A DNA stretch of 64,000 nucleotides, taken from contig NZ_CAMPPY010000004.1 in assembly GCF_946902915.1 (NCBI RefSeq), positions 62,001 through 126,000 on the forward strand, in the 5' to 3' direction. This stretch comes from Streptococcus sp. Marseille-Q5986. GTDB taxonomy: Bacteria > Bacillota > Bacilli > Lactobacillales > Streptococcaceae. Of this stretch, positions 1-64,000 are shown piece by piece. Numbering within the stretch: position 1 is the stretch's first letter; each line of letters opens with the position of its first letter. Made by a program: the position numbers and the translations under genes. The notes beneath the pieces are model-generated. The model worked only from the letters and a program-made list of their open reading frames with translations. It was not told the origin of the DNA and searched no databases.

Positions 1-49
1 TTGTAGTAGTGATAGAACTCCTCAACTCTATTGTAAACTAAAATAAAGA

Positions 50-78
50 GCACAACATCTTTTCATTCGGTGTTGTGC
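50..78. terminator. Hairpin upstream of dut
   Basis: Perfect 8-bp inverted repeat (GCACAACA / TGTTGTGC) around a 13-nt loop. No T-run follows on the + strand. On the - strand the hairpin is followed by TCTTTATTTTAG, so it could end a leftward transcript or be a leader hairpin for dut. Confidence 0.35.
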
Positions 79-110
79 CTTGAGTGAAACGAAAGGAATG
101 AATGATAAGT

Positions 111-554
111 ATGAAAATTCGTGGTTTTGAATTGGTTTCTACTTTTACAGATGAAAATTTATTGCCCAATCGTGAGACAGCGCATGCAGCTGGTTACGAC
201 TTAAAGGTTGCTGTGCGCACAGTTATCGCTCCAGGAGAGATTGTATTGGTTCCGACAGGGGTTAAGGCTTATATGCAACCGACTGAGGTTCTCTATCTCT
301 ATGATCGCTCTTCAAACCCTCGTAAGAAGGGTTTGGTTTTAATTAACTCGGTTGGGGTCATTGATGGGGATTATTATGGAAATCCTGGGAATGAAGGGCA
401 TATTTTTGCTCAGATGAAGAATATCACAGACCAAGAGGTTGTTCTTGAAGTTGGAGAACGTGTTGTCCAAGCTGTCTTTGCTCCTTTCTTAATTGCAGAT
501 GGCGATGCGGCTGATGGCGTTCGAACTGGTGGTTTTGGATCGACAGGGCACTAG
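111..554 (+). CDS. dut: dUTP diphosphatase (dUTPase)
   Basis: Trimeric dUTPase that hydrolyses dUTP to dUMP and pyrophosphate, keeping uracil out of DNA and feeding dTMP synthesis in the cytosol. The 147-residue protein has the family motifs in order: AGYDL near the N-terminus, DRSSNPRKKG in the middle, the uracil-binding loop around GVIDGDYYGNPGNEG, and the glycine-rich C-terminal RTGGFGSTG that closes over the substrate. Length is normal. The ATG at 111 lies 12 nt after an AAAGGAA ribosome site; an in-frame ATG at 102 is too close to it but cannot be excluded. It is followed after 1 nt by the phosphatase gene and then radA, so the three look co-transcribed. Confidence 0.95.
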   Translation: MKIRGFELVSTFTDENLLPNRETAHAAGYDLKVAVRTVIAPGEIVLVPTGVKAYMQPTEVLYLYDRSSNPRKKGLVLINSVGVIDGDYYGNPGNEGHIFAQMKNITDQEVVLEVGERVVQAVFAPFLIADGDAADGVRTGGFGSTGH

Positions 555-555
555 A

Positions 556-1095
556 ATGAAGATTATCTTTGTACGTCACGGGGAGCCAGATTATAGTATG
601 CTTGATAAACTTGAAAATCCGCGACTCTATAGTGGTTTTGGTCGTGATTTAGCACCATTGACAGGAAAAGGTCGCAGTCTGGCAAAAGAAGTTGCTAAAA
701 CTGCATGTTTTGGAAAGGCATAGATTATTATTTCATCGTCTGTGACGAGGGCTTTAGAAACAGCCCATTATATAGCGGTTGAAACAGGATTGGACTTATT
801 TATGGAGCCGTTTTTTCATGAGTGGCGTCCAGACTTAGATGGTACTAACTCTGATTTAACTAGTGTATTGGTAGCTCATGAATATTATCTAAAACATCAA
901 GGAAGTTTACCTGAAGATTCTCCTTATCGCTATGAAACTGCTCTGGAGATGCGTCATCGTTTTTTAAGAACTTTGGAAAAATATAAAAATTATAAAACTA
1001 TTATCATTGTAACTCACGGAATGCTCATGCGCCAGTTTGTGCCAAATGAGAAGATTGATTTTTGCCAAGTAATTGAGTGTGAGTTAGAGATATAG
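556..1095 (+). pseudogene. Histidine phosphatase (phosphoglycerate mutase-like), nonsense-interrupted
   Basis: Member of the histidine phosphatase superfamily. The phospho-acceptor motif VRHGEP lies at residues 6-11 and the second catalytic histidine is in THGM near the end. One reading frame runs from 556 to 1095 (about 179 residues) but codon 56 is TAG (721-723); downstream SSSVTRALETAHY continues in the same frame. The lesion is therefore a single nonsense change, not an indel. It lies between dut and radA as in S. pneumoniae. The first 55 codons alone would lack most of the fold, so I call it inactive unless the stop is suppressed or is a sequencing error. Confidence 0.85.
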
Positions 1096-1108
1096 AAAGA
1101 GGTTTATC

Positions 1109-2470
1109 ATCGCAAAGAAAAAAGCGACATTTGTATGTCAAAATTGTGGGTATAATTCCCCTAAATATTTGGGACGTTGTCCCAACTGTGGGTCTTGGTC
1201 TTCCTTTGTAGAAGAGGTTGAGGTTGCCGAGGTAAAGAATGCGCGTGTGTCCTTGACAGGTGAGAAAACCAAGCCCATGAAACTGGCTGAGGTGACTTCA
1301 ATCAATGTCAATCGAACCAAGACGGAGATGGACGAATTCAACCGTGTGCTTGGAGGCGGAGTGGTACCAGGAAGTCTCGTCCTCATCGGTGGGGATCCTG
1401 GAATCGGAAAATCGACCCTTCTCCTACAAGTCTCAACCCAGTTGTCTCAAGTGGGAACGGTTCTCTATGTCAGTGGGGAGGAGTCTGCCCAGCAAATCAA
1501 GTTGCGAGCGGAACGCTTGGGAGATATTGATAGCGAGTTTTATCTCTATGCAGAGACCAATATGCAGAGTGTTCGAGCAGAGGTGGAGCGCATCCAGCCA
1601 GATTTTCTCATTATCGACTCCATTCAGACCATTATGTTTCCTGAGATTTCAGGGGTGCAGGGGTCTGTTTCTCAAGTGCGTGAGGTGACGGCTGAACTTA
1701 TGCAGCTGGCCAAAACCAATAACATTGCTATATTTATCGTAGGTCATGTGACCAAGGAAGGAACCTTGGCTGGTCCTCGTATGTTGGAGCATATGGTGGA
1801 TACGGTGCTTTACTTTGAAGGGGAACGCCACCATACCTTTCGTATCTTGAGAGCGGTCAAAAACCGTTTTGGTTCCACTAATGAGATTGGTATCTTTGAG
1901 ATGCAGTCGGGCGGATTGGTTGAGGTGCTCAATCCGAGTCAGGTTTTCCTAGAGGAGCGTTTGGACGGGGCAACTGGTTCGTCAATCGTTGTGACCATGG
2001 AAGGGACGCGTCCGATTTTGGCGGAGGTTCAGGCTTTGGTGACACCGACCATGTTTGGAAATGCCAAGCGTACAACGACAGGACTTGATTTTAATCGTGC
2101 TAGCTTGATTATGGCTGTTTTGGAAAAGCGGGCAGGTCTTCTCTTGCAAAATCAGGATGCCTATCTCAAATCTGCTGGCGGTGTCAAATTGGATGAACCT
2201 GCGATTGACTTAGCCGTTGCTGTTGCCATTGCTTCTAGTTACAAAGATAAGCCAACCAATCCTCAGGAATGTTTTGTAGGAGAATTGGGCTTGACTGGAG
2301 AGATTCGGCGTGTGAATCGTATCGAACAACGTATCAATGAAGCGGCAAAACTGGGTTTTACCAAGATTTATGTACCCAAGAATTCCTTGACAGGAATCAC
2401 TCCGCCTAAGGAAATTCAGGTCATTGGGGTGACAACGATTCAGGAAGTTTTGAAAAAGGTCTTTGCATAA
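1109..2470 (+). CDS. radA: DNA repair/recombination protein RadA, non-AUG start
   Basis: RecA-like hexameric helicase that drives branch migration in recombination and transformation. Seen in order: an N-terminal zinc finger CQNC...CPNC (residues about 10-30), Walker [11 protein letters not shown] (about 94-103), the RadA-specific KNRFG motif (about 250) and a C-terminal Lon-like domain. The first ATG in frame (1169) would delete half the zinc finger. Upstream, the frame is open back to a TAG at 1085 and contains no ATG, GTG or TTG before 1169, but ATC codons stand at 1106 and 1109 just after the strong ribosome site GAAAGAGG. Starting at ATC 1109 gives 453 residues, the normal length. Most likely third gene of the dut operon. 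Confidence 0.93.
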
Positions 2471-2542
2471 TCCGTGACAAATCCTCTTAAAAATGATAAG
2501 ATAGGAGAAATATTTGACTATCAAATTTTCAAGGAGGGAAGC

Positions 2543-3008
2543 ATGTCGTATTTTGAACAGTTTATGCAAGCCAATCAGGCTTATGTTGCCCTACATGGGC
2601 AGTTAAATCTGTCACTTAAATCGAAAACCAGAGTAGCTATCGTGACCTGCATGGACTCGCGTTTACACGTTGCCCATGCTCTTGGTTTGGCACTTGGGGA
2701 TGCCCATATCTTGCGGAATGCGGGTGGTCGAGTGACTGAAGACATGATTCGTTCGCTAGTTATTTCCCAGCAACAAATGGGGACAAGAGAAATCGTGGTG
2801 CTTCACCATACAGACTGTGGAGCTCGTATTTCAAAATGAAAGTTTTCATGAACATTTGAAATACGAGCTCGGAGTTGATGTGTCTGATCAAGATTTTTTA
2901 CGATTCCAGGATGTTGAAGAGAGTGTGAGAGAGGATATGCAGTTACTTCGAGAATCTCCACTGACTCCTGATGATGTGGATGCAGGAAGTATGAGAGAAG
3001 TATACTAA
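2543..3008 (+). pseudogene. Beta-carbonic anhydrase, frameshifted
   Basis: Beta-class carbonic anhydrase (CO2 + H2O to HCO3-). The zinc ligands are visible in CMDSR and HTDCG. The ATG at 2543 follows AAGGAGGGAAGC. The frame ends prematurely at 2839, just after HTDCGARISK, while the rest of the protein (NESFHEHLKYELGVDVSDQDF and so on) continues in another frame from about 2817 to 3008. The C-terminus also looks shortened: DDV joins directly to DAGSM, where relatives as I recall them have about nine further residues. The frameshift sits inside a perfect 16-bp inverted repeat (separate entry). Probably inactive. Confidence 0.85.
2820..2870. repeat. Perfect 16-bp inverted repeat at the carbonic anhydrase frameshift
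   Basis: GAGCTCGTATTTCAAA at 2820-2835 is repeated exactly inverted at 2855-2870. Inside the 19-nt loop a second small inverted repeat, ATGAAA-GT-TTTCAT, could extend the structure. The right arm encodes the conserved stretch LKYELG, while the left arm encodes the frameshifted residues, so the left arm looks copied from the right. Confidence 0.9.
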
Positions 3009-3028
3009 CTTTGTCTCGAAAAAATTTC

Positions 3029-3067
3029 ATCCTAGCATAAAATCGATTGTTAAAATGTAGGATTTTT
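3029..3067 (+). terminator. Probable terminator after carbonic anhydrase
   Basis: ATCCTAGCAT pairs with ATGTAGGAT (one mismatch) across a 16-nt loop and is followed by TTTTT. It would end the dut-radA-carbonic anhydrase transcript. Confidence 0.5.
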
Positions 3068-3114
3068 AGTTTCAATATAGCTAATATAAAATAGCAAAAA
3101 TAAGGGTATAAAAG

Positions 3115-3159
3115 GCTAAATTCCCAAACTAAGTTCCACCGCTAGTAGAAGTGGAAGTT
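3115..3159. repeat. Left part of an interrupted short inverted-repeat element
   Basis: This 45-bp stretch matches 12461-12505 with one difference. It contains the left 25-bp arm (3115-3139), the centre and the start of the right arm. The missing remainder of the right arm reappears at 4416-4440, beyond the IS30-family element, and AAGTGGAAGTT occurs on both sides of the gap. Just inside lies another 13-bp perfect inverted repeat (3176-3188 / 3206-3218) containing the same GTGGAA core. Confidence 0.75.
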
Positions 3160-3315
3160 GATCTGAAAAATTCTAAAAACCAGTGGAAATCCGTGTCAGG
3201 CTAAGTTCCACTGGTTTTACTCATGCTTGATTTCATCGCTTTTGTAGCCAAAAGGAATCGAAAAAAGAGGGCACAAAATCCCCTCATCTGAAAGCATTTC
3301 AGATTAAGTTCCGCT

Positions 3316-4375
3316 ATGGTGGAAGTTAGAGTGAGACGTTTGAATGGGGTTGAAGGTTCGTTTTTAGAACCTATATTGAAGTAATTTAGAAGATTGACAG
3401 CCGTCTTCTGCAGGTATTTTAGAAATACCAAGAAGCTTAGGAATCCCTTCTCCGTAAGTAAAGGCAAAGAGTTCATAGGCTGACTCTCCATTCAAAGCAG
3501 CTCGTTTGACACTGTTGACATGCGAACAGACGAGATGGATGTCCTCTTGAATGAAGTTATCAGAGGAAGTTCCTTTAGGTAGAAGGTCGCGAATCAGCGT
3601 GTGAATGTTCTCAATTCTCCCTTTCTGGTCAGAGCGATTAGGGTCACAAAAGAAGAGTTTACTTTCTCCTCGAATATCCATTTCGATGTCATCGCCCCTG
3701 GCAAACTCTCCACCATTATCGGTAAGAATGACGGGAAAGGGTTGGAAAAAGTCTTTGTTCGCTTGGTGAAGAGTGTTCTTAATATCATGAGGTGTTTGGT
3801 AACCGCAAGGGCAGTTTGATTCTCCAGCAGCCTAGCGAAGATAAAGTTACAGAAGGAAAGATTGAAGGTGACTAGGATTTTACCTCCCATTCTGCCCATA
3901 ACCGTGTCCATTTCCAGCCATGAGTCTAGTTGATTCAGGGCTAAATAGATTTGAAAATCCTCAGAGGAACGGTTTTTTAGCTTCTTTAGGGATGGAAGGT
4001 AGCTTATTTTTCCGTCTTTCTTTAAATTTAACGGCTCTGGCTAGGTCAATAGGAGCGATAGATAGGTATCCTTTTCGGAGTCCCAGAAAGTCTGAGAATT
4101 GAGAGGAGTTCCTTCACGAGCCTCGACAAGAGTTTGTTCGTATTGTTGAGGACAAGGAAGGTTATCACATGTAGATTCTCTAACTTGTCTGTTTCGTTTG
4201 ACTTCTTTTGAAACAGTAGTTGGGTCTTTTAGAATGGATTGTCCAATAGCTTTGAAGGTTTCACCGCGCTCTAAGCCTAGTTGGATATCATTACGGTCTG
4301 AAAGGGTAAGGTGTTTCTGTTTGGTCAGAGTAGACCTCATTTCTAACTCAAACGTCTCACACTTAATTCCACCAT
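3316..4375 (-). mobile_element. Decayed IS30-family insertion sequence
   Basis: Imperfect 28-bp terminal inverted repeats lie at 3316-3343 and 4348-4375; both begin ATGGTGGAA and end GTGAGACGTTTGA, with a few differences between. They enclose about 1.06 kb, a normal IS30-family size, and a leftward transposase frame that starts a few bases inside the right repeat. The transposase is broken, so the copy cannot move itself. Further inverted GTGGAA/TTCCAC motifs flank both ends (3176-3218, 4397-4421). They may be transposase sites or parts of older nested elements. Confidence 0.75.
3364..4340 (-). pseudogene. IS30-family transposase, multiply frameshifted
   Basis: DDE transposase of the IS30 family, read leftwards. 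The N-terminal helix-turn-helix segment (LTLSDRNDIQLGLERGETF, with KDPTTVSKEVKRNR after it) starts at ATG 4340 and stops near 4041. The catalytic core resumes in another frame with SSEDFQIYLALNQLDSWLEM and DTVMGRMGGK (first Asp). It shifts again near 3780 and continues with ILTDNGGEFARGDDIEMDIRG (second Asp) and SDQKGRIE (Glu), then SKLLQYRF at the end. At least three frame changes are needed to read it through, so it is dead. Confidence 0.85.
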
Positions 4376-4415
4376 GAAAATCCGTTTTAGACGAATTTCC
4401 ACTTCGGTCAGGAAA

Positions 4416-4440
4416 GTGGAAGTTACTTTGAGAAGTTATC
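4416..4440. repeat. Right arm of the interrupted short inverted-repeat element
   Basis: Matches the right arm of the solo element (12497-12521) at 23 of 25 positions. With 3115-3159 it reconstitutes the solo element, implying insertion of about 1.25 kb into it. Confidence 0.7.
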
Positions 4441-4475
4441 TAATCGAAAGCAAGACCAAAATCTACCAAAATAGC

Positions 4476-4504
4476 TTGAAAATATTGAAAAAGTATGGTA
4501 AAAT
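4476..4504 (+). promoter_or_regulatory. rpsB promoter
   Basis: TTGAAA (4476-4481), a 17-nt spacer and TAAAAT (4499-4504) preceded by TGG, giving an extended -10. The leader to rpsB is about 110 nt and could hold the autoregulatory S2 site, but I cannot identify it by eye. Confidence 0.75.
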
Positions 4505-4620
4505 AAAACTTGTCGTGTGAACGATAATACTCATTCTTGATGAATTGTGAAGCAGTTGCCCTTGGGTCGTTTTGCGAGTTGAAGTCAAGAAGAGGAAAAA
4601 AACAAAAAGGAGAAATACTC

Positions 4621-5400
4621 ATGGCAGTAATTTCAATGAAACAACTTCTTGAGGCTGGTGTACACTTTGGTCACCAAACTCGTCGCTGGAACCCTAAGAT
4701 GGCTAAGTACATCTTCACTGAGCGTAACGGAATCCACGTTATCGACTTGCAACAAACTGTAAAATACGCTGACCAAGCATACGACTTCATGCGTGATGCT
4801 GCAGCTAACGATGCAGTTGTATTGTTTGTTGGTACTAAGAAACAAGCTGCTGATGCTGTTAAGGAAGAAGCAGAACGTTCAGGTCAATACTACATCAACC
4901 ACCGTTGGTTGGGTGGAACTCTTACTAACTGGGGAACTATCCAAAAACGTATTGCTCGTTTGAAAGAAATCAAACGCATGGAAGAAGAAGGAATCTTTGA
5001 TGTTCTTCCTAAGAAAGAAGTTGCACTTCTTAACAAACAACGTGCACGTCTTGAAAAATTCTTGGGTGGTATCGAAGATATGCCTCGTATCCCAGATGTA
5101 ATGTACGTAGTTGACCCACATAAAGAGCAAATCGCTGTTAAAGAAGCTAAAAAATTGGGTATCCCAGTTGTAGCGATGGTTGACACAAACACTGATCCAG
5201 ATGACATCGATGTAATCATCCCAGCTAACGATGACGCTATTCGCGCTGTTAAATTGATTACAGCTAAATTGGCTGACGCTATCATCGAAGGTCGTCAAGG
5301 TGAAGACGCGATAGCAGTTGAAGCTGAATTTGTAGCTTCAGAAACTCAAGCTGACTCAATCGAAGAAATCGTTGAAGTTGTAGAAGGCGACAACGCTTAA
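4621..5400 (+). CDS. rpsB: 30S ribosomal protein S2
   Basis: Small-subunit protein S2, which joins late in assembly and helps seat S1 at the mRNA exit. The 259-residue sequence carries the signatures [17 protein letters not shown] at residues 11-27, [11 protein letters not shown] near 90 and [12 protein letters not shown] near 160, then an acidic C-terminal tail. The ATG follows AAAGGAG at the usual spacing. Codon use is strongly biased, as expected for a highly expressed gene. It forms an operon with tsf, as in most bacteria. In S. pneumoniae this pair lies beside pcsB on the other side of the origin; here its left neighbour is an IS remnant. Confidence 0.98.
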
Positions 5401-5421
5401 TTTATATAAATAGTAATTACC

Positions 5422-5452
5422 TAGGAGGGCGGGGCTTAGCCCGGCTCTCCTA
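5422..5452 (+). terminator. Attenuator-like hairpin between rpsB and tsf
   Basis: TAGGAG...CTCCTA with a GC-rich inner stem, followed only by ATTTTC. The weak T-run suggests partial termination or mRNA stabilisation that would set the S2 to EF-Ts ratio. Confidence 0.6.
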
Positions 5453-5478
5453 TTTTCAAAAAATATAGGAGAATTAAA

Positions 5479-6519
5479 ATGGCAGAAATTACAGCTAAAC
5501 TTGTAAAAGAGTTGCGTGAAAAATCTGGTGCTGGTGTTATGGACGCTAAGAAAGCATTGGTTGAAGTTGAAGGTGATATCGAAAAAGCAATCGAATTGCT
5601 TCGCGAAAAAGGTATGGCTAAGGCAGCTAAGAAAGCTGACCGTGTTGCAGCTGAAGGTTTGACTGGTGTATTTGTTAACGGTAACGTTGCAGCAGTAGTT
5701 GAAGTAAATGCTGAAACTGACTTCGTTGCGAAAAACGCTCAATTCGTTGACTTGGTAAATGCAACAGCTAAAGTAATTGCTGAAGGTAAACCAGCTAATA
5801 ACGAAGAAGCACTTGCTTTGATAATGCCTTCAGGTGAAACTCTTGAAGCAGCCTATGTATCTGCAACAGCTACAATCGGTGAAAAAATCTCATTCCGTCG
5901 TTTTGCTTTGCTTGAAAAAACAGATGCACAACACTTTGGAGCATACCAACACAATGGTGGACGTATCGGTGTTATCTCTGTCATTGAAGGTGGAGATGAA
6001 GCACTTGCTAAACAAATCTCAATGCATATCGCTGCGATGAAACCAACAGTTCTTTCTTACAAAGAATTGGATGAGCAGTTCGTTAAAGATGAGTTGGCAC
6101 AATTGAACCACGTGATTGACCAAGATAATGATAGCCGTGCAATGGTTGGTAAAACAGCTCTTCCACACTTGAAATATGGGTCAAAAGCTCAATTGACTGA
6201 TGAAGTGATTGCTCAAGCTGAAGAAGATATCAAAGCTGAATTAGTTGCAGAAGGCAAACCCGAAAAAATCTGGGACAAAATCATCCCAGGTAAAATGGAT
6301 CGCTTCATGCTTGACAACACTAAAGTTGACCAAGCATACACACTTCTTGCACAAGTATACATCATGGATGACAGCAAGACAGTTGAAGCTTACCTTGAAT
6401 CAGTAAATGCTTCAGTAGTTGAGTTCGCTCGCTTTGAAGTTGGTGAAGGTATCGAAAAAGCTGCAAATGATTTTGAAGCTGAAGTTGCAGCTACAATGGC
6501 AGCAGCCTTGAATAACTAA
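5479..6519 (+). CDS. tsf: Translation elongation factor Ts
   Basis: Nucleotide-exchange factor that removes GDP from EF-Tu. The 346-residue protein has an N-terminal UBA-like domain ([21 protein letters not shown], residues about 6-27). The conserved core follows, with [13 protein letters not shown] near 80, the EF-Tu-contacting residues. Two dimerisation-like subdomains make up the rest. The length is typical of streptococcal EF-Ts. The ATG follows ATAGGAGAATTAAA. Co-transcribed with rpsB; the hairpin between them and the strong terminator behind bound the operon. Confidence 0.98.
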
Positions 6520-6522
6520 TAG

Positions 6523-6550
6523 AAAAGGAAGCAAATTGCTTCCTTTTTCT
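6523..6550 (+). terminator. rpsB-tsf terminator
   Basis: AAAAGGAAGCAA pairs exactly with TTGCTTCCTTTT and runs into TCTTTT, 4 nt after the tsf stop. Confidence 0.9.
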
Positions 6551-6582
6551 TTTGGTCTAGAGGGTAGGCTTTATATGAGTAA

Positions 6583-6606
6583 ACAAAAAGCCCTTTAATA
6601 AGGGCT
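6583..6606 (-). terminator. cysK terminator
   Basis: AGCCCTT-ATTA-AAGGGCT hairpin (6589-6606) followed on the - strand by TTTTTGTTT, 17 nt past the cysteine synthase stop. Confidence 0.85.
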
Positions 6607-6622
6607 AAGTGCATTTAGGAGA

Positions 6623-7549
6623 CTACACTTCAAATTCATAGAGTGCTGTAGACAAATAACGTTCGCCGTTATCTGGTGCTAAAGCAAGGACTTTCTTACC
6701 TGTACCTAATTTCTTGGCAACCTCAATTGCTCCGTAAATCGCTGCAGCTGAAGAAATCCCAACAAGGAAGCCTTCTTTTCCACCAATTTCACGGCCAAGT
6801 GCTAGAGCATCATCTGACGTTACGCGGACGATACCATCATAGGCCTTTGTATCAAGTGTTTCAGGAATAAATCCAGCTGAGATGCCTTGAATTTTGTGAG
6901 GCCCTGGTTTTTCACCAGACAAGATAGCTGACTCGTCTGCCTCAACTGCATAAACTTGAATGTATGGATTTGCTGCTTTGAGTGCATGAGAAACACCTGA
7001 AATCGTCCCACCAGTACCAACACCACCCACAAAAGCATCTAGTCCATCAGAACCGAAAGCAGCCAGTATTTCAGCTCCTGTTGTTCTTTCGTGTACTTCT
7101 GGGTTAGCTGGGTTATTAAATTGGAGTGGAAGGAAGCCGTCACGTTCAGCAGCGATTTCCTGAGCTTTGGCAATAGCCCCTTTCATTCCTTCGCTACCAG
7201 GAGTGAGGACGAGTTCAGCACTATAAGCTTGGATAATCTTACGTCGTTCCACACTCATCGTTTCTGGCATGACGATAACAACTTTATATCCTTTAGCAGC
7301 ACCAACCCATGAAAGACCGATTCCAGTATTTCCACTCGTTGCTTCAACAATGGTAGCACCCGGTGTTATAATACCATCTTGTTCCGCTTTTTCAATCATG
7401 CTAAGGGCAATACGGTCTTTGACTGAAGATCCTGGGTTAAAGGCTTCTAGTTTAACATAGACATCTGCAGTATCCTCTGGAACAATGTTGTTGAGTTTAA
7501 CAATCGGTGTTTGTCCGATTAGTTCAGTAATATTATTATAAACAGCCAT
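6623..7549 (-). CDS. cysK: Cysteine synthase (O-acetylserine sulfhydrylase)
   Basis: PLP-dependent enzyme making cysteine from O-acetylserine and sulfide. The 308-residue protein shows GSSVKDRIA, whose lysine (about 42) forms the Schiff base with PLP, the substrate loop TSGNTGIG (about 69-76), and the phosphate-binding loop [11 protein letters not shown] (about 175-185). Length and order fit the CysK/CysM group. CysK is more likely than CysM by motif pattern, although pneumococcal annotations use either name. The ATG follows AAAGAGG. It has its own promoter and terminator and stands alone, opposite to rpsB-tsf. Confidence 0.92.
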
Positions 7550-7578
7550 AGATATACCTCTTTGTATAAGATGATACT

Positions 7579-7607
7579 AGTATAACGCGCTCAAGGCTAT
7601 TTGTAAA
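7579..7607 (-). promoter_or_regulatory. cysK promoter
   Basis: Read leftwards: TTTACA (7607-7602), a 17-nt spacer and TATACT (7584-7579), about 30 nt before the start codon. No obvious CysR/CmbR site recognised. Confidence 0.75.
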
Positions 7608-7613
7608 ATATAG

Positions 7614-7642
7614 AAATCCTATCAAAGTGATAGGATTTTTTT
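7614..7642. terminator. Hairpin between yigZ and cysK
   Basis: AAATCCTATC pairs exactly with GATAGGATTT around AAAGT, followed by T-rich sequence on the + strand and a shorter one on the - strand. It probably ends the leftward yigZ transcript before the cysK promoter. The rest of 7643-7835 is AT-rich with no convincing gene. Confidence 0.6.
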
Positions 7643-7835
7643 ATATCAAAGTTTTGAGATAGTCATTCTGGTTTGATTATGAGAGGCTATTCCTAATAGA
7701 TATTAATAATTCCATTATTATCCCTATGTTATCTATCTTCATCAAATAGATGGATATAAATAGATATATTATAGTCAGTAGTGCTTTATTGCTTGTAAAG
7801 AGAGCTCATATCTGATGAGAGGAGTTCTTTTTTAT

Positions 7836-8471
7836 TTACACTAAGTTTACAGGAACCTCAACTTCTCGTAAACCTTTATCAGTTAAAGTGATTTTTCCAT
7901 TAAAGAACTCAACAAGTGCAGCTTTGATATTTTCTTTCTCTTCCTTATCAACATAGATCATTGTAGCAACTTGATTTGTAAAATTTGTCTCGAGTTCTAT
8001 GAGTTTATGCTCTCTAAGGAAATTGCCATATTCTTGATACTGAGCGTAAGACATCTGAATGGCTATGCCAGCCTGTTCTTTGATTTCAATAATGCCAATT
8101 TCTTTGACAGTCAAGGCTACGCTACCTGCATAAGCACGAATCAAACCACCAGCACCTAGTTTGATGCCACCAAAGTAGCGGGTAACTACTACACAGACAT
8201 TGGTAAGATTATGATTTTCTAAGACGCTCAGCATAGGGACTCCAGCAGTACCACTAGGCTCCCCATCATCACTCATACGTTTGATTTCACTTCGTTCCCC
8301 TACAATAAAAGCAGAGCAGTTATGGGTGGCTTTGTAGTGTTCTTTTTTGATGTCAGTGATAAAATTACGAGCCTCTTCTTCACTATAAACACGCTTGACA
8401 TGACAGATAAAGCGGGATTTTTTGATTTCTTCTTGGACCTGCCCATCCTCTTTAATTGTTCTAAATTCCAT
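7836..8471 (-). CDS. YigZ/IMPACT family protein
   Basis: Member of the UPF0029/IMPACT family (YigZ in Escherichia coli, YvyE in Bacillus), structurally related to translation-factor domains; its precise role is not established. The 211-residue protein has the family signature DGEPSGTAGVPMLSVLE (about 71-87) and TRYFGGIKLGAGGLIRAYAG (about 100-119), then a C-terminal ferredoxin-like domain. Length is typical. It is divergent from comFA, with only 56 bp between start codons, so its promoter overlaps the comF control region. This pairing with comF is conserved in streptococci. Confidence 0.9.
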   Translation of the reverse strand: MEFRTIKEDGQVQEEIKKSRFICHVKRVYSEEEARNFITDIKKEHYKATHNCSAFIVGERSEIKRMSDDGEPSGTAGVPMLSVLENHNLTNVCVVVTRYFGGIKLGAGGLIRAYAGSVALTVKEIGIIEIKEQAGIAIQMSYAQYQEYGNFLREHKLIELETNFTNQVATMIYVDKEEKENIKAALVEFFNGKITLTDKGLREVEVPVNLV

Positions 8472-8512
8472 GATTTAATTGTACTAAAAAAATATCTAAA
8501 GTGCTAGATTTT

Positions 8513-8520
8513 TACGAATA
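8513..8520 (+). promoter_or_regulatory. cin-box (ComX/SigX promoter) of comFA
   Basis: Exact match to the streptococcal late-competence -10 element TACGAATA, preceded by a T-run, 7 nt before the comFA ATG. The transcript would be almost leaderless. Confidence 0.92.
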
Positions 8521-8527
8521 TTAAAGT

Positions 8528-9826
8528 ATGAAAGTAAATCCAAATTACCTCGGTCGCTTGTTTACTGAGAAAGAATTAACTGAAGAAGAGCGACAGGTAG
8601 CAGTGAAACTGCCGGCAATGAAAAAAGAGAAGGGGAAACTGTTTTGTCAACGTTGTAATAGTACGATTCTAGAAGAATGGTATTTGCCTATTGGCGCCTA
8701 CTATTGCAGAGAGTGTTTACTGATGAAGCGAGTTAGGAGTGATCAGACATTATACTATTTTCCACAGGAAGATTTCCCTAAGCAAGATGTTCTCAAATGG
8801 TGTGGTCAGTTAACCCCTTTTCAGGAAAAGGTATCAGAGGGGTTGATTCGAGCAGTTAAAAAGAAAGAACCGACTTTAGTTCATGCTGTGACAGGTGCTG
8901 GAAAGACAGAGATGATTTATCAAGTTGTGGGCAAAGTGATTAATGATGGTGGTGCAGTTTGTTTGGCAAGTCCTCGAATTGATGTATGTTTGGAACTGTA
9001 TAAGCGACTGCAGAATGACTTTGCTTGCGATGTAGCACTACTACATGGCGAATCAGAGCCCTATTTTCGGACTCCCTTAGTAGTTGCAACAACTCATCAG
9101 TTATTAAAATTCTATCATGCCTTTGATTTGTTGATAGTGGATGAGGTAGATGCCTTTCCTTATGTTGATAACTCTATGCTTTACTATGCTGTAAAGAATA
9201 GTGTAAAGGAAGAAGGGGTAAGAATATTCCTTACAGCAACTTCTACAGATGAGTTAGATAGGAAGGTTCGCACAGGAGAATTAAAACGATTGAGCTTGCC
9301 GAGACGGTTTCATGGAAATCCTTTGATTATTCCTAAGCCAGTCTGGCTATCAGATTTTAATCGCTGTTTAGAGAGAAGTCAGTTGTCAACTAAGTTAAAG
9401 ACCTATATTGAGAAACAGAGAAGAACAGGTTATCCCTTACTGATTTTTGCATCAGAGATTAAGAAAGGTGAAAACCTAAAAGAAATTTTGGAGGAGCAGT
9501 ATCCGAATGAGAATATCGGCTTTGTGTCTTCTGTGACAGAAGACCGATTAGAGCAAGTACAAGCTTTTCGAGATGGAGAACTAACAATACTGATCAGTAC
9601 GACAATATTGGAACGCGGGGTTACCTTCCCTTGTGTGGATGTTTTCGTAGTAGAAGCTAATCATCGTCTCTTTACCAAGTCTAGTTTGATTCAGATTGGT
9701 GGTCGAGTTGGGCGTAGTATGGACAGACCAACTGGTGAGTTGCTCTTCTTTCATGACGGATTAAATGCTTCAATCAAGAAGGCAATCAAGGAAATCAAGC
9801 AGATGAACAAGGAGGCGGGATTATGA
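8528..9826 (+). CDS. comFA: Competence DNA translocation helicase ComFA
   Basis: Superfamily 2 ATPase that powers import of single-stranded DNA during transformation, at the inner face of the membrane. The 432-residue protein has an N-terminal four-cysteine zinc motif (CQRC near 40 and CREC near 60), Walker A TGAGKTE (about 123-129), the DEAD-like VDEVDAFP (about 209-216), motif III TATST and motif VI IGGRVGRSMDR (about 396-406). It overlaps comFC by 4 nt (ATGA), so the two are translationally coupled. The cin-box immediately upstream puts it under the alternative sigma factor ComX. Confidence 0.95.
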   Translation: MKVNPNYLGRLFTEKELTEEERQVAVKLPAMKKEKGKLFCQRCNSTILEEWYLPIGAYYCRECLLMKRVRSDQTLYYFPQEDFPKQDVLKWCGQLTPFQEKVSEGLIRAVKKKEPTLVHAVTGAGKTEMIYQVVGKVINDGGAVCLASPRIDVCLELYKRLQNDFACDVALLHGESEPYFRTPLVVATTHQLLKFYHAFDLLIVDEVDAFPYVDNSMLYYAVKNSVKEEGVRIFLTATSTDELDRKVRTGELKRLSLPRRFHGNPLIIPKPVWLSDFNRCLERSQLSTKLKTYIEKQRRTGYPLLIFASEIKKGENLKEILEEQYPNENIGFVSSVTEDRLEQVQAFRDGELTILISTTILERGVTFPCVDVFVVEANHRLFTKSSLIQIGGRVGRSMDRPTGELLFFHDGLNASIKKAIKEIKQMNKEAGL

Positions 9827-10485
9827 ACTGTTTATTATGTGGCCAGACTACAAAGGGTGAGCTGACTTTTAGTAGTCTTTTCCTTTTGAAGAATGACTGC
9901 AGTTATCTTTGCTCAGATTGTGCTTCTAGTTTTGAGAAAATTAGTGAGAAATATTGCCCAAACTGTATGAAAGCAGGATTGACAACTAGGTGTCAAGATT
10001 GTAAATTTTGGTGTAAAGAAGGAGTTCAGGTTGATCATAAGGCGATTTTTACCTATAATCAAGCTATGAAAGACTTTTTCAGTCGATATAAGTTTGATGG
10101 AGATTTTTTGCTTAGAAAAGTTTTTGCTTCCGTTCTTGCTGAGGAGTTGAAAAAGTATAGAGGTTATCAATTTGTGTTGATTCCCCTAAGCCCTGAAAGA
10201 TTAATTGAGAGGGGGTTTAACCAAGTCGAAGGTTTGGTTGAGGCAGCAGGTTTTTCTTTTAAAGACATATTAGGAAAAAGAGAAGAGAGGGCTAGTTCTT
10301 CTAAAAGTCGTTTGGAAAGGTTAGCTACTGAAATTCCATTTTTTATTAAAGATGGAATCTCACTTCCTAAGAAGATTTTGCTGATTGATGACATCTATAC
10401 AACAGGGGCAACTGTGAATCGTGTAAAACGACTTTTGGAAGAAGCAGGTGCTTTGGAAGTTAAAACTTTTTCCCTTGTAAGATGA
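9823..10485 (+). CDS. comFC: Competence protein ComFC
   Basis: Phosphoribosyltransferase-like partner of ComFA, needed for full transformation. The 220-residue protein begins with a zinc-binding domain (CLLCGQ at 3-8 and further CxxC pairs, including CPNC and CQDC, up to about 65). It ends with a type I PRTase fold whose PRPP loop reads LLIDDIYTTGATV (about 185-197). Length is typical of ComF/GntX proteins. Translation is coupled to comFA by the 4-nt overlap, and it shares its cin-box promoter. In other firmicutes ComFC binds ComFA; whether it has an enzyme activity is unsettled. Confidence 0.94.
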   Translation: MNCLLCGQTTKGELTFSSLFLLKNDCSYLCSDCASSFEKISEKYCPNCMKAGLTTRCQDCKFWCKEGVQVDHKAIFTYNQAMKDFFSRYKFDGDFLLRKVFASVLAEELKKYRGYQFVLIPLSPERLIERGFNQVEGLVEAAGFSFKDILGKREERASSSKSRLERLATEIPFFIKDGISLPKKILLIDDIYTTGATVNRVKRLLEEAGALEVKTFSLVR

Positions 10486-10494
10486 GGAAAAAAT

Positions 10495-10523
10495 TTGCAA
10501 AACGAAAATGAAAGCGTTATAAT
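10495..10523 (+). promoter_or_regulatory. hpf promoter with overlapping cre-like site
   Basis: TTGCAA (10495-10500), 17-nt spacer, TATAAT (10518-10523). Overlapping the -10, ATGAAAGCGTTATAAT (10508-10523) fits the CcpA consensus WTGNNARCGNWWWCAW at all but one constrained position. Confidence 0.75.
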
Positions 10524-10564
10524 ATAGTTAGAAAAACAAAAATGTTTAGAAAGAAGGTACTTAT

Positions 10565-11113
10565 ATGATTAAATATAGTATCCGTGGTGAAAACCTAGAA
10601 GTAACAGAAGCAATTCGTAATTATGTAGTTTCTAAACTCGAAAAGATCGAAAAGTATTTCCAACCTGAGCAAGAGTTGGATGCACGTGTAAACTTGAAAG
10701 TTTACCGTGAAAAAACAGCAAAGGTTGAAGTAACAATTCCACTTGGTTCTATTACTCTTCGTGCAGAAGATGTTTCTCAAGATATGTATGGTTCTATCGA
10801 TCTTGTGACAGATAAAATTGAACGTCAGATTCGTAAAAATAAAACTAAAATCGAACGTAAGAATAAAAATAAAGTTGCAACAAGTCAACTCTTTACAGAT
10901 GCTCTAGTTGAAGATGCAAATGATGTGCAACCCAAAGTCGTTCGTTCAAAACAAATTGATTTGAAGCCAATGGATTTAGAAGAAGCCCTTCTTCAAATGG
11001 ATTTATTGGGACATGATTTCTTTATCTATGTAGATGTAGAAGATCAAACAACTAATGTTTTGTATCGCCGTGAAGATGGTGAAGTTGGTTTGTTAGAAGT
11101 GAAAGAATCATAA
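10565..11113 (+). CDS. hpf: Long ribosome hibernation-promoting factor
   Basis: Long-form HPF, which binds the 30S decoding centre and pairs 70S ribosomes into inactive 100S dimers in poor conditions. The 182-residue protein has an N-terminal S30AE fold (residues 1-100, with YSIRGENLEVTEAIRNYV and the basic RQIRKNKTKIERKNK). A linker leads to the C-terminal dimerisation domain (about 125-180, KQIDLKPMDLEEALLQMDLLGH then FFIYVD). Long HPF is the only dimerising form in firmicutes. It sits behind comFC, as in pneumococci, but has its own strong promoter with a cre-like site. Confidence 0.94.
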   Translation: MIKYSIRGENLEVTEAIRNYVVSKLEKIEKYFQPEQELDARVNLKVYREKTAKVEVTIPLGSITLRAEDVSQDMYGSIDLVTDKIERQIRKNKTKIERKNKNKVATSQLFTDALVEDANDVQPKVVRSKQIDLKPMDLEEALLQMDLLGHDFFIYVDVEDQTTNVLYRREDGEVGLLEVKES

Positions 11114-11125
11114 AATAGAATTTTT

Positions 11126-11159
11126 AAAGTGGTTTACACCAGTGTAAACCACTTTTGTA
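11126..11159 (+). terminator. hpf terminator
   Basis: Fourteen-base-pair perfect stem AAAGTGGTTTACAC / GTGTAAACCACTTT with a CA turn, then TTTTG. Confidence 0.9.
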
Positions 11160-11194
11160 TTGCATCATTATAATAGGTATAGATGGAGGCGGTT

Positions 11195-12373
11195 ATGAAA
11201 GATGTGGTGATTGTTTCGGCAGTGCGAACTCCAATAGGCTCCTTTGGAGGAAGCTTGAAGAATGTTTCAGCTGTTGATTTAGGTGCTTTGGTTATTAAGA
11301 GTGCTTTGGAAAAAGCCAATGTCAAACCAGAGCTGGTAGACGAAGTGATTATGGGGAATGTCCTAGGCGCTGGTTTAGGGCAAAATGTGGCTCGCCAAAT
11401 GAGCATTCATGCGGGACTTCCGGAATCTACACCAGCCTTTACCATCAATAAGATTTGTGGTTCCGGTTTGAAGGTAGTGCAGTTGGCTACTCAAGCGATT
11501 CGATGTGGTGATGCAGATATTATCGTAGCTGGTGGTGCAGAAAACATGAGTCAGGCGCCATACGTTTTGCCAAGTTTCCGTTGGGGTGGTCGCATGGGAG
11601 ATTCGGAAGTGGTAGATACCATGATTAAGGACGGTTTGTCTGATGCCTTCAACGAATACCATATGGGAATTACGGCTGAGAATGTGGCTGAAGAATATGG
11701 TATCAGTCGAGAAGAGCAAGATGCTCTTGCTTTAGAGTCACAAAAACGAGCAGTGGCAGCTATAGAATCTGGACGCTTTAAAGAAGAGATTGTGCCAGTG
11801 GTCATTCCTCAACGCAAAGGTGATTCTATCGTTTTTGATACAGATGAATATCCTAGAAAAGATACTAGCTTGGAGAGCTTGTCTAAGCTAGATCCTGTTT
11901 TCAAAAAAGATGGTTCTGTTACAGTGGGAAATGCTTCAGGTATCAATGACGGGGCAGCGGCTGTATTGGTCATGAGTGCTGAAAAAGCTGAAGAATTAGG
12001 ATTGCCAGTGATTGTCCGTATCCGTTCGTATGCAAGTGCAGGTTTGGATCCTAAGATGATGGGATGTGGGCCGATTTATGCAACTCGCAAGGCGCTTGAA
12101 AAAGGTAATTTGACAGTTGATGCTCTCGACTTGATCGAGTCAAATGAAGCCTTTGCTGCCCAGGCTTGTGCAGTCGGTAAAACACTTGGTTTCAACACAG
12201 ATATTGTCAATGTAAATGGTGGTGCGATTGCTCTTGGTCACCCAATTGGAGCTTCAGGCTGCCGTATATTAGTGACTCTGGTACATGAGATGATGAAACG
12301 TAATGCTAAAACTGGGGCAGCAACTCTCTGTATCGGAGGAGGGATGGGAACAGCCCTTATCGTGGAACGTTAG
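11195..12373 (+). CDS. Acetyl-CoA C-acetyltransferase (thiolase II)
   Basis: Condenses two acetyl-CoA to acetoacetyl-CoA, the precursor of HMG-CoA and so of mevalonate and isoprenoids. The 392-residue protein has the acyl-accepting cysteine in NKICGSGLK (about 88), the histidine in [16 protein letters not shown] (about 348), and the second catalytic cysteine in CIGGGMG (about 378). It begins [18 protein letters not shown], as biosynthetic thiolases do. ATG 11195 follows GGAGGCGG; an upstream ATG at 11183 has no ribosome site. It stands alone between two terminators. Mevalonate genes are not in the window, so the pathway assignment is inference. Confidence 0.92.
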
Positions 12374-12399
12374 GTGATAGTAATCTGAATATGTGGGTT

Positions 12400-12426
12400 A
12401 GGAGGGTGATAATTCCCTCCTCCTTT
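12400..12426 (+). terminator. Thiolase terminator
   Basis: AGGAGGG-TGATAATT-CCCTCCT followed by CCTTTT, about 27 nt after the stop codon. Confidence 0.85.
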
Positions 12427-12460
12427 TGTGTATGAGGTTAGAAGAAATCAATCGTGAAAA

Positions 12461-12521
12461 GCTAAATTCCTAAACTAAGTTCCACCGCTAGTAGAAGTGG
12501 AAGTTACTTTGAGAAATTACC
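12461..12521. repeat. Solo 61-bp inverted-repeat element (MITE-like)
   Basis: Two 25-bp arms (12461-12485 and 12497-12521) match as inverted repeats at 19 of 25 positions around CGCTAGTAGAA. Each arm ends inwards in TTCCAC/GTGGAA. The same sequence, split by the IS30-family copy, is at 3115-4440 in the same orientation. A weak relative may lie at 15685-15715. Confidence 0.75.
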
Positions 12522-12556
12522 AAGGGTATAAATGTTTGCTCTTGTTTTATTTTTGA

Positions 12557-12585
12557 TTGAAAAATAAAGGAAAAAGCGCTACAAT
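12557..12585 (+). promoter_or_regulatory. prs promoter
   Basis: TTGAAA (12557-12562), 17-nt spacer, TACAAT (12580-12585); about 50-nt leader to prs. Confidence 0.75.
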
Positions 12586-12640
12586 GGTAGATGGAAAATG
12601 TTGTGAAAAAACAAGTAATACATAAATACCGGAGGAAATC

Positions 12641-13609
12641 ATGTCTTTTTCTGATTTAAAGCTGTTTGCTCTTTCTTCTAATAGAGAATTGGCAGAGCGT
12701 GTTGCACAAGAAATTGGGATAGAGTTGGGGAAATCGACTGTTCGCCAATTTTCAGATGGGGAGATTCAGGTCAACATCGAAGAATCAATCCGTGGGAAAC
12801 ACGTCTTTATCCTACAATCAACGAGTTCACCTGTAAATGACAATCTACTCGAAATTTTGATTATGGTAGATGCCTTGAAGCGTGCCAGTGCAGAATCTGT
12901 CAACGTTGTCATGCCTTACTATGGATATGCACGTCAGGATAGAAAGGCGCGCGCGCGCGAGCCAATCACTTCAAAACTTGTTGCAAATATGCTTGAAGTA
13001 GCTGGAGTGGATCGTTTATTGACAATCGACTTGCATGCTGCGCAGATTCAGGGATTCTTTGATATTCCTGTAGATCACTTGATGGGTGCTCCTTTGATTG
13101 CGGACTATTTTGAACGTCGTGGCATGGTTGGATCTGACTACGTGGTTGTCAGCCCAGACCATGGTGGGGTGACTCGTGCTCGTAAGTTAGCAGAGTTTTT
13201 GAAAACTCCGATTGCGATTATTGACAAACGCCGTAGTGTAGACAAGATGAATACCAGCGAAGTGATGAATATTATCGGTAAGGTAGAAGGTAAGACTTGT
13301 ATCTTGATTGACGATATGATTGACACAGCTGGAACCATTTGCCATGCAGCGGACGCTCTTGCTGAAGCAGGTGCTGTTGAAGTATATGCAAGCTGTACGC
13401 ACCCAGTACTTTCTGGTTCTGCTATGGATAATATCCAAAAATCAGCTATTAAGAAATTGGTTGTTTTAGATACCATCTATCTACCAGAAGAGCGTTTGAT
13501 TGATAAGATTGAACAGATTTCTATTGCCCACCTCTTAGGAGATGCAATCGTTCGTATCCACGAAAAACGTCCTCTTTCGCCCCTATTTTGTATTGAGAAA
13601 AAGATTTAA
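12641..13609 (+). CDS. prs: Ribose-phosphate pyrophosphokinase (PRPP synthetase)
   Basis: Makes PRPP from ribose 5-phosphate and ATP, supplying the purine genes further along the window as well as pyrimidine, NAD and histidine synthesis. The 322-residue protein contains the ATP-binding loop [12 protein letters not shown] (about 99-110), the metal-binding signature [16 protein letters not shown] (about 132-147), and the PRPP loop [11 protein letters not shown] (about 224-234). Length is normal. The ATG follows CCGGAGGAAATC. The codons for RKARARE form a run of alternating G and C at 12947-12959, a possible slippage or Z-DNA site. Pneumococci have a second prs elsewhere. Confidence 0.96.
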
Positions 13610-13631
13610 TCTTTCAAATGAAATAGATAGT

Positions 13632-13668
13632 TCTCCTAGCAAGGAAAGAAACTTGTTAGGAGATTTTT
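13632..13668 (+). terminator. prs terminator
   Basis: TCTCCTAGCAAG pairs with CTTGTTAGGAGA (one G-T) across an 8-nt loop and is followed by TTTTTAT. Confidence 0.88.
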
Positions 13669-13699
13669 ATAGTCAAAACCTGCAAGCCTTTTCAAAATG

Positions 13700-13708
13700 T
13701 GCTATACT
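13700..13708 (+). promoter_or_regulatory. Extended -10 promoter of the CoA-binding gene
   Basis: TGC followed by TATACT (13703-13708), 21 nt before the ATG. There is no good -35; the TG motif probably compensates. Confidence 0.55.
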
Positions 13709-13728
13709 GATGAAAAAGGAGGATTTCT

Positions 13729-14166
13729 ATGAGCCAAGAATTTATCAATCCAAGTGATGGTGTGATCCGTCAGTATCTGGCGACCAGTAAAACGTTAGCG
13801 GTAGTGGGCTTGTCCGATCGTGAGGAAACAACTAGCAATCGAGTGACCAAGGAAATGCAGGCTCGGGGCTATAAAATCATTCCAGTTAATCCCAAGGCTG
13901 CAGGTGGGGAAATCTTGGGAGAAAAGGCTTATGCGAGTCTAGCTGAAATTCCTTTTCCTGTGGATATTGTCAATGTATACCGACGGAGCGAGTTTTTGCC
14001 AGATGTGGCGCGTGATTTTCTCAAGGCTGATGCCAAGATTTTTTGGGCGCAATTAGGACTTGAAAATCTAGAAGCGGAAGAGATCTTGCGTGCTGGAGGA
14101 TGCGATGACATCGTGATGAATCACTGTATCAAGAGAGAATATACTCGCTTAATTCTTGGGCAATAA
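13729..14166 (+). CDS. CoA-binding domain protein (YccU-like)
   Basis: Small soluble protein of the CoA_binding Rossmann-fold family, related to the nucleotide-binding domain of succinyl-CoA synthetase alpha; its function is unknown. In the 145-residue sequence the glycine-poor loop VVGLSDREETTSNRVTKEMQ (about 26-45) is the presumed CoA or nucleotide site, followed by GYKIIPVNPKA and IFWAQLGLEN. The ATG follows AAAAAGGAGGATTTCT, an excellent ribosome site. Single-gene transcript between prs and a convergent membrane-protein gene. Confidence 0.88.
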   Translation: MSQEFINPSDGVIRQYLATSKTLAVVGLSDREETTSNRVTKEMQARGYKIIPVNPKAAGGEILGEKAYASLAEIPFPVDIVNVYRRSEFLPDVARDFLKADAKIFWAQLGLENLEAEEILRAGGCDDIVMNHCIKREYTRLILGQ

Positions 14167-14483
14167 AAGAGACTGGGACAATAACATTCTTAATTGTATT
14201 TAACAATATCATGATTATTAAATAAGTTACGATGAGTCTTGAAATCGCTTCCTTTTTTCTGATATAATTACTTTAGAGACAAAGAAATTGCCTTATTCAA
14301 TTAATATTCCTATAAGAAAGCAGGTGATTCCAGTGTACAAACTATAATTATCAACCCTTGATATCCAACTTAGTTATGGAAGAATGGTAGGTAATCAATA
14401 TCATGAAAAAATACTAATTACTCTATTATTTAGTTGTTTAGCTTTTTTGTGGTTGAGAACTATTTTGTCCCAGGTTCTTCGTG
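14167..14483. other. Intergenic region with inverted repeat and orphan promoter
   Basis: No convincing gene. ACTGGGACA near the left end (14172-14180) is inverted near the right end (TGTCCCAG at 14466-14473), so the stretch may be a small degraded element. A promoter-like TTGAAA, 18-nt spacer, TATAAT lies around 14240-14270 on the + strand. A possible frame of about 47 codons from near 14385, with one hydrophobic segment, has a badly spaced ribosome site. Confidence 0.4.
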
Positions 14484-15494
14484 TTATAAAGTACCAATCA
14501 ATGCTTGCATGCCAAGACTGGTGAGGATGATGGCAATCCAGCAAAGGGCTCCAAGAAGAATGGATTTACCGCTGGATTTGACCATGGCAATCAGATTGGT
14601 TTTGAGACCGATGGCACTCATAGCCATGATGATAAAGAATTTAGAGAGTTGTTTGAGAGGGGTAAAGAAGCTACTGGACACACCGAGAGAGGTAAGGAGA
14701 GTCGTTAAGAGAGAGGCCAGGATAAAATAAAGGATAAAAAGTGGGAAAATTTTTTTCAGTTGTACGCCTTGTTTATTTTCTTGCTGGCGACTTTGCCAGT
14801 AGGAGAGGAAGAGAGTGATGGGGATGATTGCTAAGGTGCGCGTGAGTTTAACAATGGTTGCTGATTCGAGGGTATTGGTCTGATAAAGACTGTCCCAGGC
14901 ACTAGCTGTGGCCGTTACAGAAGAAGTATCATTGACCGCAGTTCCTGCAAAGAGGGCAAAGCCGTCATTGGATAGATGAAGCCAGGTTCCTAGAGTTGGA
15001 AAGATGAGCGCAGCCAAGATATTGAAGAAAAAGATAACGGAAATGGCTTGGGCAACCTCCTTTTCTTTGGCATGGATAACGGGCGCTGTCGCAGCAATGG
15101 CAGATCCACCACAGATAGAAGAACCCACCCCAATCAAGGTAGCCAGTTTTGTGTCTAGTGCAAAGAAACGCTGGAAGAGGTAGGCGAAAATCAAGGAAAT
15201 TGAAATTGTTGATAGGATGACAGGGAGTGAAGTTTGTCCAACTGCAAAGACTTGCGAGATATTGAGACCAAAACCAAGCAAGATGACGGCATACTGGAGT
15301 AATTTTTTAGAACTAAAGGTCAAACCAGCATCTAGTTGTTTGTAGGGCGAGAGCCAGGGGTGTAGGAGCATTCCAGCAAAAATTGCAAAAACAGGTGCAC
15401 CTACGACGGGGAAAAGTCCTCCTAGAAACCAAGATACGATAGAAATGAGAGGGCAAGCCAAGATGCCTGCTCCATTTTTTGATAGAAATGACAT
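14484..15494 (-). CDS. YeiH family putative sulfate exporter
   Basis: Multi-pass membrane protein of the YeiH/UPF0324 family, often labelled a putative sulfate exporter without direct proof in streptococci. The 336-residue sequence has about ten hydrophobic segments and the family hallmarks [29 protein letters not shown] (about 123-136) and [12 protein letters not shown] (about 186-197). ATG 15494 follows GGAGG; an upstream TTG at 15506 overlaps that ribosome site and is unlikely. It has its own promoter, and a probable small RNA is transcribed divergently just upstream. Confidence 0.85.
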
Positions 15495-15521
15495 AAAAAC
15501 CTCCAAATAGAATCTGTTACC

Positions 15522-15550
15522 ATTATAGACCTGTAAATAGGAAAAGTAAA
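15522..15550 (-). promoter_or_regulatory. Promoter of the YeiH-family gene
   Basis: Read leftwards: TTTACT (15550-15545), 17-nt spacer, TATAAT (15527-15522), about 28 nt before the start codon. Confidence 0.65.
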
Positions 15551-15574
15551 ATAGAAAGTGGAGCTAACAATTAT

Positions 15575-15603
15575 TTGACAAGTAGCGCTAATCATGTGAT
15601 AAT
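15575..15603 (+). promoter_or_regulatory. Promoter of a candidate small RNA
   Basis: Consensus TTGACA (15575-15580), 17-nt spacer, GATAAT (15598-15603) with a TG one base upstream. No open reading frame follows before the terminator at 15646-15674. Confidence 0.75.
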
Positions 15604-15609
15604 AATCTT

Positions 15610-15674
15610 ACAAGAACTGTAACGAGGTCTTGGCGAAAACAAAGGTACTAGAGCTCCACCTCTGGTATTTTTTT
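15610..15674 (+). ncRNA. Candidate small RNA, about 65 nt
   Basis: A transcript started by the promoter at 15575-15603 would begin near 15610. It would end at a canonical terminator: TACTAGAG pairs with CTCTGGTA (one G-T) around CTCCAC, followed by seven T (15668-15674). The region holds no start codon with a ribosome site, and no rightward gene lies upstream that would need this terminator. It is not one of the CiaR-controlled csRNAs on promoter grounds, because no TTTAAG direct repeat is present. I do not recognise the family. Targets are unknown; the CUCCACC stretch in the terminator loop could pair with ribosome sites. Confidence 0.65.
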
Positions 15675-15776
15675 GTCGTGCTTATCTAATCCAAACTAAG
15701 TCCGTTAGTGGAGTTGCGACAAAATCATTTTAACATACTTCAATTTGTTATGCTAGCGTTATTCTATGATGTATTT

Positions 15777-15805
15777 TTGCGGTCGGAGGGCTTTTGTAGT
15801 ATAAT
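15777..15805 (+). promoter_or_regulatory. Aminotransferase-recO-plsX promoter
   Basis: TTGCGG (15777-15782), 17-nt spacer, TATAAT (15800-15805), 30 nt before the ATG. Confidence 0.75.
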
Positions 15806-15835
15806 AGAGATACGTTTTGAAAGTAGGAGGTATCT

Positions 15836-17005
15836 ATGGACTTAACTAAGCGCTTTAATAAACAGTTAGATAGGATTCAAGTTTCGTTGATTCGTCAGTT
15901 TGACCAGGCTATTTCGGAGATTCCTGGGGTCTTGCGTTTGACCTTGGGGGAACCTGATTTTACAACGCCAGATCATGTTAAGGAGGCGGCCAAGCGGGCG
16001 ATTGACCAGAACCAATCCTACTATACAGGGATGAGTGGTCTGCTGACCTTACGTCAGGCGGCCAGTGATTTTGTTAAGGAAAAGTACCAACTGGACTATG
16101 CTCCTGAAAATGAAATCTTGGTTACAATTGGGGCGACAGAGGCTTTATCTGCGACTTTGACGGCTATTTTGGAAGAGGGAGACAAGGTGCTCTTGCCAGC
16201 TCCTGCCTATCCAGGCTATGAGCCGATTGTCAATCTAGTTGGGGCAGAGATTGTTGAGATTGATACGACTGAAAATGGTTTTGTCTTGACTCCTGAGATG
16301 TTGGAAAAGGCCATTTTGGAGCAAGGAGACAAGCTCAAAGCAGTTATTCTCAACTATCCAGCTAACCCGACAGGAATTACCTATAGTCGGGAGCAGTTGG
16401 AAGCCTTGGCAGCTGTTTTACGCAAGTACGAAATTTTCGTTGTCTGTGATGAGGTTTACTCAGAATTGACCTATACAGGCGAAGCCCATGTATCCTTGGG
16501 AACTATGTTGAGAGATCAGGCTATTATTATCAATGGTTTGTCTAAGTCTCATGCTATGACAGGTTGGCGTTTGGGTCTGATTTTTGCTCCTGCGGTCTTC
16601 ACAGCTCAGTTGATAAAGAGTCACCAGTACTTGGTGACTGCCGCAAATACCATGGCTCAACATGCTGCAGTAGAAGCCTTGACGGCTGGTAAAAACGATG
16701 CGGAGCCTATGAAGAAGGAATACATCCAGCGTCGGGACTATATTATCGAGAAAATGACTACTCTTGGTTTTGAGATTATCAAACCAGACGGTGCCTTCTA
16801 TATCTTTGCTAAGATTCCAGCTGGCTACAATCAAGATTCCTTTGCTTTTCTGAAGGATTTTGCTCAGAAGAAGGCTGTTGCCTTTATCCCTGGTGCAGCC
16901 TTTGGGCGTTACGGGGAAGGTTATGTTCGCCTATCTTATGCAGCCAGCATGGAGACTATCAAAGAAGCCATGAAACGTCTTGAGGAGTACATGAGAGAAG
17001 CATGA
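15836..17005 (+). CDS. Class I/II aminotransferase (probable aromatic aminotransferase)
   Basis: PLP-dependent fold-type I aminotransferase, 389 residues, in the AraT/PatA subgroup; in pneumococci it is usually called an aromatic amino-acid aminotransferase. Seen: [14 protein letters not shown] near 37, the PLP-contact NYPANPTG (about 178-185), CDEVYSEL (about 205-212) and the Schiff-base lysine in [15 protein letters not shown] (lysine about 237). ATG 15836 follows GTAGGAGGTATCT. Its last 4 nt overlap recO (ATGA), and recO overlaps plsX in the same way. The three form a tightly coupled operon, although their functions are unrelated. Substrate assignment is by family only. Confidence 0.9.
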
Positions 17006-17772
17006 TTCAGTCTATCACGAGTCAAGGTTTGGTGCTCTACAATCGCAATTTTCGTGAGGATGACAAGCTCGTCAAGATTTTTACAGAGCAGGCTGGCAAA
17101 CGTATGTTTTTTGTCAAACACGCTGGTCAGTCTAAGCTGGCTCCAGTTATTCAGCCCTTAGTGCTGGCACGATTTCTCTTACGAATCAATGATGATGGGC
17201 TTAGCTACATTGAGGATTATCATGAGGTGATGACTTTTCCCAAGATTAATAGCGATCTCTTTGTCATGGCTTATGCGACCTACGTGGCTGCTCTTGCAGA
17301 TGCTAGTTTGCAGGACAATCAGCAGGATGCTCCCTTGTTTGCTTTTTTGCAAAAGACTTTGGAGTTGATGGAAGAGGGTTTGGATTATCAGGTTTTGACC
17401 AATATTTTTGAAATCCAAATCTTGACTCGATTTGGGATCAGTCCCAATTTTAATGAGTGTATCTTCTGCCATCGGGTCGGTCAGGCTTTTGACTTTTCTT
17501 TTAAATATGGAGCCTGCCTCTGTCCAGATCATTATCATGAAGATGAGAGACGTTGCCATCTCAATCCCAATATCCCCTATCTGCTCAATCAATTTCAAGC
17601 TATTGATTTTGAGACCTTGGAGACCATTTCGCTCAAGCCTGAAATCAAGCAAGAGCTACGCCAATTTATGGATCAACTCTATGAAGAGTACGTAGGGATT
17701 CACCTAAAATCAAAGAAATTTATTGATTCCCTGGCAGACTGGGGTCAATTACTAAAAGAGGAAAACAAATGA
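17002..17772 (+). CDS. recO: DNA repair protein RecO
   Basis: Recombination mediator that helps load RecA on SSB-coated single strands and anneals complementary strands. The 256-residue protein has an N-terminal OB-fold ([23 protein letters not shown], residues 5-27). A central helical domain follows, then a zinc-binding segment with CIFC near 153 and CLCPDH near 171. Length is typical. Overlaps of 4 nt at both ends couple it to the aminotransferase and plsX. The same order occurs in S. pneumoniae. Confidence 0.95.
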
Positions 17773-18761
17773 AAAAAATCGCAGTAGATGCCATGGGGGG
17801 CGATTACGCACCTCAGGCCATCGTTGAGGGTGTCAATCAAGCCCTAGCTGACTTTTCAGATATCGAGGTTCAACTCTACGGAGATGAAGCTAAAATCAAG
17901 CAATATCTGACAGCGACAGAGCGCGTCAGTATTATCCATACGGATGAGAAGATTGATTCAGACGATGAACCTACGAGAGCTATTCGGAAGAAGAAAAATG
18001 CCAGTATGGTATTGGCAGCCAAGGCTGTCAAAGAAGGCGAAGTAGACGCTGTCCTCTCGGCTGGGAATACAGGTGCCTTGTTGGCTGCAGGATTCTTCAT
18101 TGTAGGTCGTATCAAGAATATCGACCGTCCTGGACTCATGTCGACCTTACCGACCATTGATGGCAAGGGCTTTGACATGCTGGACCTCGGTGCCAATGCA
18201 GAAAATACAGCCCAGCACCTCCATCAATACGCTGTCCTCGGTTCCTTCTATGCAAAAAATGTCCGTGGCATTGCGCAACCACGTGTTGGCTTGCTCAACA
18301 ATGGAACAGAGAGTAGTAAGGGTGACCCGCTTCGTAAGGAAACTTACGAATTACTAGCAGCTGATGAAAGTTTGAACGTTATCGGAAACGTGGAAGCGCG
18401 TGATTTGATGAATGGCGTTGCGGATGTTGTTGTGGTAGATGGTTTCACGGGAAACGCTGTGCTCAAATCTATTGAAGGGACAGCCGTGGGTATCATGGGC
18501 TTGCTTAAGACAGCTATCACAGGTGGTGGTCTTCGAGCGAAACTAGGTGCTCTTCTTCTCAAGGATAGCCTTAGAGGTTTGAAAAAACAGCTCAACTACT
18601 CAGATGTTGGTGGAGCAGTCTTGTTTGGTGTCAAGGCACCTGTTGTCAAGACTCATGGCTCAAGCGATGCCAAGGCTGTTTATAGTACAATTCGCCAGAT
18701 TCGTACCATGCTAGAAACAGACGTAGTTGCCCAGACTGCGCGTGAATTTTCAGGAGAATAA
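17769..18761 (+). CDS. plsX: Phosphate acyltransferase PlsX
   Basis: Peripheral membrane enzyme converting acyl-ACP to acyl-phosphate, the first step of phosphatidic acid synthesis in PlsX/PlsY bacteria. The 330-residue protein starts [20 protein letters not shown], the family signature. Further on are [14 protein letters not shown] (about 96-109), [10 protein letters not shown] (about 136-145) and [14 protein letters not shown] (about 221-234). Normal length. It overlaps recO by 4 nt and is followed after 4 nt by an acyl carrier protein, its likely acyl donor partner. Confidence 0.96.
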
Positions 18762-18765
18762 AAAG

Positions 18766-19002
18766 ATGACAGAAAAAGAAATTTTTGACCGTATTGTAGC
18801 CATTATCCAAGAGCGACAGGGAGAGGACTTTGTCGTAACAGAGGCCTTGAGTTTGAAAGATGACCTAGATGCGGACTCAGTGGACTTGATGGAGTTCGTC
18901 TTGACACTAGAAGATGAATTCGGAATTGAAATCAGTGATGAGGAAATTGACCAACTTCAAAGTGTAGCGGATGTAGTAGCGATTATTAAAGATAAAAAAT
19001 AG
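18766..19002 (+). CDS. acpP: Acyl carrier protein
   Basis: 78-residue acyl carrier protein. The phosphopantetheine serine lies in DADSVDLMEF (Ser about 39), within the usual four-helix acidic fold and followed by EDEFGIEISDEE. The ATG at 18766 is preceded by GGAGAATAAAAAG. In S. pneumoniae a second acyl carrier protein sits in the fatty-acid synthesis cluster. The copy paired with plsX is thought to serve phospholipid synthesis or uptake of external fatty acids, which I infer here from position alone. A strong terminator follows. Confidence 0.93.
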   Translation: MTEKEIFDRIVAIIQERQGEDFVVTEALSLKDDLDADSVDLMEFVLTLEDEFGIEISDEEIDQLQSVADVVAIIKDKK

Positions 19003-19009
19003 CCAAAAG

Positions 19010-19034
19010 CAACATGCAAGTCATGTTGTTTTTT
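19010..19034 (+). terminator. plsX-acpP terminator
   Basis: CAACATG-CAAGT-CATGTTG followed by TTTTTTAT. Confidence 0.9.
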
Positions 19035-19107
19035 ATTTGCAGAAAAAAGAGAAACTTTTAGTAGAAATTGCGATTGAAGAGATGAGAAAGAACAAGGAGG
19101 AACATTT

Positions 19108-19158
19108 ATGTATGTGACTGGTTTTTATCCGTGGTTCATTAAGTGGTTTTTAAAATAA
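19108..19158 (+). CDS. Micropeptide A, 16 residues, Trp/Lys-rich
   Basis: A complete 16-codon frame encoding MYVTGFYPWFIKWFLK, preceded at 7-nt spacing by a perfect AAGGAGG ribosome site (19094-19100). It is hydrophobic, aromatic and weakly basic, with no double-glycine leader and no signal peptide. A second frame 74 nt downstream encodes a clearly related 17-mer, which argues that both are real genes. Position before double-glycine bacteriocin genes and the ComAB exporter suggests a role as a secreted or membrane-active peptide or a signal, but nothing shows how it would leave the cell. I do not recognise the family. Alternatives are a short leaderless toxin or a leader peptide. Confidence 0.6.
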   Translation: MYVTGFYPWFIKWFLK

Positions 19159-19190
19159 AAATGAATGAATTGTTCATTTTCGAAATTTTT

Positions 19191-19198
19191 TTCGAATA
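19191..19198 (+). promoter_or_regulatory. cin-box-like element in the peptide locus
   Basis: TTCGAATA, differing from TACGAATA at the variable second base, directly after a run of seven T, 33 nt before micropeptide B. This is the layout of a ComX-dependent promoter and would put micropeptide B and the bacteriocin genes under late competence control. Confidence 0.6.
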
Positions 19199-19231
19199 GA
19201 TAAGTGAGAAGAAGAGGAAAGGAGATTAGAA

Positions 19232-19285
19232 ATGATTATTTCAGCTATTTATCCAACTTGGCTATTTAAGTGGCTTAGAGGCTAA
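19232..19285 (+). CDS. Micropeptide B, 17 residues, related to micropeptide A
   Basis: Encodes MIISAIYPTWLFKWLRG, preceded at 7-nt spacing by AAAGGAG (19218-19224). Aligned with micropeptide A, it shares M, aliphatic or aromatic residues, a T/S then G/A, YP, W, K, W and a basic end, with one extra residue after the proline. The flanking DNA is not obviously duplicated, so the match is in the peptide. Strong ribosome site, close spacing to the first bacteriocin precursor (42 nt) and a cin-box-like element upstream point to competence-linked expression. Function unknown. Confidence 0.6.
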   Translation: MIISAIYPTWLFKWLRG

Positions 19286-19327
19286 ACATTAAAGATATAA
19301 CAAAATATAAAAATTGAGGAGAAAAAG

Positions 19328-19501
19328 ATGACAAATTTTGACAACATGGAACAGAACTTTGTAGCTCTTACAGAAGAAGAGTTAATGGATGTGGATGGGG
19401 GAATTATCCCTGTAGCAGTGGCAGCTAGTATTATTGCTGGTTCGGCGTTTGCAGGTTTAAGTGCAGGTGTTGCAATTGGACTCAGTCGAAACAAGAGATA
19501 A
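19328..19501 (+). CDS. Double-glycine bacteriocin precursor 1
   Basis: 57-residue class II bacteriocin precursor. The leader ends in ELMDVDGG (about 18-25), the cleavage site for a C39-peptidase exporter such as ComA or BlpA. The mature part is about 32 residues, hydrophobic and small-residue-rich, with GxxxG-type helix-packing motifs (AGLSAGVAIGL) and a basic tail SRNKR, as in two-peptide bacteriocins. Ribosome site GAGGAG lies 9 nt upstream. First of three double-glycine precursors in a row. It may pair with the peptide at 19631 or 19808; which pair acts together cannot be told from sequence. Confidence 0.82.
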   Translation: MTNFDNMEQNFVALTEEELMDVDGGIIPVAVAASIIAGSAFAGLSAGVAIGLSRNKR

Positions 19502-19513
19502 ATGGTGATATAA

Positions 19514-19612
19514 ATGAATTTTTCAGAAGAATTTGCAGCAATTATTATATCAGCTTCAGGAATAGTAGGACTTTTGTCTGGTGTAGCTATTGGATTGGCT
19601 AGTATTATTTAA
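19514..19612 (+). CDS. Leaderless bacteriocin-like peptide, 32 residues
   Basis: A 32-codon frame 12 nt after precursor 1, with a GGTGA ribosome site 5 nt before ATG. The sequence is almost wholly hydrophobic and includes GLLSGVAIGLASII. The stretch SGVAIGL closely matches SAGVAIGL in the mature part of precursor 1, but the double-glycine leader is absent. It could be a leaderless partner peptide, a truncated duplicate, or a small membrane protein giving immunity by mimicry. I favour a duplicated mature core that lost its leader, but this is inference. Confidence 0.5.
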   Translation: MNFSEEFAAIIISASGIVGLLSGVAIGLASII

Positions 19613-19630
19613 AAAGGAGAGAATGAAACA

Positions 19631-19783
19631 ATGGAAAACTTAAATCAATTTGAATTAATGGGTCAAACTGAACTAGAACAAGTACAGGGAGGTGTAGGCT
19701 TGTTAGTTCTTGTTGGAGGATCTTTATTAGCTGCTGGTGGAGCTGGCATTGCAGGATACTGGTTAGCCCGCACATTTGGATAA
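19631..19783 (+). CDS. Double-glycine bacteriocin precursor 2
   Basis: 50-residue precursor. The leader MENLNQFELMGQTELEQVQGG ends in a double glycine at about residue 21. The mature part is about 29 residues, with repeated GxxxG-like spacing (GGSLLAAGGAGIAGYW) and the short basic tail LARTFG. This glycine-rich transmembrane pattern is typical of one half of a class IIb two-peptide bacteriocin. A GGAGAG ribosome site lies upstream. It stands 18 nt after the 32-residue peptide and 24 nt before precursor 3, so the genes are co-transcribed. Confidence 0.82.
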   Translation: MENLNQFELMGQTELEQVQGGVGLLVLVGGSLLAAGGAGIAGYWLARTFG

Positions 19784-19807
19784 TAAATTTATAGGAGGGA
19801 AAGAAAA

Positions 19808-19963
19808 ATGAAAAAATTGGATGAAAAATTTGATATCATGACAGAAGAAGATTTGACTCTTACTGAAGGAGGCTTCATTGTCACTACTTCCACAGCAATA
19901 GCTTGGGGTGTATTAGGAGTAGCTTCTTATATGTATGGGCGTTATCTAGGGAGTAGACATTAA
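19808..19963 (+). CDS. Double-glycine bacteriocin precursor 3
   Basis: 51-residue precursor with leader ending DLTLTEGG (about 15-22). The mature peptide is about 29 residues: FIVTTSTAIAWGVLGVASYM then YGRYLGSRH, a single membrane-spanning stretch with GVLGV and a basic, Tyr-rich end. Ribosome site AGGAGGG is 8-9 nt upstream. Together with precursor 2 it makes a plausible two-peptide set: one glycine-rich, the other with aromatic residues near the membrane interface. Export would be by ComAB next door or BlpAB elsewhere. Confidence 0.8.
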   Translation: MKKLDEKFDIMTEEDLTLTEGGFIVTTSTAIAWGVLGVASYMYGRYLGSRH

Positions 19964-20001
19964 TCTAAAAATTTGGGATAAAGTATGTGAGGAAATTAAT
20001 T

Positions 20002-20214
20002 ATGAATCACAACATTAATCTCAATACATTGTTACCTAAACTAGCCACTATAGTTCCTTTGTTGGCAATAGCTCTTAATCTAGCGCTTCATGCGATTCGT
20101 ACAGGTTCATTAGTATCCTTTGATTGGAAATGGACTGTAGTTGGTTTACTTGCTTCGGGCTATTTTGGTATTTTTTGCAAAGATTTGAAGAAAAATAATC
20201 GAAATTATAAATGA
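20002..20214 (+). CDS. Small membrane protein, probable bacteriocin immunity protein
   Basis: 70-residue protein with two hydrophobic segments, LLPKLATIVPLLAIALNLAL (about 9-28) and WTVVGLLASGYFGIFC (about 43-58), ending in the basic KDLKKNNRNYK. This is the shape of many class II immunity proteins, and it lies directly behind the precursors. ATG 20002 follows GAGG at 9-nt spacing; a GTG at 19987 would add five residues without a ribosome site. Its TGA overlaps the next ATG (TGATG), so the two are coupled. No family assigned; the role rests on context. Confidence 0.65.
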   Translation: MNHNINLNTLLPKLATIVPLLAIALNLALHAIRTGSLVSFDWKWTVVGLLASGYFGIFCKDLKKNNRNYK

Positions 20215-20384
20215 TGAATCTGAATGGAAAGGATTTTGTGCATGTAAATGGCGGAGTTTTTCCGCCTTGTTTTATCCAGAGACCTATCCGATTCTGCTTA
20301 GTTTGTTTTAGGGAGGATACAAGTACAAAACAACAGATAGTAAGATTGGGAATTGATGGAACATCAGATTGGAGTTTGAGATGA
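20214..20384 (+). CDS. Small hypothetical protein coupled to the immunity gene
   Basis: 56-codon frame whose ATG overlaps the stop of the preceding gene and whose TGA overlaps the next ATG (ATGA). It begins MNLNGKDFVHVNGGVFPPC, a faint resemblance to a double-glycine leader, and continues with a Cys-rich and basic part that I cannot place. Against it being a real gene: a hairpin GGCGGA-GTTTT-TCCGCC followed by TTGTTTTA lies inside it (20250-20274) and looks like a terminator for the bacteriocin genes. Both readings are possible; coupling at both ends favours translation. Confidence 0.4.
   Translation: MNLNGKDFVHVNGGVFPPCFIQRPIRFCLVCFREDTSTKQQIVRLGIDGTSDWSLR
20250..20274 (+). terminator. Possible terminator after the immunity gene
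   Basis: GGCGGA-GTTTT-TCCGCC stem followed by TTGTTTTA, 36 nt past the immunity stop but inside the following small frame. Confidence 0.5.
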
Positions 20385-20590
20385 AAGTCGTTCAATTACT
20401 ACAAAAAGCTTGACCAGAGTTTATTGTATTGTCTAGCTCAATGGCTTATCTAATGATTAGGGTTGTGGCTGATATAAACAAAATAAATCTACCTACATGA
20501 TTTGAATGTTTTGACATACCTACGATTGCATTATTTTTGATGACCTTTATCTCACTTTATAGAAGTGAAGAGAATATCATTTCAGAATAG
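20381..20590 (+). pseudogene. Small membrane protein with two in-frame TGA codons
   Basis: Starting at the ATG that overlaps the preceding TGA, one frame runs 69 codons to TAG at 20588 but is broken by TGA at codon 11 (20411-20413) and codon 40 (20498-20500). Reading both as tryptophan gives a plausible immunity-like protein with two hydrophobic segments (PEFIVLSSSMAYLMIRVV and IPTIALFLMTFISLY) and a charged tail. Each lesion is explained by one G-to-A change in TGG. Probably a decayed immunity gene of the bacteriocin locus. Confidence 0.55.
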
Positions 20591-20630
20591 TTTATTTGTG
20601 GGCATTCATTTTTTAACGGTTACTTTAAGC

Positions 20631-20661
20631 AGGCAGAACTTTTGTTCTGCCTATTTTCTTT
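20631..20661 (+). terminator. Terminator just upstream of the group II intron
   Basis: AGGCAGAAC-TTTT-GTTCTGCCT, perfect, then ATTTTCTTT. It ends the peptide operon 2 nt before the intron begins. Confidence 0.88.
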
Positions 20662-21243
20662 GGGTGCGACATGAAGTCGCTTAATTGAACTGTCTGGCAT
20701 GATGACCAGACCAACTATTCCGTTAGTTGAGCCAAATATCAACTGCATGTTCGTCATGTGGTAAGCTGATATGTAAGGTAGCCCTACTTTAAGGTCGAAC
20801 CGTGAGGGGAGACCGATACTGCTAGCAACAAAGCGGTTAGGAAGCTAGGCTTGATAGTATGGCTAACAAATGTGAACCACTGTTAAATGTCGTTAAGTTG
20901 AACAGGCTAAAGTTGCTGATAAGCCTGAACCAAAAGGTGTGCAGTCGGATAACCCTTTCCATGGTGGGGTTACACGGACAGATGACTGCCGGCAGAGAGG
21001 TGGAGCCTAACCTATCATTTTGTTCATTAAGTGGAACATGGTAAGCCTGTATTGTTGCTTCTAGCAAGGCAAATCGTAAGAAATGCTGATAACAGTGCAG
21101 GTATAGGAAAATGGAAAAAGCGAATGCCATCTTGTAATGAGGTGGATAGAGGTTCAAGATTTGCCTCAACTCGAAAGAGTGCAGACTTCCATTCGGTTTC
21201 TAATCACAAGAGAACTTGTAGAATTTTTGAAAGGAGAAAGCAA

Positions 21244-22903
21244 ATGAACAGTAAAATGTGTGCTACTACTAACATAGCCAACAGTTGGGAAAGTATTGAT
21301 TTTGTGAAAGCTGAAATCTATGTTAAAAAACTACAAATGCGTATTGTAAAAGCGTGGAAGTTGGGTAAATTCAACCGAGTGAAATCACTCCAACATTTAC
21401 TAACAACTTCATTCTATGCAAAAGCCTTGGCAGTGAAACGTGTCACTGAAAATCAAGGTAAAAAGACAAGTGGCGTTGATAAAGAGTTATGGCTAACACC
21501 TAACGCTAAATATCAAGCAATCAAGAAATTTAAAGGTCAAGGGCTATCGTCCAAAACCACTAAGACGGGTTTATATTCTTAAGAAAAATGGTAAGAAAAG
21601 ACCTCTTAGTATTCCAACGATGACAGATAGAGCAATGCAGACATTATTTAAGTTCGCCCTAGAACCTATTGCAGAAACAACAGCAGACCCTAATTCTTAT
21701 GGCTTTAGACCTAAAAGAAGCACACAGGATGCGATTGAACAATGTTTCTCAGCTTTGAGTAAGCAAACATCTGCTAAATGGATTTTAGAAGGTGACATTA
21801 AAGGATGTTTTGATAATATCAATCATGAGTGGATAATGAAACACATTCCAATGAACAAAACAATACTTGGAAAATGGTTGAAAAGTGGTTACATCGAAAA
21901 CAGGAAGTTATTTTCAACAGAGTTTGGAAGTCCTCAAGGTTCTCCGATTTCACCAATCATTTCAAATATGGTACTAGATGGTATCGAGAGAAAACTCTCT
22001 ACCACATTTAGAAAGAAAAAGGTTAATGGTAAAGTCTATGCACCAAAAATTAATTTTGTTAGATATGCGGATGACTTTATTGTTACTGGTGTCAGTAAGG
22101 GACTATTGGAGAATGAGGTCAAACCAGTTATTATTCAGTTCTTGAAAGAACGTGGTTTGGAGTTATCTGAAGAAAAAACGTTGATAACCCATATCACGGA
22201 CGGCTTTGATTTTCTGGGTGTAAACATTAGAATGTACGACGGAAAACTACTAACCAAACCCTCCAAAAAGAATTACGAAAGTATTGTTTTGAAAATCAGG
22301 GATATTATCAAAAAGAACCCGTCGATGAAGCAGGAGTTGTTAATCCGTAAGTTAAACCCTATTATTATAGGTTGGGTTAACTACCAAAAGCACAATGTTT
22401 CAAAAGAAGCATTTCAAAGACTTGATTTTGATATTTATCAGTGTTTATGGCAGTGGTGTATCCGAAGACATCCTAAAAAGGGGAGAAAGTGGATAGCCAA
22501 TAAATATTTCCATACTTTTGATAGTCGTAGTTGGATTTTTAGTGTTCCAACTGTCGATACAATGGAAAATGGCGAGCCGTTCTATCTTCGCTTGAAATAT
22601 GCTTCTGATACTGATATTCGCCGACATATTAAAATTAAGGCGGAAGCCAATCCGTTTGATGAACAATGGCAACTGTATTTTGAGGAACGATAAGAAAAGC
22701 AAATGCGACAGGAACTAAAAGGAAGACGTGTGATTAACGGACTTTACTATAAACAAAAAGGGCTTTGTCCAGTTTGCGAATTGAAGATTACCAAAGAAAC
22801 AGATTTCCGAGTTCATCAAACAGTAAAGAACCATAAACCAATAAAGACATTGGTACACCCTACTTGTCATAAAAATGTAAAAGAAAACACGCTGGTTCTC
22901 TAA
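21244..22903 (+). pseudogene. ltrA: Group II intron reverse transcriptase/maturase, broken
   Basis: Intron-encoded protein with reverse transcriptase, maturase (X) and HNH endonuclease domains. ATG 21244 follows AAAGGAGAAAGCAA. RT motifs: SYGFRPKRSTQDAI, EGDIKGCFDNINH, GSPQGSPISPIISN and FVRYADDFIV with the catalytic YADD. The X domain is around GWVNYQKHNV, and the HNH zinc cysteines are in CPVC and the final HPTCHKN. Two lesions interrupt it: one extra G at GGG (21541-21543), after which GYRPKP would continue in frame, and TAA at 22691-22693 before the HNH domain. The intron cannot supply its own active protein as read. Confidence 0.9.
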
Positions 22904-22922
22904 CGAGGACTTATAGAAGCTT

Positions 22923-22956
22923 GAGCCGTGTGAGGGGAAACTCTCATACACGGTTC
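22923..22956 (+). other. Group II intron domain V
   Basis: Thirty-four-nt hairpin with GAGCCGTGTGAG pairing to CTCATACACGGTTC across GGGAAACT, including the catalytic AGC triad and the two-nucleotide bulge on the 3' side. Confidence 0.9.
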
Positions 22957-23004
22957 TTAGAGGGGAAAGAGGTCGTGAGACCTCTGACCTACTCGACCAA
23001 AAGT

Positions 23005-23034
23005 GTTGTTCAGGTGTGGATATTGTTTTTTCAG
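23005..23034 (+). promoter_or_regulatory. ComE-type binding site upstream of comAB
   Basis: Two 9-bp imperfect direct repeats, GTTGTTCAG (23005-23013) and TTTTTTCAG (23026-23034), separated by exactly 12 bp, the spacing of ComE sites in pneumococcal early competence promoters. A TAAAAT -10 lies at 23066-23071. The intron ends only 7 nt upstream of the first repeat. Confidence 0.75.
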
Positions 23035-23116
23035 AAATAATTCTCTTATTTTTTCCTTATTTGGTTAAAATAATCTTACAAATTTTTAAAGAGATTGTTA
23101 GAAAAAGGAGAAGGAT

Positions 23117-25270
23117 ATGAAATTTGGGAAACGTCATTATCGTCCGCAGGTGGATCAGATGGACTGCGGTGTAGCTTCATTAGCTATGGTCTTTGGCTAC
23201 TATGGTAGTTATTATTCTTTGGCTCACTTGCGAGAATTAGCCAAGACGACCATGGATGGGACGACGGCTTTAGGCTTGGTCAAGGTGGCAGAGGAGATTG
23301 GCTTTGAGACGCGAGCGATCAAGGCGGATATGACGCTCTTTGACTTGCCAGATTTGACCTTTCCTTTTGTTGCCCATGTGCTTAAGGAAGGGAAATTGCT
23401 CCACTACTATGTGGTGACTGGGCAGGATAAGGACAGCATTCATATTGCCGATCCAGATCCTGGAGTGAAATTGACCAAATTGCCACGTGAGCGTTTTGCG
23501 GAAGAATGGACAGGAGTGACTCTGTTTATGGCACCCAGTCCAGACTACAAGCCTCATAAGGATCAAAAGAATGGTCTTCTTTCTTTTATCCCTATATTAG
23601 TGAAGCAGCGTGGTTTGATTGCCAATATCGTTTTGGCAACACTCTTGGTCACCTTGATTAACATTGTGGGTTCTTATTATCTGCAGTCTATCATTGATAC
23701 CTATGTGCCGGATCAGATGCGTTCGACGCTGGGGATTATTTCTATTGGTTTGGTCATCGTCTATATTCTCCAGCAGATCTTGTCTTACGCTCAGGAGTAT
23801 CTCTTGCTTGTTTTGGGGCAACGCTTGTCGATTGATGTGATTTTGTCCTATATCAAGCATGTTTTTCACCTGCCTATGTCCTTTTTTGCGACGCGCAGGA
23901 CAGGGGAAATCGTGTCTCGTTTTACAGATGCCAACAGTATCATTGATGCGCTGGCTTCGACCATTCTTTCGATTTTCTTAGATGTGTCAACGGTTGTCAT
24001 TATTTCTCTTGTTTTATTTTCACAAAATACCAATCTCTTTTTCATGACCTTATTGGCGCTTCCTATCTACACAGTGATTATCTTTGCTTTTATGAAGCCG
24101 TTTGAAAAGATGAATCGGGATACCATGGAAGCCAATGCGGTTCTGTCTTCTTCTATCATTGAGGACATCAACGGTATTGAGACTATTAAGTCTTTGACCA
24201 GTGAAAGTCAGCGTTACCAAAAGATTGACAAGGAATTTGTGGATTATCTGAAAAAATCCTTTACCTATAGTCGGGCAGAGAGTCAGCAAAAGGCTCTGAA
24301 AAAAGTTGCCCATCTCTTGCTCAATGTCGGCATTCTCTGGATGGGAGCTGTTCTGGTCATGGATGGCAAGATGAGTTTGGGGCAGTTGATTACCTATAAT
24401 ACTTTGCTGGTTTACTTTACCAATCCTTTGGAAAATATCATCAACCTGCAAACCAAGCTTCAGACAGCGCAGGTTGCTAATAACCGTCTAAATGAGGTTT
24501 ATCTGGTAGCTTCGGAGTTTGAGGAGAAGAAAACGGTTGAGGATTTAAGCTTGATGAAGGGAGAAATGACCTTCAAGCAGGTTTACTACAAGTATGGCTA
24601 TGGTCGAGACGTCTTGTCGGATATCAATTTGACCATTCCCCAAGGTTCTAAGGTGGCTTTTGTGGGGATTTCAGGATCAGGTAAGACGACTTTGGCCAAG
24701 ATGATGGTTAATTTTTACGACCCTAGTCAGGGAGAGATTAGTCTGGGTGGTGTCAATCTCAATCAGATTGATAAAAAGGCTCTGCGTCAGTATATCAACT
24801 ATCTGCCTCAACAGCCCTATGTCTTTAACGGAACGATTTTGGAGAATCTTCTCCTTGGAGCCAAGGAGGGGACGACACAGGAAGATATCTTACGGGCGGT
24901 TGAGTTGGCAGAGATTCGGGAAGATATCGAGCGTATGCCACTAAATTACCAGACAGAATTGACTTCGGATGGAGCAGGAATTTCAGGTGGGCAACGTCAG
25001 AGAATCGCTCTGGCGCGTGCTCTCTTGACAGATGCCCCTGTCTTGATTTTGGATGAGGCGACCAGCAGTTTGGATATTTTGACAGAGAAGCGAATCGTGG
25101 ATAATCTCATGGCTTTGGACAAGACCTTGATTTTCATTGCTCACCGCTTGACCATTGCTGAGCGGACAGAGAAGGTTGTTGTCTTGGATCAGGGCAAGAT
25201 TGTTGAAGAAGGGAAGCATGTTGATTTGCTTGCACAGGGTGGCTTTTATGCCCATTTGGTGAATAGCTAG
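23117..25270 (+). CDS. comA: Competence-peptide ABC exporter/protease ComA
   Basis: Membrane ABC transporter with an N-terminal C39 peptidase that cuts double-glycine leaders and exports the mature peptide. The 717-residue protein has the peptidase Cys in QMDCGVASLAMV (Cys 17) and the His in LHYYVV (about 96). Six membrane segments follow between about 160 and 440. The nucleotide-binding domain has Walker A GISGSGKTT (about 518-526), the signature SGGQRQRIALARAL (about 625-638) and Walker B VLILDEATSSLD. The classical substrate is the competence-stimulating peptide pre-ComC; the bacteriocin precursors next door fit too. The ComE-type site upstream gives positive feedback. Confidence 0.96.
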   Translation: MKFGKRHYRPQVDQMDCGVASLAMVFGYYGSYYSLAHLRELAKTTMDGTTALGLVKVAEEIGFETRAIKADMTLFDLPDLTFPFVAHVLKEGKLLHYYVVTGQDKDSIHIADPDPGVKLTKLPRERFAEEWTGVTLFMAPSPDYKPHKDQKNGLLSFIPILVKQRGLIANIVLATLLVTLINIVGSYYLQSIIDTYVPDQMRSTLGIISIGLVIVYILQQILSYAQEYLLLVLGQRLSIDVILSYIKHVFHLPMSFFATRRTGEIVSRFTDANSIIDALASTILSIFLDVSTVVIISLVLFSQNTNLFFMTLLALPIYTVIIFAFMKPFEKMNRDTMEANAVLSSSIIEDINGIETIKSLTSESQRYQKIDKEFVDYLKKSFTYSRAESQQKALKKVAHLLLNVGILWMGAVLVMDGKMSLGQLITYNTLLVYFTNPLENIINLQTKLQTAQVANNRLNEVYLVASEFEEKKTVEDLSLMKGEMTFKQVYYKYGYGRDVLSDINLTIPQGSKVAFVGISGSGKTTLAKMMVNFYDPSQGEISLGGVNLNQIDKKALRQYINYLPQQPYVFNGTILENLLLGAKEGTTQEDILRAVELAEIREDIERMPLNYQTELTSDGAGISGGQRQRIALARALLTDAPVLILDEATSSLDILTEKRIVDNLMALDKTLIFIAHRLTIAERTEKVVVLDQGKIVEEGKHVDLLAQGGFYAHLVNS

Positions 25271-25282
25271 AAAGAGGAGAGG

Positions 25283-26632
25283 ATGAAACCAGAATTTTTA
25301 GAAAGTGCGGAGTTTTATAATCGTCGATACCATAATTTTTCCAGTCGAGTGATTGTGCCCATGTTCCTTCTGCTCGTGTTTTTGCTTGGCTTTGCAACTT
25401 TGGCAGAGAAGGAGATGAGTTTGTCAACTAGAGCTACTATTGAGCCTAGTCGTATTCTTGCCAATATCCAGTCAACTAGCAACAATCGCATTCTTGTCAA
25501 TCATTTGGAAGAAAATAAGCTGGTCAAGAAGGGGGAGCTTCTTGTTCAATATCAGGAAGGGGCAGAGGGTGTCCAAGCAGAGGCTTATGGCAGTCAGTTG
25601 GGCATGCTTAAGGATCAAAAAAAGCAGTTGGAGTATTTGCAAAAGAGCCTGCAAGAAGAGACGGATTACTTTCCAGAGGAGGATAAGTTTGGCTACCAAG
25701 CCACCTTTCGCGACTACATCAGTCAAGCAGACAGTCTTAGGGCTAGTACATCGCAGCAAAACGATACCATCGCGTCCCAGAATGCAGCAACTAGTCAAAC
25801 CCAAGTCGAAATCGGTAACCTCATCAGCCAAACAGAGGCTAAAATTCGCGATTACCAGACAGCTAAGTCAGCTATTGAAACAGGTACTTCCTTGACCAGT
25901 CAGAACCTAGCCTACTCTCTCTACCAGTCTTACAAGTCTCAGGGTGAGGAAAATCCCCAAGCTAAGGCTCAGGCTGTTGCGCAGGTAGAAGCACAGCTTT
26001 CTCAGTTAGAATCCAGTCTTGCTACTTACCGTGTTCAGTATGCAGGTTCAGGTACCCAGCAAGCGTATGCGTCAGGCTTAAGCAGTCAATTGGAGTCCCT
26101 TAAATCCCAACACTTAGCAAAGGTTGGTCAGGAATTGACCCTTCTAGACCAGAAAATCTTGGAAGCAGAGTCAGGTAAGAAGATACAGGGAAATCTTTTA
26201 GACAAGGGGAAAATTACGGCGAGTGAGGATGGGGTGCTTCATCTTAATCCTGAGATCAGTGATTCTACCATGGTAGCAGAAGGTGCCCTACTAGCCCAAC
26301 TCTATCCGTCCTTGGAGAAAGAAGGGAAAGCTAAACTCACAGCCTATCTTAGTTCAAAAGATATAGCAAGAATCAAGGTCGGTGATTCTGTTCGCTATAC
26401 GACGACTCATGATGCCAAGAATCAAATTTTCCTAGATTCTACGATTACCAGCATAGATGCGACAGCTACTAAGACTGAGAAAGGGAATTTCTTTAAAATC
26501 GAGGCGGAGACTAATCTAACTTCGGAGCAGACTGAAAAACTTCGGTACGGGGTGGAAGGTCGCCTGCAGATGATTACAGGCAAGAAAAGTTATCTACGTT
26601 ATTATTTGGATCAATTTTTGAACAAAGACTAA
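25283..26632 (+). CDS. comB: Competence-peptide transport accessory protein ComB
   Basis: Membrane-fusion-type accessory protein working with ComA. The 449-residue sequence has one N-terminal membrane anchor (about 22-42, [19 protein letters not shown]). A long Gln/Ser-rich coiled-coil region (about 100-300) and C-terminal barrel-like strands, as in HlyD-type proteins, follow. The ATG follows AAAGAGGAGAGG, 12 nt after the comA stop. Same operon as comA. A terminator-like hairpin at 26663-26694 separates it from the pur genes. Pneumococcal BOX repeats, common near here, are absent. Confidence 0.95.
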
Positions 26633-26662
26633 TGTTCGTATTTTTAGAGTTAAATGATTTTT

Positions 26663-26694
26663 AAACTGTGAGAAAGATGATTCTTGCAGTTTTT
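26663..26694 (+). terminator. comAB terminator
   Basis: AAACTG...CAGTTT with an inner AGAA/TTCT stem, followed by TTTTTC. Confidence 0.65.
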
Positions 26695-26739
26695 CTTTAC
26701 AATTTTTGGTTTACGTCTGTTATTTATTCGGTTAAATTC

Positions 26740-26768
26740 TTGTGTTTTTTGTTTTTTTGTGGTAGAAT
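26740..26768 (+). promoter_or_regulatory. purC promoter
   Basis: TTGTGT (26740-26745), 17-nt spacer, TAGAAT (26763-26768) preceded by TGG (extended -10). CGAA-containing motifs nearby (ATTCGGTT at 26726, GGCGAAC at 26788) resemble half PurBoxes, but the match is weak. Confidence 0.6.
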
Positions 26769-26800
26769 GTGCTCAAGTAATACGAAAGGCGAACTTTAAA

Positions 26801-27508
26801 ATGTCAAAACAATTGTTCTATTCGGGAAAAGCCAAGGATATCTATACAACTGAGGATGAAGATCTCATTATTTCAACTTACAAGGACCAGGCAACTGCCT
26901 TCAATGGTGTCAAGAAGGAGCAGATTGCAGGTAAGGGAGTGTTGAATAATCAGATTTCATCTTTTATTTTTGAGAAATTAAATGCGGCTGGTGTAGCGAC
27001 TCACTTTGTGGAGAAAATTTCGGATACGGAACAACTCAATAAAAAGGTTGAGATTATTCCTTTGGAAGTCGTGCTTCGCAATTACACGGCTGGTTCCTTT
27101 TCAAAACGTTTTGGCGTTGATGAAGGTATCGCCTTTGAGATTCCAATTGTCGAATTTTACTATAAAAATGATGGCTTGGATGATCCATTTATCAATGACG
27201 AGCATGTGAAATTCCTACAGATTGCGGATGACCAGCAGATTGCCTACTTGAAGGAAGAAACGCGTCGTATCAATGAACTCTTGAAGGATTGGTTTGCTGA
27301 GATTGGGCTTAAGTTGATTGACTTTAAGCTAGAGTTCGGTTTTGATAAGGATGGCAAGATTATCTTGGCAGACGAATTTTCACCAGATAACTGCCGCTTG
27401 TGGGATGCGGATGGCAACCACATGGACAAGGATGTTTTCCGCCGTGGTTTGGGTGAATTGACCGACGTATACGAGATTGTTTGGGAAAAGTTGCAGGGGT
27501 TGAAATAA
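26801..27508 (+). CDS. purC: SAICAR synthetase
   Basis: Phosphoribosylaminoimidazole-succinocarboxamide synthase, which joins aspartate to CAIR with ATP. The 235-residue protein starts [21 protein letters not shown] and contains [12 protein letters not shown] (about 87-98), the signature [13 protein letters not shown] (about 173-185) and [14 protein letters not shown] (about 193-206). Length is normal. First gene of the long purine cluster, which runs to purK and then, after an inserted module, purB. The ATG follows GAAAGGCGAACTTTAAA. Confidence 0.97.
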
Positions 27509-27564
27509 CAACCTAGAAGTCGTTTGGGAACATTACAAGAGCTGAAATAAAGGAATAAGAATTG

Positions 27565-30500
27565 ATGGATAAACGTATTTTTGTTGAAAAAAAGCCTGAT
27601 TTTCAGGTCAAGTCAGAGAGTTTGGTAAGAGAACTCCAGCATAATTTGGGATTGTCAACTTTGAGAAGTATTCGTATTGTGCAAGTGTATGATGTCTTTG
27701 ATTTGGCAGAGGACTTGTTTGCGCGTGCAGAGAAGCACATCTTCTCTGAACAGGTGACAGACCACGTCTTGGACGAAGCAGCTGTGCAGGCGGATCTGGC
27801 TAACTATGCTTTCTTTGCCATTGAAAACCTACCAGGACAGTTTGACCAACGTGCAGCGTCCTCTCAAGAAGCCTTGCTTTTACTGGGAAGTTCGAGTGAT
27901 GTAACAGTCAATACCGCTCAACTTTACTTGGTTAATAAAGATATTGATGCGACTGAGTTGGAAGCTGTCAAAAACTACCTGCTCAATCCAGTTGATTCTC
28001 GTTTCAAGGATATCACGACAGGGATTGCCAAGCAGGAGTTTTCAGAGTCAGACAAGACCATTCCAAAATTGACTTTCTTTGAAAGCTATACAGCAGAAGA
28101 CTTTGCTCGCTACAAGGCCGAGCAAGGGATGGCCATGGAAGTGGATGATTTGCTCTTTATCCAAGACTACTTTAAGTCAATCGGGCGCGTGCCAACTGAG
28201 ACAGAGCTCAAGGTTTTGGATACTTACTGGTCTGACCACTGCCGTCACACGACTTTTGAGACAGAGTTGAAACACATCGACTTTTCAGCTTCTAAATTTC
28301 AAAAGCAATTGCAGTCAACCTATGACAAGTATATTGCCATGCGCGAGGAATTAGGTCGGTCTGAAAAACCACAAACCTTGATGGATATGGCGACTATTTT
28401 CGGTCGTTATGAGCGTGCTAATGGACGATTGGATGATATGGAAGTCTCTGACGAAATCAATGCCTGCTCAGTTGAAATTGAAGCGGACGTTGATGGTGTC
28501 AAGGAACCTTGGCTCCTCATGTTTAAAAACGAAACCCACAATCATCCAACAGAAATTGAGCCATTTGGTGGAGCGGCTACCTGTATCGGTGGAGCTATTC
28601 GTGATCCGTTGTCAGGCCGTTCCTATGTTTACCAAGCCATGCGTATTTCAGGTGCTGGTGATATTACAGCACCGATTTCGGAAACTCGCGCTGGGAAATT
28701 GCCACAACAAGTCATTTCTAAAACAGCAGCTCATGGTTATTCTTCATATGGTAACCAGATTGGGCTTGCAACAACCTACGTTCGTGAATACTTCCACCCA
28801 GGCTTTGTAGCTAAACGTATGGAACTTGGTGCCGTTGTTGGTGCGGCTCCCAAGGGCAATGTTGTCCGTGAAAAACCTGAAGCAGGTGATGTGATCATCC
28901 TTCTCGGAGGCAAAACGGGTCGTGATGGTGTCGGTGGTGCGACGGGCTCTTCTAAGGTTCAAACAGTTGAGTCTGTAGAGACTGCTGGTGCTGAGGTTCA
29001 AAAAGGAAATGCCATCGAAGAACGCAAGATTCAGCGCCTCTTCCGTAATGGCAATGTCACTCGTCTGATCAAGAAGTCCAATGACTTTGGGGCAGGCGGT
29101 GTCTGTGTGGCTATCGGTGAATTGGCAGACGGTCTTGAAATCGACCTCAACAAGGTGCCTCTTAAATACCAGGGCTTGAATGGTACAGAAATTGCCATCT
29201 CTGAATCACAAGAACGGATGGCGGTCGTGGTTCGTCCTGAAGATGTGGATGCCTTCGTTGCCGAATGTAACAAAGAAAATATTGATGCTGTTGTGGTGGC
29301 GACAGTAACTAAAAAACCAAATCTTGTCATGCACTGGAATGGTGAGACAATTGTTGACTTGGAGCGTCGTTTCCTTGACACCAATGGTGTGCGCGTGGTT
29401 GTCGATGCCAAAGTTGTGGACAAGGATGTCAAACTCCCAGAAGAGCGTCAAACATCTGCTGAAACACTGGAAGCAGATACCCTTACGGTTCTATCTGACC
29501 TCAACCATGCGAGTCAAAAAGGATTACAGACTATCTTTGACTGCTCTGTTGGACGCTCAACGGTTAATCACCCACTTGGTGGTCGTTACCAACTCACACC
29601 AACTGAGGCATCTGTGCAGAAATTGCCAGTTCAACACGGTGTGACTCATACTGCGTCGGTCATTGCTCAAGGTTTCAATCCATATGTAGCTGAATGGTCT
29701 CCATACCACGGTGCTGCTTATGCGGTTATCGAAGCAACTGCTCGTTTGGTGGCTGCTGGTGCCAACTGGTCCAAGGCTCGTTTCTCTTACCAAGAGTATT
29801 TCGAGCGTATGGATAAACAAGCAGAGCGTTTCGGTCAGCCAGTAGCTGCTCTTCTAGGTTCTATTGAAGCACAAATTCAGCTTGGCTTGCCATCTATCGG
29901 TGGTAAGGACTCCATGTCTGGTACCTTTGAAGAATTAACCGTACCACCAACCTTGGTTGCATTTGGAGTGACGACGGCAGATAGTCGTAAGGTGCTTTCT
30001 CCTGAGTTCAAAGCTGCTGGTGAAAATATCTACTACATTCCAGGTCAAGCCCTCTCTGCAGAGATTGATTTTGAATTGATTAAGAAAAATTTTGCTCAAT
30101 TTGAAGCTATCCAAGCTGGTCACAAAGTGATATCTGCATTAGCTGTCAAATACGGCGGTGTCGTTGAAAGCTTGGCTCTTGCTACCTTTGGGAACCATAT
30201 CGGTGCAGAGGTGACCCTGCCTGAACTTGAAACAGCTTTGACAGCTCAATTAGGCGGCTTTGTCTTCACGTCTCCAGAAGAAATCACTGGAGTAGAGAAA
30301 ATCGGGCAAACGAGCACAGACTTTACACTGACTGTCAACGGTGTGAAGCTAGATGGACAGAAACTTGACAGTGCCTTCCAAGGCAAATTGGAAGAAGTTT
30401 ATCCAACAGAATTTGCACAAGCCAAAGAACTAGCAGAAGTTCCAGCTGTCGCTACTAACACAGTCATCCAAGCTAAAGAAAAAGTTGAAAAACCGGTGGT

Positions 30501-31290
30501 CTATATCCCAGTCTTCCCAGGAACTAACTCAGAATATGACTCAGCCAAGGCCTTCGAAAAAGAAGGTGCAGAGGTTAACTTGGTGCCATTTGTGACCTTG
30601 AATGAAGAAGCTATTGTCAAGTCAGTTGAAACTATGGTTGACAACATCGGCAAGGCTAACATTCTCTTCTTTGCAGGTGGATTCTCAGCTGCGGACGAGC
30701 CAGATGGTTCAGCTAAGTTTATCGTCAACATCCTGCTCAATGAAAAAGTGCGTGCAGCCATTGATAGCTTTATCACTCGTGGTGGCTTGGTTATCGGTAT
30801 CTGTAATGGATTCCAGGCATTGGTCAAATCAGGTCTTCTTCCATACGGAAACTTCGAGGATGCCAGCAGTACGAGCCCAACCCTCTTCTACAATGATGCC
30901 AACCAACACGTAGCCAAGATGGTGGAAACTCGGATTGCCAATACCAATTCACCATGGTTGGCTGGGGTGCAGGTGGGGGATATCCACGCTATTCCTGTTT
31001 CACACGGTGAAGGGAAGTTTGTTGTAACGGCCGAGGAATTTGCGGAACTCCGTGACAATGGACAAATTTTCAGCCAATACGTTGACTTTGACGGCAAACC
31101 AAGTATGGATTCTAAGTACAATCCAAATGGTTCTATCCATGCCATTGAAGGAATTACCAGCAAGAACGGCCAAATCATTGGTAAGATGGGACATTCAGAA
31201 CGTTATGAGGACGGTCTTTTCCAAAACATCCCAGGGAATAAAGACCAGCACTTGTTTGCGTCGGCTGTTAAATACTTTACTGGAAAATAA
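27565..31290 (+). CDS. purL: Phosphoribosylformylglycinamidine synthase (large single-chain form)
   Basis: FGAM synthase, converting FGAR, glutamine and ATP to FGAM. The single chain of 1241 residues joins the synthetase and the glutaminase. The early part contains TYWSDHCRHTTFET. The synthetase half carries HNHPTEIEPFGGAATCIGG. The C-terminal class I glutaminase contains VFPGTNSEYDSAKAFE, the nucleophile in GICNGFQALV and the His-Glu pair near VSHGEGKF. Many firmicutes split this enzyme into PurS, PurQ and PurL; the fused form is usual in streptococci. ATG 27565 follows AAAGGA at 9 nt; a TTG just before it is less likely. Confidence 0.97.
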   Translation: MDKRIFVEKKPDFQVKSESLVRELQHNLGLSTLRSIRIVQVYDVFDLAEDLFARAEKHIFSEQVTDHVLDEAAVQADLANYAFFAIENLPGQFDQRAASSQEALLLLGSSSDVTVNTAQLYLVNKDIDATELEAVKNYLLNPVDSRFKDITTGIAKQEFSESDKTIPKLTFFESYTAEDFARYKAEQGMAMEVDDLLFIQDYFKSIGRVPTETELKVLDTYWSDHCRHTTFETELKHIDFSASKFQKQLQSTYDKYIAMREELGRSEKPQTLMDMATIFGRYERANGRLDDMEVSDEINACSVEIEADVDGVKEPWLLMFKNETHNHPTEIEPFGGAATCIGGAIRDPLSGRSYVYQAMRISGAGDITAPISETRAGKLPQQVISKTAAHGYSSYGNQIGLATTYVREYFHPGFVAKRMELGAVVGAAPKGNVVREKPEAGDVIILLGGKTGRDGVGGATGSSKVQTVESVETAGAEVQKGNAIEERKIQRLFRNGNVTRLIKKSNDFGAGGVCVAIGELADGLEIDLNKVPLKYQGLNGTEIAISESQERMAVVVRPEDVDAFVAECNKENIDAVVVATVTKKPNLVMHWNGETIVDLERRFLDTNGVRVVVDAKVVDKDVKLPEERQTSAETLEADTLTVLSDLNHASQKGLQTIFDCSVGRSTVNHPLGGRYQLTPTEASVQKLPVQHGVTHTASVIAQGFNPYVAEWSPYHGAAYAVIEATARLVAAGANWSKARFSYQEYFERMDKQAERFGQPVAALLGSIEAQIQLGLPSIGGKDSMSGTFEELTVPPTLVAFGVTTADSRKVLSPEFKAAGENIYYIPGQALSAEIDFELIKKNFAQFEAIQAGHKVISALAVKYGGVVESLALATFGNHIGAEVTLPELETALTAQLGGFVFTSPEEITGVEKIGQTSTDFTLTVNGVKLDGQKLDSAFQGKLEEVYPTEFAQAKELAEVPAVATNTVIQAKEKVEKPVVYIPVFPGTNSEYDSAKAFEKEGAEVNLVPFVTLNEEAIVKSVETMVDNIGKANILFFAGGFSAADEPDGSAKFIVNILLNEKVRAAIDSFITRGGLVIGICNGFQALVKSGLLPYGNFEDASSTSPTLFYNDANQHVAKMVETRIANTNSPWLAGVQVGDIHAIPVSHGEGKFVVTAEEFAELRDNGQIFSQYVDFDGKPSMDSKYNPNGSIHAIEGITSKNGQIIGKMGHSERYEDGLFQNIPGNKDQHLFASAVKYFTGK

Positions 31291-31382
31291 GACTTGCAGA
31301 TTTTCTAATAGATAGTATCAGTAATGTAAAAGTTATGTAAAGCTAGCTCTTGATGATTGCAAATGAAAATTAGGTATAAAAA

Positions 31383-32825
31383 ATGACATACGAAGTAAAA
31401 TCTCTTAATGAAGAATGTGGTGTTTTCGGTATCTGGGGACATCCAGATGCTGCTAAATTGACCTATTTTGGTCTCCACAGTCTTCAACACCGTGGTCAGG
31501 AGGGGGCCGGAATCCTCTCCAATGATCAAGGGCAATTGAAGCGCCATCGTGATATGGGGCTTTTATCAGAAGTCTTCAAAAATCCAGCTAATTTGGATAA
31601 ATTGACTGGCACGAGCGCGATTGGGCATGTGCGTTATGCGACGGCTGGAGAAGCTTCTGTAGATAACATCCAGCCCTTCCTCTTTCGCTTTCATGATATG
31701 CAGTTCGGGCTAGCTCACAACGGAAACCTGACCAATGCTGCCTCCCTCAAGAAAGAATTGGAAGAACGAGGAGCGATTTTCAGCGCTACTTCGGACTCGG
31801 AAATCTTGGCTCATCTCATTCGTCGCAGCCACAATCCTAGCCTGATGGGTAAAATCAAGGAGGCGCTCAGTATAGTTAAAGGTGGTTTTGCCTATATCTT
31901 GTTGTTTGAAGACAAGTTGATTGCGGCTCTTGACCCAAATGGTTTCCGCCCTCTTTCTATCGGGAAAATGAGCAATGGAGCGGTAGTTGTTTCCTCTGAA
32001 ACTTGTGCTTTTGAAGTCATTGGTGCTGAGTGGATTCGTGATGTGAAACCAGGAGAGATTGTAATTGTGGATGACAATGGGATTCAGTACGATAGCTATA
32101 CGAATGATACCCAGTTGGCGATTTGCTCTATGGAGTATATCTACTTTGCCCGTCCTGACTCTAATATCCATGGTGTCAACGTCCATACAGCTCGCAAACG
32201 TATGGGGGCCCAATTGGCGCGTGAGTTCAAGCACGAAGCGGATATCGTGGTCGGTGTGCCAAATTCTTCCCTCAGCGCAGCTATGGGATTTGCAGAAGAA
32301 TCAGGCTTGCCAAATGAAATGGGGCTGATCAAAAACCAATACACGCAACGTACCTTTATTCAACCGACTCAAGAATTGCGGGAGCAAGGGGTGCGGATGA
32401 AACTGTCTGCGGTTTCGGGCGTTGTCAAAGGCAAACGTGTGGTGATGGTGGATGATTCCATTGTTCGTGGGACAACCTCTCGCCGCATCGTTCAGCTCTT
32501 GAAAGAAGCAGGTGCGACTGAGGTTCACGTTGCTATTGGCAGTCCAGCGCTAGCTTATCCATGTTTCTACGGGATTGATATCCAGACGCGTCAGGAGCTA
32601 ATTGCGGCTAATCATACGGTCGAAGAAACGCGTCAAATCATTGGTGCTGATAGCCTGACCTATCTTTCGATTGATGGCTTGATTAATTCTATCGGCATCG
32701 AAACAGATGCGCCAAATGGTGGTCTCTGTGTCGCTTACTTTGACGGGGACTACCCAACGCCTCTCTACGACTATGAAGAAGACTACCGTAGAAGTTTGGA
32801 AGAAAAGACCAGTTTTTGCAAGTAG
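31383..32825 (+). CDS. purF: Amidophosphoribosyltransferase
   Basis: First committed enzyme of purine synthesis, making phosphoribosylamine from PRPP and glutamine. The 480-residue protein starts MTYEVKSLNEECGVFGIWG; the Cys before GVFG becomes the N-terminal nucleophile after propeptide removal. Then HSLQHRGQEGAGI, and the PRPP loop VVMVDDSIVRGTTSRRI (about 356-372). The 92-nt gap after purL is AT-rich with no terminator, so the operon continues. Feedback inhibition by AMP and GMP is known for the family. Confidence 0.97.
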   Translation: MTYEVKSLNEECGVFGIWGHPDAAKLTYFGLHSLQHRGQEGAGILSNDQGQLKRHRDMGLLSEVFKNPANLDKLTGTSAIGHVRYATAGEASVDNIQPFLFRFHDMQFGLAHNGNLTNAASLKKELEERGAIFSATSDSEILAHLIRRSHNPSLMGKIKEALSIVKGGFAYILLFEDKLIAALDPNGFRPLSIGKMSNGAVVVSSETCAFEVIGAEWIRDVKPGEIVIVDDNGIQYDSYTNDTQLAICSMEYIYFARPDSNIHGVNVHTARKRMGAQLAREFKHEADIVVGVPNSSLSAAMGFAEESGLPNEMGLIKNQYTQRTFIQPTQELREQGVRMKLSAVSGVVKGKRVVMVDDSIVRGTTSRRIVQLLKEAGATEVHVAIGSPALAYPCFYGIDIQTRQELIAANHTVEETRQIIGADSLTYLSIDGLINSIGIETDAPNGGLCVAYFDGDYPTPLYDYEEDYRRSLEEKTSFCK

Positions 32826-32864
32826 CCGACTGAAGATTCTCCATAAAAGAAAAGGAATAAACAA

Positions 32865-33887
32865 ATGACAAATAAAAATGCTTATGCCCAGTCGGGTGTG
32901 GATGTTGAAGCGGGTTATGAAGTTGTTGAACGGATTAAAAAGCACGTGGCTCGTACGGAGCGTGCAGGTGTCATGGGAGCTCTTGGTGGCTTTGGTGGCA
33001 TGTTTGACCTTTCAAAAACAGGTGTCAAAGAGCCCGTCTTGATCTCAGGGACTGACGGTGTTGGAACCAAGCTCATGCTGGCTATCAAGTACGACAAGCA
33101 CGATACCATCGGGCAGGACTGTGTGGCTATGTGTGTTAATGATATCATCGCTGCAGGTGCGGAGCCTCTTTACTTCCTTGACTACGTAGCGACAGGGAAG
33201 AATGAACCAGCTAAACTAGAACAAGTGGTTGCTGGTGTGGCAGAAGGTTGTGTGCAGGCAGGCGCTGCTCTCATAGGTGGGGAAACGGCTGAAATGCCTG
33301 GTATGTATAGCGCAGATGACTACGATCTGGCTGGTTTTGCAGTCGGTGTGGCTGAAAAATCTCAAATCATCGATGGTTCAAAAGTAGCTGAAGGTGATGT
33401 TCTTCTCGGACTTGCTTCAAGTGGGATTCACTCAAATGGTTACTCACTCGTTCGTCGCGTCTTTGCCGACTATACAGGTGAAGAAGTCTTGCCAGAATTG
33501 GAAGGCAAGAAACTCAAGGAAGTCCTTCTTGAGCCAACTCGTATCTATGTCAAGGCTGTTTTGCCCCTCATCAAGGAAGAGTTGGTCAACGGTATTGCCC
33601 ATATCACAGGTGGTGGCTTTATCGAGAATGTTCCTCGTATGTTTGCGGCTGACCTAGCTGCTGAGATTGAGGAAAGCAAAGTTCCAGTGCTTCCGATTTT
33701 CAAAGCTCTTGAAAAATATGGTGAAATCAAACACGAAGAAATGTTTGAAATCTTTAATATGGGTGTGGGACTTATGCTAGCAGTTAGCCCTGAAAATGTA
33801 GGTCGTGTTAAGAAATTGTTGGATGAACCAGTCTATGAGATTGGTCGCATCGTCAAGAAAGAAAACGAAAGTATCATCATCAAATGA
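32865..33887 (+). CDS. purM: Phosphoribosylformylglycinamidine cyclo-ligase (AIR synthetase)
   Basis: ATP-dependent closure of FGAM to aminoimidazole ribotide. The 340-residue protein starts [23 protein letters not shown], the usual PurM opening, and has [12 protein letters not shown] (about 62-73), the ATP-site segment [14 protein letters not shown] (about 138-151) and [14 protein letters not shown] (about 247-260). The ATG follows AAAAGGAATAAACA. The last 4 nt overlap purN (ATGA), coupling the two. Confidence 0.96.
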
Positions 33888-34429
33888 AAAAAATAGCAGT
33901 TTTTGCTTCTGGTAATGGCTCAAACTTTCAGGTGATTGCCGAAGAATTTCCGGTGGAGTTTGTTTTTTCAGACCATCGTGACGCCTATGTGCTCGAGCGG
34001 GCAAACAAGCTCGGCGTTCTGTCCTATGCTTTTGAACTCAAGGAGTTTGAGAACAAGGCAGACTATGAAGCAGCCCTTGCCGAACTCTTGGAAGTACACC
34101 AGATTGACTTGGTTTGTCTAGCAGGCTACATGAAAATCGTTGGGCCAACTTTATTAGCAGCTTATGAAGGTCGGATTATCAATATTCATCCAGCCTACCT
34201 GCCAGAATTTCCAGGAGCTCATGGGATTGAGGATGCTTGGAATGCTGGCGTTGCTGAGAGCGGCGTGACCATTCACTGGGTGGATTCAGGTGTGGATACA
34301 GGCAAGGTTATCAAACAAGTTCGTGTGCCACGACTAGCTGATGATACCATTGATAGCTTTGAAGATCGGATTCATGAGGCAGAGTACAGGTTGTATCCGG
34401 AAGTAGTGAAGGCTCTATTTACAGATTGA
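33884..34429 (+). CDS. purN: Phosphoribosylglycinamide formyltransferase
   Basis: 10-formyltetrahydrofolate-dependent formylation of GAR. The 181-residue protein has [19 protein letters not shown] at the start (phosphate loop). The catalytic region is [12 protein letters not shown] followed by [16 protein letters not shown], with the conserved Asn-His pair, and the last catalytic Asp is in [10 protein letters not shown]. Normal length for bacterial PurN. Translationally coupled to purM. Confidence 0.96.
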
Positions 34430-34512
34430 CTTTTTGATGATTCATATGATATCTTTGACTTTAAATTGGAGTCAGCGATTGTTGAAGACGGCTTCAAACG
34501 GAGGTATTTGTA

Positions 34513-35022
34513 ATGTTAGAATCTAAAAAAACAACTCGATATGTATTTTATGTCTATCTGATGTTATTAACTTGGGGAATCTTGTTTAAGTTTGAAACAA
34601 ATCCTGAATTTATAGCATTTTTCTTAGCTCCAAGGTATATCAATTGGATTCCATTTTCAGAACCACTAATAGTAGATGGAAAAATTGTTTTTGCTGAAAT
34701 GTTATTTAATCTGATTTCCTTTATTCCATTAGGTGTTTGTTTCCCTCTGATAAAAACTAATTTATCTAGTTTAAGAATAGTCGGGACAGGTTTCTTGATT
34801 AGTCTATTGTTTGAGTGCTTACAGTATATTTTAGCAATAGGTATAACAGATATAACGGATTTGACTTTAAATACGCTAGGTGTTTGTGTAGGCTTACTGA
34901 TTTATCAAATTTTTATAAGAGTGTTCAAATCACAGATTAGAAAATGGGTCAATATCTTAGGTATGCTTAGCCTTGGCTTTGCTTATTTTGTTTTACTGTT
35001 ACTGCATTTAATTGGTGTTTAA
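34513..35022 (+). CDS. VanZ-like membrane protein
   Basis: 169-residue membrane protein of the VanZ-like family, with four to five hydrophobic segments (about 10-27, 66-84, 90-110, 117-136 and 145-167). The family pattern is NWIPFSEPL near 44, NLISFIPLGVCFPL near 72 and LLFECLQYILAIGITDITDLTLNTLG near 101-126. Relatives of VanZ can raise teicoplanin resistance, but function within pur operons is unknown. The same gene stands between purN and purH in pneumococci, so it belongs to the core locus. The ATG follows GGAGGTATTTGTA. Confidence 0.85.
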   Translation: MLESKKTTRYVFYVYLMLLTWGILFKFETNPEFIAFFLAPRYINWIPFSEPLIVDGKIVFAEMLFNLISFIPLGVCFPLIKTNLSSLRIVGTGFLISLLFECLQYILAIGITDITDLTLNTLGVCVGLLIYQIFIRVFKSQIRKWVNILGMLSLGFAYFVLLLLHLIGV

Positions 35023-35046
35023 CTAATGATTAAAAAGGAGAATAGA

Positions 35047-36594
35047 ATGACTAAACGCGCCTTAATCAGCGTCTCAGACAAAGCGGGCATTGTTGAATTT
35101 GCCCAAGAACTTAAAAAACTTGGTTGGGATATTATCTCGACAGGTGGGACAAAGGTTGCCCTTGACAATGCTGGGGTGGAGACCATTTCGATTGATGATG
35201 TGACTGGTTTTCCGGAGATGATGGACGGTCGTGTTAAGACCCTCCATCCAAACATTCACGGAGGTCTCCTCGCTCGTCGTGACTTGGATAGCCACTTGGA
35301 AGCAGCTAAAGATAATAGTATCGAATTGATTGATCTTGTGGTGGTAAATCTCTACCCATTTAAGAAAACCATTCTCAAACCAGATGTGACTTATGCTGAC
35401 GCAGTTGAAAACATCGATATTGGTGGTCCATCTATGCTTCGTTCAGCAGCTAAAAATCATGCCAGCGTAACAGTTGTGGTAGACCCTGCTGACTATGCTG
35501 TGGTTTTGGGCGAATTGGCAGCAAATGGTGAAACTACTTATGAAACTCGACAACGTTTAGCAGCCAAGGTTTTCCGTCACACAGCGGCTTATGATGCCTT
35601 GATTGCGGAATACTTCACAGCACAAGTCGGAGAAAGCAAACCAGAAAAGCTCACTTTGACCTATGACCTCAAACAAGCCATGCGTTACGGGGAAAATCCT
35701 CAACAGGATGCAGACTTCTACCAAAAAGCCTTGCCGACTGACTACTCAATTGCTTCAGCAAAACAGCTCAACGGGAAAGAATTATCCTTTAACAATATCC
35801 GTGACGCCGATGCGGCTATTCGTATTATCCGTGACTTCAAAGACCGTCCAACCGTTGTGGCTCTCAAACACATGAATCCATGCGGTATCGGTCAGGCTGA
35901 TGACATTGAGACTGCTTGGGACTACGCTTATGAGTCTGACCCAGTGTCTATCTTTGGCGGAATTGTTGTTCTCAACCGTGAGGTGGGTGCTGCGACAGCT
36001 GAGAAGATGCATGGTGTATTCCTTGAAATCATCATTGCACCAAGCTATACAGATGAAGCGCTAACCATTTTGATCAATAAAAAGAAAAACTTGCGTATCC
36101 TTGCCTTGCCATTTAATGCTCAAGAGGCTAGCGAAGTGGAAGCAGAATACACAGGTGTTGTCGGTGGACTTCTGGTGCAAAACCAAGACGTTATCAAAGA
36201 AAGTCCAGCTGACTGGCAAGTGGTTACCAAACGCCAACCAACGGAGACAGAGGCGACTGCCCTTGAGTTTGCATGGAAGGCTATCAAGTATGTTAAATCA
36301 AACGGCATCATCGTGACCAACGACCACATGACACTTGGTGTTGGCTCAGGTCAAACTAACCGTGTGGCTTCTGTTCGTATTGCCATTGACCAAGCCAAAG
36401 ACCGCCTTGACGGCGCTGTTCTTGCTTCAGATGCCTTCTTCCCATTTGCGGATAACGTAGAAGAAATCGCTAAAGCAGGCATCAAGGCGATAATCCAACC
36501 TGGAGGATCAGTCCGTGACCAAGAATCCATCGAAGCGGCGGACAAATATGGCTTGACCATGGTCTTCACAGGAGTGAGACATTTTAGACATTAA
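35047..36594 (+). CDS. purH: AICAR transformylase / IMP cyclohydrolase
   Basis: Bifunctional enzyme for the last two steps to IMP. The 515-residue protein has the N-terminal cyclohydrolase ([46 protein letters not shown]). The C-terminal transformylase (from about 200) shows [13 protein letters not shown], the catalytic Lys-His in [10 protein letters not shown] (about 278-287) and GSGQTNRV (about 437-444). ATG 35047 follows AAAGGAGAATAGA. An upstream in-frame ATG (35026) has no ribosome site. Followed by a terminator, so this transcript unit ends here. Confidence 0.97.
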
Positions 36595-36601
36595 GAAAAC
36601 G

Positions 36602-36632
36602 AAAGGGAAGAAAACAGTTTCTTTCCTTTTTT
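36602..36632 (+). terminator. Terminator after purH
   Basis: AAAGGGAAGAAA pairs with TTTCTTTCCTTT (one G-T) across ACAG, then TTT. Confidence 0.85.
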
Positions 36633-36677
36633 GACTTAAAATGCTAAGTGAAACAAGATTAAAACGAACGTTTGTGA

Positions 36678-36683
36678 TATAAT
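36678..36683 (+). promoter_or_regulatory. purD promoter -10
   Basis: TATAAT one base after a TG (extended -10), 33 nt before the ATG; no good -35. AAAACGAACGTTT at 36661-36673, in the spacer, resembles the lactic-acid-bacterial PurBox core CGAAC and could bind PurR. Confidence 0.5.
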
Positions 36684-36715
36684 GTTAGTAAATAATTCGA
36701 AAAAGAGGTTGAGAG

Positions 36716-37981
36716 ATGAAGCTGTTAGTTGTCGGTTCTGGTGGTCGTGAACATGTCATTGCTAAGAAGTTGCTTGAGTCAAAAGACGTTGAAAAAGTCT
36801 TTGTAGCTCCTGGGAATGACGGGATGACTCTGGATGGTCTGGAATTGGTAAATATCTCTATTTCCGAACATTCTAAATTGATTGAGTTTGCAAAAGTCAA
36901 CGATATTGCTTGGACCTTCATTGGGCCAGATGATGCCCTTGCTGCTGGTATTGTGGATGATTTCCATGCAGCTGGTATCAAAGCCTTTGGTCCGACAAGA
37001 TTGGCAGCGGAGCTGGAGTGGTCTAAGGATTTCGCTAAGGAACTCATGGTCAAATGCGACGTTCCGACAGCAGTCTATGGGACATTTTCAGATTTCGAGG
37101 AAGCCAAGGCCTACATCGAAGAAAAAGGCGCTCCAATCGTAGTTAAAGCGGATGGCTTGGCGCTTGGGAAGGGCGTCGTTGTAGCTGAAACGGTTGAGCA
37201 AGCAGTCGAAGCCGCTTTCGAGATGCTCTTGGATAATAAATTCGGTGACTCAGGTGCGCGTGTAGTTATCGAGGAATTCCTTGAAGGAGAAGAGTTCTCT
37301 CTCTTTGCCTTTGTCAATGGGGACAAGTTCTACATGATGCCAACGGCTCAGGATCACAAACGTGCTTACGATGACGATAAGGGTCCTAACACTGGTGGGA
37401 TGGGTGCCTATGCGCCAGTTCCTCACTTGCCACAGAGCGTGGTTGACACAGCGGTTGACACTATTGTCACGCCAGTCCTTGAAGGCATGATTAAAGAAGG
37501 TCGTCCGTATCTCGGTGTCCTTTATGCTGGTCTTATCTTAACAGCTGATGGACCGAAAGTCATCGAGTTCAACTCACGCTTCGGAGATCCAGAAACGCAA
37601 ATCATCTTACCTCGTTTGACATCTGATTTTGCACAAAATATCACGGGTATCCTCGATGGCAAGGAGCCGAACATCACGTGGACGGAAAAGGGTGTGACTC
37701 TGGGTGTGGTTGTCGCATCCAAGGGATACCCGCTAGATTATGCAAAGGGTGTCGAGTTGCCAGCCAAAACCGATGGCAATATCATCACCTACTATGCAGG
37801 GGCTAAGTTTGCGGAAAATAGCAGAGTACTGCTATCCAACGGTGGACGTGTCTATATGCTCGTCACCACAGCAGACACCGTCAAAGAAGCCCAAGAAACC
37901 ATCTACCAAGAACTCGCTCAACAAAAAACAGAAGGTCTCTTCTACCGAACAGATATCGGAAGCAAGGCCATAAAAGATTAA
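36716..37981 (+). CDS. purD: Phosphoribosylamine-glycine ligase (GAR synthetase)
   Basis: ATP-grasp ligase joining glycine to phosphoribosylamine, the second step of the pathway. The 421-residue protein has the N-terminal Rossmann-like start KLLVVGSGGREHVIAKKL. The ATP-grasp core has IVVKADGLALGKGV (about 141-154) and EEFLEGEEFSLFAFV (about 184-198), and the metal-binding EFNSRFGDPETQ lies at about 284-295. Own promoter after the purH terminator. ATG 36716 is preceded by AAGAGGTTGAGAG. Confidence 0.96.
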   Translation: MKLLVVGSGGREHVIAKKLLESKDVEKVFVAPGNDGMTLDGLELVNISISEHSKLIEFAKVNDIAWTFIGPDDALAAGIVDDFHAAGIKAFGPTRLAAELEWSKDFAKELMVKCDVPTAVYGTFSDFEEAKAYIEEKGAPIVVKADGLALGKGVVVAETVEQAVEAAFEMLLDNKFGDSGARVVIEEFLEGEEFSLFAFVNGDKFYMMPTAQDHKRAYDDDKGPNTGGMGAYAPVPHLPQSVVDTAVDTIVTPVLEGMIKEGRPYLGVLYAGLILTADGPKVIEFNSRFGDPETQIILPRLTSDFAQNITGILDGKEPNITWTEKGVTLGVVVASKGYPLDYAKGVELPAKTDGNIITYYAGAKFAENSRVLLSNGGRVYMLVTTADTVKEAQETIYQELAQQKTEGLFYRTDIGSKAIKD

Positions 37982-38009
37982 CAGATACTAAAATTGTCAT
38001 GGTGAGCGA

Positions 38010-38150
38010 AAGCGAGCCACTATAGGATGATCGTCGCAGTAGTGGAACTCCTAGTAGTAAAGCTATTAGGAGCGGGAAACTGGAGACCTATGCTCCAGTT
38101 TTAGTAATGGAACGCCATAGGCGGTCGCTTACGTCCGTACTACAATAGAC
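38010..38150 (+). other. Structured purE leader with serial stem-loops
   Basis: The 191-nt gap before purE is GC-richer than its surroundings and folds by eye into successive hairpins: CCACTA...TAGTGG (38018-38052), CTCCTA...TTAGGAG (38048-38073), AAACTGGAG-ACCTATG-CTCCAGTTT (38077-38101) and CGCC-ATA-GGCG. Two near-copies of AGTAGTGGAACTCC occur at about 38047 and 38103. Two tiny frames (25 and 13 codons, from 38029 and 38107) lack ribosome sites. Not recognised as a known riboswitch; an attenuator or a small repeat element are both possible. Confidence 0.45.
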
Positions 38151-38172
38151 GATTATTAAAAAAGGAGAATAA

Positions 38173-38661
38173 ATGAAACCAGTAATTTCCATCATCATGG
38201 GCTCCAAATCCGACTGGACAACCATGCAAAAAACAGCAGAAGTCCTCGACCGCTTCGGTGTAGCCTACGAAAAGAAGGTTGTCTCTGCCCACCGTACTCC
38301 AGACCTTATGTTTAGACATGCCGAAGAAGCCCGTAGCCGCGGCATCAAGGTCATTATCGCTGGTGCAGGTGGCGCAGCCCATTTGCCAGGTATGGTCGCA
38401 GCGAAAACAACCCTTCCTGTCATTGGTGTACCGGTCAAATCGCGCGCTCTTAGTGGCGTGGATTCACTCTACTCTATCGCTCAGATGCCAGGTGGTGTGC
38501 CAGTCGCAACCATGGCTATCGGTGAAGCGGGTGCGACTAATGCGGCTCTCTTTGCCCTCCGTCTCCTTTCAGTAGAGGAGCAGGCTATCGCGATAGCATT
38601 GGCAGATTTCGCAGAAGAGCAAGAAAAAATCGCAGAGGAGTCTACAAATGAGCTCATCTAA
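38173..38661 (+). CDS. purE: N5-carboxyaminoimidazole ribonucleotide mutase
   Basis: Class I PurE, which rearranges N5-CAIR to CAIR; the octameric enzyme works with PurK. The 162-residue protein shows [14 protein letters not shown] (phosphate loop, residues 4-17), [12 protein letters not shown] (His about 41) and [28 protein letters not shown]. The ATG follows AAAAAAGGAGAATAA. Its end overlaps purK by 14 nt. Confidence 0.96.
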
Positions 38662-39739
38662 AACAATCGGAATTATCGGTGGTGGTCAGCTGGGACAGAT
38701 GATGGCCATTTCTGCTATCTACATGGGACACAAGGTCATCGCGCTGGATCCTGCGGTGGATTGCTCGGCCTCTCGCGTGGCGGAAATCATCGTGGCTCCT
38801 TATAACGATGTGGATGCCCTCCGTCAGTTGGCAGAACGTTGCGATGTCCTGACCTATGAGTTTGAAAATGTCGATGCTGACGGTCTTGACGCTGTTATCA
38901 AAGACGGTCAGCTTCCACAAGGGACTGACTTGCTCCGCATTTCTCAAAATCGCATTTTTGAAAAGGACTTTCTTTCCAACAAGACCCAAGTTACCGTAGC
39001 ACCTTATAAGGTTGTAACTTCTAGCCAAGACTTGGCAGATATCGACCTCTCTAAAAACTATGTTCTCAAGACGGCGACCGGTGGTTACGATGGTCATGGT
39101 CAAAAGGTTATTCGTTCAGAAGCAGATTTGGTAGAAGCATATGCACTAGCAGACTCAGCAGATTGCGTTTTGGAAGAATTCGTCAACTTTGACCTTGAAA
39201 TTTCTGTCATCGTGTCTGGTAATGGCAAGGATGTGACGATTTTCCCAGTTCAAGAAAATATCCATCGCAATAACATCCTGTCTAAGACTATTGTGCCTGC
39301 TCGCATTTCAGAAAGTCTGGCTGGAAAAGCCAAAGCTATGGCAGTACGAATCGCAGAACAACTCAAGCTATCTGGAACCCTTTGCGTGGAAATGTTTGCC
39401 ACCGCTGATGATATTATCGTCAATGAGATTGCCCCGCGTCCACACAATTCAGGCCATTACTCAATCGAAGCCTGTGACTTTTCACAATTTGACACTCATA
39501 TTTTAGGAGTTCTCGCAGCACCATTGCCAGCCATCAAATTGCATGCGCCTGCAGTCATGCTCAATGTTCTCGGCCAACACGTCGATGCTGCTGAAAAATA
39601 TGTCACAGAAAATCCAAGCGCCCACCTCCACATGTATGGTAAAATAGAAGCGAAACACAACCGCAAGATGGGGCATGTGACTTTGTTTAGTGATATGCCG
39701 GATAGCGTGATTGAGTTTGGAGAAGGGATTGATTTTTAG
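38648..39739 (+). CDS. purK: N5-carboxyaminoimidazole ribonucleotide synthase
   Basis: ATP-grasp enzyme making N5-CAIR from AIR, bicarbonate and ATP. The 363-residue protein starts [17 protein letters not shown] and contains [16 protein letters not shown] (about 138-153), [15 protein letters not shown] (ATP-binding) and [18 protein letters not shown] (about 259-276). It overlaps purE by 14 nt, with a GCAGAGGAG ribosome site inside purE. The next small gene follows after 9 nt. Confidence 0.96.
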
Positions 39740-39748
39740 GAGAAACCT

Positions 39749-39997
39749 ATGATTCAAATCATCGTTAATGCATTTATTGAAAAGAGTGAGACTGGAGCAA
39801 TTGTCGAAGTCTTGTATGCCAGTGCTGACCAGGATAAGGTACAAGCTAAATATGAAAAACTAGTTGCACAATATCCTGAACACTATTTGGTGATTTATGA
39901 TTTGCCATTGGATACAAATCTCAACGAATTACCCCACTATTCATCTGTGCTTATTGGAAAAGAGGAATTTGAGGAGTTCTCTAACTTGAGTCCTTAA
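39749..39997 (+). CDS. Small conserved hypothetical protein
   Basis: Hypothetical 82-residue protein, not recognised by family. It is acidic, predicted soluble and mixed alpha/beta: IQIIVNAFIEKS, AIVEVLYASAD, LVIYDLPLDTNLNEL. The ribosome site AGGAGAAACCT overlaps the purK stop region and the gene begins 9 nt after purK, so it is co-transcribed with the pur genes. A small gene also lies at this place in S. pneumoniae, so it is probably core rather than part of the inserted module that follows. Confidence 0.65.
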   Translation: MIQIIVNAFIEKSETGAIVEVLYASADQDKVQAKYEKLVAQYPEHYLVIYDLPLDTNLNELPHYSSVLIGKEEFEEFSNLSP

Positions 39998-40024
39998 GAA
40001 AATGAAAGATAGGTGAAAGAAAAT

Positions 40025-40672
40025 ATGAAATACTATGCTGTAAAGTTAGGTAGACAAACTGGAATTTTTGAGACATGGGGAGAAGCGGAAGCACAAGTTA
40101 AAGGATTTCCTAATGCAAAGTTTAAATCTTTCTCTTCGTTTGAGGAGGCTAAATCTTATCTTGAAGATTCTAATCAGAGCCAATCTAGTAATCTAGTTGA
40201 GTATGAAGCTTATGTAGATGGTTCTTTTGATAAAAATAAAAATATATATGGTTCGGGTGTAGTTATAATTAAGAATAATGAAGTGATAGAAAAAATTTCA
40301 TTTTCGGGTTCTGATGAAAAATATATTGAGAGTTATCAGATTGCAGGAGAGGTAAAAGCAGTCCTTCGGGCGATGGAATGGGCTGTTAACCATAATATTT
40401 CTTCAATTGCCATCTATTACGACTATGAGGGAATAAGATCATGGGCTTTAGGAGAATGGAAGACAAATAAAGCTGTCTCTAAAGACTATAAATATAAATT
40501 TGATGTACTTTCTAGGAAAATCGATGTATATTTTAAAAAGGTAAAGGCTCATAGCGGGGTATACTTCAATGAACTTGCTGATGAATTGGCAAAAAGTGCC
40601 GCATTAGGAAGAGTATTTATTTCTGAAACTAATGAGGAAAAAATTCGGAAAATGGTCAAAATAGATGTATAG
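40025..40672 (+). CDS. Viroplasmin-RNase HI protein of the RnlAB module
   Basis: 215-residue protein with an N-terminal caulimovirus-viroplasmin-type domain (residues 1-48, YYAVKLGRQTGIFETWGEA then VKGFPNAKFKSF), which binds RNA-DNA hybrids. A ribonuclease HI domain follows. Its acidic active-site residues are visible: Asp in YVDGSF (about 70), Glu in AGEVKAVLRAMEWA (about 111), Asp in IYYDYEG (about 134) and Asp in LADELAKSAA (about 191). ATG 40025 lies 8 nt after AGGTGA. Its TAG overlaps a GTG that starts the following RnlA frame (TAGTG), so the two are coupled. In Escherichia coli RNase HI binds and activates RnlA, which makes this pairing meaningful. Confidence 0.88.
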   Translation: MKYYAVKLGRQTGIFETWGEAEAQVKGFPNAKFKSFSSFEEAKSYLEDSNQSQSSNLVEYEAYVDGSFDKNKNIYGSGVVIIKNNEVIEKISFSGSDEKYIESYQIAGEVKAVLRAMEWAVNHNISSIAIYYDYEGIRSWALGEWKTNKAVSKDYKYKFDVLSRKIDVYFKKVKAHSGVYFNELADELAKSAALGRVFISETNEEKIRKMVKIDV

Positions 40673-41681
40673 TGAATACAAATCAAGGTGAATTTTTTCT
40701 TGATGTCTTTTTCAAAAAAGATGGAGTAATGGAGGAGACAGCAAGTTTCTGACATTGAAAGAAAAGTTGTGTGATTATATTGTCGAGAATTGTAAAAATA
40801 ATGAAAATCAGGCAAGTTCACAGGTTCCATGGTTTACGGCTAAAAATCTGATTAATGAAGATGTTGAGACCGTAATTGGCCTAATTAAGGATTCTGAGTA
40901 TTGTAAAGAAGAATTGTCTCATTCTAAAAGCAATGGACATCCAACATGGAAGTTTAGAGGAGTTCAAGGTGAAAGTCTAACAATTACCTATTATAATAAA
41001 AATAATGATGGAAATGGTAAGCTTCTCTTACAAGGTAAACCAGAATTATTATTTTTAGAATCAATTGAAATACTTACTCAGTTGTTTGATACGGATGAGA
41101 TTGAAACAAAATTCAATGATAGTGGTTTTTTTGAAAGTCAAATTGACGAGTCAATTATTCAAAATGATATTTTAAGCATAATGCCCAATGCTTTTGATAA
41201 ATTACCTAGTGATCAGTTGAAGAAAACTGTAAAACAGGCGCTAATCTTTAAAAATTTCAAATCTAATTTTGAAGATTATACAGTGTATACTTTTCTAGCA
41301 TACCGAGCTTTAGAGGGACATTTAAGATGGATTTTAAGTGAGCTTGATATTGATTGGCATTCTAAAGGGAAGCCAATGTCAACATCATTCTATATGTTTG
41401 ATAAGGTATCAAGTGAGGGAGCATATAGCTATATCTTACAATCCTGCTACCATGTGAATGTTGAAAGTAAATACCTAACTAAAAAAGAACAGTTTCTAAC
41501 ATATATAGGCGAATTGTATCAAATATTGGGTGACGAGAGAAATAGTTATTTTCATTGGAAAAAGTTTGAACCTGGACTTTCTTTAGATGAAACTGCGCTG
41601 ATTGAAGATGAGGCAACTGCTCGATATATCATTGTAAAATGTTTGACTAAAATCGAAGAATATTATAAACTATTCCATTAG
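40672..41681 (+). pseudogene. rnlA: RnlA-family toxin (RNase LS), N-terminal frameshift
   Basis: Endoribonuclease toxin of the RnlA family. A GTG overlapping the RNase HI stop opens a frame encoding NTNQGEFFLDVFFKKDGV and then MEETASF up to TGA at 40750. One base further back, LTLKEKLCDYIVENC continues as a 308-residue frame to 41681. Without the shift the protein would have about 335 residues, near the 357 of E. coli RnlA. Matches to that protein: KLLLQGKPEL, the YRALEGHLRWIL-FYMFDK block, and the HEPN-like active site ERNSYFHW (Arg-x4-His). The shift may be mutation, sequencing error, TTG re-initiation at 40755 or recoding. Confidence 0.72.
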
Positions 41682-41707
41682 TATTAAAAATTTAAAGGAG
41701 GTAGAAA

Positions 41708-41998
41708 ATGTTTCGCATAGTAGAACTTGGATTGGATAAGTATATGGCAATTGTTTATTCATGTTCTTGTGATTCTCCGCTTTCTTACCTCCTTGATATT
41801 GAGAAACAGATAAGGGAGTTAGGTATTGGAGATGGCTATATTCTATTTGATACCTTACTAAGTAAAGGAAATATATCTACAAGATTTTTTGAAGCAAAAT
41901 TTGAAGATGGTAAATTTGTTAAGTCATCTTTTCAAAATATTGAAATTACAAAAAAGTCCGAAATCAGAAAAAAGCTAGTGAATTTTATAGAGGATTAG
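41708..41998 (+). CDS. rnlB: RnlB-family antitoxin
   Basis: 96-residue protein directly after the RnlA-type toxin, with an excellent ribosome site AAAGGAGG. It resembles E. coli RnlB in length class, order and pattern: an N-terminal FRIVELGLDKYMAIVYS, a central short helix, GYILFDTLLSKG, then NISTRFFEAKFEDGKF. RnlB neutralises RnlA; in E. coli, phage T4 shut-off of host transcription lowers RnlB and releases the toxin unless the phage carries Dmd. Assignment rests on context and moderate similarity, so weaker than for RnlA. Very AT-rich, unlike the flanking pur genes. Confidence 0.75.
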   Translation: MFRIVELGLDKYMAIVYSCSCDSPLSYLLDIEKQIRELGIGDGYILFDTLLSKGNISTRFFEAKFEDGKFVKSSFQNIEITKKSEIRKKLVNFIED

Positions 41999-42096
41999 GG
42001 ATAAATTTAAACAATTCCTTACTAACAGAAGTACAGAAAAGAATAATTAACAAGGGCTTAGCTCTGTAACTTTGCAATATTATATAGGAGAAAAAC

Positions 42097-43395
42097 ATGA
42101 TCAACCGTTACTCTCGCCCTGAGATGGCGAACATTTGGAGTGAAGAAAATAAATACCGTGCTTGGCTTGAGGTGGAAATCCTCGCTGACGAGGCATGGGC
42201 TGAGTTGGGGGAAATCCCTAAGGAAGATGTAGCTTTGATTCGCGAAAAAGCGGACTTTGACATTGACCGTATTCTTGAAATCGAGCAGGAGACTCGCCAT
42301 GACGTAGTGGCCTTCACACGTGCGGTTTCTGAAACTCTTGGTGAGGAGCGTAAGTGGGTCCACTATGGTTTGACTTCTACCGATGTGGTGGATACGGCCT
42401 ACGGTTACCTCTACAAGCAGGCCAATGATATCATTCGTCGTGACCTTGAAAACTTCACCAACATCATCGCTGATAAGGCTAAGGAGCACAAGTTCACCAT
42501 CATGATGGGGCGTACCCACGGTGTGCATGCGGAGCCGACAACTTTTGGCCTTAAATTGGCGACTTGGTATAGCGAAATGAAGCGCAACATGGAGCGTTTC
42601 GAGCATGCGGCTGCTGGAGTAGAAGCTGGTAAGATTTCGGGTGCGGTTGGAAACTTCGCCAACATCCCACCATTTGTTGAGCAATATGTCTGCGACAAAC
42701 TGGGTATCCGTGCCCAAGAAATCTCTACACAGGTCCTTCCTCGTGACCTTCACGCTGAGTACTTTGCGGTTCTTGCCAGCATTGCGACTTCAATTGAGCG
42801 CATGGCGACTGAGATCCGTGGTCTGCAAAAGTCTGAGCAACGTGAAGTAGAAGAGTTCTTTGCCAAAGGTCAAAAAGGCTCTTCAGCAATGCCTCACAAA
42901 CGCAACCCAATCGGTTCTGAGAACATGACAGGTCTTGCACGTGTCATCCGTGGTCACATGGTGACGGCCTATGAGAATGTCGCTCTCTGGCATGAACGCG
43001 ATATCTCTCACTCATCAGCTGAGCGTATCATCACACCTGATACGACCATCTTGATTGACTACATGCTCAACCGTTTTGGAAATATCGTCAAGAACTTGAC
43101 AGTCTTCCCAGAAAATATGATACGAAACATGAACTCGACTTTCGGTCTTATCTTTAGCCAACGTGCTATGTTGACCTTAATTGAGAAAGGCATGACCCGT
43201 GAGCAAGCCTATGACTTGGTGCAACCAAAAACAGCTTACTCTTGGGACAATAAAGTAGACTTTAAACCACTTCTTAAAGCAGATCCAGAAGTGACTTCGC
43301 GTTTGACTCAAGAGGAACTCGACGAAATCTTCAATCCTGCATACTACACCAAACGTGTGGATGATATCTTTAAACGTCTTGGACTTGGTGATTAA
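42097..43395 (+). CDS. purB: Adenylosuccinate lyase
   Basis: Cleaves SAICAR to AICAR and adenylosuccinate to AMP. The 432-residue protein starts [20 protein letters not shown] and has [13 protein letters not shown] (about 87-99), [15 protein letters not shown] (catalytic His about 141) and the fumarase-superfamily signature [17 protein letters not shown] (about 262-278). In pneumococci purB follows purK closely; here 2.1 kb separate them because of the RNase HI-RnlA-RnlB insertion. The ATG follows ATAGGAGAAAAAC. Confidence 0.97.
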
Positions 43396-43402
43396 TCATA
43401 AC

Positions 43403-43430
43403 AAAAAGCGAGATTCAATCTCGCTTTTTT
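43403..43430 (+). terminator. purB terminator (bidirectional)
   Basis: AAAAAGCGAGATT-C-AATCTCGCTTTTTT perfect stem. The A-run on the left also makes it a terminator for strH from the other side. Confidence 0.92.
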
Positions 43431-43449
43431 GTATGCTTATCGAAGGGTG

Positions 43450-45869
<2,420 letters not shown>

Positions 45870-45896
45870 GACAAAACCTCCTTGTTATTATCACAT

Positions 45897-45912
45897 ATGA
45901 TAGCGCTTACAT
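45897..45912. promoter_or_regulatory. cre site upstream of strH
   Basis: ATGATAGCGCTTACAT fits the CcpA consensus WTGNNARCGNWWWCAW at every constrained position. It lies about 30 nt before the strH start, so glucose repression by roadblock or promoter overlap is expected. Confidence 0.8.
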
Positions 45913-46128
45913 AAATCAATTTTATTTTATTATCTAAGGAGTAAAATGTTAAGTGAGTTTATATAATCACTATAATAAATAGAGGAAATCATAAGATTTA
46001 GAAGAAAATTATTCCCAGAAATGAGAAAGACAATACTTAACTTATTTTTAGTACAAACGCTACTAATTAAATAAGAGTCCTCCATAGCGTTCTCACAACT
46101 TCTTTCTCGTGCTATAATGAATATAGAA

Positions 46129-55299: not shown

Positions 55300-56046
55300 T
55301 GGCTTATGCAGATAAAAGCCATATTTACCTAGCAGAGGCTGTTTTAAATGTCAAGGATTTGACGAGTCAAACGGCTTTTTATCATCAGATTATTGGTTTG
55401 GAGATTTTATTGTAAACGGAGACAGAAGCAATTTTGGGACTTGGTCGAAAAGCCTTGGCAGATGTCTTGAAACATCTAAGTGACTTGCGGATTCCTCTGG
55501 TCGGGGGTGCAGATCATGGATACAGTGAGGCCATTTATCTAGAGGATTTGGAAGGAAATGGCATTGAACTCTACCGTGATAAGCCAGTTTCTTCATGGGA
55601 TATTCGAGAAGACGACCGCATTATCGGTGTGACCGAAGCCCTTGCGGCACAGGACATCTATGAGTTAGGGGAAAAGGTGGATCCCTTTATCCTGGCTGAA
55701 GGGACGAGAATGGGGTATATCCACCTATCGGTCAAGGATAGCCGCGCAGCGAGTCAGTTTTATCAAAAGGTGCTAGGGCTAGAGGATAAATTTAGCATTC
55801 CGAGTGCCAGTTGGATAGCGGCTGTTCAGTACTATCACCACCTGGCAGTCAACGAATGGGCTGGAAAAGGTCTGGCTCCGCGTGAGCATGGCCTACTATG
55901 TCTTTGAAGTTGAATGCAAGGAGGAACTCTTGAACATCGTTAAGCAAGCACAAGAGCTAGAGGCACCAATCAAGTGGTTAAATTTGAGTGAGTTGAATTT
56001 GGTAGATCCAGATGGGATTGTGACCCGCATTCGCTTGGCACAATGA
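55300..56046 (+). pseudogene. Glyoxalase/VOC family protein, broken
   Basis: Two-module VOC-fold metalloprotein of the CatE-like glyoxalase group. It starts at ATG 55300 after AAAGGAGGTACTCT with YADKSHIYLAEAVLNVKDLTSQTAFYHQIIGLEIL. TAA follows at 55414-55416, and reading resumes in the same frame with TETEAILGLGRKALADVLKHL, where part of the first module seems missing between RKAL and ADVLKHL. The second module (MGYIHLSVKDSRAASQFYQKVLGLED) is intact to near 55885. A frameshift then moves the end (AYYVFEVECKEELLNIVKQ, ending RIRLAQ at 56046) to another frame. One nonsense codon, one deletion and one shift: non-functional. Confidence 0.8.
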
Positions 56047-56073
56047 GATGTGAAAAACACATCATAGACATAG

Positions 56074-56129
56074 AAAAAGGCGGACAAACTCGTATTCTGT
56101 TTTTAGAATGCGGACTTGTTCGCTTTTTT
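56074..56129 (+). terminator. Long terminator hairpin
   Basis: GCGGACAA...TTGTTCGC outer stem with an inner GTATTCT/AGAATGC stem, ending in TTTTTT. Confidence 0.8.
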
Positions 56130-56159
56130 ATGAAATGATAAAGAGTAAAAGAGCTATAG

Positions 56160-56733
56160 CTATAACCAGACTGTAAAGGTAATCACCTGTTTTTTGTAGG
56201 TGACAAATATTTTACCTCTAAATAGGCTGACGAGATGCTGAGCCATAGAGAGACCAGTTCCGTGTCCAGATATGGTTTGGTTGTTGTGAGAGATCTCTGC
56301 ACGATAAAAGCGATCAAAGAAACGCTTAATATTAGCTGCTTGTCCATCCTTATAATCATTAGAAATAGTGATGCAAGTTCGTTTGCGTAGTAGGTAATGT
56401 TTGCGTTGGAGCATCAAGCGAATCGTTCCAGTGGGATCGCAGTATTTTCGGGCATTGTCAAGAAGGATGCTAAGAAGCTCATAAAATTCTTCTTGGGCTA
56501 CTTTTTCTACAACGTCTGCTTCAATAGAACTTTCAAATTTTTTATCTTCTTTGGTAAAGAGAGGAGCAAAATCTGAGGCAACCTTTTCAGCGATGACGGA
56601 GATATTTTGAGGAGCTAATTTGATATCCTCTTGCTCCTCGAGCCGAGCAAGTCGGATGAGTCTTCCAATCAGGTAGTTGAGTCGTTCCGTCTGTTCTTTA
56701 GTGCTAATGCTTCACGGCAAGTAGGATTTTCAT
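56160..56733 (-). pseudogene. Remnant of a response regulator start fused to a histidine kinase C-terminus (relR-relS-like)
   Basis: Read leftwards, ATG 56733 after GGAGAACCT encodes only MKILLAVKH before TAG, matching the usual opening of a response regulator. A histidine kinase tail follows in another frame: EQTERLNYLIGRLIRLARLEEQ, then the N-box ELLSILLDNARKYC, the DxG-region sequence DGQAANIKRFFDRFYRAE and the G2-box GHGTGLSMAQHLV. No phospho-acceptor histidine or sensor domain remains. A large deletion must have removed nearly all of the regulator and the front of the kinase. Directly upstream is a RelP-type synthetase, and relP-relR-relS is a known operon in S. mutans, which suggests the identity. 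Confidence 0.65.
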
Positions 56734-56742
56734 AGGTTCTCC

Positions 56743-57288
56743 TTAGTCTTGATCAGAGCGCTGAATCAAATCACGGATGGTCTGCATGGTCAAGTCACAA
56801 GAAGCAAGATCATCGGCACAACGTTTGAGCTCGCGCGTGATTCGTTCAGGATTTTGGATGTTTTTCTTGTATTTCATCTGGTGTTCGAGGCTAGCCCAGG
56901 AGTCCATGGCAATTGTGCGCAGTTGAATCTCGATAAAATAGGTACCTTGGTCATTTCCCAGACAGTCTGGGTAGGGAGTGGTCACCTCTAGAATCAGATG
57001 ATAGGAACGGTAGCCGTTGGGTTTGACCTGACGGATATAGTCTTTCTCTTTGAAAATATGGATGCTTGACATCTGGGGAATATACTCTACGATGCGGTAG
57101 ATATCATCTGTAAAGCCTGTGATAATTCGAACGCCAATAGCATCTCGTATTTCTTTAAGAGCGGATTGACTTGTGTGAGGAAGGTCCTTGCGTTGGCATT
57201 TTTCACGCATGCTTTTTTTGTTTTGATAGGCGATTGTAAGGGCATTAAAAAATTCAACTGCTAGGTGTTCTTGGTGACCGAGTACCAT
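56743..57288 (-). pseudogene. relP: RelP-type small (p)ppGpp synthetase, N-terminus lost
   Basis: The catalytic core of a small alarmone synthetase is clear: SMREKCQRKDLPHTSQSAL, DAIGVRIITGFTDDIYRIVEYI, EKDYIRQVKPNGYRSYH, the synthetase motif FIEIQLRTIAMDSWASLEHQMKYK, and the C-terminal ELKRCADDLASCDLTMQTIRDLI. The first 22 or so residues (MVLGHQEHLAVEFFNALTIA and so on) do not look like RelP and instead continue the neighbouring fragment at 57261-57644. The gene therefore seems to be a fusion across a deletion that removed the RelP N-terminal helices. Whether the core is still made and active is unclear; the ATG at 57288 has no good ribosome site. Confidence 0.65.
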
Positions 57289-57644
57289 CTCGCTTGGGGC
57301 TGCTTCTGGGGAAAGACTCCTAATTTGATGCGGAGTCCACCTTTTTTCATCTTGAACTGATGCATACCATACATCTTGATATCAAGGCTTGGATCGGACA
57401 TGAGAGTAACAGTATCACCTGCCATAGAAATTTTTGTATCGGCATCCGGAACGACTGGTTTTTCAACATCTAGGCTGATAAAGATTTTTTGATAAGTTGG
57501 TTGTTCGTACTCTCCAATCAACTCCATCACTTCCTGTTCACCGTGCACTCCAGCAAATACAAAATGTTCAGGGTGAATTTTAAAAGGAAGTGCTTGGTCA
57601 CCCATCTTATTTAGTCCTTGGTTGAAGGCGAAGAAATTTCCCAA
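57261..57644 (-). pseudogene. Fragment of a conserved streptococcal protein of unknown function
   Basis: Leftward frame encoding MGDQALPFKIHPEHFVFAGV, PTYQKIFISLDVEKPVVPDA, TKISMAGDTVTLMSDPSLDI and YGMHQFKMKKGGLRIKLGVF. Its natural end appears to lie in another frame (SPEAAPSEMVLGHQEHLAVE and on) and leads into the relP fragment; one missing base near 57305 explains the shift. The beginning is also missing: the first in-frame start is a TTG without a ribosome site. I do not recognise the family. Confidence 0.5.
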
Positions 57645-57947
57645 AGTCAGGTCTTAAGAAAGTTCGTAAAGCATCACAGTTTAGTAAACGTTAATTCGAG
57701 AGAGTTGCTATATTTACATGGAACATCCTTTGGGGTGTTCTTTTTTATGCTTGTAAATCAATTTAAGATAGTTTACCTAATGATTAGACGTTTCAATTTT
57801 GTTGTCGAGACCTAAGTAGATTTTTGATTGGTAATCAATAAGATGATAGTTAGCTTGATAAAAACTCTTGAGAAAATTACTCTAACGGAATTAAATAAGG
57901 AGAAAAATGATATAATAAGAAGAATAAAAAGTTAATGAGGAAATATG
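57645..57947. other. Intergenic region before the defence island
   Basis: Contains a + strand terminator (GAACATCC-TTTG-GGGTGTTC then six T, 57721-57746) with no rightward gene before it, probably left from a deleted gene. The hsdM -10 TATAAT (57911-57916, one base after a TG) lies about 30 nt before hsdM. No open reading frame of note. Confidence 0.6.
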
Positions 57948-59504
57948 ATGTCAGAACAGGTACAAAGGCAGGAGTTACATAGAAAGATATGGGCAATTGC
58001 GGACGATGTTCGTGGTGCAGTAGATGGTTGGGACTTCAAGCAGTATATTTTGGGAATTCTATTTTATCGCTTTATTAGTGAAAATTTCAAAACCTATATC
58101 GAAGGTGGCGATGAATCAATTAACTATGAAGAGATTTCTGAAGATTTAATTACACCTGAAGTTCGAGATGATGCCATTAAAACCAAGGGTTATTTTATTA
58201 TGCCTTCGCAGTTGTTTTCCAGTGTTGTCAAAACTGCTCGCCAAAATGAGCACTTAAATACAGATTTAAAAGATATCTTTGATGATATTGAGTCTAGTGC
58301 GATTGGTTATGCGAGTGAACAGGACATTAAGGGTCTTTTTGATGATGTAGATACCAGAAGTAACAAGTTAGGTAGTACAGTTCCGGAGAGGAATCAGCGC
58401 TTGGTTCTGATTCTTGAAGGAATTGCAAGTCTTGATTTTGGGAACTTTGAAGATAACCATATTGATCTCTTTGGGGATGCTTATGAGTATCTAATCTCTA
58501 ATTATGCGTCTAACGCTGGGAAATCTGGTGGAGAATTTTTTACACCGCAAAGTGTATCGAGACTCTTGGCGCGGATTGTTATGCTGGGTAAGAATGAAAA
58601 AAATAAAATCAATAAAATTTACGATCCTGCCTGTGGTTCGGGTTCGTTGCTTCTGCAAGCTAAAAAGCAGTTTAATGAGCACATAATTGAAGATGGATTT
58701 TATGGTCAGGAAATTAATATGACCACCTATAATCTAGCTCGGATGAATATGTTTTTACACAATATCAATTATGATAAGTTTAGCATTGAGCGTGGCAATA
58801 CCTTGCTTGATCCTAAGCATGGAAACGATAAGCCTTTTGATGCTATTGTGTCAAATCCACCCTACTCTATCAAATGGATAGGAATTGATGATCCGACGCT
58901 CATCAACGATGACCGCTTTGCACCTTCGGGTGTATTGGCGCCTAAATCTAAGGCTGATTTTGCTTTTATTATGCATAGCTTGTCATACTTGTCAAATAAG
59001 GGACGAGCTGTAATCGTAACTTTCCCAGGTATTTTCTATCGTGGAGGTGCTGAGCAAAAGATCCGTCAATATCTAGTAGACAATAACTTTGTTGAAGCGG
59101 TTATTCAGCTACCAGACAATCTCTTTTTTGGGACCTCCATTGCGACCTGTATTCTTATTTTGGCAAAGAATAAGCCAACGACGGATATCCTCTTTGTTGA
59201 TGCAAGTAAGCAGTTTAAGAAAGAAACGAATAATAACGTCTTGACAGAAGAGAATATCGAAAAAATCTTAGCCAGTGTTGAAAAGAAAGAAAATGAAGAT
59301 TACTTTTCTTGTATGGTGGCACAAGAAAAAGTAGCAGAAGCAGATTATAATCTTTCAGTGTCCACTTATGTAGAAAAAGAAGATACCCGTGAGAAGATTG
59401 ATATTGATGTGCTCAATAAAGAAATCGCTGAGACTGTTGCCAAAATTGACCACTTGCGTGCAGAGATAGACAAGATTGTAGAGGAGCTGAGCTATGGCAA
59501 ATGA
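57948..59504 (+). CDS. hsdM: Type I restriction-modification system methyltransferase subunit HsdM
   Basis: N6-adenine methyltransferase subunit that works with HsdS (and HsdR for cleavage). The 518-residue protein has the HsdM N-terminal helical domain ([34 protein letters not shown], residues about 9-42). SAM motif I is [15 protein letters not shown] (about 225-239), catalytic motif IV is SNPPYSIKW (about 302-310), and the C-terminus is a coiled coil ([23 protein letters not shown]). Of two adjacent ATGs, 57948 is better spaced from GAGG. hsdR is not in the window and may lie beyond 64000. Three foreign-looking genes separate hsdM from hsdS. Confidence 0.94.
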
Positions 59505-59847
59505 TGTGATTCTCTATAGGACAGATGACGGCGAGTCCGCTATTGAACTTCACTTGGATAATGGAGCAGTCTGGCTGACCCAACAAGAACTAGCTGAGCT
59601 CTTTCAAACTTCCAAGCAAAACATTAGTAAACATATCAAGGGGATATTTGAAGATGGAGAATTATCGGAAGAGGCAACTGTCAACTATAAGTTGACAGTT
59701 CAAAATGAGGGGAATAGAAGTGTTCAGCGAAATGTTGCCTATTATAACCTCGATATGATTTTGGCGATAGGTTATCGAGTATACTATATTGAAAATAATT
59801 TCAAAAAAAGTAAAAAATCCTTGAATTATCTGTTAAAAAATGTATAA
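59494..59847 (+). CDS. RhuM family protein, truncated
   Basis: 117-residue N-terminal part of a RhuM (virulence protein/Fic-associated) family protein: [42 protein letters not shown] (helix-turn-helix-like), [18 protein letters not shown]. Full-length relatives continue for about 200 more residues after GYRV. Here the sequence turns into low-complexity Lys/Asn-rich [18 protein letters not shown] and stops. The start overlaps the end of hsdM by 11 nt, as intact rhuM genes do in type I operons. The truncation point coincides with the beginning of the inserted two-gene module. Confidence 0.72.
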
Positions 59848-59909
59848 TGGAATTAATAGGATTGCCTACCTCTCTTGGATGTGACAAGGCGAACAGGTAT
59901 AAGGAGTGG

Positions 59910-59937
59910 GCTTATAGACTTCTACTATAAGCTTTTT
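59910..59937 (+). terminator. Terminator/attenuator before the two-gene module
   Basis: GCTTATAG-ACTTCTA-CTATAAGC followed by TTTTT, 16 nt before the first gene of the module. Confidence 0.75.
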
Positions 59938-59953
59938 AATTAAAGTAGAGTGA

Positions 59954-60376
59954 ATGGAATTAAAACATTTTCAAGAATTATTGAATTGTATTAAGTTATT
60001 AGAACAGAAAACTATACAATTTCCTGATGCAGGAAAACAGCGAAAATATCGACTGTACTGTATTTCGGATAAGAATGAAAAATTTGAATTGATTATCAAT
60101 CGAAAAGGTCATTTGAATCAGCAGAACCTCACTTATCAAATGATGTCGCATAGTCTAAAAGGTGTTTTGGTTCGCCTAGATTGCAATGGTGCTCCTCATG
60201 GTGATATAGAAACACCGCATATTCATATATTTGATGAAGAACATGATTATGGACGAATTGCTATTGGTTTGGGTGATTTAGAAGTAGACTTAGCAAATGA
60301 ACTTTTGGATAGTTTGATTTATTTTTTGGACTATACAAATGTGAACTATGATAATGTAGCAATCCCATTTCTATAG
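59954..60376 (+). CDS. Hypothetical protein, first gene of a two-gene module (DUF6978-like)
   Basis: 140-residue soluble protein with a conserved-looking centre GVLVRLDCNGAPHGDIETPHIHIFDEEHDYG and IAIGLGDLE. The His/Asp-rich APHGDIETPHIH stretch suggests a metal or nucleic-acid site. I believe it resembles the DUF6978 family, but this is from memory and unverified. It lies between an attenuator-like hairpin and a DUF1828/DUF1829-like gene 17 nt downstream, so the two are a likely operon. Small size, AT-richness and position inside a type I operon fit an accessory defence or toxin-antitoxin gene. The start follows AAAGTAGAGTGA, a weak ribosome site. Confidence 0.6.
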   Translation: MELKHFQELLNCIKLLEQKTIQFPDAGKQRKYRLYCISDKNEKFELIINRKGHLNQQNLTYQMMSHSLKGVLVRLDCNGAPHGDIETPHIHIFDEEHDYGRIAIGLGDLEVDLANELLDSLIYFLDYTNVNYDNVAIPFL

Positions 60377-60393
60377 CTTAAAAGGAGGTTACT

Positions 60394-61161
60394 ATGGATA
60401 GTTTGAAACTGGTTGATGACTATGTGAAGTGGTATCGGGAAAAACTACTTGTAAAGGATTTTGATGGGTACTCTGAAATTGTAACCCCTTATGTAAATCA
60501 TTTAAATGATCGAGTGCGGTTGTACCTAGAAGAAAAACCAAATGATTTATTAAGAATTTCAGATGATGGTGAAACTTTTAATGAATTGGCTTTGGCAGGT
60601 CTTGACATTACGAAAGAAACAAGACAGCGGATTATAACCAGTGTATTAAGGCAGTTTGGATCAAAGTTGGATGAAGATATTGTATATATCGAATGTGAAG
60701 CAAAAAATTTTCCAAAAGCGAAACATAAAATGATTGAGACAATTATACGTCTCTATGATTTGTTGAATACTCATCGTTCCAACGTTACAAGTCTCTTTAC
60801 AGAGGAAGTGCAAGATTATTTTTATGAAAAAGATTTCGGTGGTATGCCAAACGTTCGATTGACAGGATATTCAGGGATTGATTATCAAGTTGATTATGTT
60901 TTAGGAGCTAGGAAAAATCGTCCTGAAATTTGGGTTCAAATTGTCAATCGGTTTGATTATAATAGTTTGGCAAGAGTTAACTATATTTACCAAGATATTG
61001 CTAGCAATCGAGATATTCAACAAATTTCGAAAAAAATTCTTATTTATAATGATTTGGAAAATAAAGTTGCATCTAAGGCGATTCAAGCATCGAAAGTAAG
61101 CGATATACAGTTATTGGCTTGGTCACAGAAAGAAGAATTTTCAGATTTATTAGCTCGGTAG
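60394..61161 (+). CDS. DUF1828/DUF1829-like protein, second gene of the module
   Basis: 255-residue protein. The N-terminal half (about 1-100) has the DUF1828 pattern LLRISDDGETFNELALAGLDITKETRQRII followed by FGSKLDEDIVYIE. The C-terminal half (about 140-245) fits DUF1829: VRLTGYSGIDYQVDYVLGARKNRPEIWVQIVNR, then SNRDIQQISKKILIYNDLENK. The acidic residues and the K/R-rich strand order recall restriction-like folds, but no catalytic motif is certain. Excellent ribosome site AAAAGGAGGTTACT. Such genes occur on phages and plasmids of lactic acid bacteria; the function is unknown. With the preceding gene it could be a two-gene toxin-antitoxin or anti-phage unit. Confidence 0.65.
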   Translation: MDSLKLVDDYVKWYREKLLVKDFDGYSEIVTPYVNHLNDRVRLYLEEKPNDLLRISDDGETFNELALAGLDITKETRQRIITSVLRQFGSKLDEDIVYIECEAKNFPKAKHKMIETIIRLYDLLNTHRSNVTSLFTEEVQDYFYEKDFGGMPNVRLTGYSGIDYQVDYVLGARKNRPEIWVQIVNRFDYNSLARVNYIYQDIASNRDIQQISKKILIYNDLENKVASKAIQASKVSDIQLLAWSQKEEFSDLLAR

Positions 61162-61209
61162 CCTTAAAGTGACTGCTAGGGCTATTTTTATATCAAAGTG
61201 AGGAAAAAT

Positions 61210-63048
61210 ATGAACATCCTAGAAGAAATCCAAAACTGTCCTGTTGAATGGAAAGAATTGGGGGACAAAAATGTAGCGAAATTATCTCGTGGCAAGGTAA
61301 TGTCAAAACAGTTCTTAGAAGAAAATAAAGGAGAATATCCAGTATATTCTTCTCAAACAGCTAACAATGGGGAAATTGGAAGAATTTCAAGTTTTGAATA
61401 CGATGGAGAATATATAACTTGGACAACTGATGGGGCAAACGCTGGAACAGTTTTTTATCGCAAAGGAAAATTTAGTATCACCAATGTCTGTGGATTAGTA
61501 GAGATTAATAGTGCCCAACTCCTTACAAAGTTTGTTTATTATTATTTAATGATTTCAACTAAGAAATATGTTTCATCTGGGATGGGGAATCCAAAATTAA
61601 TGTCAAATGTCATGGGGAAAATCAAAATTCCCATCCCACCCCTAGAAATTCAAGAAAAAATAGTGCAAATACTTGACAAAATGACTGGGTATGTTACAGA
61701 ATTGACCTCAGAATTGACCTCAGAATTGACCTCGCGTAAGAAGCAATATTCTTTTTATAGAGATAAACTTTTATCATTTGAGGATGAGGTTTATCAGGTT
61801 GAGTGGAAGACGCTTGCTGCAGTTTCTGAAAAAACAACTAATATTTCTTGGAATAAAATTGGAGATGATGAAAAATTTAAATATATAGATTTATCATCAG
61901 TAGATAGAGTTTCTAATAAGATTATTGAGACTATGTCAATAACTAAATTAACTGCTCCAAGTCGAGCTCAAAAGATTGTCAAGTCAGACGATATTATCTT
62001 AGGGACGACAAGGCCAACTTTGAAACGTTTTACTAAAATTACAGATGACTACAATGACCAAATTTGTAGTACAGGATTTTATGTTTTTAGAACAAATGGT
62101 GAGGTTTTACCTAACTACGTATATCATATATTTTCATCAAGTGATTTTTATAAATACTTGGAGGAAAATCAGAGTGGGGCAAGTTATCCAGCAATTACTG
62201 ATGCTTTGGTAAAGAGGTACAAAATCCCAGTCCCTTCCCTCGAAATTCAATCTCGTATTGTTCAAGTTTTAGACAACTTTGATATGGTTTGTCATGACCT
62301 CAACATCGGACTACCCAAGGAGATTGAACTACGCCAAAAACAGTATGAATATTTTAGAGAAAAACTCTTGACATTCACCGCCGAAGGCGTGTACACTGAG
62401 AGTAGAGTAGAGGAGTGGGACAACTCCGCTATTCTCAAACTTTTACAGTGGGTATTTGGTCCAATTCGAGTGGAGTTAGGGCAAATTTTCAATACCAAGA
62501 ATGGCTATACCCCTACTAAAACAAATTTAGATAACTGGAGAAACGGTACCATACCGTGGTTCAGAATGGAAGATATTCGTGAAAATGGAGGGATATTATC
62601 AGATTCGATCCAACATATTACTGAAGGTGCAGTAAAGGGAGAACTTTTCCCTGAAAATTCTATTATTATTGCTACTTCAGCTACAATAGGATATCATGCA
62701 TTAGTGACACGGAAATTTTTAGCAAACCAAAGATTTACTTGTTTGTTAGCAAAAGAAGGAATTTCTGGATTGTTCATCCCCAATTTTTTATACTACTACT
62801 GTTTTAAACTGGATGAATTCTGTCGTCAAAATACTTTGCAAGGAAACTTTGCTACAGTAGATATGACTAAATTTAAAAAATTTAAGTTCATTATTCCATC
62901 TATTAAGAGGCAAAGGGAGATTGTCTCCATTCTTGACAATTTTAACACCCTAACCAACTCTCTTTCTGAGGGTCTTCCAAAAGAAATTGAACTAAGACAG
63001 AAACAGTATGAATACTGGAGAGAACAATTGCTAAATTTTGATTTATAG
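61210..63048 (+). CDS. hsdS: Type I specificity subunit HsdS with three target-recognition domains
   Basis: DNA-recognition subunit of the type I system. Normal HsdS has two target-recognition domains and about 400 residues; this one has 612. TRD1 is about 1-150 (ends IPIPPLEIQEKIVQILDKM), TRD2 about 198-355 (ends PVPSLEIQSRIVQVLDNF) and TRD3 about 418-578 (ends PSIKRQREIVSILDNF). Each is followed by a helical spacer: TELTSELTSELTSRKKQYSFYRDKLL (163-188), GLPKEIELRQKQYEYFREKLL (367-387) and GLPKEIELRQKQYEYWREQLL (588-608). TSEL is repeated, as TAEL is in EcoR124. ATG 61210 follows GTGAGGAAAAAT. No frameshift or stop inside. Confidence 0.9.
   Translation: MNILEEIQNCPVEWKELGDKNVAKLSRGKVMSKQFLEENKGEYPVYSSQTANNGEIGRISSFEYDGEYITWTTDGANAGTVFYRKGKFSITNVCGLVEINSAQLLTKFVYYYLMISTKKYVSSGMGNPKLMSNVMGKIKIPIPPLEIQEKIVQILDKMTGYVTELTSELTSELTSRKKQYSFYRDKLLSFEDEVYQVEWKTLAAVSEKTTNISWNKIGDDEKFKYIDLSSVDRVSNKIIETMSITKLTAPSRAQKIVKSDDIILGTTRPTLKRFTKITDDYNDQICSTGFYVFRTNGEVLPNYVYHIFSSSDFYKYLEENQSGASYPAITDALVKRYKIPVPSLEIQSRIVQVLDNFDMVCHDLNIGLPKEIELRQKQYEYFREKLLTFTAEGVYTESRVEEWDNSAILKLLQWVFGPIRVELGQIFNTKNGYTPTKTNLDNWRNGTIPWFRMEDIRENGGILSDSIQHITEGAVKGELFPENSIIIATSATIGYHALVTRKFLANQRFTCLLAKEGISGLFIPNFLYYYCFKLDEFCRQNTLQGNFATVDMTKFKKFKFIIPSIKRQREIVSILDNFNTLTNSLSEGLPKEIELRQKQYEYWREQLLNFDL
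61699..61734 (+). repeat. 12-bp tandem repeat in the first HsdS spacer
   Basis: GAATTGACCTCA three times in a row (last base of the third copy is G), encoding ELTS-ELTS-ELTS. Copy-number change would keep the frame and lengthen or shorten the helix between TRD1 and TRD2. Confidence 0.92.
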
Positions 63049-63067
63049 AAAAGAATAGGAAAGGGAT

Positions 63068-64000
63068 ATGGCAAAAGCGCTAAGTGATATTGCACAAGAG
63101 TTAAAAGATTCGAAACAGAAAGTTCAGCTGATCTACGCCTTTAATGGGACAGGAAAGACCAGACTCTCTAAAGAGTTTGCTAGGTTGTTTCAAGCTGAAG
63201 AGGGCGGTCTTACGAGAGATAAGATTCTTTATTATAATGCTTTTACTGAGGACTTGTTCTATTGGGATAATGATCTTGACAGCAATCAAGATTTTAAACT
63301 GAAGATTCAGCCAAATTCCTTTATATCTTGGATTATTCAAGAGCAGGGACAGGATCAGAATATTATTTCAAATTTTCAGCATTATACAAATGATAAAATG
63401 ACACCTTCATTTCTTTTGTCAGATGGTCATATTCTTTTCACTATTCAAAGTGGGGATGGTGAGGATAGACTAAACGAACAAATTAAGTTATCCAAAGGTG
63501 AAGAGAGCAATTTTATTTGGTCTATTTTTTATACATTGCTAGAACTAGTTATTAGTGAGCTTGATATACTAGAACCTGATGAACGTAGTACTAGAGAGTT
63601 TGATGATTTAGAGTATGTATTTATTGATGACCCGGTTTCATCATTAGATGAAAACCACTTGATAGAAGTTGCATCAAATTTAGGTAAGTTAATTAGAATG
63701 AGTAAGTCTGAACTTAAATTTATAATAACAACTCACAATCCTTTATTTTATAACGTCTTATATAATGAGTTAAAAAATATTAAAAGGAATGAGAGGTACA
63801 GTAAGGTAGCTATTGACGAAGAAACTGGAGAGAATAGAACCTATATTGACATTCGAAAGGTTCCTGATAGTAGTAGATTTAGATTTGAAAAATTAGAAGA
63901 TGGATCATATAAGCTGATACCTCAACCGGACGACTCTCCTTTTGCTTATCATAATTTTTTAAGAAAATCATTACATAAAGCTATAGAAGACAATTTGGTT
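63068..64000 (+). CDS. PrrC/RloC-like AAA ATPase (candidate anticodon nuclease), partial
   Basis: Open to the window end; 311 residues seen. ABC-type ATPase with Walker A FNGTGKTRLS (about 28-37), signature-like LSKGEESNFIW (about 140-150), Walker B with D-loop YVFIDDPVSSLDENH (about 183-197) and switch histidine ITTHN (about 222-226). This short-headed ATPase next to a type I restriction system is the arrangement of PrrC, the anticodon nuclease held silent by EcoprrI and released on infection; RloC and Septu-type ATPases are alternatives. The nuclease domain should lie beyond 64000, so the activity is unproven. The ATG follows GGAAAGGGAT, 19 nt after hsdS. Confidence 0.7.
   Translation, partial: MAKALSDIAQELKDSKQKVQLIYAFNGTGKTRLSKEFARLFQAEEGGLTRDKILYYNAFTEDLFYWDNDLDSNQDFKLKIQPNSFISWIIQEQGQDQNIISNFQHYTNDKMTPSFLLSDGHILFTIQSGDGEDRLNEQIKLSKGEESNFIWSIFYTLLELVISELDILEPDERSTREFDDLEYVFIDDPVSSLDENHLIEVASNLGKLIRMSKSELKFIITTHNPLFYNVLYNELKNIKRNERYSKVAIDEETGENRTYIDIRKVPDSSRFRFEKLEDGSYKLIPQPDDSPFAYHNFLRKSLHKAIEDNLV

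Follow-up and report, generated by a model that had tools for sequence, protein, structure and literature searches.

A family of 16–17-residue peptide genes behind the SigX boxes of the cab locus in mitis-group streptococci

Features of the locus

The window is the whole stretch of DNA that was analysed, 64 kb in length, and corresponds to positions 62001-126000 of contig C4 (label G000:C4) in a streptococcal genome of 2.13 Mb. The names acpP (18766-19002), comA (23117) and comB (25283) are those that we take to apply to the genes at these positions. The features of the locus, given in window coordinates with strand and with the basis of each assignment in parentheses, are as follows:

18766..19002, +, acpP, upstream edge of the cab locus (sequence coordinates; synteny with relatives)
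19069..19076, +, degenerate SigX box of micropeptide gene 1, TGCGATTG (listing of upstream sequences; exception L031)
19094..19100, +, Shine-Dalgarno sequence AAGGAGG of gene 1, 7 nt 5' of the ATG (sequence)
19108..19158, +, micropeptide gene 1, type A, MYVTGFYPWFIKWFLK, 16 aa (ORF list, translation)
19191..19198, +, SigX (ComX) box TTCGAATA after a T-run, -10 element of gene 2 (motif match)
19218..19224, +, Shine-Dalgarno sequence AAAGGAG of gene 2, 7 nt 5' of the ATG (sequence)
19232..19285, +, micropeptide gene 2, type C, MIISAIYPTWLFKWLRG, 17 aa (ORF list, translation)
19328..19501, +, double-glycine class II bacteriocin precursor, 57 aa, cab cargo (Pfam Bacteriocin_IIc, 8.6e-8; NCBIfam TIGR03949, 2e-11)
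19514..19612, +, hydrophobic ORF of 32 aa between bacteriocin genes (ORF list; no family match in Pfam or NCBIfam)
19631..19783, +, double-glycine class II precursor, 50 aa (TIGR03949, 1.9e-7)
19808..19963, +, double-glycine precursor, 51 aa (weak match to Bacteriocin_IIc, under the curated cut-off; double glycine by eye)
23117..25270, +, comA, downstream edge of the cab locus (ORF list; synteny as in PMC13059744)
from 25283, comB (ORF list; synteny as in PMC13059744)

In Streptococcus mitis, the locus for competence-associated bacteriocins (cab) extends from plsX-acpP to comAB (PMC13059744; PMC11921387), and it has also been described in PMC2828477 and PMC5729180. In the window, an apparent terminator lies 3' of acpP, ahead of both micropeptide ORFs. 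The third precursor (19808) is followed by small ORFs and then by a group II intron, comA and comB. The intron, at 20711-22997 between the cargo and comA (Rfam matches at 20711-20844 and 22921-22997), has a reverse transcriptase frame that appears to be split into two ORFs, 21031-21582 and 21620-22693 (function assigned by eye). The start of a 57-aa ORF at 20211-20384 resembles the first 38 nt (86.8%) of the pneumococcal ORF rio4, which was discovered through ribosome profiling (PMC9426450). The Streptococcus sRNA family SpF51 (RF02438) matches the window at 6585-6629 on the minus strand.

A first-pass annotation of this DNA had called the two micropeptide ORFs, and re-reading the sequence bears out their coordinates and translations as well as the strong ribosome site, AAGGAGG or AAAGGAG, at 7-nt spacing ahead of each; the gap between them, given there as 74 nt, is 73 nt (19159-19231). 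The pattern YP-x(0,1)-W-x(2)-K-W that had been drawn from the pair fits both peptides (the types were aligned separately and the joint fit was judged by eye), and the sequences and type alignments agree with the annotation in that a double-glycine leader is absent from both. What it had overlooked were the SigX box at 19191-19198, the degenerate box of gene 1 and the membership of both genes in an array family. With a T-run followed by TNCGAATA as the box form tested, gene 2 has a good box, TTCGAATA, which occurs once in the 64 kb window (19191-19198, between both ORFs), and gene 1 has the degenerate TGCGATTG in place of the TGCGAATA or TACGAATA found in most other type A copies. Because its own box is degenerate, gene 1 may be poorly transcribed in the window strain. 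Gene 2 belongs to type C, the micropeptide copy that adjoins class II bacteriocin genes. Profiles that include the window peptides match gene 1 and gene 2 in their own genome at E 1.3e-9 and 3.4e-10, respectively. The spacer between the genes is able to form two AT hairpins, the first of which recurs in some type A copies (by eye); we do not call it a terminator because it is absent from the other types (by eye).

Tandem cassettes of SigX box and micropeptide ORF

A search of 284 Streptococcus genomes at the DNA level gave a match at E ≤0.01 in 173 genomes, many of these matches being weak, and located tandem copies approximately 125 bp apart in many genomes. From this search, 79 regions from 76 genomes were taken, and five genomes added later brought the set to 84 regions from 81 genomes. 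A looser first pass over the first 79 regions yielded 231 copies and 61 peptide sequences. The stricter census of all 84 regions yielded 251 core matches, of which 230, namely 182 in types A, B, B2 and D and 48 in type C, have an ATG at the codon where one is expected and together encode 56 distinct peptides; among the remainder, one has a GTG start and 20 are without a start at the expected codon, one of these at a contig end. The census favours known types because the patterns were built from copies already seen. The types are defined as follows, with Lys as the C-terminal residue in most of them:

Type A: MYVTG(F/L)YPW(F/L)IKWFLK and variants
Type B: MYLPILLPW(F/L)IKWYLK
Type B2: MYLPI(F/L)Y(P/S)W(F/Y)(T/I)KLF(F/L)K
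Type D: MFISMFYPW(F/L)TELFFK
Type C: M(I)ISVIYPIWLFKW(L/F)(R/K)x

An intact micropeptide copy occurs at least once in 83 of the 84 regions. Box-linked copies number 1-7 per region in 80 regions and belong to several types, so that the two genes of the window are not a fixed pair. Both acpP and comA are present in 52 regions, and all 137 copies there lie between these anchors; 26 regions have only one anchor and six have none. Outside the acpP-comA interval, no core match was found on either strand in the fetched regions.

The SigX -10 core CGAATA starts 32-41 nt 5' of the ATG in 219 of the 230 copies—among the 14,810 background ATGs that lie outside the interval, 2 have it at -45 to -20—and is missing from the expected place in 11 copies, window gene 1 included. 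Counted from the boxes, 212 of the 264 in the intervals lead directly into a micropeptide ORF of 16-19 aa (lengths of 18 and 19 aa represent upstream in-frame starts). A further 38 lead into other ORFs (18 into a 42-aa double-glycine peptide, 13 into a membrane protein of about 66 aa and seven into others, three of which are, by eye, truncated or N-run micropeptides), and 14 have no ORF (by eye, seven decayed micropeptides and two boxes cut at contig ends). A ribosome site, under a permissive pattern, precedes 227 of the 230 copies, and the spacer from a stop codon to the next box measures 23 to 50 nt, with 33-35 nt in 154 of 161 cases. The repeated unit is a cassette of about 125 bp, comprising a T-rich SigX promoter, a ribosome site, an ORF of 16-17 codons and an AT-rich spacer that runs into the next box. 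Since a micropeptide ORF stands behind most boxes, the comparison of regions indicates that the tandem SigX boxes of cab loci are mostly micropeptide promoters and not bare promoter repeats.

Other products also occur behind these boxes. The 42-aa double-glycine peptide (MKEHYYGF...GG plus 20 aa, with Trp and Arg) has its own SigX box in L094, L096, L097 and other regions, and this box lies 33-35 nt 5' of the ATG, the same layout as in the micropeptide cassette. The membrane-type protein of about 66 aa behind its own SigX box (13 boxes) starts with MFLKKEVILLG and is possibly an immunity protein. An apparent 13-aa family after some boxes (MLHVSTNF...) was discarded, since it results from reading the micropeptide DNA in a different frame that starts at an overlapping TTG: a normal 16-aa ORF lies inside that frame in nine of ten cases, and the tenth (L103) has a type outside the search of the script.

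Type C includes 18 copies without an in-frame start (17 in which it is lost and one frameshifted, by eye). The box is mutated to TCAAATA in 13 of these and retained in the other five; gene and promoter of this type, as judged from these copies, often decay together. Bacteriocin genes are still present behind the start-less copies, and type C, at least, is consequently dispensable.

Coding selection, distribution and mosaic structure

Substitutions were counted on minimum spanning trees of distinct copies, which is a crude procedure and not a full phylogenetic model. For types A, B, B2 and D (70 distinct sequences), the 138 changes are distributed 23/22/93 over codon positions 1/2/3, and 76 are synonymous where 37.6 are expected (0 of 2000 shuffles; omega approximately 0.31). 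Frames +1 and +2 of the same sequences give omega values of 1.7 and 2.4, and the 5'UTR control (45 nt 5' of the ATG) gives 0.91-1.02 in its three frames. Type C (19 distinct sequences) has an omega of 0.42, with 13 synonymous changes where 7.2 are expected (22 of 2000 shuffles); its frame contrast is weaker because the other frames give 1.18 and 0.66. Start-less type C copies, represented by seven distinct sequences only, give 1.27. Stop codons within 15 codons occur in 40 and 58 of the 70 A/B/B2/D ORFs in the other frames and in none of the 70 in frame, the last count being one for which the search pattern itself requires an in-frame end. These counts indicate that the micropeptide reading frame is under purifying selection, and selection specific to one frame marks a protein-coding gene and not a chance ORF.

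The first-pass proposal of a real, repeated family at a competence-linked bacteriocin locus is thus sustained by the type profiles and by frame selection across genomes, synonymous change predominating and reading frames being kept among copies. The conserved RNA that it had named as an alternative was also sought, and none was detected: Rfam has no match at E up to 1 over the micropeptide DNA, RNAalifold on 23 units returns 0 consensus pairs, and fold z-scores range from -1.52 in the spacer to 0.85 over gene 1, with two stretches over gene 2 near 0. A conserved RNA in place of a coding function is rejected on these three results.

The family is found in 81 of the 284 Streptococcus genomes. 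The A/B/B2/D profile matches 78 of them at E <1e-5, G096 holds a real but truncated copy (E 0.0015), and the type C profile adds G214 and G267. The next-best matches in the genus (G034, G060, G283, G084 and G002; E 0.0036-0.018) lack a SigX box on the matching strand of their 3-kb loci, and among 395 genomes of the order, no genome outside Streptococcus has a match better than E 0.0156. Going by these E-values and the missing SigX boxes, there are no convincing relatives beyond the mitis group. In named GTDB genomes, a strict DNA pattern finds 29 stretches, all in records titled Streptococcus (mitis, oralis, infantis, pseudopneumoniae, pneumoniae [two] and unnamed species); the species are given by title only, and that collection keeps the two pneumoniae records as species entries of their own. 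Viral contigs have no match to the strict pattern, which covers only part of types A and B, and no match was found in phages and plasmids.

Micropeptides accompany comA in 79 of the 83 Streptococcus genomes with a comA of at least 85% identity. One of the four exceptions (G202) is at a contig edge, and the other three (G100, G158 and G203) have acpP-comA gaps of 5116, 1485 and 4751 nt, respectively, without a SigX box or a micropeptide. G158 is pneumococcus-like, since its gap carries the D39 ORF rio4 at 98.9%. In seven genomes whose comA is less closely related, acpP and comA are only 216-248 nt apart, with no box or micropeptide in between, and two genomes (G126 and G231) have micropeptides and no comA found at ≥85%. 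These comparisons indicate a family restricted to the acpP-comA locus in the regions fetched and to the mitis-group clade in the genomes searched.

For a comparison along the window, regions were divided by the identity of their ComA to that of the window into 34 at ≥98%, here termed mitis-like, and 40 below that value, here termed oralis/infantis-like (the labels are our own, a few regions are possibly misplaced, and the best match was taken per 200-nt step). Positions 18800-19199, with acpP and gene 1, are nearest to oralis/infantis-like regions (95.5-97.0% versus 80.8-88.9%); 19200-19399, with gene 2, are nearest to mitis-like regions (97.5% versus 86.6%); 19400-19799 fit both groups poorly; and 19800-20599 are again nearest to oralis/infantis-like regions (92.9-96.0%). 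The stretch 18800-20600 is therefore an apparent recombination mosaic with a junction near the micropeptide pair, and the position of this junction suggests that micropeptide repeats act as recombination joints. Apparent recombination remnants occur in L101 (near 5337, oriented coordinates) and L105 (near 5171), where the type C start MIISVI is fused to the unrelated codons QDLDETI.

The published cab locus and possible roles of the peptides

In place, SigX boxes and double-glycine cargo, the locus studied here corresponds to the published cab locus, to which the micropeptides belong; the published scan, as far as the available text of PMC13059744 and PMC11921387 goes, differs in having no 16-17 aa genes between the boxes. 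The scan of PMC13059744 was for ORFs of 100-300 nt with a double-glycine motif, and ORFs of 51-54 nt fall outside it for that reason; un-annotated small ORFs were also sought in PMC11921387, the available text of which mentions none of the micropeptide kind. According to PMC13059744, cab transcription requires ComE and SigX, deletion of four of five boxes reduces cab expression, and a cab locus has no fewer than 2 SigX boxes and as many as 38, these repeats being read as accumulated boxes, possibly recombination remnants, with a dosage benefit. PMC6001120 reports that CSP induces four to five small ORFs at a cab-type operon, ties the TTCGAATA box to SigX and to this operon in two S. mitis strains and gives two or three boxes in the two strains, unexplained in the available text. 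A table in the same paper lists 229 nt from box to start for SMSK321_1305. In 10 places among our regions, the distance from the last live box to a bacteriocin start downstream is exactly 229 nt; three of these were inspected (L085, L088 and L089), and each has a type B micropeptide and a dead type C copy in between.

We found no description of the micropeptide family in the literature within reach of the search, which stopped short of supplements, figures and most subscription papers, and none of six core peptide strings occurs in the text searched. PMC5729180 mentions, without sequences in its available text, a few excreted S. pseudopneumoniae peptides of unknown function, which may overlap the micropeptides. 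A string search of the available text of the D39 ribosome-profiling paper (PMC9426450) found no peptide with the core strings, an absence that is uninformative if pneumococci are without the family.

Production of the peptides in late competence, alongside the Cab bacteriocins, is strongly implied. Their net charge (K, R, D and E only) ranges from 0 to +3 and is positive in 213 of the 230 copies; it is 0 in three of the 56 distinct peptides, common type D included. Helical amphipathicity is not above that of shuffled sequences (a median of 25% of shuffles reach the observed moment, computed over the last 11 residues only), and an amphipathic helix was accordingly dropped as an antimicrobial argument, having no support beyond composition in this test. 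With such charges and such amphipathicity, an antimicrobial action is something that we can only infer. A double-glycine precursor lies within 140 nt downstream of 46 of the 48 intact type C copies, and these precursors form 11 cargo clusters, two of them apparently truncated; 15 B2 or D copies precede the 42-aa double-glycine peptide. An identical micropeptide precedes up to four cargo clusters, and cargo-specific immunity is unlikely because the same peptide adjoins several unrelated bacteriocin clusters. The ORF list of the window locus and profiles on its small ORFs revealed no recognisable exporter for leaderless peptides. The ComA transporter exports double-glycine peptides, and leaderless ones are not expected as substrates.

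The best explanation as a whole, which we put forward tentatively, would be a SigX-driven micropeptide family whose products are a membrane-acting accessory of the Cab bacteriocins, and the role that we consider most likely for the peptides, short of a firm preference, is that of a leaderless membrane-active accessory of competence-linked predation. Under this explanation, leaderless, hydrophobic and aromatic-rich peptides would act at the membrane as the constant accessory of a variable Cab cargo. They would contribute to the permeabilisation or lysis of neighbouring cells, or to the release or tolerance of the bacteriocins by the producer itself, and their export would need a route around the double-glycine step of ComAB. 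A tandem arrangement would increase the amount of peptide and combine different variants. Membrane action is suggested by the hydrophobic aromatic composition, the tandem diverging copies and the independence from cargo; against it stand the amphipathicity at composition level only, the zero charge of type D, the lack of a recognised exporter and the loss of type C in some strains. A broader proposal, possible but doubtful, would make the family a class of competence effectors, in which tandem autonomous cassettes of SigX promoter and 16-17 codons encode a cocktail of leaderless membrane peptides, stand as the constant part at the front of an exchangeable bacteriocin locus and serve as recombination joints for cargo swaps.

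Among known systems, the phenol-soluble modulins of staphylococci are leaderless, carry formyl-Met, are encoded by tandem quorum-controlled genes and form longer amphipathic helices. Compared by description only, the micropeptides are like them in being leaderless and encoded in tandem and differ in a helical amphipathicity that is not above shuffles. Leaderless bacteriocins are hydrophobic and Trp-containing and are sometimes composed of several peptides. They include the aureocin A53, lacticin Q and enterocin families and are without a leader (PMC6131525), as the micropeptides are by sequence, but entries in the available text of PMC6131525 have 30-31 aa and another abstract gives 70 aa, in contrast to 16-17 aa; no dedicated transporter or immunity gene was recognised beside the micropeptides. 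CibAB and other double-glycine competence bacteriocins are likewise SigX-controlled and involved in competence predation (PMC13059744), and CibAB and the Cab class II bacteriocins have the double-glycine leader for ComAB that the micropeptides lack.

The main rival, for type C especially, is that the ORFs are cis-acting leaders, the translation of which tunes the next gene through coupling, attenuation or mRNA stability, with little or no function for the peptide itself. We regard this as unlikely overall. Each box-linked ORF would indeed come first on its SigX transcript, nearly all intact type C copies are as close to a double-glycine precursor as counted above, and upstream boxes, which are ORF-linked in the regions here, raise cab expression (PMC13059744). 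However, neither the 23 units nor the window folds point to a conserved RNA structure, residues vary conservatively and are not fixed towards the C terminus, a copy with another promoter behind it lacks a gene that it could tune, and loci with a dead type C copy retain their bacteriocin genes.

It is also improbable, in our estimate, that the product is an intracellular membrane micropeptide of the producer, regulating or protecting the membrane or a membrane protein in late competence (self-tolerance to Cab or CbpD, or modulation of ComAB). The strong hydrophobicity without a recognised export signal, the expected co-expression with cargo and the adjacency of one peptide to unrelated cargos, as befits a general factor, would agree with such a role; the last observation, with up to four cargo clusters behind an identical peptide, makes immunity to a single cargo unlikely, and no partner was identified.

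A short hydrophobic pheromone that is exported, reimported and sensed by an Rgg-type regulator, as are XIP and SHP, seems quite unlikely. The ComS/XIP and SHP precursors are of similar length, hydrophobic, streptococcal and tied to competence, and the 16-17 aa and the Trp content of the micropeptides recall ComS/XIP-type peptides. The micropeptides differ from them in having no Rgg-sized ORF nearby (between acpP and comA of the window, the intron ORFs aside), in the mostly C-terminal Lys and in the box of a late sigma factor, and up to seven copies per locus together with the charge reversal of type D are ill-suited to receptor specificity. That the ORFs are incidental, without any peptide function, in remnants of a duplicated promoter repeat, as the reading of the repeats in PMC13059744 would allow, is very improbable in view of the frame-specific purifying selection, which is missing in start-less copies and in the UTR, and of the nearly universal ribosome site (permissive pattern).

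Comparative sequence analysis thus points to an overlooked family of genes for peptides of 16-17 residues in streptococci of the mouth and throat, each copy usually with its own competence promoter, at the head of a bacteriocin locus. The reason for the many SigX boxes of cab loci was left open in the available text of PMC6001120 and sought in dosage or remnants in PMC13059744; the answer offered here is that most of these boxes are promoters of overlooked genes. Published promoter truncations and cab deletions may have taken out micropeptides along with the boxes, so that part of the reported effects could be due to the peptides. The family consists of very short genes under selection, and the locus that houses them controls killing between species as well as gene exchange with the pneumococcus.
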